The notes under the pieces: generated by a model
The model's database searches: none
Told to the model about the DNA's origin: nothing
What the model saw: the letters and a program-made list of their open reading frames with translations, nothing else
Origin: Aldrovandia affinis
Lineage: Eukaryota > Chordata > Actinopteri > Notacanthiformes > Halosauridae
Direction: 5' to 3'
Assembly: GCA_029706075.1 (NCBI GenBank)
Contig: JAINUG010000020.1
Span: 8,303,546-8,367,545, forward strand
DNA: 64,000 bases
Position numbers and translations under genes: made by a program
In this document: positions 1-64,000 of the stretch, piece after piece
How positions within the stretch are numbered: position 1 is the first letter of the stretch
How the letters are laid out: the number at the start of each line of letters is the position of its first letter

Positions 1-99
1 AACGGAACCTAATAAATAGGGGAAAACGAGTAGTGAAGCCAGACTGCAGGTTGCCCTCTGAATGGAGAGAGAGAGAGCATCAGCCAGAGGGCCTCCTAA

Positions 100-1580
100 A
101 TAGACCCCCTCCAGGTGACACCAATTTCCTATTAGGAAAACAATTAGGACAGTTAAGGCAACACCACAATCGGCCACTAGGGGTAGGGGGTCATAACAAC
201 CATTCTATCCTCATTGGTAAATTGAAAGCTCTGGGGCTTACACAATCGTCCATATCTTGGTTTCAATCTTACTTGAAGGATAGATGGCAAGCCGTTGATG
301 TGGGTGGTACTCTTTCCTCCTGGCGTGAGGTTAAATGTGGGGTGCCCCAGGGTCCATACTGGGCCCACTTCTTTTTGTTTCTTATATAAATGATATGGCC
401 ACCTCTGTTAATTGTAAATTGCTCCTTTATGCTGATGATTCAGCTCTGGTTGTCTCCGGTAATAGCGTTATCACTATCCAGGCTCAATTGACCAAAGAAC
501 TTGAAAATATTTATAACTGGCTTATTGATAACAGACTATCCTTGCATATAGGTAAAACCAATGCTATCCTGTTTGGCTCAAAGCACAAACTCCGGATGCA
601 ACCAGAGCTGAAAGTTATGTGCAATAACCAAGTAATAATCAACAAAACATCTGTTAGTTATCTGGGACTTGAATCTGATAGTATACTTAGTTTTGAAGAT
701 ACAGGCAAATCTGTTATTAGGAAAGTTAACTCTAGAGTCAAATTTGTATACAGGAACAAGAAGTTTCTTAATGCGAGTTCTTTGAAATTACTTGCCTCCA
801 GTCTAATCTTATGTCATTATGACTATGGTTGCAGTGTGTGGTACTCTGGTCTAAAAGCAAATCTTAAACAAAAACTCCAAACTGCTCAGAACAAAACCAT
901 CAGATGTGTGCTCAATCTCCACAATAGGTATCATATTGGCGCTACTGAGCTTGATAAACTTGGTTGGTTACCGATTGATTTAAGGGTGAAACAACTTAAA
1001 TTGTGTCATATGTACCGCATTTTAAATGGCCTCAGCCCAGGTTATCTCAGGGAAGGTGTTGTAAGAACAAGTGAAGTTCACTTTTATAACACCAGATCTG
1101 CTCAATATTCAATTCACAAACCAATTGCAGGAAGCCAAACAAAAACCTCATTTCTTAATACTGCTATTAACTCTTGGAATACTTTACCTGCATCAGTACA
1201 AGGCATAAACACCCTGAATGTCTTTAAACATTCTCTCAAGACTTACCTGAAAAACGAAATGATGGCTAGAGAGTAATTGCAACACATTCCCTGAGATACC
1301 ATATGTATATTTATGTATTATTATAAATATATATTTTTTTCTTTTATAAAGTGTATTAGGATATTTTGAAGTTTTGATATTTAAAGGACCCCAGTGGAAA
1401 TAAGTAGGCTTTTAGTTTTCAACTTTTAGCTACTTTACTGGGTTATCCTTGGATCATTTTGTTTTGATTTATAAAATGTGTACAATTTAAAATGTTACTA
1501 TTACTATTTTATATATTATTATTATTGTTACTGTAATGTATTTGTACTTTGATCCGAAATAAACTAATATGTTTCAATTT
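100..1580 (+). mobile_element. Non-LTR retrotransposon (LINE) fragment, reverse transcriptase, frameshifted
   Basis: This is the 3' half of a LINE reverse transcriptase, 5'-truncated by the window edge or by incomplete retrotransposition. An upstream frame (about 186-350) carries the finger/palm part ending in GVPQG. The reading then shifts frame at about 345-355 and continues as one long frame from 335 to 1276 with the catalytic motif LLLYADDSALV. The C-terminal region has the RVKQLKLCHMYRILNGLSPGYL block typical of Jockey/CR1/L2-superfamily elements. The expected AFD residues of motif A, upstream of NHSILIGKL, are degraded. The single frame break inside GVPQGS means this copy is not functional. 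A 300-bp AT-rich 3' UTR follows with AATAAA near 1556. The clade cannot be fixed without a database search. Confidence 0.85.
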
Positions 1581-1811
1581 CAGGTTGTAAGGTAACAAAA
1601 GCTGAACTTTCTGAGACAGGGTATAGGCTTTAAAGGGGCACTGTATGTGCCCCACGTGTGGTGGCCAATTAAACATGAAAAATGACTGCCAAGATTGTAG
1701 TATTAGACTAATATTGAGAAAAACGAATGAATGTTCCTCGTGTTTCAGACTTCATATTTAAGATGCTTTCTCTCTCTAACACAGCAGAACGCGCATCGCC
1801 TGTCAGTCAGG

Positions 1812-1880
1812 GAGGCAGTGTGGTGCAGTGGTCAGAGCGTTGCAGCGTGCTCCACTGGGCTGTGGGTTTGAACCCCTAAA
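1812..1880 (+). repeat. tRNA-derived SINE head (truncated)
   Basis: The sequence has a tRNA-like A-box region (gtggtgcagtggtcagagcg) and a B-box (ggtttgaacccc). It is a SINE promoter remnant and not a tRNA gene, because the acceptor stem does not pair. Confidence 0.5.
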
Positions 1881-2061
1881 GACTCAGCTACCGCAAGCCA
1901 GAAGCATATGAACATTAAGGAGTTTAGTGTTTGTTCTGTAGAGTAGAGCTGAGATTGGGAGTATTTCCTTTAGCAAAGTCAGAGTGGGGCTTAGAGGGTC
2001 TTTCAGGTTTAGAGTTGAGTTTAGAGGGCGTTTTTGGTTGAAGTTTAGAGTTGAGTTTGTG

Positions 2062-2272
2062 GCTGGCAGTGTAGTATAATGGTTAGGGAGCTGAGCTTGT
2101 AACTCTGAGGTTGCAGGTTCAATTCCCAGGTAGGGCACTGCTGTTGTACCCTTGAGCAAGGTAACCAGAATTGCTTTAGTAAAATATCCAGCTGTATAAA
2201 TGGATTGTACGTAAACTGTGTAAGTCGCTCTGGATAAGAGCGTCTACTAAATGACTAAAATGTAAATGTAAA
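2062..2272 (+). repeat. V-SINE-type SINE
   Basis: The tRNA-like head (ggcagtgtagtataatggtt ... ggttcaattcc) is followed by a conserved body (gtacccttgagcaaggtaa) and the LINE-like tail (gtcgctctggataagagcgtc). Related copies lie at 2985, 9684 and 29326 in this window, so it is a dispersed family. Confidence 0.8.
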
Positions 2273-2984
2273 ATGTGGTGAGGACGCAGTGTTGCCCGAG
2301 CTCTCTTTCTGCCTGCTCCCTCACAGACGCTATTTGGTTCCTCTACCCGTGCTGACTCAGGGCGGGGGGCAGGGGGGGACAGCGCGTGTCGACAGCAAGC
2401 TGGCAGAGGGCATGATGGTAAAACAGGTTGCCTATCTTGACATATGAAAAATGACCGAAGAAAGATGCACACGATGCAAACTCCAACCGACGGCAAGCGG
2501 CCAACAGCTCAGCCAGGAGCCGGCCAGCAGCTGAACCAGCCCACCCTTCCTTTTAAGGAGGCCACAGTTTTCACCTATTTATCTGGACATTGTGGCCCAA
2601 TGTAGGTCAGATTTCGCCCTGCAGTTTCATGTGCGGTTGGACTTGCACTTCGGGTTTTGGCCTCGGAGCTCCCTCGCACCACGCATCGACGGGTCAAGCC
2701 CCTCCTAGGTAGTGAGCGGGATAAAGCTGTCCCTTTCACACTCTGTATCTGGACTTTAATTCTCGGATTAAAATGGAATCAGACTGGCTGTCCCCAGGGA
2801 TGGCTGTGTCCATGGCCCATTGATTTACGGCTTCACAGTAGCTAATTGCATTATTTTTAGACATTAGCTGTTGCCGTGGCGATGGTCTAGAGTGGTGGGG
2901 GGGATGGGCATCTGCATTTGGAATTGCTCATTGCATTATGTGTTCAAAGCCCAGCCTAATGCAGTGGTAGTAGTGGCGGTTTTA

Positions 2985-3178
2985 GTGGCAGTGTAGTACA
3001 GTGGTTTGGGAACTTGTAACGCAAAGGTTGTAGGTTCGATTCCCAGCTGGGGCATTGCTGTTGTACCCTTGAGCAAGGTACTTTACCTAAATAGTTTCAG
3101 TAAATATCCAGCTGTTAAGTTGCTGTTAACTGTGTAAGTTGCTCTGGATAAGAGTGTCTGCCAAATACCTGTAATGTC
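2985..3178 (+). repeat. V-SINE-type SINE, second copy
   Basis: It has the same head-body-tail order as the copy at 2062, including the B-box ggttcgattccc and the tail ctctggataagagtgtctgc. It has diverged by many substitutions and a deletion in the spacer. Confidence 0.8.
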
Positions 3179-3196
3179 ACATATTGTCCTCTAGAG

Positions 3197-3398
3197 CAGG
3201 GGTGTCAAACTCATTCCATTGTGGGCCGAGTGTGTGCAGGTTTCTGTTGCAACCGTGCACAACACCAGGTGATTTCAATTAGTTCCCCTCCTTGGTTGAA
3301 GAAGGAAGCTAATTAGTTAAATCACCTGGTGTTGTGCACTGGTTGCAACAAAAACCTGCATACACTCGGCCCACGATGGAATGAGTTTGACACCCCTG
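3197..3398. mobile_element. hAT-type fold-back MITE with perfect 8-bp target duplication
   Basis: The 202-bp element is almost wholly palindromic. It starts CAGGGGTGTCAAACTCATTC and ends with the reverse complement of that sequence. Both sides carry the direct repeat ctctagag (3189-3196 and 3399-3406), the 8-bp target duplication expected of hAT transposition. It has no coding capacity, so it was mobilised in trans. The undamaged duplication and near-perfect stems suggest a fairly recent insertion. Confidence 0.85.
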
Positions 3399-4123
3399 CT
3401 CTAGAGGGACAAGTCCAATTCGTTTGCAGTGTGTGGGCTGGCTCTCCGTCCGGTTACATTTTTACAGCTGAGAGAGAACACTGTGGAATACCTGTCCTCG
3501 CAGGTTACGGACACAGATTCTATAGACTCACCTCCACTTGTGTCTCCTTACATCCTGTATGTCTCCCAGAAGAGAATGATAGTTTACTTTAATTTGTGAG
3601 TGCTCATGTCTATATGTGGGCTTGACGGTGTGTGTGTGTGTGAGAGAGAGAGAGAGATGAGGTTGTTTAATCTGCCAGATATCAGGAAGGGAGAGTTTGT
3701 GTTACCATGGTGACCACCCCCCCTCCCCAAACCCTTGCTCTAATTCTATTTGATTGACAGCTCCAGCTGGCCCTTAATCCCTCCCCATCCCTTCCTCATT
3801 TCTCCACCTAATGTATTAGCTCTATTCTTAGGCATTCCCAAGAAGAGCAGCTGAGCTCTGGAGGCCATGGGGAGGCCTTCCCAACTAAATAAGGAGAAAG
3901 GAAAGGGCACGCCCCCTCTGCCCATATGCCCCCTCACCTGCCCCCATAGACCCACCCACTTTGCCCATCAGGCCCCGCCCCTTCTGCCCCACAGGCCCAT
4001 CAATGCCAACTGCGGGATGGCAGTTGCTTGGCTCAGGGTGGTATTAATAAATTTGAGAGTCTAATGCAGGGGTGTGGCTAGAGGTCACACAGTAGTGTCG
4101 ACATCTACTGGAGAACAGAGGGA

Positions 4124-4206
4124 GAAAAAGTGAGAGAGAGAGGGGGGAGAGAGAGAGAGGGGGGGAGAGACAGAGAGAGAGAGAGGGGGGGGAGAGAGAG
4201 CGTGAG
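4124..4206. repeat. (GA)n/(G)n low-complexity tract
   Basis: This purine-only stretch of gagaga and gggggg blocks is a mirror-type tract. No gene signal was seen in the surrounding 3410-4560, which also has a short (TG)n(AG)n run near 3630. Confidence 0.8.
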
Positions 4207-4560
4207 AAAGCTGTCACAGACCTGGGAGATGCTGAAAGAAGCAGCAGGCAGTTGGCCAGGCATGTGTAAACAGGGCACCATGCTGACACACATGTAACAG
4301 TGACACAGATTTGCTGTTTCACTCCGTCACACATTACACTTTGTTCTCCTGTGGGCACGCGTGCATGACCCGTCAAAAAATATATTTCTCCCCCAAATTC
4401 ACAGGTTTGCTCAGTGCTTCAGACACACATGGGGAATGGAGAAACCACATTTTACAGGACAATTTGTTGATTTAACATGCATTTATCCATTTTTATTTTT
4501 CAAAATATTGTAGAAATTATTATATGGACCCAACTGCAATTTTAGAGGAAGGATCATCTA

Positions 4561-4728
4561 CAGGAAACTCCCAAAATAAAGGCAACACTTTGGTGACCCA
4601 GGGGGGTGGGCAATCTAATGGCCCCGGGCCAGGAGAGTCCCAGAATGGGGGACTCTCAAAGGACTTTCAAAGGATCCCTCATTTATTCAAGTGTTGCCTT
4701 TATTTTGGCAGTCACCTGTATTTGCTAT
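4561..4728. mobile_element. Tc1/mariner-type MITE
   Basis: Inverted ends of about 30 bp (caggaaactcccaaaataaa... and its complement ending ...tttggcagtcacctg) are flanked by TA dinucleotides at 4559-4560 and 4729-4730. The internal sequence has no open frame. The TA duplication and end structure fit a non-autonomous Tc1/mariner derivative. Confidence 0.7.
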
Positions 4729-4924
4729 TTTACCAATGGATGCCCTGATGACAATTGAGGTCAATGGACAGATGGCAATAATGAATTCAAGCTATTTTTG
4801 AACTGCCGAGTAGCTCGGTCTCCATGTCCTTAGCCCTTACAGTCGAGACTCCTGTCTGAGTCTTTAGCTAACTGAGAGTAGGATTTGTCGTTAGTTTACA
4901 GAGTCTGGGCTCTGTCGTTAGAAC

Positions 4925-6215
4925 AAAATGTTTAAACTTTTAGATCTTTTCAGATTTTCACTGAAGGAACAGAAAGAATGGCCTTGACAACATTATTGGC
5001 ACCCTTCTCTAATACTGTGATGATGACTGCTACCAAACGTTTCTTGTAACCATCAATAAGCTTCCTGCACCTTGCTGCTGGCAGTTTCTCCCACTCTTGA
5101 ATTGCCACCCACTCCAGTTCTTCAATGTTTGAAGGATTCCTTTGACAAACTGCATATTTCAGGTCTCACCATAGGTTCTTAATAGTTTTGAGATCAGGAC
5201 TCATTGCTGGCCGCTCCAGAACACTCCAATGTTTCCTCTTGAACCATTCCTGGGTGCTTTTGGATGTGTTTTGGGTCATTGTCCTGCTGGAGGACTCATG
5301 ACCTTCGACTGACACCCAGTTTTCTGACACTGGGTAGCACATTTCGCTCCAAAATGCCCTGGTAATCCTCTGATTTCATGATGCCCTGAATACATTCAAG
5401 GCGTCCAGTACCAGAGGCAGCGAAGCAGCCCCACAGCATTATGGAACTTCCATCATATTTGTCGTCTGTAAACAAAGCGCTGATCTGCATTGCCAAAGAG
5501 CTCTAATTTTGTTTCATCAGTCCACAGAATATTTTCCTAAAAGGATTTAGGCTTGCTTAGGTGGGTCTTGGCAAAGATTAATCGGGCCTTCTTGTGTTTC
5601 TTTTTCAGCAGTGGGGTCTTCCTTGGCCTCCGACCATAAAGCCCTTCTTGGTTCAACGTTCGGGATATGGTACAGGCTGAAACCATTACCCCAGACCTCT
5701 CCAGGTCAGCCTTGAGGTTTTTGGATGTCATATGAGATGTCTTTTCAATGGCTCACACCAACCTTCGATGACATCTGAGATCAATATTCCTCTTACCACC
5801 ACGTCCTGGGAGATTCTTAACAATTCCATGAACTTCTTGACAATATTGCGAACTGCGGAAACAGGAATGCCAAGGTCTCTAGAGATGGCCGTATAGCCTT
5901 ATGAACACTTATGTTTGCTGATAATAGTTTTTCTGACATCCTCAGACAGCTTTTTTTCTCTTCACCATTGTCACAGAGGGACAGGATAGCAGAACTGACT
6001 TTTTTCACTTTAAAATGGATAATTGGTTCATTTATATCATGTGGGCACATGCAACCTGTCACAGGTGAGTTCAATTACACTGCAAATGAGAATCTATTTC
6101 CTCCAACCAAATTTATTTAAAATTTGGGTGCCAATAATTGTGTCATGGCCACTTTTCAATTTTAAAGCCACAAAATCCTTTTTATTTGTATTTTTATTGA
6201 TTGATCGTGTGCAGA
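4925..6215 (-). mobile_element. Degenerate Tc1-like DNA transposon
   Basis: Minus-strand frames show pieces of a Tc1 transposase. These are a helix-turn-helix part (about 5900-5740, PISRDLGIPVSAVRNIVKKF), a Tc3A-like segment (about 5731-5537, with SRTLNQEGLYGRRPRKTPLL) and a DDE-core segment containing SSIMLWGCFAASGTG (about 5496-5380). Frames are broken by stops and indels, so it is dead. The ends carry inverted sequence related to gggtgccaataattgtg (6128) and acattattggcaccc (4990). A deleted relative lies at 30335-30700. Confidence 0.85.
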
Positions 6216-7835
6216 GGTAAATCTACTTCCTGCTCATGTGTACTGTTTTAATCAGACTATGGCTGGAAGCCAAATAGGGCCAAAGATTCAATAGACCCAC
6301 CAGATACTCAGCTCAGCATTCTTAATATTGACATTTCTGTCTCCCGTCCACTGACGCCGAAACATTCTAATATGATGCACCTTCTGAAAATGTATTCAAG
6401 GGGTTGTGTCCAAGGACAATACTGTGGCAATGAGTGTTCTGTGCTGTAATACAGCGCCAGGAACTTCTGTTACCCACTGGAACCTCCTGTAGTTAAGAAG
6501 CAGGAAGTAAGTATCTGGTGATTCTAAAGAATCTGTGGTGGGTCTACAGCAGACATTGTGAAAGGACACAGGGTCTCCAGCTGTCATCACTGTCGTCTAT
6601 GGCAATAAATAACTTCACCAGCTCTTAAAGTGTTTCATTTGAAGAGTTATGTTTTGCCGACAGAACATTTTTGAGAAACATAAGGAACAGCAAATAGAAC
6701 AAATTTATTTTTTTCCCCCAAAACATAAATTAAATAGCCTTTTTATTTTTTTTATTTTTGTTTGTTTATGTATTCATACATTTACTACAAATTTGATAGA
6801 TTTAACAAATAATATATATATATATTTTTTAATTGTAATTCGCATTGAGCTGGCTATTGAAAACCGGCTATTGAAAACTGTTAAAAAACATTATGATTGT
6901 TGGATAGGTGTCAATCTGCCAATCGTTTAATTGAGCAAAAACTTCTATAGTGACACCTAGTGGCTTGTTGTTGCACCGCATAATTTATTATTATCCTCAC
7001 CATTGTGCATGAGTGCACCACTGACCTCTCCCTGCAGGATGATGTCTCTTGCCTTTGAGACCTTGGCTTGTGGGTGGCTGTGTAAATGGGACCCATCAGA
7101 GTTTTATGTGATTTATGTCAGTACCTCATAATAAAAGTCAGTGGCTCAACTGACCAAAAATTCATATTTGTGGGTAAAATCGGTTAAATGCCGAAATGTT
7201 ATTTTTTCCAGCAATGAAGCTTTACCGTGCACACCTGTCCAGGGTGGACTCTCAGCCAGCTACAACACACAGGGCTTTTGTAGGAAGAGAGAAATGACTC
7301 GCCCAAAGTAGAGTTTCATACTTTATTCTTTCTTGTTCCCTTAATTTCCTTGAATTTATTCATCCTGACATGAAAATCCTGGAGTATATCTACCTTGAAA
7401 TAATAACTTCTCATTAACACATCCTTCCAATATGGTGGCTGTCTGCTGATGGCTCTGATTGGTGCAGACCGAAAACGGTTCCTCCAGCCAATCACTGTTC
7501 AGAATGTGCATCTCTCCAGAAATTATGTTTTTTCCAGTGTTTAGAAGTGAGCAGTAATTGATATCACTAAAATACAGAACCAAAGTTAGTCTGAAACAAA
7601 GAGCATTTTATTTGTTTTTGTTTCTGAACAGATCCTGCAGAGAGCGTTATCGCATTCATTTTGTCTGGAAAAACTCTAATCCTGCTGATCTCCGCTCTCT
7701 CCACAGTAACGAGAACTAAAACCCAACCTTTACAGTGTTCAGTACAGGGGCATCAAACTCACCCTCAGGAGGGCCAGGCGTTGCTGTCCTAATTACCTCA
7801 TCATTAACATAGTGTTCGATTCTGGCTGGAAACAG
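6216..7835. other. AT-rich intergenic stretch, no gene seen
   Basis: No exon-like or repeat-family signal was recognised. A minus-strand AATAAA (tttatt at 7322-7327) is the nearest clear polyadenylation signal downstream of the mylk2 stop codon. If used, it would place the minisatellite at 7836-8881 in the mylk2 3' UTR; this is inference only. Confidence 0.5.
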
Positions 7836-8881
7836 ACCAGCTAAAGGACACACCCTGCCACTATAAGATAAAGCACACATTCCCAATGCCCAGCTACAGG
7901 ACACACCCTGCCACTATAAGAGAAAGCACACATCCCCAATGCCCAGCTACAGGACACACCTTGCACTATAAGAGAAAGCACACATTCCCAATGCCCAGCT
8001 ACAGGACACACCCTGCACTATAAGAGAAAGCACACATCCCCAATGCCCAGCTACAGGACACACCCTGCACTATAAGATAAAGCACACATTCCCAATGCCC
8101 AGCTAAAGGACACACCTTGCACGATAAGAGAAAGCACACATTCCCAATGCCCAGCTACAGGACACACCTTGCACTATAAGAGAAAGCACACATTCCCAAT
8201 GCCCAGCTACAGGACACACCCTGCACTATAAGAGAAAGCACACATTCCCAATGCCCAGCTAAAGGACACACCCTGCCACTATAAGATAAAGCACACATCC
8301 CCAATGCCCAGCTACGGGACACACCTTGCACTATAAGAGAAAGCACACATTCCCAATGCCCAGCTAAAGGACACACCTTGCACTATAAGAGAAAGCACAC
8401 ATTCCCAATGCCCAGCTACGGGACACACCTTGCACTATAAGAGAAAGCACACATTCCCAATGGACACCAGCTATAAGAGGACACACCCAGCTAAAGGACT
8501 ATAAGAGAAAGCACACATTCCCAATGCCCAGCTACGGGACACACCTTGCACAGCACACATTCCCAAGGACACACCTTGCACTATAAGAGAAAGCACACAT
8601 TCCCAATGCCCAGCTACAGGACACACCTTGCACTATAAGAGAAAGCACACATTCCCAATGCCCAGCTACAGGACACACCTTGCACTATAAGAGAAAGCAC
8701 ACATTCCCAATGCCCAGCTACAGGACACACCCTGCACTATAAGAGAAAGCACACATTCCCAATGCCCATACGGGACACACCTTGCACTAAGAGAAAGCAC
8801 ACATTCCCAATGCCCAGCTACGGGAACTTGCACTATAAGAGAAAGCACACATTCCCAATGCCCAGCTACAGGACACACCCT
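7836..8881. repeat. 52-bp minisatellite array, about 20 copies
   Basis: The unit runs from gacacacc through ctataagagaaagcacac and cattcccaatgcccagctac. Most copies are 52-53 bp, with small deletions around 8461-8580 and 8760-8830. Copies differ by a few substitutions (cagg/cggg/aagg; ccttgc/cctgcc). It lies about 370 bp beyond the stop codon of mylk2. The apparent minus-strand proteins in it arise because the unit lacks stop codons and its length is not a multiple of three; they are not genes. Confidence 0.95.
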
Positions 8882-9249
8882 ATTGAAATCTCCCTCGGCT
8901 GTGCTTAGAACATCAGCAACACTCCATGGCAAGATCCATAGCAATCCATGGCAAGATCATAATGTGACACTGATGAGAGAAATATGAAACATAGTTCATT
9001 TAGAGTGCCAATAATTGCAACTTGGGCAGATGTGACATGACTTGATACTGTTTGGCCTCCTTGATATGAATGTTTGGCCTCCTGTTCCCTCTGTGCAGAC
9101 GTGGCTCAAGGTTAAATGAACAATAACTGCAGCGTTTGAGTCCTAACCCTCTGTGGCCAGGGAATGTGCTCCATTGCTGTGGTAGATCGGCTGGCTGGGT
9201 TGCTCCGCCTGCACGGGTATGCACAGGTATGCGCAGATCTGTGTCCCAC

Positions 9250-21447
<12,198 letters not shown>

Positions 21448-21524
21448 GACTACAGCAGAACCTGATGAGTCTGAGGAACGCACACCTTGAGCTGTATGGG
21501 TACAGAGACAGAATCGAGACACAC

Positions 21525-21528
21525 AGCA

Positions 21529-21563
<35 letters not shown>

Positions 21564-21773
21564 CCCCCACACACACACAGCATTACATACACAGACACAC
21601 ACGCAGCACACGCACGCATGTACGCATGGACGCACAGCATTACATACACAGACGCACAAGCACGCACACGCACACATACACAGACACACACGCACGCACG
21701 CACACACACACACAGAATTACATACACGCACACGCGCACACATACGCGCACACATACGCGCACACACAGCATT

Positions 21774-21809
<36 letters not shown>

Positions 21810-22260
21810 GCACGCACAGAACATTACATACACAGATGCACACACACACACAGGCATGCGCACACACGCACACACAGAATTACATACACACAAACACACG
21901 CACGCACAAAGCATTACATACACACACACACACGCACTCACACATGGACACACACACATCATTACAAAAATACACACACACACACACACACAGTGCTAAA
22001 CCCAGATCAGATACACACACACACACACACAGCTTTACACATACACAGCTTTACACACACAAACACACAGATACACCCCCAGCATTACGAACATATACAC
22101 ACACACACACACACAGCGCGCTAAACCCAGATTAGCCCACCGAAGAAGAAAGACAGAGAGCTAAACGCACGCGCACATATACACACACACACACACAGAC
22201 AGACAGACAGACACAGAGAGAGAGCACTGAACCCAGATCAACCCACAAACACACTCACAC
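21525..22260. repeat. Composite (CA)n satellite upstream of mylk2 exon 1
   Basis: CA runs alternate with cagcattacatacaca, cagaacattacatacacag and cgcacgcac spacers, the same words as the array at 13.4-14.8 kb. A different module, ctaaacccagat, repeats near 21997, 22120 and 22229. Confidence 0.9.
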
Positions 22261-22277
22261 ACTCCTTACATCCTTAC

Positions 22278-22349
22278 CCCTTTTGGTACAGAGCAGGATT
22301 TCTCCCACTGTTGGATCCACCTGTAGAGTGCAGTCGGTGTGCAGCCCAG
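22278..22349 (-). other. mylk2: Probable 5' UTR exon of mylk2
   Basis: This 72-nt segment is bounded on the minus strand by a good acceptor (tgtttctctacag) and donor (GTAAGG). It contains no ATG. It could join the acceptor ccatacag just upstream of the mylk2 start codon, making it non-coding leader. This is inference from splice signals only. Confidence 0.45.
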
Positions 22350-22619
22350 CTGTAGAGAAACAGAGCAGATTCTTCCTCTATCTCTGTCAGCTACAGCTCC
22401 AAATAGAAGCCGCGGGGTGGGGGGTTGTGGGGGTTTGTTAATGTTCCCCGATAACAGAGGCATGCAAGGCAGCTGGTCGTACGTCACACTTTTAAGGACA
22501 AAGAACATGCAGTCTTTTTGTTTTACTGCACGACAGGCACACACACATGCACATACACCATACACACACACAAACACCATTCACACAGACGCACACATAT
22601 ACACCATACACACACACAC

Positions 22620-22970
22620 ATACACCAAAAATTGCGGTCCATAAGCAACTTGATAAAGCTGGAGCAATTCTGCCAGGAAGAATGGGTGAAAAACACCTCC
22701 AACCAGTGTGCAAAGTTGGTAGAAACTTACCCAAAAAGACAAAGCTGTTATTGCAGCAAAATGCATTTCCACCAAATATCAATGCAAGGGGTCTGAATAC
22801 TTATGCAAGCAGCATAACTTTTTTTATTTTTATATTTTCTGACATAACTAATTTTTTCTATAAAAATTCAATTTCAGCATGTGAGTTTTGAATTTAAATT
22901 TTTTTATAAATGTGAAAGTATCATTTGTAATCCAGCAACAAGGGTCTGAGTACTTTTGCTGTAGTAACCC
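22620..22970 (+). mobile_element. Tc1/mariner-like 3' remnant
   Basis: The segment ccagtgtgcaaagttggtag ... gcaaggggtctgaatactta resembles the end region of a common fish Tc1-like family. No intact frame and no matching left end were found. Confidence 0.5.
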
Positions 22971-22974
22971 CCCC

Positions 22975-24705
22975 AGGTGTGACTGGGTGGAGTTTCACAG
23001 CCCACAGAGAGCTGCTGCACAACCTTCACATCCAACCAATCATAATCATGAATTAATTAAGTTGTACCTTTGAACAATCAGTCCCATTAAGCATGAGCTT
23101 CATACACCTTAACCCACTGCAGCCACGTCCACTGAATAGCACTGTCTGCTGCGGTGTCTCATGCTAATCCTGCTGCTTGTTATTAAAATGCTTATTGAAG
23201 GCAGGCTTGTTGACAGAATTCCATTGAGCAGAAGAACCAAGGCGGTTTGAAGCAGAAACTGGCCCCTTTAAAGGTATACGAAGCAATTTGACATTGTCGC
23301 TCGGGGGCAAGGTGACTTCCTAAAGAAACACGCTGGAATCTGTACACACTGCAATCCAACCATTAGCCACACCAGCCTCTGGTGCCAGGTGTTCCTGTCC
23401 ACCACAGTTTACATTAACACAGCAACACTTGCTAGAACCTAAATGCTCAAATATATAAATTGAATAGACTGAGCTCTTTTGCAAACTATTATTGTTCCTA
23501 CCATGTATTAATTCACATCTTGTAAGTCGCTCTGGATAAGAGCATCTGCTAAATGCTTAAAATGTCAATTTAAAATGTAACACAAAAGATGCTTAGACAG
23601 ATGTAGGAAACATGTAAACATTGGAGGCGCATTTTCGAGATTGGCGAGTTGAAAGTGCATGCCGACATGCCATCTTAATCTCTAGCATAATGGGAGAAAA
23701 CAAACATTACTTTGAAGGAATATTTTGTACATATACATGTAGGAATGATATGAGACTTTTGAGTCTGGTTTATACATCCTTGGTAACATTGTAAACCTTG
23801 TACAAAACACCTACATTACCATTACAGACCCATGATATGGCATCACGGCATCCATATCCTGGGGTCAGAGCCACTGCAGTGCAGCTGATAGTGAGCACTC
23901 TAGCCACAAGTTAAATGAACACTTCAGTGCTGAAACAAACCAAAGACCCTGCAACCCTCCAGAACTGGAGGTTAAACATCCCCGGTTAAGGATATGCTCT
24001 GGACTCAATCTCCCATCAGCCCCTTTGAACATAGCTCATCATTTGATCATGCTCTCCAGGAGTTTAACAGTTGCAGGTAAGGACATTCACATTTATGGAT
24101 TTCAGTACACATGCAATTTAGAAAATACTAGTGAGGTGGGGGGAAACAACCGGTTTAAATCGGTCTCCGATGGCTAGGATAAAGGGCAGTTTCGCCTAGC
24201 CTGACTGGATGCAGTCAGAGCAGGATCATCCAGCACAGAAATCTGAGCTCCCATTCTCCAGCTCGCAGAACACCCCCCAGCACTCCACACAGCCAGCTAA
24301 ACTTAGTCCCATTGACAGGGCCGTGAGTGCAGACCAACATTGAGCGAGAGAGATGTCACCACCACAATAAAGCATCACCGCCCCCAATGCAAATTTCCAG
24401 GACAAGCCAATAATACCCCCCGCACGCCAAACTTTCCCAGCTCTCCAAACATTCAAAACTTGCACTCCAAATTCAGTTTCACGTTTGAATTCGACATTTG
24501 TGTGGCCAGGTGGTTCTCCGGTGTCCAAGTTCACCTGTGAACAAGTCTCCTACTAGCACAGAGCTTTTCCAGCAGCACAGGCAAAATACAAATACTACAA
24601 TTTTCAGTCAAGGGTTTAGTCAAGTCACCTGAAGGGTTTCTACCCACGGTATACATGGCATAATAACCCATATCAAAAACTTACAAGAACGCAAAATTCA
24701 AAAAC
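22975..24705. other. mylk2-tpx2 intergenic region
   Basis: It has no exon signals on either strand. A SINE tail (gtaagtcgctctggataaga) lies at 23523-23575. The rest is unremarkable unique sequence. Confidence 0.6.
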
Positions 24706-24710
24706 AAACC

Positions 24711-24716
24711 TTTATT
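24711..24716 (-). terminator. tpx2: tpx2 polyadenylation signal AATAAA
   Basis: tttatt on the plus strand reads AATAAA on the minus strand, about 240 bp past the tpx2 stop codon. It is the first such hexamer downstream. Confidence 0.6.
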
Positions 24717-24957
24717 GCCTTAGTTGAACATGGGTACATAAATTAAAACACATTTGCCCACCACCAAAATGTTGCAGGGAACATTACTTGGGGACAGGGG
24801 GAACACCGCTTAAGGGGGTGAGATTAAGAATGCCCCACATTGGGTAGACATTGAAAATAAAAACATGTAAAAGTAGTCTACAGTGGGTGCGAGAGACCCT
24901 CAACAGATTGGGGTTATACACAGTGAAGGGGGGCACAGCTTCCTGGTCCAGCGGTGT

Positions 24958-27900
24958 TCAGAGGCGGAATCGGTCAGAGAAGTTGGGGGACTGGGGTACA
25001 GTGAGGGACATTTCGCTCCTCTTCAACTCCAGCTGTTTATATCGCCTGATTGGCTGAGCTTTGTGCACCTGCGGGGAGGAAGGAGATCAGACCAGTCTTG
25101 TGTTAGGAACAAGGACCAGCACACAGGAAGTGACATCACAAGGCAAGCAAACCTTGCAGTGGCAACCAGCATTATACATTGTGAAAAACACTGGCAATGG
25201 TTTACAATGGGGGAGCGTGCTACCAGCTGTGTAATGGCAGATTACCACAAGGGGGCATGACATCTCTGAAACCAAATGCTAGCAAGTGCTGCCTGCACAC
25301 CATAAACCACCACAGATGTGCCAATGCGTACGAAATTAGGCATATACCATTCCATCTGGTCTACCGCAACATGCTTACCAGCAGCGTGCGAGGCCTGCCT
25401 CATTTAGCCCATGACTAAGCAAGCCTACACAGGGACGAGGAGGAATGCTTGCAATCGCCATTACACCCCCCAAACCACCAGAGGGCACCTTAGTTTAGCC
25501 ACATGGCCTCCCTCTTACGGAGACTGCATGATTATACATGAAACTTCATTGGTTTGGGGGGAGACTGGAAAATAAGAACCCACCTGCTCTTGTCGGAGAC
25601 GGGACACCTCCTCCCTCTGTCTCTCCTCCCTCTCCCTCCGCTCATCCTCTTCGATGCGGGCACGTTGAGCCTCCTTCTCGCACACCCCCTGGTCGAACTC
25701 CAGGCGCTCTTTGGCTCGGCGCTCGGTGCTCAGCTGGAAGCCCTCGGCAACTGTGGAATTAAAGCGGTTCTCTAAAGAGTGGGGACCAGCGGTCACAATG
25801 GAGGAGAGGGGGGGCCAACAGAAACACAGGCCGCGTGGGCAGAACTCCAGAAAGCAACGGGCAACACAGGGTTCCCACTCAAACCAGCATTCGATTTCTC
25901 ACAACTTCTCAATCAGGGATAAATGTATGATTCGTTGGATACCTAGTTTTTGTAATAAGGCTTACAAGAGAGGGAGAGTAAACAGAGATTAGGTTATTAG
26001 CTCAGGGTCCTACAATATCCAAATGAAGCCAAGCCTGCAACTGGTGTCTGTCCCCCCCCTCTTGGTCTCACCTCCCCAAACAAAGGGAACAGATAAGCTG
26101 GTTGGTCATTGACCGAAAACTGACTGATAACTGACCGTTATTACACCAGAAAACCTAGGAACGCTGGCTTTCAGCACCAGCATTATCAGTTTGACCCAGA
26201 GTTAAAATGTCCATTCAGGGCCTCCCGCATGGCCCAGTGGTTACAACGTCCGACGCTGGATTGGATACCAAATTGGGAGAAAATGGGATAGTTGAGGCTT
26301 CCCAGGCTTGAAGTCCCATTTTCCAGGATGCATCAGTTAAAAGCAGGGGCCCACATGTCATGATTGGCCTCGTAACATGGGGGCGATATTCTTTGCCTGA
26401 AAATGCCAATGCAAGTGCCAGCACTACTTTCGATAACCTAAGATACTTTAAGGAAAATTCTTTAAGACCATAGAGGCCGTCCTTGCTATAAACGAACCTA
26501 GTGGCAGGATTCAGAGCTGCCACACCCTAAAGTTGAGAAATTCCTACTTGCCCGACAGATTCATGGATTTTGTTTTGGGCCACTTTTATGCAGTGGACAC
26601 AAGTTGATGCACAATACTCAATTCTCTCTAAAAAGGCACAGGCTTCTCTCCAGTAGCTGAAGGCTCTCGGTTATGAAATTAAAGTATAAACAAGCAAGCT
26701 GTGCGATTTGTTGGTATAATCAGCAAATTCAGATATTCCAAGACTTGACAGTAAGGTACTTCAAGCTAGTGAGCTAGCAAGAAACGCGTTTTGCATTAGA
26801 CAGTCCTGCATGAGCACTGACGGATTTCAGGAGCGTGGGAACCCTGAACATATGCGACCGGACGAACACACAGGAGCGCCAGCTCACCCTCACCCAGAAC
26901 AGAACGGTGATCCTTCTTTGGTAGGAACGGCTCCTTGTGTATGACGGTATTGGGCCGGGCTTTGAAAGTAGCCGCCTCTGCCTGCTGTTTCAGTTCCTCC
27001 TTCATCTGCGGGAGGAGGAGGGGCGTTACAGTACACACTGTCGCTGCATGCGTAGCCAAGGAGCACAATGCCCCGCTGCTCAATAAGAGGACTTCCATCC
27101 ATTTTTGCGCCCAAGTGGGGCACTGGCGTACTTAGACTGAATTGTTGCAGTAAATATCCAGCTGTATAAAATGGACCGTACGGAAAAACAAAGCTGTGCA
27201 ATCACTCTAGATAGGGGTCTACTCAATGCGTAAATGCAACGTAGCTATGTACATGTGTAATCGGAGATGTGCGCGAAGCTAGAACATTCTAGCAACCATC
27301 TTGCCTAGTACGCATTGCCCACTGAAACTGAATGACTACGGCCTTTTGCAGTTCTGCCCATGTTCACGGTACATGTTCGCAGCCACCAATGTGGAGCCTC
27401 AGAAGGCTGATCACAGAGAAGCTCTGCAGATTTAGAAGGGCATGGAGGATGGCGGGCCATTCCAGCAGCTCCACCCAGTGGAGGGAGGAGTAGCTGCTCA
27501 CCTGCTGCTCCCAGCGCTCGCTCTTGACCGCTCCGCGCTCATTGATTGTGAGATTGAAGGGCTCCACTTTGGTGGCCTCCGCCACCTTCTTCAGAGGCAG
27601 GTGCACCTCACTGAAGTCTGGCAGCTGCTGAGCTTTGAACTTGGGCACCTGCAGGGAGAGAGAGAGAGAGAGAGACAGGGCGGAGAGCTTAGTCGCCGTA
27701 GAGAGCCGTGTTCGGGTGCGTGTCAGGCATAGGCAGCGCTTTGGGGAGCCACCGCACAAGGGAGCATTTTGGCACACCACCGTAGTAGAGGGGAGCGGTT
27801 TGGGGCTTACCTCCTCGTTGCGCAGGTCCTCCAGCCTCTTCTCCTTGAGCGCTTGCCTCTCTCGCTCCCGTGCGTCGAAGGAGAAAGGGCACACCTCCAC

Positions 27901-30900
27901 CTGGCTCTTCTCCAGGAGCTTGGGCTGGAACGGCAGGCCGAAGTGTGGCATGGAGGTCACCTTCACCGGTGCCACTGGCTTCTCCTGCAGCACGAGACAG
28001 CAAAGCTTTACCAAACCGGCCTCTAGGAACAATGACTAACAATATTCCATTTACCGAACACACATTGTCAGTCCACCGCGACTGTTCAAGTAATGTTTTG
28101 CATTTGTGGCTTAACTTTAAATGCATGAAGACCATATATATTAGTATAGGAAGAAGATTAAGAGCCCAGTGGGCACTAGGCACACTCACCACCTCCACCC
28201 TGCGCTCGACGCGTAAGCGGTTCTTCAGGGCGAACGCTGGGGATTCCGGGACCGTGGGGTTCTGCACCCGCTTCTCCGGAACGCCCTGAGAAACAGGACC
28301 GTCAGAAAACAGAGCATCAGCAAACCGACATGAACATCTGCTGGACTGCACCAATCAGACAGGAAAATTAAGGCAAACTACTTTAATGGAGCAATTCACA
28401 GATGCAGAGTGGCTAACAATTTTAGCCTTCAATTTGAAGTGTTGATGGCTGACATGCTAGCCTTACAGCACTGTGGCTAAATTCTGCAGTTAATACAGGA
28501 GTGGCTTGCATGTTTGGCATACAGTTGCAGGGCTTCATGGATCACTGCTGCCAAGTGCATTTATCCACAACAATTTGGGGGCCAATTCCCCCCTTTTTTA
28601 ATTTTTTTAATTCATTGACTGAACTTGATGGAATTCACCCACCCCCACAACATGATTTACTCATTACTATATTTATGAGCCTGTAGACCAATGGGGGGGG
28701 GCATGGTTAATACATACGCCATTTAGAAGACGCTTTTATGCAAAGCGACTTACAGTAGTGAATGGATACATTTTCAGTATATGTGGCCCCAGTGGGGATT
28801 GAACCCACAACCTAAGCGTTGCCAACGCTGTGCTCTACCAACTGAGCCACAGAGAACCACTACATCAGGAGCCACCCCGCCCACTAGTCGAGGGAGTTTG
28901 AGGTACATACCACCACATCTTCAAGGATGCGGTGTGGGAAGGGCCGGGAATGGAAGGTGTGGTCTTGGGGCTCTTCGGGCTTTCTGCTGGCCTGCCGCTC
29001 CTGAATGCGCCGCTCCACTTCCAGGTGGAACTCCTCGGGCTGAGTGGCCTCCTTCGGGGCCGGCTTCTTGGGCACCAGTGCCCCATCCAGGATCCTGCGG
29101 TTCAGCTCCAGTGCCTTGAACTTGAACCTGAGGGGCAGTGGAGATGGACACTCTCACACTGCACGCACACATATCCCATTCCCAGCCCCCCGACACACGT
29201 CGCCCAGTACATATAGGTCAGTGAAGTGGATCCAGTGCCCCAACTCTGGTGCATGTATTCCTGCCAATGGAGACAGCATAAGGATGGGTGGGTAGAGGCT
29301 GTGCGTGTGAGAGAGAAAGAATGGAGGCAGAGTTTAGTGTAATGGTTAGGGAACTGGACTTGTAACAGAGGTTGCTGGTTCGATTCCCAGGTGGGGGCAC
29401 TGCCGTTGTACCCTTGAGCAAGGTACTGAACCTGAATGGCTTCAGTAAAATATCCAGCTGTATAAAAGGATTGCATGTAAAGAAATGTAAAGTCGCTCTG
29501 GATAAGCGCGTCTGAAATGCCTAAAATGTATGCAATGTAAATGTAATGTATGGGTGCAGGCTGGGCGTACAGTCTGATCTTCTCCAGCTCCTCCGCCTCC
29601 ACCTCTTCGCTGCTCTTCACCATCACCGGCCGACTCTTCGGCCTCTTCATCAGCTGTGGTGTGAGGGGGTGGGTGATTTTCAGCTTGTCGTTCTTCATTG
29701 GGGACGGACCTGGGAGGAAACCGCATCAAGTCAGGACACCCACAGGCATGGGTAACCACATTTCACTTCATAGTACCCCTACATACATCTGACCCAATAC
29801 AGGGCCATATATTCGAGCCCTACAAGGCTCCAGACTAACATTTTCCACTGGTGCCACCAACTTATGCAGTCGGCGACACCAGCACACGATTTGGTCACCA
29901 CGGCGCAGCAGAAATAATAAGTAGCCATCTTTTAAATGACTAATTGGGTTCAGACATTTGTATAGATTCGCCGTGACATCTTTAACCCAATACAGCAACC
30001 CACAAAAATGGGGCAGCATCAGCCATATTTCACCCAACGCAGGAGCTTGTAACGGGTTAAGAGCGTGGCGTACCCCTCTCCTCCCGCTGCCGGCTGCGCA
30101 GGTGGTATCGGGCCGGAGTGCGCTGCTGGAACTGCTGGATCTGCTGGGCCATGGGCACGTAGGCCTCGCTCTCCTCGTGCTTGCGCTTGGTGGCCACCGA
30201 CAGGTTGAAGGGCTTGGGAATGGTGGCTCCCCTCACAACCTTGGCCTGAGAGAGAGCGAGCAAGCCAGTGTCAGGTCACAGCAGGGAACACGCCTTCAGG
30301 CACCCACTCCTTTCAGTGTGTGAAAGGAAATCAGGAACTACAGTTGTGGCCAAAAATATTTTCATTTTACCACCACGTCCTAGGAGATTAACAATTCCAT
30401 GAGCAGCAAACTTGTTGATAATTGCAAACTGTGGAAACAGGAAAGCCAAGGTCTCTAGAGATGGCCGTATAGCCTTGAGAACACTTATGTTTTGTGATAG
30501 TAGTTTGACATCAGACAGCTCTTATCTCTTCACCATTGTCAGAGGAACAGGGTAGCAGAACGGACCAATTTCTCATTTTAAAATGGGTAATTGGTTAATT
30601 TACACCATGTGGGCACTTGCAACGTGTCACAGGCACAAAATATTTTTATTTGGATTATTGTTTGACCGTGTGCCGTTGTAAATCAAACAGACGAACGTGT
30701 GAAGACAGTTCTTTCAGAAGATATTTGCGCACACACAAGGCAACTTAAATTACAAACACTGACAGATGACATTGCCCCAGTTAGTGCACAAAGCTAAAAG
30801 GAAAGTCATTATGAACCCCATGTCATAAAGTGGTAGAGACCGTGATGTACAGCTGTGCACTGCAGTGGGTTGGGGGCACTCTTACAGGGGAAGATGGGTG

Positions 30901-33900
30901 CTTGCGGAGTTGGGCGGTGAAGTCCACCTCCTTGTAGACCGCTTCCTCTGGCCCTTCAGCCTGTGGCTTCAGCCTGTCGTCCGTGCGGAAGTGGAACTCC
31001 ACAGGGACCGTGGTCGCCAGCACTGCCTTCCTGACTGGCTGACCTGAGAACAGCACAGGGAGGGCATTTAATCCTGCATTCAGAGAGCTCTCCCACCCCA
31101 GCGCTGGACGAGGGGGACAGTAATGCACTCGATGCAGGGGACAGGCATGCACTCAGTGCGGAATGGATACCGACTTCCTGCCATAGCCGCCTTGAAGCTG
31201 GCCTCGTTCCTCTTCCTCTGGTCGGCTACCCCCTCCTGCAGGGCCTGCATGCGCTCCAGCTCCTGCTGCTCAGAGCTTTTCGGCTTCAGAGAGACGCTCC
31301 TCCTACGAACACATGCACGACAGACCGCTAGCAAACAGATTATAGTTTACAGACGTCTACACTAAGTGCAACGGGGCCTTTTGATCTACAAAAGGCATTC
31401 AACACCAGGTTACAAGGACGGACAATAACACTAAATAAATTGTGAAGCTTGTCAATTCACCCATACATCAGACACAAGAGAGGAATGTGGAGTCAGGTTC
31501 ACAAGTGTGTGCAAAAGCTCACCTGACACCGGACCCGGCCACAGCCACCCTGGTGGGCGGGCGGCTCCGGGCGACAGCTGGAATGCTCCGGCGCTGTGAC
31601 CGGGACAAAGAGCTCCTGGAACAAACAAAAACCCAGCCTCACACACGGTTTGGTCAAGCTGCCTCATGTGAGCCAATCAGCTGACCAGTTGTCCTAAACT
31701 GGCTGGATACACAAACGCTTCAGTGTATGAGAACGTGCCACAGCGGCTCAACTGCCCAAACACTACCTGTGTGCAAATTAACATTCAATCAGCTCTGAGT
31801 GCCAGCCACCTGCATTCACTCACTATCAGGCAGGAAAATAAAGATTTTATGCAGGTTCCAAATCCCACCAGCACACGTGACATGCACTCCGTTCTGTGAT
31901 AGTGACACCCACTGATCACGAATCAGCATTTACCTCCTCCGCCTTACAGTAGATACTGGGACTGCAAACACCTTTGCATTTCTGCAAACAGTAAAATGCC
32001 AATGACTTCTCTCAGACAAAGCAGTGTTTGACCCTGTCGAATTGCAGCGGGTGGTTCACACGCAGGCAGTTGACGAGCGCTCAAACAGCCTAGGGCCACT
32101 CACCTCCGGGGCTTCTTGGTAGGGGGCATGGCACCCACCAGGTGGGGTGGCGGCAGCTGCCTTGCTCCGGTCTTCTGGTCTGACCGCTTCCTTGCGCTTC
32201 AATACCCTGGCGAGAGGTGACACGACGAGTCACTCATCCACATTGGAAGTGTCAGCTTTAACTTATCAGCTACCATTTTTGTTTATTTTAGCACCAGCAA
32301 ACTGGGATAAGGAGCTCAATGTGACTCAGGCCCTTTCCATGCAAAGCAAAGACACGGGGACGCATGCATCAAGCCACTCGGAGTAAAAGATTTGTCTCAA
32401 GTGTTACTTAAATGTAATAATTGGTGACTTTCACTCCTGCACTCAAATTGAAGAATAAATGGGATTTATCGAATTTCTCTGGGGTGGGTTAACCTCTGGA
32501 GCACTCTTAACTTGGCTAGTAGGCAAGACGGCAGAGTTGCGAAGACCGACGTGCGCGCACCTTCCAAGACAGGAAGAATGTTTTATAAATGTTTGAGGAT
32601 GCAGTTAAAACGTTATTGCTTATATCGTAAGAGAATCATCCTTGTCACTGATCTTGCAAAGGATGCAATTTTGCCAGCAGCTTTAAGTAGCGCAGTCACA
32701 GCAGAGATGAGTTATTTTAACACTGCACTTCCTAGCCACAGGAAAATGCAATCATGGAATGCTGAGGATTTGGGAAACTTGTGTTGACCATCAAAGAAAA
32801 GATTTTCCAAAAGCAGATTGGTTCTTCCTCTTTGCAATTTCAGCGGTTGATTACCTCATCCTAATATTTTAAGACCTGTGATCATTGCAAAAACACACAT
32901 AAGAGCTACTCTTGTGACTTACCTATGAGAAAGTGAGCTGCTTGAGAACTACATTTTACTGACCACTAAGCAAAGAAAGATTTCACTCCAAAGTAGTGAA
33001 ATCCCATTTCACTCCCAGGGCCATCAAATTCAACACGAGTCAGTACAGTGAGGTTTGCGCCAACATTTTCCCCAAACTTTCACAAAGGAATTTCTTTATT
33101 AGCTCTGCACACCTCATTGATGCAAGTAATAGTACACTCCAGTTAAAGACTGATTGAATAAGAATGGGCAAAAGTTGAATCCTAATGTGACCCAGAACCA
33201 ACACACGAGACACACCTGACAGGCTGGCGAGAGGGGCCACTGGGCTGCGGGGGGCCAGACGTTGAGGGGTTTCCATTTCCCCATGAGGTCACAATATTAG
33301 AAGGAACTGCAGGACTCGGGGGGTCTTGGTCTTTAATTGAACAGGGGAGAGACATTCACATGCTCATTTAGCCACATGATCAAGACTCCAGACTGACCAT
33401 GCAGGGTGCATAAAACCAGCTCCCTGAAACTCAGTCTAACAGAATTTGTTAAATAGCAAGTCAGATTCATCAGAATATTATGTCAAGCAATTAGAACGCT
33501 ATTCAAACAAAAAAACAACAACATAAGGAACAGGCTCACCTTTGGTGGCACTGCCAGCCCCGAATCTGGGAGACACCACTGCCCTCGGCAGGTCCTTTCT
33601 GTGGGTTCTGCCCAGCGGCTTATCAGTCAATGGTGTTACGGGCGACCCTGGTCCGGACAGAAACTTCGGGTCTGACATCTGGCCTACGGACAAAATAACA
33701 CGTTCGTCATCAACTCAGATCCAGCTCGACTGGCCAAATATGCAGATGTACTAGCTAGTCAAGTTAGACACGCCAAAATAATTACCAGCAACTCCCATAA
33801 AGGAGGAAATGCGAATGTCCCATTGCGGTAACGTAGACTAGCAGTCCATCGTAACCAACCCTGCACCAATCAACCGTAAAGCTATGAAGGCGTATGTTGC

Positions 33901-34062
33901 TTTGATCAAATGGGACCAATTGCGCGATACCATCAACACAAATTTGAGATCTGAATACTTACCAAACCAATTGTCAGCATTGTCATTGTCCAACGAATTG
34001 AAGTCAACATGCGACGGTGCATCATACTGGTAAGCTGCCGCGTTGTCTCGAAGCAGATCCAT
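24958..34062 (-). CDS. tpx2: TPX2 microtubule nucleation factor, complete, 16 coding exons
   Basis: TPX2 is a Ran-regulated spindle factor that binds microtubules and importin-alpha and activates Aurora A. Exons (minus): 34062-33963, 33683-33540, 33330-33216, 32196-32104, 31615-31523, 31302-31175, 31043-30886, 30245-30074, 29709-29571, 29127-28911, 28285-28190, 27984-27811, 27648-27502, 27005-26888, 25750-25584, 25068-24958. They total 723 codons plus stop (human protein 747 residues). Residues 11-32 ([11 protein letters not shown] ... NWF) match the N-terminal Aurora A-binding motif. Family blocks follow: [109 protein letters not shown] and a charged helix, ending [15 protein letters not shown]. 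The 4th exon's acceptor is atypical: the best-placed AG (32207) leads into an in-frame TGA, so a later AG (32197 or 32191) must be used. It is head to head with the laminin gene. Confidence 0.95.
26218..26294 (+). repeat. Internally deleted SINE (head joined to tail)
   Basis: The SINE head (gcctcccgcatggcccagtg ... gtccgacgctgg) is joined directly to its tail (ggataccaaattgggagaaa), missing about 300 bp of body compared with 61477-61860. It lies in a tpx2 intron. Confidence 0.75.
28716..28861 (-). repeat. tRNA-Ala-derived SINE
   Basis: The minus strand reads gtggttctctgtggctcagt, then an anticodon arm with loop ttggcaa (GGC) and a T-arm ggttcaatcccc. It is followed by the tail gtaagtcgctttgcataaaa. 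It is nearly identical to 43609-43756. The attached tail shows it is a SINE rather than a tRNA gene. Confidence 0.85.
29326..29546 (+). repeat. V-SINE-type SINE in a tpx2 intron
   Basis: Its head, body (gtacccttgagcaaggtact) and tail (gtcgctctggataagcgcgt) match the copies at 2062 and 2985. It ends within 25 bp of the tpx2 exon boundary at 29571. Confidence 0.8.
30335..30700 (-). mobile_element. Deleted Tc1-like transposon copy
   Basis: Bases 30365-30640 match 5795-6140 closely, including ggtctctagagatggccgta and accatgtgggcacttgcaac. Only the 5' part of the transposase and its terminal repeat region remain. Confidence 0.8.
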
Positions 34063-34783
34063 CTCCGACCTAGTCTTCCTCTGACAGACCATGAGATTAG
34101 CCAACGCCTGACTCAAAACATTCCTACCATGTAACGTATTCGCTAGCTGCGGCAAACATTCAATTAGTCAACAGGCCAACTACATAATTAGCAAGGACTA
34201 AATTTACGTAAGTGAGCGTGCCAACGTAGCATTTTAGTTGAAGCTAGAAAGCGTCCATTTGGGCTAACTAGCCCACAAAACCATAGACGTTAGATCACAT
34301 GAGATTACCAGTTTAATACGCAAGAAAGCATAGACACCAAATAAATAACAGCCCCGCGAGCAAAAACACGAACCAATCTTGCCCAGGATCATTTCTGGCA
34401 GTTACCTTATCCGACACTTTCTGCAAACATTGAAAGCCTATGGTGCCTAGGTGTGGTTCTCTTTGTTTTTAATTCCAGTTAGGTTGCTACTCATTCATCC
34501 TGTTCCACAGCAAGCTGGGACGTATCTAGTACCGTTAGCCAAGAACGTTAGATATTCTAAACTACTTTCTAACCACAAACATGTATCCAACTAGATAACG
34601 AACGTTAATTGAGCAACCAAGTAAACGGTAGTCAAACAGAACTTACACGATGATAATTGGCCCATACTTTTAGCGCTAACAATACACAACTTCTGGCGAA
34701 ACTAACATGAGCTACTTAGCGAACAATAACTCAAAACGAGGTACATCTGCGTCCGATAAATATAAATGAGCAGGAAGATGTAC

Positions 34784-34890
34784 CTTTTTAAACCCTTGGC
34801 TCCTCAAAGATTTGTAGATTGTAGTTTTGTGTAAAATATCCAGCTATCCAAGATAATGTTCTACGCCAATGCCGTGCACAGTTCTTTCGA
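34784..34890 (-). other. tpx2: Probable tpx2 5' UTR exon
   Basis: A minus-strand donor AAAAAG/GTACATC sits at 34784/34783. The first coding exon has an acceptor ggtctgtcag ending at 34081, leaving an 18-nt leader before the ATG. The upstream end of this exon is not defined. Confidence 0.45.
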
Positions 34891-34910
34891 CAGCCACCGT
34901 TAAGTTATGG

Positions 34911-35010
34911 TTTGAATTGCGTTCGTTTTTAAAACCAACCTATTACCAGCTACTTCCGGTTCCGTCGTTTATCTATTGGCTAATTTTCGTGTTACTACTG
35001 CGTCACGTGT
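34911..35010 (-). promoter_or_regulatory. tpx2: Candidate tpx2 cell-cycle promoter
   Basis: The minus strand has a CCAAT box (34979-34975), an ETS-like CCGGAAGT (34959-34952), a TTCAAA (reverse of the CHR-like TTTGAA, 34916-34911) and a CACGTGACG E-box/CRE (35009-35001). CCAAT plus CHR is the known arrangement in G2/M genes such as TPX2. The motifs are seen; their use is inferred. Confidence 0.5.
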
Positions 35011-35904
35011 ATTTACTTAACGAGTATGACGTTTTCCTTTCACATACCTTCATTCTTTTACGAGTTTGTGTTTTTATTACATTAAAATCGATGCAAATGC
35101 AAATGCAAATGCAAAGGTGTATTTATTTACTGTACACAAACTTTTGTGATTTGCCTGCAGTTCTTACAGTACTGAATTGCAGTGCTGTTAAATAAACAGT
35201 GCTTTACACCTGCAACTTTGTCCTCATTACATTACTGTACTGAAGACACATACTATTTGTGTAATGAAAATTACGATTATTTGGGGGTAAAACAAACGTG
35301 GTGCTACAATTCGTATCTGTATTGTTTGCGCTACCTCGTTGTCAATAGAAACTACTGGTAAGAGCACTTAGCACTTAGCCGACGGAGTTGAGCGGAGGGG
35401 CACATAATTCGACACAGCAGCTTCATATGATACCCAATTGTACTGAGGTAATGGCAAATATACTCCACTAGAGGGAAGTATTTGATTATTTGGAGATAAT
35501 TTACGGACCGGAAGCCAACATTGATCAAATCAAACATTATGCCAATACCTGTCTTCTACTCCAAAACAGAGTGTATATATATACACAGTATATATATTTT
35601 AAATCATGTTGCAGTCATATTGTCCCTTTAAAATGATATGGGTCCTTAACCTATTTTCATGGTTAAAAAGCTCCCCTAAATAAATACTCTTTCAGTACCT
35701 TTTTACTTGACTAAATGTGGTACATCACCTTTATGCACTTGATTTCTCACTATTTAAGCTATGCCAATGTGATTGAGTCACAATACATATATAACAAATA
35801 TAATACAAATATTCCGATTTGGGCAACTTAAAGTCATTCTCTGTTCATAATGTGTGGGAAATTATTTCATGCATAGTGTACAAATACAGAGCTCCAGGAT
35901 TAAG

Positions 35905-36065
35905 ATAAGATAAGATAAGATCAACTTTATTTATCCCCATTGGGGAAATTCTGTGTCACACACAAAGCTCCAGTATACACATAGACAATACAGACATAAT
36001 CACCAATAAGGCAACATATATTAAACACAACGGCGCCAATATACATTTAAATACAAAATAAGATA
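35905..36065 (+). repeat. LINE 3'-tail-like insertion with (TAAGA)n
   Basis: A (taaga)n run next to tcaactttatttatccccat and tggggaaattctgtgtcaca is the standard end of a widespread fish retroelement family. No coding part is attached. Confidence 0.55.
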
Positions 36066-36299
36066 ATAAGTTAGAGTTAAGAGCAGGTAGTGCAAACTGC
36101 AAATTGCAACGGAACTGTGGTGATAGTCTCTAGTCTAAAACAGCAGTCTCTAGCCCACGAATGTTCATTTTAAATGTTCATTAGATGCCATCAAGTAAAA
36201 CTGAATCAGTGGCTGGTGGTCATTGTTTAAACTGGCGTGCCTTTCTGTTTGTAGTGCACGGCCTGCCACTTTTACAGTAGGAATGCATTGTGTTTGTGG

Positions 36300-36425
36300 C
36301 TCTGTGAAGGTAGAGCGCTTAGCTTGTGGGTTAAGTTCCTGTTGGGACCACATATTCTGAAAAATGCATGCATTCACTACTGTAAATCGCTTTGGATAAA
36401 AGCGCCTGCTAAATGGCATATGTTC
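36300..36425 (+). repeat. Degenerate tRNA-Ala-type SINE
   Basis: It has a decayed tRNA head (ggtagagcgcttagcttgtg) and the tail gtaaatcgctttggataaaa, related to 28716 and 43609. Confidence 0.6.
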
Positions 36426-36739
36426 TATGTTGAATTGTGTGAGTAGGGTCAATATCAATTAACCCAGCATTTGGGATGTTTGTTTAACAGAATCTGTAAG
36501 GAACCAAAAATTAGTCAATTTTTTTCTCCACTCTTCCTTATGACCTGTGACCCCATCACTCAGGGGCCCAAGAGCCCCTCTGGCTGTGGATCATGGTTCT
36601 CCTGCTTATTCCTGGAATTTGGGGGCCTTTGCAAAGGTGTCCAAACATTACACACACACTCACACACATCTGCATGCCACCACACGCACAGACATTAGTG
36701 GTTACAAACTTGTTTTTAATCTGAAGTTGTGTTTGTTTA

Positions 36740-36860
<121 letters not shown>

Positions 36861-38860
36861 ATATACTTACATGCAGTAGGCCCTATGTAATAAAACACAT
36901 CCACACTCAAACAAGCACAAGCATACCAAGACCACACATACAAAACAAGGTGGCAAAATAACAATCAATACCATGCAGGGCCATGCACAGACATTTTTGG
37001 GGGCAGGGGCTCAATTCAGTCACATTAGATCAGTGGTTTCTTTGTGAAAGAAAGTTAGGAAGGATGCAATTGAATGGCATTCAAACAGATCATACCTTCC
37101 CAGTATGTACACTTCCTAAGTGTGGCATGGTTCATGCTCTACAGATTGTATCACCCTGTCTACAACAGCAATTCACACAGACTTACACTTTTAAACATCA
37201 AGTTTTTAGAAAACTGTCTATAAAGAAAAGCGGGTGACTACACTAAACTAGCAAAACTATGCAAAACGTAACTACCTGCTTCAGAAATTAATTAATAAGT
37301 TGTCCTGTATGACATTGTTTTAATTATAATTAGACTAGCTTACTTGCTCATGAGTGCCGAGGCTAGTAATGATAAAATTACAGCGTGAAGGTGGCAAGTC
37401 CTACTGACCTACTTCATAGTTTTTTAACGGATATATAACATAAAAGTAAGTGTTGTTTAATTGTGGTTTCATAGTTAAAACAGTGCCTACCTGAGTGATA
37501 TCATTCACCGTAACCGAACTGGGGCTGGGGATGCGGTGCTTTTCATGATAAGTTGTATTCGGAATGTCGGAAGATGCAACGTTGATTGATTGATTGAGAC
37601 AAAACCATTTGGAGGGGGTACTTTTTAGTACTTTTTAAATTGATATGGTGTATTTCTTCGTGGATACTACTATACATTTCCCTCTTTATATTTGATAGAA
37701 TTTCAATAACAAATAAAGAAAAAATAAAATACAATTAACCCCAGCCAAACTAAAGGGCACTTTTTGACTCTGAGGGCAAAAGGACAGGGGCTCAAGCCCC
37801 CCTTGGGCCCTATCTGTGCACATGCCTGATACCATGAGAAGTAAATTAGGTGTAAACACAGCAGTTGTAGAATCAGTGAAATCATCTCATTGTCTGTATG
37901 TTTAGAGTAGTAAGACTGTAAGAGACACATAGAGATACTTAGTCAAGCTTGGCGTGAAACAGTAGTGCAGCGCCGTTGTGGGGTCAGGGTTGTGCTGAAG
38001 GCATCTGTGCTATTTTCCCCTGCAGGCCTGAGCTCCTCTTTCTCTCAGGGCACCGTGATGCTCTGGTCAGCTGCTCCCACATGAGGGTTCTCTCCCAGCA
38101 CACTTATAGAGGAAGGTAACACCCAGGCCCAGCTGCAGGAATGCTTCATTAGGGGAGGGGCACTGAGGCACCTGCGCCTGGTATTGAATATACTCTACAT
38201 TCATATGAGGGGGAGGGCGGGAGGCACACAACTCTTAGGGCTTAGGGAAGGCCCGGACATCTCAAAATCTGAGACATCATTTTTAATCTGATTGGGTATG
38301 ACACTGAATATATTAATAGTTCATCTGTTGAAGCCGTGTCCTATGTGAAGTTGCCCCAATCTCAGTCCAAAAATTAGTTTTTTTGTTTGGGTATGAGTAT
38401 AGATATGCAGTTAAGGTCCATTTCACAGTGTCACATACCCAACACACATTAATCTAAACGCTGTTTGGCTGGTTTGAACATTTAAATAAAATTTTAGTTC
38501 AGGCTACCGACCATTTCCGCGACAAAGCTGCTCTAACTAATGTCGCAAAGCAAAAGGAACCCAGAGAGTCGCTTACTCAACGCGCGTGGATACCTGCTAT
38601 AGCGATCAAGAGGGCCACTTATCTGAACGGTTGTGTGACCTTTCACGTGTCGTTTTCTCTAACAGTTTTTATCAAATAAATAAGGGCTAATTCAATTTAG
38701 GATTATGCCAGCAAATGTCAGAAGAACAGAGAAGACAACAAGGGAATAGCACAGACATAGGGTAGCACAACTTCAGACCGACTTTGCACAGCTTATAGCA
38801 ACAGGTAAGAAAGATGCCTGTGAGCTTAAAGCAACAGTAAGAAAGATGCGGGAATGGCGG
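36861..38860. other. Intergenic, no gene seen
   Basis: No coding or repeat-family signal was recognised between the CA tract and the probable laminin leader exon, apart from a (gatt)n-like run near 37584. Confidence 0.5.
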
Positions 38861-38864
38861 GAAG

Positions 38865-39045
38865 GTGTTGAGCGTGCCTGCAGGGCGTGTCCCGCCCCAT
38901 AGTCTACCTGTATTAGCGTACCTCTGTACTGATGCCGTAACTCCTAGTGTCCGCCGCGGCCCCTCCCTCCGCCTTAAACCTGAACTGTCAAACGGACAAT
39001 ACTGGCAGAATCCAAGAAGGGAGACGCGAGCCTGTCAACCAGAAA
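38865..39045 (+). other. Possible 5' UTR exon and promoter area of the laminin beta gene
   Basis: This comparatively GC- and CpG-rich segment ends in a strong donor, AGAAAG/GTAAGC (39045/39046). A matching acceptor, tttacttctcag, lies at 43279-43290, 11 bases before the laminin ATG. The pairing is inferred from splice signals. Other donors, such as CACA/GTGAGT near 41846, are alternatives. Confidence 0.35.
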
Positions 39046-39499
39046 GGTAAGCTAGGTCATTCTCCATGACTGTATTTATTTGTATTGCTTGGGTTTGTAG
39101 TAGCCTACACTACCTCAGAAAATGCCCCCTCAGAATTCCTTCACATGTGGAAATACTAGCCAGACGCCAAGGTGTTCCAAATTAGACGCGTGTGCCTATC
39201 ACAATGGTTCGGTGAACTATAATGTAGTTATCCATATCAATTAATCGTTATGAAAAGCTAAGAAACGTAAGAATATGCTTTTCAAACTTAAAAGTTCGAC
39301 AACTTCGCTCTGTGGGTGTGGGAGCTTTCTATTTTTATTTTTGGTTTAGTTGTAGGACATTTTTCTAAATCAGGATTTTTACAATCAAGAAAAAATAAAA
39401 CTGAAAACTGAAAATAATAAAACGGTTCATGGGGCCCTAATTAGCAAACCACGGACCATAGAAACATTAGCTAAAATCACCCATCACTCTGAAGCATTA

Positions 39500-39590
39500 A
39501 CATACATTTACATTACATTTTACATTTTAAGCATTTAGCAGACGCTCTTATCCAGAGCGACTTACAAGATGTGCATCAATACATGGTAGG
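39500..39590 (-). repeat. SINE tail fragment
   Basis: gcatttagcagacgctctta and tccagagcgacttacaagat are the reverse of the V-SINE tail; the head is missing. Confidence 0.65.
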
Positions 39591-42127
39591 AACAATCACA
39601 GTTAGCGCACGAGATCAGTGCAGGAATACAGCAATAGACATCATTGCAGGCATCTGCGTACCATACCTGTAACACCGGGAAGGAAAAGGTATTTTACATT
39701 TTAATTTTTTTTAATTTTTTTAATTTTACATTTTAATTTTTTTAACATAAACCACTCTGAAGCTCAAATCACGAATCACTATGAAGCAATACATCGCTGA
39801 TAGCGCTGACACCTCACTCTTCATCACCAGACACATTGCATGTATTGCACTACAGGGAAGAGAAAAGTCAGCTTTAGAAGTCCTTACACCTTTTTTTTGT
39901 AACCTTCAAATAAAACTGGTCTTAAACAGTGTCAAAGTTTGTTGGCTCTTAATGGGTTTACCTGAACCGTGTCACCAGAACGGGCAATTAAAATATGGAG
40001 AAAACATTAAGTACTTTGACTTAAATACAAAACATACATTTATATAAGTTCCTTTCCTTGAAGATCTGTCAATTAAAATCAATCACGTTCTTTAGCGGGT
40101 GATATTAATTTTTGGCATATTTACCCGTTAAAGGTAATATGTATAATTTTTTAACAGTTCCTGGGATTACCCAATTCCATTTCCATTCCAGGGCCGGTAG
40201 CCTATGTATCGAGTATCTTAAGAGTTACACTTACTACACCTCCTAAGAGCTTACTTAGGAGTGAAATCACTCTTCGCTTAAAGTAGTCGGTATTTATCAA
40301 GCAAATTACACTTTCTCAAATATTCTCAAGAGTAACTGTGTTTTTGTGACAATCACGGGTGCTGCAAATTAAAAGATGAAGATGAGGTCATCAATCGGCG
40401 AAATTGCAAAGACGAATAAATTGGTTTGCCAACCATAACTTTGTGGTTTTACTGGCATGACTGACTAAGTTAGACTTTTTTTTTTACTGACATGCCATAT
40501 TTTTTTACTGACACCCGTATTTCGGTCTTAAAGAGTGAAAATAAAGAAAATTATACTCACGCTGTGGTGCAGAGCTGCTCTGCTGGCTTTTGTGGTCGTA
40601 CATTGTAGGCCTAATATTTGCAGCATTTATCATTCCTTTAGTGGGTCGGAAGCTTTTTCTGTCTTTGACAGTTTTAACAGTCAATATTCCATTCAGGTAC
40701 ATTGACCTATCTACGCTCTTCATCAAACTTTAGTTGAAAAAGTGTTCGTAACTAGGAGGAAAGCTTGACGGCAGTCAGAAATGTAGCACATTTTAGACAT
40801 TTTAGAAATGAAGTGTGACCTGCTTGATAACTAGCTTACGTTTTACCGTCCACTTTAAGCAAAGAGTGATTTCACTCCAAAGTATGCTCTTAGGAGATGT
40901 CGTAAGTGTAAGATGTAAGTGTAAGATATTTGATACATACCGGCCCTGGATTCCCTGATTCCATCCACGTTCTCCGTATTGCGGGAATTATAGGGCCCTG
41001 GCTTTTGAGTGATTTGAGATAATGCTTCAAAGTGACTTGACCTAATGCTTCTGTGTATTACTGTTTTAAATGTAAAAAAATTGTCCTAATTGGGTAATGT
41101 TCACTCAACCACAGTGGACTCTGTATCGTTATTTCGCTTGAATGCACAGCAGGGTTTGACCGAAATCCCTTGTTCTCTGTCCTTACCTGCCGTTTGGCAT
41201 TTGCTCATTTGTTTGTCCGCCTGAGGAAACAAATTCTTTCAGTTGTTTGTAAAAGCAAAAAAAAAAGTGGCCGCAGAGTGTCAGGATAAGAGAAAGTTGG
41301 AGAGTGAACTAGAAGCCTCCAGCCTCCTAATAGCGCACGGCGTTATCTGACTGAAGACGATCGGGGCTTTGCCTCAGAGCTCTCAGTAAAGCAGGGACAT
41401 TTGAATAAGAATCAGACTCCATTCATACCCGAGCCCCATACAATTCAGGGGCACAGAATATCTATGGGCAGTGGGAAACGATTTAATGCACACACACACA
41501 CACACACTCTTTCTCTCCTTCTCTTTCTCTCTTTCTCATGCTCACAAACATACCCCCCACACACACACACATTCTCTTACTTAGAAAAACGCATACACAC
41601 ACATTCTCGTAGACACACACGTTTTTCTTACATTCTCCTACAAAACACACAAACACACACATCCTCATAATCAGAAAGGCAGACACACACATATACAATT
41701 CTCTCTCTTCCTCCCACTTGCTCTCTCTCTCTCTCGCTTTCTCACAGGCACACACACAAACCCACTCAGACACACTCAGACACACACACACACTGGAACT
41801 GAGCTAGCACAGGTGCTGTGTTATATCCTTGCTGCCTGGGAGCACAGTGAGTACATGCCTCTTTATTTACTTACATTGACCCCTTAAGCTAAGATCTATG
41901 AGCTTTTACTATCCTGAATCCTTCAGGGGGACTGTGTGTGCATGTCTGTGTGTGTTTGTGTGTGAGAGAGAGAAGGTAATGTTTGGTCTGGAGGATGTGT
42001 GTGTGTGCTACCGAGGATGTGTGTTTACTTACATGTGTCTTTTGATTTATGATAGTCACAGTTAAAGCTCCTGAGCTGTGTGGGTGTGCTGCCCTGACAT
42101 GCAGTGGCCTCTGCACAGTCACAATCT

Positions 42128-42450
42128 CCCCCTCACATCGCTAACCTTCCCTTTCAGCTTCACATCGCTAACCTTCCATTTCAGCTTCACATCGCTAGCC
42201 TTCCATTTCAGCTTCACATCACTAACCTTCTGTTTTAGCGTCACATCACTAACTTCCCTTTCAGCTTCACATCACTAACCTGCACTTTCAGTTTCACATC
42301 GCTAACCTGCACTTACAGCTTCACATCGTTAACCTGCACATTCAGCTTCACATCGCTAACCTGCTGTTTCACCTTCATATCACTAACCTGCACTTTCAGC
42401 TTCACATCACAAACCTGCTGTTTTGGCTTCACATCGCTAACCTGAACTTT
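42128..42450 (+). repeat. 27-bp minisatellite of branch-point/acceptor-like units, 12 copies
   Basis: The consensus is cttcacatcgctaacct followed by tccatttcag. Eleven of twelve units keep ctaac, ctagc, ttaac or aaac at the same place and nine end in ttcag, ttag or acag. It lies in the inferred leader intron of the laminin gene, about 840 bp before the real acceptor at 43290. Confidence 0.9.
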
Positions 42451-43301
42451 TTGTGGAGTGATAGACAAAATTCATATGCACTGTATGTGACATTATCCGC
42501 CTGTCAAACGCATCAAATCACAGTGTGTGCTATTCTTTGGTTTGGGCTTTTTGGGCTTTTTTGAAGTTACCTGGGTAAGGATTCCTCTTATATATGACTG
42601 TCCTGTTTGTTGAGCACCAATTCTTTCCCCTTTCCAATAGCTGGATTGCGTTGTGCTGAAGTGCTACTCTTTTGCACATCTTCACAGTGTTTGTGTCATG
42701 TTGCGGTGGTCTGTTAATGTTGCTGCAATGCTGCAGAAGCGTTATGAGAGCGTTTCTGGGCAGTCCGTTATCCTCCTGTGCGGTAAGAGTGGTGCAGGAG
42801 GCGACTCTGGGGGTGAGGGGAACTTGTCCCTGAGGGGGTCTGCATGTGTAAGAGGCTCTCAGCTTTCACTGGCCTGAAACAGAGTGTTCACTGCGGTCTG
42901 AAAGGGAAAGAAAGAGTGCAGTCATTCAGCGGGAAGATTTCGCTTTTATAATGGCAATTTATTTTAGACCACTCTCTCAAGTGTAGAGGTATCCCTCTAC
43001 TGGATTATTATTTCTGAAAAGAAATATTAGATTTTTTATTATATATACTATATACTATATATATATATATTTTTTTAAATTAGTTTATTTTTTTACCAGG
43101 CTTTGTGTCAGTGTGTTGGAGTTTGAGGGTTTTGAGCTTTGAGTTGCCTTCTCTAATCCCCCTCCCCCTCCCCCCACAAACACACACTCATATAGATAAT
43201 GCAGTGATGTAACATATGTGAGTGTGTTTAGCGCTAATGCAGGGCTAGGACTGCACCGGTGGTACTCTCACATTCTCATGTTTACTTCTCAGAGTCCTTG
43301 A

Positions 43302-43368
43302 ATGGCGAGCTGCCATGCTCTGTGGGTGGCCGTTGCAATGCCTGGATTTTTCAGCATCTTCATTTTGG
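43302..43368 (+). CDS. Laminin beta exon 1: signal peptide
   Basis: The exon encodes [23 protein letters not shown], with its last codon split (G/CA gives the following Ala). It has a short polar start and then a hydrophobic stretch to residue 22, as in a secretory signal. An acceptor (tttacttctcag) lies 11 bases upstream of the ATG, so a non-coding exon precedes it. The donor is TTTTGG/GTGAGC. Confidence 0.75.
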
Positions 43369-46300
43369 GTGAGCATGGCCTTTTCACCGTTCTCTTAAAC
43401 ACCAAGCAGGGGAAGTCCACTGATCTTACACAGCCATGAGCCTGCACTGTACAGACTGCGAAGCTTAATGCTAGTGGGAACACACCCCTGGTCACATGCA
43501 TTGTCTTGTCTTAGTCTCACAGGTAACACTATGTTACTTCCTGTCACTGTTACTTTCTGTAACTGTTACTTTCTGAACATTCAGGTCTGGCTGTTGTAAT
43601 ATAATAATATACGCCATTTAGCAGACGCTTTTATCCAAAGCGACTTACAGTAGTGAATGCATACATTTTCAGTATATGTGGCCCCAGTGGGGATTGAACC
43701 CACAACCTATGCGTTGCCAACGCTGTGCTCTACCAACTGAGCCACAGAGAACCACGTTGTGTATACTTTTTCCAGGTCTGATTCAGATTTTGAGCTATTT
43801 AACCCCTGTTATCAAACAGCAAAGCTTTCTGCCTTCATGTGCCCATGGTAACATCCCAGGGGGGCTGATTTAGCTGTTGCAACCGCTTACACTTCTGCTC
43901 CATTCACCCGCACTGCAGAAACCTGAGGTCTTATCCAGAGATACTTGCAATAAAAAGTTTACAATACAAACTCACCAAGTAGTCACCGAGTGTGAGCCAG
44001 TGAAGCTAATTCATTCTAAAATCTGTTTCTGTCATTGGATTATTTATACTTACATCTTGGAGAACACACTCCTCCCAACTCTCTCTAGCACTACAACCCA
44101 ACACTGAGCACATGAGTAACACTGACCAATAGAAACATGGCAGAGTAACCCCTGACCCCGCCCCCTGTCTCGCACCCTCAGCACTTTGCACAGCTGCACA
44201 GCTCCTGCCTTCTGAACCCCAGGGCTGCGCAGGGGGCAGCTGTTACCCCTCAACAGGAAACCTCCTCATTGGCCGAGCCTCCTACCTGAGCGCCACTTCT
44301 ACCTGTGGTCTGCAGGGTCCAGAGAGGTACTGCATAGTCAGCCACCTGCAGGTAAGATAAATACACACCTAAACACATAAAACAGGTGCACATACACACA
44401 GACACACACATGCACACACACACACACATAGGTACTGCATAGTCAGCCACCTGCACGTAAGATAAATACACACCTAAACACACAAAACAGGTGCACATAC
44501 ACACAGACACACACACATACACACACACACACACATAGGTACTGCATAGTCAGCCACCTGCACGTAAGATAAATACACACCTCAACATACACAGACACAC
44601 ACACACATAGGTACTGTATAGTGAGCCACTTGCAGGTAAGATAAATACACACCTGAGCACACAAAAACAGATACACATATGCACAGACACACGCACACAC
44701 ACACACACACACGCACACACACAACCATAGCCAGCCACCTACAGGTAAGATAAATACACTCCTGAACAGACAACAACAGACAAAAACACATACTCACAGA
44801 CACATGCACGCACACACAAACCAGTTAATGAACCTTGTCCATGGTTCCCACTACTTTCTGTAGGAGTCGGATAAGTGCTTTCAGTGTGACTCTCGGAGAC
44901 CCTATGACCCCAGCGAATTCAGGAACAGCCATCGCATAGAGAACGTCATCTACCTGAGTGACCGCAACAAGGACACCACCTGGTGGCAGGCAGCAAATGG
45001 TGCTTCCCTGTGTATCTGTGTCTCTGCGTGTCTTCGTATGTCTCTGTGTCTCTATGTGTCTCTGTGTCTCTCGGTGTGTCTCTGTGTTTCACTCTGTCCC
45101 CATGTGTCTCTGTGTCTCACTGTTTGTCTGTGTGTCTCTGTGTCTCACTGTGTGTCTGTGTGTCTCATTGTGTCTCTGTGTCTCACTGTGTGTCTGTGTA
45201 TCTCTGTGTCTCATTGTGTCTCTGTGTGCCTCACTCTGTCTCCATGTGTCTCCCTGTGTCTCTGTGTCTCACTGTGTGTCTGTGTATCTCTCTGTCTCAT
45301 TGTGTCTCTGTGTGCCTCACTCTGTCTCCATGTGTCTCTGTGTGTCTCTGTGTCTCACTGTGTGTCTGTGTATCTCTGTGTCTCATTGTGTCTCTGTGTG
45401 CCTCACTCTGTCTCCATGTGTCTCCCTGTGTCTCTGTGTCTCACTATGTGTCTGTGTATCTCTGTGTCTCATTGTGTCTCTGTGTGTCTAACTCTGTCTC
45501 CATGTGTCTCCCTGTGTCTCTGATTGACTGTGTTAAGGTGAACAGTGTGGTGTGTAGACAGTGTGTAGTGTAGAAATTGTGGTGTAGACAGAGTGAGGAG
45601 TATAGACAGTATCTGGTATAGACAGGTGTATAGCGTGTATTACTGTAGGAGCCTACCTGGATAAAGGAATATGTGATATAATATTTGTGCTCACAGGTGT
45701 GGAGGAAGTCAGTATCCAGCTCAACCTAGAGGCACAGTTCCATTTTACTCACCTCATCATGAAGTTCAAGGTGCTTACTTTTGTGTGTTTGTGTGTGTGT
45801 ATGCATATGCAAATGCCTGTGTGCGTCTGTGTGCTTATGTGTGTTTGTGTGTGTGTATGCATATGCAAATGCCTGTGTGTGTGCATGTGTGTGTGTGTAT
45901 GTGTGTGTGTGCTTGTGTGTGTGGGGGTGGGTAAATGTGTGTTTGTGTGTGTGTTTGTGTATGTGCGTGTGTGTGATGGGTGATGGGGTGGTTAATGTGT
46001 GTGTGTGTGTGTGTGTGTCTGTGCGTGCTTGTGTGTGTGATGGGGTGGGTAAATGTGTGTGTTTGATGGGGTGGGTACATTTGTGTGTGTGATGGAGTGG
46101 GTTAATGTGTGTGTGTGTGTGTGTGTGTCTGTGCGTGCTTGTGTGTATGATGGGGTGGGTAAATGTGTGTGTGTGATGGGGTGGGTACATTTGTGTGTGT
46201 GATGGGGTGGGTAAATGTGTGTGTGTGTGTCGGTGCGTGCTTGTGTGTGATGGGGTGTGTAAATTTGTGTGTGTGCGATGGGGTGGGTAAATGTGTGTGT

Positions 46301-49300
46301 GTGATGGGTGAATTTCATTCATAAGTATTGTCCTGGTGTTGTTGGATCACAGTTACTGCGCTCCACGGTCAGAGGATAAACTCCACGGTCTGACACCTTC
46401 TGACCTCTCTCCAGACATTTCGGCCAGCGGCTATGTTGATCGAGCGCTCTGCAGATTTCGGGCGTTCCTGGAAGCCGTAACGCTACTTCGCCCACAACTG
46501 CACAAGGGAGTTCCCAACGGTCCCAGCCCGCCCCCTGCAGCGCAGTGATGACATCATCTGTGAGGAACGCTATTCCGACATCGAGCCGTCCACTCACGGA
46601 GAGGTGATGGGGCCCAGTCTCTGCTTCTGATTGACTTTGGCTTATTATACAAGCCTTCAACTGAATCAATCTCTCTCTGTCTCTCTCCCCCCAACCCCCT
46701 CTCTCTCTCTCTCTCACCCCCTCTCTCTCTTTCCCCTCCCCCCAGGTCATATACAAAGTGCTTGATCCTGTTATCAATGTCAAAGACCCATACAGTCCTC
46801 AGATTCAAGGTGAGATATACTGTATGTGCTTCAGAGCCAATGAGGTTAAATACACTATATGGCCAAAGGTCAGTGGACACCTGACCATCACACCTATATG
46901 AGCTTGTCGGACATCCCATTCTAAAACCATGGGCATTAATATGGAGCTGCCACTCTTCTGGAAAGGCTTTCCACAAGATTTTGGAGTGTGTCTGTGGGAA
47001 TTTGTGCCCATTCAGCCAAAAGAGCATCTGTGAGGTCAGGCACTGACGAGAAGGCCTGGCTCGCAATCAACGTTTTAATTCCTCCCAAATGTGTTCAATG
47101 GGGTTGAGGTCAGGGCTCTGTGCAGGCCAATCGAGTTCCTCCACACCAAACTTGTCTAACCATGTCTTTATGGACCTCGCTTTGTGCACAGGGGCACAGT
47201 CATGCTGGAACAGCAAAGGGCCTTCCCCAAACTGTTGCCACAAAGTTGGAAGCGCCCAATTGGCTAAGATGTCTTTGTATCCTGTAGCATTAAAAATACC
47301 CTTCACTGGAACTAAGGGGCCTATCCCAAACCCTGAGAAACAGCCCCAGACCATTATCCCTCCTCCACCAAACTTTACAGTAGGCACTAGGCACTATGCA
47401 TTCCGGAAGGTAGCATTCTCCTGGCATCCGCCAAACCCAGATTCGTAAATCAGACTGCCAGATAGTGAAGTGTGATTCATCACTCCAAAGAACACGTTTC
47501 CACTGTTCCAGAGTCCAGTTGCGGCATGCTTTACACCACTCCAGCCGACGCTTGGCATTGCGCATGGTGATGTGAGGCTTGTGTGCAGCTGCTCGGCCAT
47601 GGAAACCCATTCCATGAAGCCCCGACGCACAGTTCTTGTGCTGATGGTGCTTCCAGAGGCAGTTTGGTACTCTGTAGTGAGTGATGCAGCAGATGATAGG
47701 CGATTTTTACGCGCTATGCGCTTCAGCACTCGTCGGCCCCGCTGTGAGTTTGCGTGGTCTACCACTTCGTGGCTGAGCTGTTGTTGCTCCTAGGCGCTTC
47801 CACTTCACAATAATAGCACTTACATCTAGTAGGGCAGAAATTTCCCAAACTGAATTGTGGCAAAGGTGGCATCCTATGACAGTGCCGTTTAAAGTCACTG
47901 AGCTCTTTTACGAACCATTCTGAATTCTAAATGTTTGTCTGTGGAGATTGTATGGCTGTGCTGGATTTTATGCACCTGTTGGCAATGGGTGTGGCTGAAA
48001 CACCTGAACTCAATAATTAGTATGGGTGTCCACTGACTTTGGGCCATATAGTGTACATTCATATATTCCTCACAAATGTATTACTCTTCTTTCTAAAATG
48101 TTATATTGAAATTTGTCAAAAATACAGCTATGCACACTTCAATTTCAGGCCTTAGATGATCAGAACACAACTGTTATCTTTTATCCAAGAAAAATGAATA
48201 AACAAAACAACTTAATCCGCCCTCTCCCTCTTTCTTTGCTTCTTCCCTCTCCCTCCCCCTCTATCCTTCCCTCCCTCCCTCCCGCTCTCTCCTCTGTGAG
48301 TCCTGCTCCAGGCCTGCTGAAGATCACCAATGTGAGGGTGAATTTCAGCAGGCTGCACACGTTGGGGGACAGTCTGCTGGACCGCAGGCCGGAGGTGCTG
48401 CAGAAGTACTATTACTCTCTGTACGAGCTGCTGCTGCGTGGGAGCTGCTTCTGCTATGGGCACGCCTCGCATTGTGCACCTGCGCACACAGCCAACCACA
48501 GCACGGTGGCAGGCATGGTGGGTACAGATACGGACACATATACATATATGTACATGCATGCACACACTCATAGACACACACACACACACATACACGCAGG
48601 CAGATACACATGCTTGCACGCACGCACACACACACACACACATACATAGACACATGCACACACATACAGTTATTCACTGACAAGTTGACAAGTGCGTGCG
48701 TGTGTCAGGTGAACTTATATAAAAACGTATTAAAAAATATATATATATAAATGGGAATATGCTTCATTTAGATTTTGTTCATATTTATTGTGAATAACTG
48801 TATTTTTTGTGTTTGGTAGCATAGTTTTCCAAGGCTATAGACAAATTAAAGAGAACAAATTTACGGATAGATTCAGTAAAACATGTAAAACATAGAAATC
48901 TGCTTCTGCTATCAAACTAATCAGCTAATGTAGCGACACACTGATCACTCTGTCCTTAATGTCTCCCTACACAACATTACACAACGTTTCTCATTGGTCA
49001 CATGGTCACTGTGGTTCATCCTGATTGGTCCTGGCAGATTCATGGACGCTGCGTGTGTGAGCACAACACGGATGGACTGAACTGTGAGCACTGCAAGGAC
49101 TTCCACCATGACCTGCCCTGGAGCCCTGCGGAGAGAGACAACCCACACACCTGCAGAGGTACACTCACCTGTCATACTCACAACCCACACACCTGCAGAG
49201 GTACGCTCACCTGTCATACTCCCAACCCACACACCTGCAGAGGTACACCCACCCTGAGACAAGTTTAACCCACACACCTGCAGAGGTACACTCACCTGAG

Positions 49301-52300
49301 ACAAACTTAACCCCACATCTGCAGAGGTACACTCACCTGAGACAAGCTTAACCCACACACCTGCAGAGGTACACTCACCTGAGACAAACTTAACCCACAC
49401 ACCTGCAGAGGTACACCCACCCTGAGACAAGCTTAACCCACACACCTGCAGAGGTACACTCACCTGAGACAAGCTTAACCCACACACCTGCAGAGGTACA
49501 CTCACCTGAGACAAACTTAACCCCACATCTGCAGAGGTACACTCACCTGAGACAAGCTTAACCCACACTGCAGAGGTACACTCACCTGAGACAAACTTAA
49601 CCCACACACCTGCAGAGGTACACCCACCCTGAGACAAGTTTAACCCCACATCTGCAGAGGTACACTCACCTGAGACAAACTTAACCCCACACCTGCAGAG
49701 GTACACTCACCTGAGACAAGCTTAACCCACACACCTGCAGAGGTACACTCACCTGAGACAAACTTAACCCCACACCTGCAGAGGTACACTCACCCTGAGA
49801 CAAGTTTAACCCCACATCTGCAGAGGTACACTCACCTGAGACAAACTTAACCCCACACCTGCAGAGGTACACTCACCTGAGACAAGTTTAACCCACACAC
49901 CTGCAGAGGTACGCTCACCTGAGACAAGCTTAACCCACACACCTGCAGAGGTACACTCACCTGTCATACTCCCAACCCACACACCTGCAGAGGTACACTC
50001 ACCCTGAGACAAGCTTAACCCACACACCTGCAGAGGTACACTCACCTGAGACAAGCTTAACCCACACACCTGCAGAGGTACACTCACCTGAGACAAACTT
50101 AACCCACACACCTGCAGAGGTACACTCACTTGTCATACTCACAACCTCACACCTGCAGAACTATGCTTGCTTCTTTTCTGAGATACTCATTCAGCCATAC
50201 TTACACACAGCTCAGATACTCACTCACAGCAATTATACAGTGTGGATATTCTGTATAAAGAGAAAGCAACTGTCTCAAGTTTCTCCCTCTACAAGCTGTG
50301 TTACTTCAACTGCTTCCCAGAATGCAAATGCAATGGCCACTCCAGCCAGTGCCACTTCGACCTGGCGGTGTACCAGGCCACAGGGAACGTGAGTGGCGGT
50401 GTCTGTGACGATTGTCTCCACAACACCATGGGCCTCAACTGTGAGCTGTGCAAGCCCTTCTACTACCAGCATCCTGAAAGGGACATCCGCGACCAGGCCG
50501 CATGCATCTGTGAGTTCAACACCCTCACAGGAGCAGGCAGTAATACAGTTACCATTCATTACAGGAAAAAGCACAAACACAGTTAGCATTCATTACAAGA
50601 TCAAGCACAAACACAGTTAGCGTTAATTAAGTTAGCAAGAACACAGGATACACTACCGGTCAGAAGTTTTAGAACACCCCCATTTTCCAGTTTTTACTGA
50701 AATTTAAGCAGTTCAAGTCCAGTGAATAACCTGAAATGGTACAAAGGTAAGTGGTAAAAAAAGTTAGTAAAAAAGTTTCTGAGAGTCAACAGCTTGCGTG
50801 ATAGGTGGCTCACAATACAACAGCTTCAAGCACAGCTTAATACTCTCAGTTTCAACTGTGAAGAGAAGACTTCAAGCTGCAGGTTTGACAGGTCGAGTGG
50901 CAGCACCGCCAGTGGACTACTGAAGACTGGAAGAAGGTCTTATGGACCGATGAATCCAAATTTGAAATCTTGAAATTTTGAAAGGTTTTTGTAGGCCGTC
51001 GAGTAGGCGAAAGGATGGTTCCTCAGTGTGTGACACCAACTGTCAAACATGGAGGAGGAAGCGTGATGTTCTGGGGCTCTTTTGCTGGATCCAGAGTCGG
51101 CGACTTGCACATCTTGAGTGGCTGTTAACCCACGTTAACCCATTACTTGTTCCCTGAAAAGGGCCTTTTTTATATCTCCGAAATTTACATTATTTTTCAG
51201 TTTTTGGTAACCTAAACTTTTTTTTTTAACCTCTGGCAGTTTACCGCTTACCTTTGTACCATTTCAGGTTATTCACTGGACTTGAACTGCTTAAATTTCA
51301 GTAAAAACTGGAAAATGGGGGTGTTCTAAAACTTCTGACCTGTAGTGTATATTCTCATCTTGCATTAAACATTAAACCTGTGACCCCAGAGCTGAGCCAG
51401 AGAAGAACAGGCGATGTAATGTGTTGTGTATGTTCTCTCACCCCCTCAGCGTGTGACTGTGACCCCGCTGGCTCACTGGAGGAGGGTTTGTGTGACAGCT
51501 ACACCAACCCGGCCATGGGCATGATCGCCGGGCAGTGCCGTTGCAAGCCCAACGTCGGGGGGGAGCGTTGTGACTCCTGCAGGGACGGTTTCTTCGGCCT
51601 CAACAGCACCGACCCGCTGGGTTGCCAGTGTGAGTGACTCGGTCTAAGAGACCTGCAGGGTTGCCAGTGTGTGAGTGTCTCATCCAGAGCAACTCGCAGG
51701 GTTGCCAGTGAGAGTGCAGATGTATAGTTAAGTGGGGGGGAGGAGGAAGTTAATGTTGTAAGTACTTCAAAGGCTGTTGGAGTAGTAGTCTCAGCTAGAT
51801 GTGAAACAGCGTTGACAAGTGCGCGCGCGTGTGTGTGTGTGTTTTCCCCCCAGCATGCCAGTGTGATCTTCGTGGGAGTGTCTCTGGTGGGTCATGTGAC
51901 CCAGTCAGTGGAGACTGTTCCTGTAAGAGACGGGTCAGCGGCCGTCACTGTGACCAGTGCCTGGTGAGAACAGGGAAGCTCACCGGCTCCATCGCTCACT
52001 TTAAATCAATCACTCAGCCTGCTACGGTCAACCAAACGCTGGCTTTCATTTTCTTACAGTTGCCTTTAAGTTTGCCCTCATCATAAAATATACAAATTAT
52101 AGATATTTAAACAGAGCCCAGTCTGTCTTATTGGGTGTCGTGCTATTGCATGCATACACGGTTCATTTGGGAACTGTGGATTTTGTTCAGTGTTTGACAT
52201 ATTCATTGGCTTGTTAATCTGTTGTTGTTTTTATGAATCTGCTATCTTCAAAGTCTCAGAACTTTAGGATTTAATAGCGCTGGGAATTGTGCATGAATTT

Positions 52301-55300
52301 GGGTGAGTTGATGCTGACCCCTCCCCTCCCCACCTCGCTGCAGCCAGAGTTCTGGGGGCTGAGTCTGGACATGTTGGGCTGCAGAGAGTGCGCCTGTGAT
52401 TTTGGAGGAGCATACGGTAACAGGTAACACCCCCTCGACATCGCCCACTCACTGAGCCAGTTCATTCTAGATCAGTCCAGTATAGTCTAGTCAGAACAGC
52501 CTTCATTTGACAACAGTGACATCAGCAGTGTCATGAAAGGTTTAAAAATAATTTATAGCTTTAGAGTTAGAAGCAGTGCAGCAAAGAAAATAGCCACACA
52601 ATCACAATTAAAATATCTAATATACAAATGTTTTACTCTTTAATTGTGTATTTGTACATTTTGTGTTATTTAGTCATCTTGCGTACCACTTTTGAAACAC
52701 TTTGAGCACAGCAATCTCGAAATGAGTAAGTAAGCTTATTACCTCTTATGTGACTTTGTTTGGCACTGTCTATTCTGCGAGACCTTTCCTTTATGATCAT
52801 ATTGAAGCACTATGCTTGTATCTGATTGGTTGGTCGTATGCTTGTCTTGCCTGTTTTTTTAGCCTGATCTTTTACTTACCGTTCCAGCATATTCTTCCTG
52901 CTCTTATGATACACACGCATCTTTCCATGGCGTCTTTGTGTATTGCTGTAGATAAGAGGGCCTGCCTAATGCAGGGATTATCTAACTGTCGTGACCTACT
53001 GGAATCTACATATATTTTAACTACATATACAATTATTATATATATTATACATATGTGGAATAATGTATATATTATATAATAATCATATATTACTGAAATT
53101 AAACAACTGCATGGGTTATACTGCACACACAGTTGTTTTGGCACATTTGAAAAACATTTGAAATACATTCAGTACCAGTCAAAAGTTTGAGTACACCTTC
53201 CATCTGGACTACGGCTAAGCGGGCACTTCTTCATTCTTGAGCAAGATAACGACCCGAAACACACCTTGAAGTTGTGCAAGAACTATCTGGTGAAGGGGGA
53301 ACATGGAGGACAACTCAAACTAAGGACCTGGCCTGCCCAGTGTCCAGACTTCAATCCCATAGAACTTGTATGGGATGAACTGGACAGAACAGTCAAAGCA
53401 AAGCAACCCACAAGTGCCTCTGGGAATTGCTGCAGGAGAGCTGGGAAGACATATCGGGTGATTTCCTGCTGAAACGTATTAACCGAATGGCCCGTGTTTG
53501 TGAGGCTGTTATCACAGCAAAGGGTGGCTATTTTGAGGAATCCAAGATTCAAGTTTCAATTACATTTTCTTGAACATTGCTTTGATGTCCTTTTGTTTAT
53601 CATTACATGTGTTTTTTGTAATTTTCAAGTATTTAAAGAAACGTATATGGTGTAAAACATTGTCAATTATGAGATAAACCTAGTTTCCAGCAGGTGTACT
53701 CAAACTTTTGACTGGTAATGTATTTGAAGATGTTTGCCTGCATTTCAATAAGGGGCAGTTTGCTGAAAATTTAGTTGCTCATTAAGTTGGTCATAAGTTC
53801 CGAAATGTTAGGAACATCTGGCCTGATGAATAAAAAATGTTAAATGATAAAAATGGTAGGAGAGAGATTTTTGAAGAGGCATTTCAGCATGTGTTTATCT
53901 CTGTCCGTCCCTCTGTCTGTCCGTGCCCAGGTGCCAGACGGACAGTGGGCAGTGTGATTGTCGCCCGCACTTCGGCGGCCGGCAGTGCTCGGAGGTGCAG
54001 CCCAGATACTTCTGCGCCCCACTGGACTTCTACCAATACGAGGCGGAGGATGCTACAGGCCACGCCCCCAACAGCCCCGCCCTCCCGGTGAGCGAGTGGA
54101 GAGGGGGGAGGGGCGAGGGGGAGGGGCGAGGGGGGGGTAACGCTCCTGAAGTGCTTCAGTTTCAGTTTTCAGTACCAAGTTTACGTTTTTTAAGTAGCAG
54201 AAGCCCCATGGTGTGTTGAAGACTTGATCCAGGCTTGATACAGTGCTGGATACGTTCTAGACTAAACAAAATGGCACCCCTTGGATTGGCTGAGTGACCT
54301 GTACTCCTCATTTGGCTTTATATATTGTCTGTTTCTTAAGTTCTATTCAGAATGTTTAAATGTTGAAATGATTTGTAGAAAATGTGTATAAGGAAGCAGC
54401 CAGCCTAACTGTACATACCCCCCCACCCACATACAGGGGCATCTGAAACCCCCGGCTCCAATGAGCTGCAACGAGCTTCTGAACAATCAGCTGCTCCGGC
54501 GCCGCCGCAATACCACAGACTTGGAGCAGAGGGAAGCACTGAGACAACGCTGTCCTTTGCAGCAGATGGTAAGAACTGCTCAGATTCACTGACCTGTATG
54601 ACATGGGGAACGACTGATTAGATGGGCTTGGTGAGTATGGTAACTCACCTATCCGAGTGATATAAAGATCTGCAAATCTGTGCGTGATCTTTGTGTCATT
54701 GATCCAGTCAGATAGACTAACTCTATATTATCATATATATGCATACTTTTTTTTTTCATGTAAGCATGTTCTTTTTCATTAGGGGTACCTCTCTGGTGCA
54801 GAGACAGCTGAGGTGGGATTACTGTCACTGTGGAATGCTGTGACCTCATGCTTGTGCTCAGTAGCGCGTTAACCTCTGACCCCTGCAGTGAGAGTGCAGG
54901 TGTTTCGCTGAGGCCCGCAGGCTGTGTCTGTGCTGAATGGGGGGATTTACAGCAAATTCCCACACAACCTTATGAAGACTGTGTATCCATAAATGTGACA
55001 GGACAGAAGCTGCCATATGTACTGTAAAATTACGAGTGCCGTGACATGGCAATATTAGGCAATAGATGTGTGTGAAAATATGAAACCTACAATTTTCAGG
55101 ACAATAATTTAAATATTTCTGTAAGTTAAAATACACTAGCAAAATACGTACATGTTTCACTTGCAATTGTATACATATTTTGTAGACTACATGACTAAAG
55201 TTATTTTACAATATATTCATATATGTATATACATGACTATACATTTATATATTCATATAAAATGACTTCTGGTGGAATGGCAATTGGCATTTTAATTTGT

Positions 55301-58300
55301 GTCCTGTTTGTTAATAGAATATAGTCCTTGAGGGGCCTGGGGTGGTGTAACGGTAAAAGCATTCGCCCGGAATGCACGTTGCCCACTGCGGCCAGAGTTC
55401 AATCCGCGGCTACGCCAACCCGGCTCCGGCGATTGGCTGTCCGCCCCAGGGGGAGGGAGAGCCGGCACAAGCTCACCGAGAAGCACAAAGGGCGTCCCTG
55501 TAACATAGGTGGGCGAGTTCCATCTCAGAGGAGGTGGATCATTGCCGGCCTCGGGGTATCGGCCTGACCCGTAGTGACAGGCGGTGGGTTTGTGGGGGAG
55601 GGCGAATTGAAGCAATAGAGGGTACAATTGGCCACCAAAATTGGGAGAAACAGGGAAATCTGGGGAAAAAAAGTCTTTGCATTTTCATATTATAACATAT
55701 TTTCCCTATTTTTTTCTTCTTAGGCAGAGAACTCTCAGACTTTATTTTAAACGGTGGTTTGTAAATAGTGGGAAAATAAATATATCATTTGACACATCCT
55801 ATCTTTTTGTGTGTGTATGTGTGTGTGTGTGTTTGTGTGTATGTGTGTATATGTCTGTGTGTGTGCATGTGTGTATGTGCGTGTGTGTGTGTGTGTTGTC
55901 TAGCCGGACGTACAAAGCATTCACATAGAGAGCCATCCTGGACATAGGGTCACCTGGAGTGGCTCAGGATTTGCCAGGGTCAGGGATGGGGCGGGGCTTG
56001 TCTTCACCATCGACAACATCCCCTTCGCCATGGAGTATGACATCATGCTCCGATACGAGCCAGAGGTGCTTTATGCTGATTGGATTGCCCTTATTCATAT
56101 CTAACCAATCATGATTCTAGTTCTTCTTGCAATACCTCATTGTTAACATTTACATGGAATTTCAATGAGTGCAAGAAAAGCAGCAATGCCGGGCCTAGGT
56201 GTTGCTTTGCTATGCTAACGCGGTGCGGGGCCTGCCTCCCAGGCTCGGCCTCTCTCCCCTGCAGAGGACTGGGAGGCCATCATCAGCATCTCCTCCCTCC
56301 TGCTGTCCTCCAGCCAGCGCTGTGGAAATGTGCTGCCCTCTGAGCAGATGTACACCATCACACTGCCTCACCAGAAACGGTACTTGCCACATTCAAACAC
56401 GACCGCACATGGTCACACACAACACTCAAACACAACCGCACACCGTCACACTGCCTCACTGGAGACGGTACCTGCCGCACTCAAACACGACCGCACAAGG
56501 TCACACACTGCACTCAAACACAACCGCACACCATCACACTGCCTCACCAGAGACAGTACCTGCCGCACTCAAACACGACCGCACACGGTCACACACTGCA
56601 CTCAAACACAACCATACACGGTCACGCTGCCCGGTCTGCCCCACCAGAGTACTACCCCAGAATATCCTACAGATGGACATCCTGTGATGTTGTAAAAACT
56701 CTCCCGGCCAGGTGACCACTCTCTGTGCCTCTGCCTGACCTCCCTGGCCAGTTATTTTAACATGCTTTCACACGCCTCTCGGGAATAGCGGCGGATGCCC
56801 GTGTGTTTGTTCAGAACTAAGGCCCCCATGGCAAATTCCTGCCGTCACAGCTCTGCAGAATAAAGCCATAATTACAGACACCAATCCCTGACTCTCACAC
56901 CGCCAGCAATAACTCTGAACCAGGTTTCCGGATCTCAAGTCTGCTCTGACAGGTCTGGAAAGAGCTGCCCTCTCCCTGTGCAGTGGGGGAAGTTACTGGG
57001 GGTTAAGGGGCAGGAGAGGGGAGGCCAGGGCAGGTCTACACTGGAAAGACAAACAGAGGATAGAGAAGTTCTATCGTGGTTCTTACTGCCACACGTTAAT
57101 GCTTTGAAGGAGCTCTGTGGTATTTTCAGTTGTGTTCTACGTAGTGCAATACAAAAACCATTGGGATGGATAAACTGACACCTTTGTATTTTTTGATTCA
57201 TTCCATTTGTATCTTGATTTTGATATTTTATGGGCTTTATTGAAGATAAACAGATTAATTTTGCTCTGTTGTGTCACCTCCAAAACCCCACCCCTCTGAA
57301 ACCACACCCCTCCAAACCGCGCCCCCCTCTCCAGGTACGTGCGGACGGAGCGGCCCTTCTGCTTTGAGCCCCGCAACACGTACGCGGCGGCGGTCCGCTT
57401 CCAGCGCCGCGGCGTGCCCCAGAGGGACGTTGGCGCCTACCTGCACGCCGACTCGGTGGGTCTGCCGCCGAACCCCTTAAGCCAGGGGTCCCCAATGACC
57501 GGGCCGCACAGAAAGAATAAAAACGTTTTAATTTTTATTTTATTTCCATTTTATTGACTATTGCAGTCTGCAGGGTGTTTTAATTTGAAAAATGACCACT
57601 TCCGTCTGTGCCTCTTTTCGCACTAGTCTCAGTCGCTGTTTTTTTCCATGCACCAATAAATTAAGCCCACAAGCTAACCCTAGCAAAAATGAGTAAAAAA
57701 CAAACATTGCTGGAGAGCTTCTTTGAAAAGGGGGAAAGACCCAATGATGAGACAGCAGAAGACTCCAAGACTGCCAAAAAAGAAAGCTGCATTTAAAAGA
57801 AGTTGAGTTGAGTCACATTTACATTATAAATGTAATAATTAAATTAATAATTAAATGATATAATATGCACTTTATTGTGTTTTGTTATGCGCGTGATTCT
57901 CCCCGGTCTGTGGAAAAATTGTCTTGCATGAAACTGGTCCGTGGTGCAAAAAAGGTTGGGGACCGCTGCCTTAAGCCATTCGTGGTGTGCATTCGTGGGC
58001 CCGTCTCGCAGGCGAGCACACGCTCTCCTCACTGGCGTGCTGTTCGTATTGTCGGCGCACTCCGTCTCCATGATGATATTGCAGCCCATGCCGCTCCAGC
58101 CTGCCTGGCACACACACCGCCACCCGTTCTGCTCCAGAGTGCACCTCCCGTTACCGTGGCACAGGCCAGGGCAGCCATCTGTGAACGAGGGCCGCACGTA
58201 GCCAAACATTACATAGAGCAGCTATTCAAAAGTGGTGCAAAATCAGTATTCAAAATAACATGCACTGCCTTTATGATTCTTGTCATTAATATGGCCATAG

Positions 58301-61300
58301 CAAACCTGGTCTGTGGTAACGGACTGATGAAGGCTGGTCCTGGAGGGCTGTGGTGTAGCTCTCTTTAACCTCTCTCTGTTGGCCGCTGCTTCCTTTCACT
58401 CGGCGGTCCACCGGCTGAGCTGTGCGGTCGATTGCGTCGGAGGGGTACACTTCGTGCGCGGCTGGCACAGGCAGACCCCAGGCACCCGGTTGACCAGAGG
58501 AGTGGCGGGTGCGCGGTGAGGCGGGGATAGTACCGCCAACTGAAAGCCTCCCTCTCAGGGCGACGCAACAGCCAATTGCACGCCACCATACAGGACTGCG
58601 GGCCACAGTTGACGCAGTCAGGATTAGATAGAACACCCTGGGGTGCATCACACTCCAGGGAGTTTTTTTTGTATGGGAGTTTGCCTGGGAAAGCCAGTTC
58701 TGAAATTCCTGTGGATATGTGGTCAGCATGGCTGCAGAATACTGCCCTCTATAGGGTGGGCGTAGAACTGCATGTGAGGCAGCTCAGGACTTAGGGCATA
58801 AGCGATTGGGAGCCGGCTATAACCTGCGGGTAGCTGGTTTGAATCCCAGACGTGACATTGCAAGGAGCCTAACTTGAACAGATATCCAGCCTTAAGAGTG
58901 TTTAAATGTGTCAAATGTGAGCTCATATTTAAAAGTGGTGTGATGACTTGACCCTCCTCCTCCTCCACAGCTGCTCCTGATCCCTAAGTACACAGAGCTG
59001 CCGGGTTTCCAGGGAAATGGCAGGGTGGTGGAGCAGCGGCGGGAGGACATGCTGCGCTATATGTGCCTGGACTCTTTCATGGCCACGCCCACGGCCACAC
59101 CCGCTGTGGCCCCCACCTGCTCCAGCCTCACCTGCAGCATCTCCGCCATGATGCACGACGGCGCCCTGCGTGAGTCACTCAGTCACGTGACCACCAGCAC
59201 CAATCAGAGCATTACAGGGAAACACCTGCCTTATTATAATTAAATCATTTTAAAATAATTTTATTATTAAAACCCTTTACTGCTTAATATGTCACTTTCC
59301 TTTTACTGTTCTACCACTGTCTCTCTACTGTTTAATGTATTGCTGTCTCTCTACTGCTTAATATCAGTGTGATTTCAGGAGTCATGTGTCAGTGTGTCAC
59401 ACAGGGAATTCAAGCGCAGCAGGCTGAGAGGCCTGTTTGGAGAGAGTGTGGGATGAATATGTGAATATGTGACCTCCTCCCTCTCCCGGCAGCGTGTCTG
59501 TGTGACCCCCAGGGCTCCCTCACCACGGAATGTGCCGGGGTCAGAGGTCAGTGCCGGTGTAAGCCCGGGGTGGCCGGCCGAAACTGCGATCGATGTACGC
59601 CGGGAACCTTCGGTTTTGGACCCCAAGGCTGCACCGGTGAGGACCGCAGTCACCGTGATCGTCTGCCTTTCACACAACACATTACCATTACGATACCAAT
59701 TAAAAACCGACACAGCTGCGTCATCCAGTCTGAGCTGTCCTGAGGTGTCCTGCATTTATGACCTCATGTGGCAGCCAGGGTGCTTAATGCTGGAATGGTG
59801 GCCAAAAAAGGTTTTTCTGAATGGAGAAAGGGTTGGAGAGTGCCACCGCAACACCAGCTAAAGCCTTTCCTCATCCACGGCTTCATTTGAATGAAGAAAA
59901 AAAAACATCTGTGTTGAGCAAGACCTTTGTCAAAGCACGTCTGGTGAAATAAAAAAAAGCCAGGATTTTAAAAGACTTTAGTTGTTGTTGCGTGAATATT
60001 CAGCTTGCTGCGGCTTATGTTTGCTCAGGAAACATAACCCTTTCTGTGCTAAAATATGCTGGGAGAGCATAACGTGTCTTCAGACATCTGCAGTGGTTCT
60101 GTTCACTGGACTGATGTGTGCAATCTTGACTGCTGGCTTTAACAGCCACTTCCCACATGCAGCACCCCAGAATCTGTGTTGTGTAATATTGGGGTGCCCC
60201 CCTCCCCGTCTCTGCAGCCTGTGAGTGCCACTCCCAGGGGTCAGTGAGCCCCCGGTGTGACCCCGTGTCAGGTCAGTGTGCGTGCCACCAGGGGGCGTCG
60301 GGCCGCCAGTGTGCCAGCTGTCAACCGGGACTCTGGGGCTTCCCCAGCTGCAGGCCCTGCCAGTGTAACGGGCATGCCGACACCTGCCACCCACACACCG
60401 GCACCTGCCTGGACTGCCGCGACCACACCGCCGGGCAGCTGTGTGACAGGTATGGGCTCAGGCGGGGCCTAGCACAGGGGTGTGGGCAGGGCGTAGGATA
60501 TGGGGTGGGTGGGGCCGAACAGAAGTGTGGGCGGGGCCTGTGGCAGTTAGGGGCCTGGTGTGTTTTATGGTTCTTGGTGAGTCCTACTCTCTGATCTCAT
60601 CCTTAATGTTGCAGGAAAACTGAGAAAATACTCTTCAGAAAAAAAGTTGCATGAAGTCTGCATGATTGGACTGCCACATCATTAGGTCTTGCAATGAGAT
60701 ATATATTGTTATAAAACACGGATGTTTTGTTATATTGTCATAAAGTATTTACCTTATGTAAGTTCCTATTGTACGATGAACAGTCCATTTACATTTCCAC
60801 GCCAGGTGCGTAAATGGTTTCTATGGAAACCCTGTTTTGGGGTCTGGGGACCACTGCCACCCATGTCTCTGCCCGGGGAAGCCAGGAAGTGGTCACTGGA
60901 ATGCAGACTCCTGCCTCATCGAACCCACATCCGACCAGATCATATGCCACTGCAGAGAGGGCTATGCAGGTGAGCACCTGTGACTGAGACACACACACAC
61001 ACCTGTGTTATCCTGGCTCTCCATGAGAATCAATATGCACATTGAGACACACGCACACACACACCTGTATCAACTTTGATCCCACTGAGAAATGTTATGC
61101 ACTTATGCTGTTTGTGACTAAGGCCATCAATTGAACAGGATCTTAAAATGGTGGCTGTGTTCAGCCAGATATACATTAGATCAAGATCTCCCAAACTGGG
61201 ATCTGGAGACCCCCCCTCAAGTGTACATAATGGGGTCCCAGGGGGTCATCGTCAAAATGGGAAAAAAATAAGACTGCACATCATTGGTAATATGATTATG

Positions 61301-63976
61301 TTATAATTTATTACATACAGTATTTATATTGAATTACTGTAAATACACGTCTGATATAGATTCATAGTATATTACATCACATTCAGATGTGCTTTCATGT
61401 AGTGCAGTGGTATTCACACTTACCCCTGGAGAGCCGCAGGGTGTGCAGGTTTTCACACCTAAAATGGAATTGGTTGGGGGCCCCCCGCGTGGTCTAGTGG
61501 TTTCAACGTCCAACGCTGGCCACGGCGACCGGGATTTGATTCCCCGTCACGCCAGAGTCGGCTCTGGTCGGGAGTACTATCGGGGCAGCAATTGGCTGTC
61601 CGCACCAGGGAGGGGGAGGGAAGCCGACACACACAGTTTGCTGCGCACAGGAGTGGTTCTGGGGTACTGGAATTACAGTCGACGGTACAACAAGTGTTGT
61701 CTTGGAGGAGGCAGTGCTTCGCCCTTGTCCCTGCCGGTCACAGGACTACGGCAGTGAACTAGGAGGATAGGGGGATTGAACTAAGCACAGCGGGTAATTG
61801 GCTACCAAATTGGGAGAAAAACAGGGTAAAATTGGAGAAAATGTTTATTAAAAAAAATGTAATTGGTTGCTGGTTTTAAGGTGAAAACTAAAACCAACCA
61901 CCCTGCAGCTCTCCAAGGGCAAGAGTACCGCTGTACCACTGTGAGAAATAGACACTGCTTTTGGATAAGGTTAAAAGGTAGCCCTGCTGTAGGTAACCAC
62001 CCCGTCCTGTCCCGTCCCGAGCAGGCCCTCGCTGTGACCGCTGTGCCCCGGGGTATTTTGGCGAGCCGGAGAGGCGGGGCGGACAGTGCCTCCTGTGCCA
62101 GTGCAGCGGCAACATCGACATGCAGGACACCGAGTCATGTGACCCTCGGACGGGGCAGTGCCTGAAGTGCCTGCACAACACGGACGGCCCCCGCTGTGCA
62201 GCGTGCCGGCCGGGTTACCGCGGCAACGCCCAGCAGCAGGACTGCAACCGTGAGTTACCTTACCGCATTTCGCAGACTTATCTTCTCTCCAAACGCCACT
62301 ATGCCGGGCCTGCTTGTATTTTATCTCCTGGCTAATTTCTGTTTCTGATGATGCGTTTCCTGTCCCATCATGTTTCTGATTATGCCTTTCCTGTTCCATC
62401 CTGTGTGTGATGATGCGTTTCCTGTCCCGTGTGCAGGCTGCGCTTGTGTGGTGGAGGGGACCCTGCCGTCCCACTGTGATGGGAAATTGTGTCACTGCCA
62501 GGAGCAGACAGGGGTGTGCCCGTGCCGGGACAATGTGGTGGGGCTCACCTGCGACCAGTGTGCCCCCCACCATTGGAACTTGGGGGCTGAGCGAGGCTGT
62601 GAGGCATGTGACTGCCACCCCCAAAACTCCGCCGGGCCCCACTGCAACATGGTGCGTCACCAGGGGTTCACTGGAATTTGACAGGATTTGAGCTTTACTC
62701 ATGGTATTTACTCACGTATCGTCACTGGCAATGACATGGGGGATTTCTGCCATTCGTTTTGCTCATTCACTGCTTTGGTCATTTTTAATTAGTGGGTTGG
62801 TCACAATTTTGTTTATTTGTCTGTCCTGTGTAGCACTTCCTATGTAGCATCAGGGTCAATAAAAGATTGTTAGGACAGACTGTGACGTATTCACACATTG
62901 GTACCAGACCGGAACTAAGCAGCTCCATTTGTTTAAATGGCCACATTATACTTCTGGTTTGGCACCAATGCATGTATTCACCACAACCTGTCCCAATCCT
63001 ACTTATGTCACAGCCCATATTAACCCTGCTATACAGGGTTAATGAAGGTTTGAATCTTCTGGTGTGGTTCTGCTCTCTGTTTCTCTCCAGTCCAATGGAG
63101 AGTGTCAGTGCCGGCTGGGATTCGGAGGGAGAACATGCTCAGAGTGTGAGAGAGACCACTGGGGAGACCCACAGACAGAGTGCAGAGGTGACAACACATT
63201 CACTGTGTCCATATATGTTATATTAACTATATACTGTATATACAGTATATGCGTATCTTAACACAATGTATAAATAACACTAGGACCAAGAACCATATCA
63301 CAGGGACCATAGAGACAACCCTACTGTACTATAGAGAGTGTGAGTGAAGTCTTATATATTATAGACAGGGCATGAAGCAGTACTCCGCTACATACAGGTT
63401 GTGCACATCCATGCCTTCTGTTAAATGATGGTATTATTGTTGTTTATTAAGGGTATGAATAAATGTGGAGGTGTGTGCGTGCAAGGCTGTGGGTTATGTC
63501 AGGATGGGCGTAGCATGTAGGGTGTAGCGTGATGGGCGTAAGGTGATGGGTGTAGGGTAACAGGCCTCCCATGTTCTGGCAGAGTGCCGTTGTGACCCGT
63601 CGGGGTCAGAGATGTTGCAGTGCAACCGGGCGACAGGGGTGTGCCGATGCCAGGAGGGCGTGGCAGGGCGGAGCTGTGACAGGTGCGCCCGTGGGTTCAT
63701 GGGGAGGTTTCCCAAGTGCGAGCGCTGCGACCCCTGCTTCCACCGATGGGACGACAGCGTGCTGCAACTGCAGAAGGACCTGGGGCACGCCCAACACTCT
63801 TCTGGGAGCGTGCAGGGGAGCAGGGCCCTCCCCACCAGCAGCCACGCCCATGTCAGCCACGCCCGCAGCCTGTGGAAGAGTCTGGCTCTGATCCAAAACC
63901 TGATCAACGACACGGATGCGGTCAGAGACCATGAGAAGGCCTACCAGCTGCTCAGCCACTCCACTGATGACCTGAG
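43302..63976 (+). CDS. Laminin subunit beta (beta-1/2/4 type), N-terminal 25 coding exons, one in-frame stop
   Basis: This is a secreted basement-membrane chain. Exons: 43302-43368, 44182-44351, 44864-44999, 45697-45770, 46415-46603, 46746-46809, 48312-48517, 49038-49158, 50321-50509, 51450-51629, 51854-51963, 52344-52423, 53931-54087, 54437-54568, 55904-56065, 56267-56379, 57335-57455, 58971-59169, 59493-59636, 60218-60449, 60806-60969, 62025-62249, 62437-62651, 63091-63187, 63583-63976. Phases match at every junction. Order: signal peptide (about 1-24), LN domain (to 278; [40 protein letters not shown]), LE repeats (279-about 575), LF/domain IV (about 575-800; [23 protein letters not shown]), further LE repeats with regular eight-cysteine spacing, then the start of the coiled coil. 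The gene continues past the window. TAA at 46478-46480 interrupts codon 171. A lamb2-like paralogue is plausible, but beta-1, -2 and -4 cannot be separated here. Confidence 0.92.
43609..43756 (-). repeat. tRNA-Ala-derived SINE in laminin intron 1
   Basis: It is almost identical to 28716-28861, with the tRNA-like part on the right and the tail gtaagtcgctttggataaaa on the left. The two copies differ at only a few positions. Confidence 0.85.
44322..44765 (+). repeat. Tandem array repeating the 3' end and donor of laminin exon 2
   Basis: The unit comprises exonic ggtactgcatagtcagccac plus ctgcag/gtaagataaatac and a variable (CA)n tail, giving periods of roughly 70-120 bp. Starts are at about 44325 (real exon), 44431, 44537, 44609 and 44725. 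In the second and third copies the donor is changed to ctgcacgtaag. The fourth and fifth keep caggtaag. Confidence 0.92.
45000..45525 (+). repeat. (TGTGTCTC)n array with about 86-bp higher-order unit
   Basis: It begins at the donor of laminin exon 3 (44999/45000). Words such as cattgtgtctctgtgtgcct and cactctgtctccatgtgtct recur at about 86-bp spacing in four copies. No stop codon occurs in several frames, so long spurious frames exist here. Confidence 0.9.
45774..46315 (+). repeat. (TG)n minisatellite with gatggggtgggtaaatg units
   Basis: It directly follows the donor of laminin exon 4. A 62-bp duplication (atgcatatgcaaatgcctgt at 45800 and 45856) is followed by about nine tgatggggtgggtaaatgtg units. 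Confidence 0.9.
46415..46603 (+). CDS. Laminin beta exon 5 with in-frame TAA
   Basis: The exon reads [21 protein letters not shown], then TAA (46478-46480), then [18 protein letters not shown] and [19 protein letters not shown]. In other laminin beta chains the stop position holds a Tyr (WxxYRYF), so a single base change from TAC or TAT explains it. Both splice sites are good and the frame is correct on both sides. No in-phase mini-intron removes the stop. Confidence 0.9.
46853..48053 (-). mobile_element. Near-full-length Tc1-like transposon, frameshifted
   Basis: The 1.2-kb element has inverted ends cactatatggccaaaggtca and its complement, flanked by TA (46851-46852, 48054-48055). Minus-strand frames encode a Tc1 transposase in pieces: HTH region (47898-47707), middle (47765-47394), DDE core with WSDESHF (47610-47400) and VWGCFSGFG through [13 protein letters not shown] to [16 protein letters not shown] (47387-47067). 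Frame changes break it, so it is inactive. It lies in laminin intron 6. Confidence 0.92.
48520..48670. repeat. (CA)n/(TACA)n/(GCAC)n microsatellite
   Basis: It follows the donor of laminin exon 7 directly and continues to about 48670. The sequence from there to 49037 is unique and AT-rich. Confidence 0.9.
49141..50160 (+). repeat. 42-43-bp array repeating the 3' end and donor of laminin exon 8, about 24 copies
   Basis: The unit is cttaacccacacacctgcag then ag/gtacactcacctgagacaa. The first copy is the end of exon 8 itself (CCACACACCTGCAGAG/GTACAC). Every later copy keeps gcagag|gtac except the last. Variants gtcatactcccaac occur in copies 1, 2 and 20. It occupies almost all of intron 8. Confidence 0.96.
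50651..51347 (+). mobile_element. Internally deleted Tc1-like transposon with about 100-bp inverted ends
   Basis: The ends cactaccggtcagaagtttt and ...aaaacttctgacctgtagtg are inverted over about 100 bp and flanked by TA. Internal plus-strand remnants of transposase include [11 protein letters not shown] and [19 protein letters not shown]. It is in laminin intron 9. Confidence 0.88.
51612..51720 (+). repeat. Short array repeating the end of laminin exon 10 and its donor
   Basis: gggttgccagtgtgagtg at the real junction (51620-51637) is followed by gggttgccagtgtgtgagtg (about 51659) and gggttgccagtgagagtg (about 51699), about 40 bp apart. Confidence 0.85.
53166..53720 (+). mobile_element. Internally deleted Tc1-like transposon
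   Basis: The inverted ends contain accagtcaaaagtttgagta and are flanked by TA. The plus strand encodes a C-terminal transposase piece: [17 protein letters not shown], then [20 protein letters not shown]. The N-terminal half is deleted. It is the same family as 16750-17177 and lies in laminin intron 12. Confidence 0.88.
54095..54140 (+). repeat. G-rich tract at laminin exon 13 donor
   Basis: Runs of three to eight G (gaggggggaggggcgaggggg repeated) begin about 10 bases after the donor at 54087/54088. The pattern satisfies a G-quadruplex motif on the transcribed RNA. Confidence 0.85.
55330..55675 (+). repeat. tRNA-derived SINE, full length, different head
   Basis: The head ggggtggtgtaacggtaaaa has a B-box agttcaatccgc. 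The body cgattggctgtccgccccag and tail tacaattggccaccaaaatt are shared with the SINEs at 20255 and 61477, so different tRNA heads are attached to a common body. Confidence 0.75.
56357..56645 (+). repeat. About 87-bp array repeating the end of laminin exon 16 and its donor
   Basis: The unit starts with exonic catcacactgcctcaccag, then aaacg/gtacttgcc and cactcaaacacgaccgcaca. Copies start at 56357 (exon), 56443 and 56530, with a partial fourth at about 56617. The second copy keeps a usable donor, acg/gtacct. Confidence 0.92.
57483..57968. mobile_element. hAT transposon, internally deleted, with perfect 8-bp target duplication
   Basis: The 486-bp element has ends caggggtccccaa and ttggggaccgctg. 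Flanks are ccttaagc on both sides (57475-57482, 57969-57976). A plus-strand start, [20 protein letters not shown], then a stop after about 35 residues, looks like the N-terminus of a hAT transposase; the catalytic part is deleted. It inserted 20 bp inside laminin intron 17. Confidence 0.88.
57977..58260 (-). pseudogene. Teneurin EGF-repeat exon fragment, antisense in a laminin intron
   Basis: The minus strand encodes [20 protein letters not shown], then [19 protein letters not shown] and ECADN, the teneurin EGF-like repeat and the conserved METxCADN that follows it. It is preceded by an acceptor-like ttcacag and followed by a possible donor (CGCCA/GTGAGG), so it looks like a genomic copy of one exon with flanks and not a processed mRNA copy. 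No other teneurin exon is present here. The left edge abuts the hAT target duplication. Identity is strong; which teneurin paralogue is unknown. Confidence 0.75.
58360..58915. repeat. Unclassified repeat-like segment and degenerate SINE
   Basis: Bases 58360-58620 are GC-rich with cagccaattgcacgcc, resembling SINE bodies but not alignable by eye to the families above. Bases 58800-58915 have a B-box-like ggtttgaatccc and atatccagcctta, as in V-SINE. Confidence 0.4.
61405..61941. mobile_element. hAT-type MITE split by a SINE
   Basis: The left half (cagtggtattcacacttacc ... gtgtgcaggttttcac) and right half (gtgaaaac ... accctgcagctctccaaggg ... ccactg) are inverted partners separated by the SINE at 61477-61860. 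No clear target duplication was found around the MITE itself. Confidence 0.65.
61477..61860 (+). repeat. tRNA-derived SINE, full length, with target duplication
   Basis: The head is ccccccgcgtggtctagtgg, the body includes caattggctgtccgc and the tail is ggctaccaaattgggagaaa. It is flanked by aattggttg (61468-61476 and 61861-61869), the insertion duplication. It lies in laminin intron 21. Confidence 0.85.
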
Positions 63977-64000
63977 GTGTGTGAGATTGAAGAAATCCCT

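Follow-up and report, generated by a model that had tools for sequence, protein, structure and literature searches.

Tandem copies of its own 5′ splice junction in an intron of a laminin beta-type gene of the fish Aldrovandia affinis

Introduction

How does a cell pick one 5′ splice site when the intron offers it some two dozen that are nearly the same? The question is raised by a laminin gene lying in the stretch of contig JAINUG010000020.1 of Aldrovandia affinis that was analysed here (64,000 nucleotides, hereafter the window, in whose numbering all positions are given). A first-pass annotation had claimed that intron 8 of this gene (intron g in our lettering) is an array of about 24 copies of its own 5′ junction, that the cell therefore faces as many near-identical donors, and that the units have the layout of recursive splice sites. 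Below we consider the origin of this array, its relatives within the same gene and in other organisms, and which of its donors would be used. The features concerned are collected in Table 1; a slash marks the splice junction.

Results and Discussion

The laminin gene and the age of intron g

Judged by alignment, the gene carrying the array is that of a laminin beta-type chain: its exons a to k, joined at AG/GT borders, give 505 residues that match mouse laminin beta-1 in the PDB (4aqs) with E 1e-225, over a span from the laminin N-terminal domain to the first laminin EGF modules, and the Pfam assignments agree. Exon g ends in phase 1 (...CAC ACC TGC AGA G); its last bases, CTGCAGAG, are followed directly by GTACAC, and the protein end of the exon, NPHTCR, is encoded by bases that are repeated in the array. 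One feature bears on everything said below about splicing: exon d has an in-frame TAA (46478-46480, SWKP*RYF) at a site where mouse beta-1 has Tyr. This could be a defect of the sequenced allele, an assembly error or the mark of a decaying gene; the gene or allele may thus not yield a full protein, in which case the splicing argument would be moot.

Several other features were seen in the window. The introns of the laminin gene hold DDE_3 transposase fragments (47067-47393 and 53191-53472), which we take to be Tc1/mariner-like, and intron o holds a minus-strand fragment (57844-58221) that matches teneurin-2 in the PDB (E 1.2e-17) and resembles an EGF exon of a teneurin. The minus-strand open frames at 29768-34167 look like TPX2; one of them falls just short of the Pfam cut-off in its match to Aurora-A binding, and two others have no Pfam match. 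Elsewhere in the genome, contig C2022 carries two adjacent blocks of fn3 exons with very long frames, each closing with a kinase domain; they look like a tandem pair of titin genes, which is typical of teleosts and in keeping with a bony fish.

Table 1. Exons, splice donors and junction arrays of the laminin beta-type gene (positions in window numbering unless a locus is named).
Feature	Position	Strand	Basis
Laminin beta exon g (exon 8 of the first-pass annotation)	49038..49158	+	AG/GT borders, frame continuity, gapless PDB alignment to mouse laminin beta-1
Intron g, whole, 1162 bp	49159..50320	+	position and phase common to four paralogues
Laminin exon h, next after g	50321..50509	+	exon joining
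42-bp minisatellite of exon end and donor, 24 intact copies of CTGCAGAG/GTAC	49140..50129	+	TRF and motif count
First 5′ splice site GAG/GTACAC, would retain conserved protein	49159..49164	+	borders, alignment, donor score
Copy 2 donor GAG/GTACGC (+5 G), in frame, +14 aa	49201..49206	+	donor score and frame
Copy 3 donor, in frame, +28 aa	49243..49248	+	donor score and frame
Degenerate 25th copy CTGCAGAACTATGC, donor lost	50153..50166	+	sequence
Array a, 5 copies of exon a end and donor; exon copy CCACCTGCAG/GTAAGATAAATAC; donors 44352, 44457, 44564, 44636, 44745	44325..44773	+	TRF and alignment
Array i, more diverged, 3 copies of GGGTTGCCAGT around exon i donor (51630); GT lost in third	51619..51715	+	alignment
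Array n, 88-bp unit x 3.2, exon n end and donor; GT 56380, 56468, 56556	56352..56631	+	TRF and alignment
Array y, just past the window; exon y 64513-64688 (window numbering, locus L039); 7 donor copies	L039 643-1074		TRF and sequence

The genome contains four laminin beta-like paralogues (on C402 and C535). Each is interrupted at this very place by a phase 1 intron (390-531 bp in paralogues B1-B3, about 0.5 kb in B4), and in all four the intron is free of the array. The exon end and its donor are thus older than the array. Paralogue B1 has the exon end CACACCTGCAGGG/GTACGA; the donors of the other three are GTAAGT, GTAATG and GTGTGT. A gain of the intron itself by tandem duplication was rejected because of the position and phase shared by the four paralogues. 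In this the fish gene, having gained no intron, differs from the Rogers model of intron gain by tandem AGGT duplication (PMC4974935), with which it has in common the repeated AG/GT in tandem copies. A study cited in PMC3087553 deals with the Rogers model in ray-finned fishes.

Structure of the array

The array is real, and its size is as had been claimed: CTGCAGAG/GTAC occurs 24 times at spacings of 39-43 bp over 49151-50123, and TRF reports a 42-bp unit in 23.7 copies with 91% match. The junction core gcagag/gtac, said to be kept in each unit, was likewise recovered, since CTGCAGAGGTA was counted 24 times (donor G at 49159, 49201, 49243 ... 50120), and the cell is accordingly confronted with 24 intact donors. 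The exact 19 exonic bases AACCCACACACCTGCAGAG precede 16 of them, with close variants before the remainder. A 12-mer, CTGCAGAGGTAC, has 24 occurrences in the array and none elsewhere in the window on either strand, which rules out that the array arose by chance. Pairwise identity among the 23 inter-donor units averages 90%, and 15 of 43 columns vary; 13 pairs of units are identical, and the variant TCATACTC is found in units 1, 2, 20 and 24.

Three other sources of order were tried and rejected. Column shuffling yields cores almost as long as the invariant 12 bases shared by the 23 units (p 0.039), and since the exact 11-mer by which the units had been chosen lies within this very core, its length speaks only weakly for selection. 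A driving role of RNA structure was dismissed, with z between -1.98 and +0.47 over four stretches. As to a mobile element, a search of the 1.22-Gb genome, in 2576 contigs, with 361 array bases (skipping very common words) gave 12 matches, four being the array locus itself and eight lying elsewhere at 65-73% identity. A minus-strand open frame of 253 codons (48945-49706) runs through the array and is probably a by-product of unit lengths close to a multiple of three.

The proposal that the units are ratchet (recursive) splice sites, by which the intron would be removed stepwise, is highly improbable. It draws on the AG that stands before GT in 24 of 24 units, and on a branch-like cttaac that had been reported for every unit. 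This motif precedes only 16 of the 24 donors; tttaac replaces it at four more, and at the other four (copies 1, 2, 3 and 21) there is neither. Where present, the A of TTAAC is only 12-15 nt from the AG, a CAG lies two bases ahead of the AG that adjoins GT, and the tract has a lower share of pyrimidines (mean 0.63, T 0.18) than that of 22 real acceptors of this gene (0.77, T 0.34). The units thus do not have a good branch site and polypyrimidine tract before AG/GT, and an intron of 1.16 kb should need no such help.

Junction arrays at other donors

The first-pass annotation made no mention of similar arrays at other exons of the gene, of which there are several (Table 1; the copy numbers for arrays a, i and n include the exon's own donor). 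When each donor was aligned to its own intron (22 introns, 100 shuffles per query), those of exons a, g and n scored far above their best shuffle (95 vs 29, 83 vs 34 and 75 vs 28), while exon i had a weaker copy (35 vs 27) that is one base short of the spanning threshold and was counted by eye. All 100 shuffles were beaten by six of the 22 donor and five of the 22 acceptor queries, with matches that cross the exon border at four donors (a, g, i, n) and two acceptors. The latter, at exons i (23 vs 21) and l (22 vs 21, the only acceptor flagged), are put down to chance. At exon u, genuine repeats of the tract upstream of the acceptor (34 vs 21) end short of the border. Beyond the window, the 446-bp intron that follows exon y consists mostly of 62-bp units. 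Junction copies are therefore found at five (a, g, i, n, y) of the 25 donors examined, 22 by alignment and three (x, y, z) by inspection of the sequence and the TRF coordinates. Two further repeat arrays, 45009-45522 and 45778-46311, start 9 and 7 nt past the donors of exons b and c and do not include them.

The gene is also unusually rich in repeats in general. Tandem repeats of period at least 10 make up 15.9% of its length, and in the 10 kb that follow their share is 12.7%. For comparison, six other 10-kb segments of the contig have 0.5-3.4%, 30 myosin loci 3.5% and 22 kb taken from the paralogues 2.8%. Within the window the load is patchy (0 to 26% per 8 kb). If 15 arrays are placed at random, 1.64 are expected to span a donor; at least four do so with p 0.064, and at least four donor arrays together with no acceptor array have p 0.019 under uniform placement. 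In the window alone, three donor arrays were seen against 1.08 expected (p 0.077). The 15 arrays of the random-placement test were listed manually, and the list omits the exon i array (not reported by TRF), the 36-bp array after exon z and the later arrays of L039.

Such figures invite the suggestion that donor arrays reflect a mutational bias and more than mere survival, with transcription-linked breakage or R-loops promoting tandem duplication at 5′ splice sites. The suggestion has on its side the five donors with clear junction copies, as opposed to marginal border matches at acceptors, and the joint donor-acceptor test. The count of donor arrays by itself and the window-only test give it less comfort, and in comparison samples the pattern is absent. 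None of 46 myosin matches has a donor-edge array (two arrays ended 2 nt before the match start), where the sample comprised 30 locus matches and 23 of 138 listed, giving 46 distinct in the loci, and the edges are those of HMM matches, not exact exon borders. Nor has any of 24 laminin-related exon loci, among which two arrays reached the upstream edge; loci of minus-strand matches were kept unreversed, and these had no array at either edge. Moreover, the lancelet cases discussed below lie at both borders (PMC3087553, PMC3902484), and survival of donor copies yields the same bias, since copies that follow the first donor make no difference to the mRNA. We thus regard a special mutational mechanism as improbable: the effect comes mainly from the local load of repeats, and survival can account for the modest donor bias beside it.

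Relation to described junction repeats

The array is a case of an already described class, to which the lancelet ‘mirages’ and the repeats in intron 7 of human coagulation factor VII belong. The factor VII repeat, the primary paper on which reportedly appeared in PLoS Genet in 2006, has a 37-bp unit and fewer copies than the fish array, which has 24 copies of 42 bp with the first three in frame. According to a review (PMC6627357), splicing in that intron normally relies on the most upstream of the repeated donors alone. The mirages, described for Adh3, the globins BflGb6 and BflGb9, TnC and PGBD5, are likewise minisatellite-like tandem copies of an exon-intron boundary in which many splice signals are kept, with unit lengths of 10-160 bp and turnover of the repeats; regular splicing is reported to be undisturbed, while the globin study holds that AG/GT signals in the copies could act as cryptic sites (PMC3087553, PMC3902484). 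The fish units also span the exon-intron boundary; what sets them apart from the lancelet cases is the laminin gene of a fish, the up to 24 copies, the restriction of clear cases to the donor side and the occurrence of five arrays in one gene. Finally, minisatellites across exon borders are found in human segmental duplications, where they can generate alternative splicing and new introns; those cases are tied to RNA evidence (PMC2812944), whereas the fish array is known from DNA and its intron is older. Our literature search, mostly of titles and the openings of abstracts and with few subscription papers, returned lancelet, human and plant cases but no junction array from a fish.

The donor in use

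The most upstream donor of the array sits at the conserved exon end, and the alignment with mouse beta-1, which is gapless when 49158 is joined to 50321, favours this first donor (49159). The first three donors are open and in frame; an in-frame stop precedes every donor from copy 4 on, so that 21 of the 23 downstream donors lie past a stop. On a rough donor score, computed without sequence context from a frequency table, the donor of exon g reaches -0.76, a weak value, and copies 2 and 19 do better with 3.05; in array a the exon donor ties for the best score, and in array i it is the best. At +5, exon g has A, while copies 2 and 19 and paralogue B1 have G, hinting, with one paralogue as the guide, that the exon g donor may have lost a better base.

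From such data one could argue that donor function has shifted into the array, with copy 2 used alone or together with copy 1, so as to add 14 in-frame residues (28 with copy 3). The protein would then carry, between two of its laminin EGF modules, an insertion that brings additional cysteines, and variation of the array would become variation of the protein. The higher score of copy 2, the open frame and the +5 G of B1 all agree with such a shift, as does the ability of boundary repeats in human duplicated genes to alter splicing (PMC2812944). The gapless mouse match speaks for donor 1 instead, the score has the crude basis just described, and in factor VII, as the review (PMC6627357) has it, the most upstream donor prevails; we thus consider the shift unlikely. 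Equally doubtful is the related idea of the array as a working reservoir of donors, in which the exon donor would have decayed, copy 2 would be partly used, and insertions of 14 or 28 residues would vary with the length of the minisatellite. In view of the analogy with factor VII and the lancelet genes, it is most likely that donor 1 is in use, with some chance for donor 2.

We therefore favour, with a probability of about 0.7, a tolerated minisatellite of the mirage type, derived from a splice junction in a repeat-rich gene. At the start of an old laminin intron, about 42 bp spanning the exon end and the donor would have been duplicated in tandem, with later expansion to about 24 units. The array could have spread through tolerance, the copy attached to the exon remaining the most upstream donor and standing beside the whole exon; for this reason the mature mRNA would be unchanged and the copies removed as intron. 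The first donor would accordingly be the one used, and the copies would not be kept by selection. It counts against this explanation that some use of the in-frame donors 2 and 3 need not be harmful. Further points against it are the weak score of the exon g donor beside copies 2 and 19, the splicing changes that boundary repeats can cause in human duplications, the cryptic sites considered for the lancelet globins and the stop in exon d. Mirage-like arrays, then, recur within one fish gene, and that of intron g offers a natural test of donor choice, since the cell has 24 nearly identical sites before it, the first three of which are in frame.
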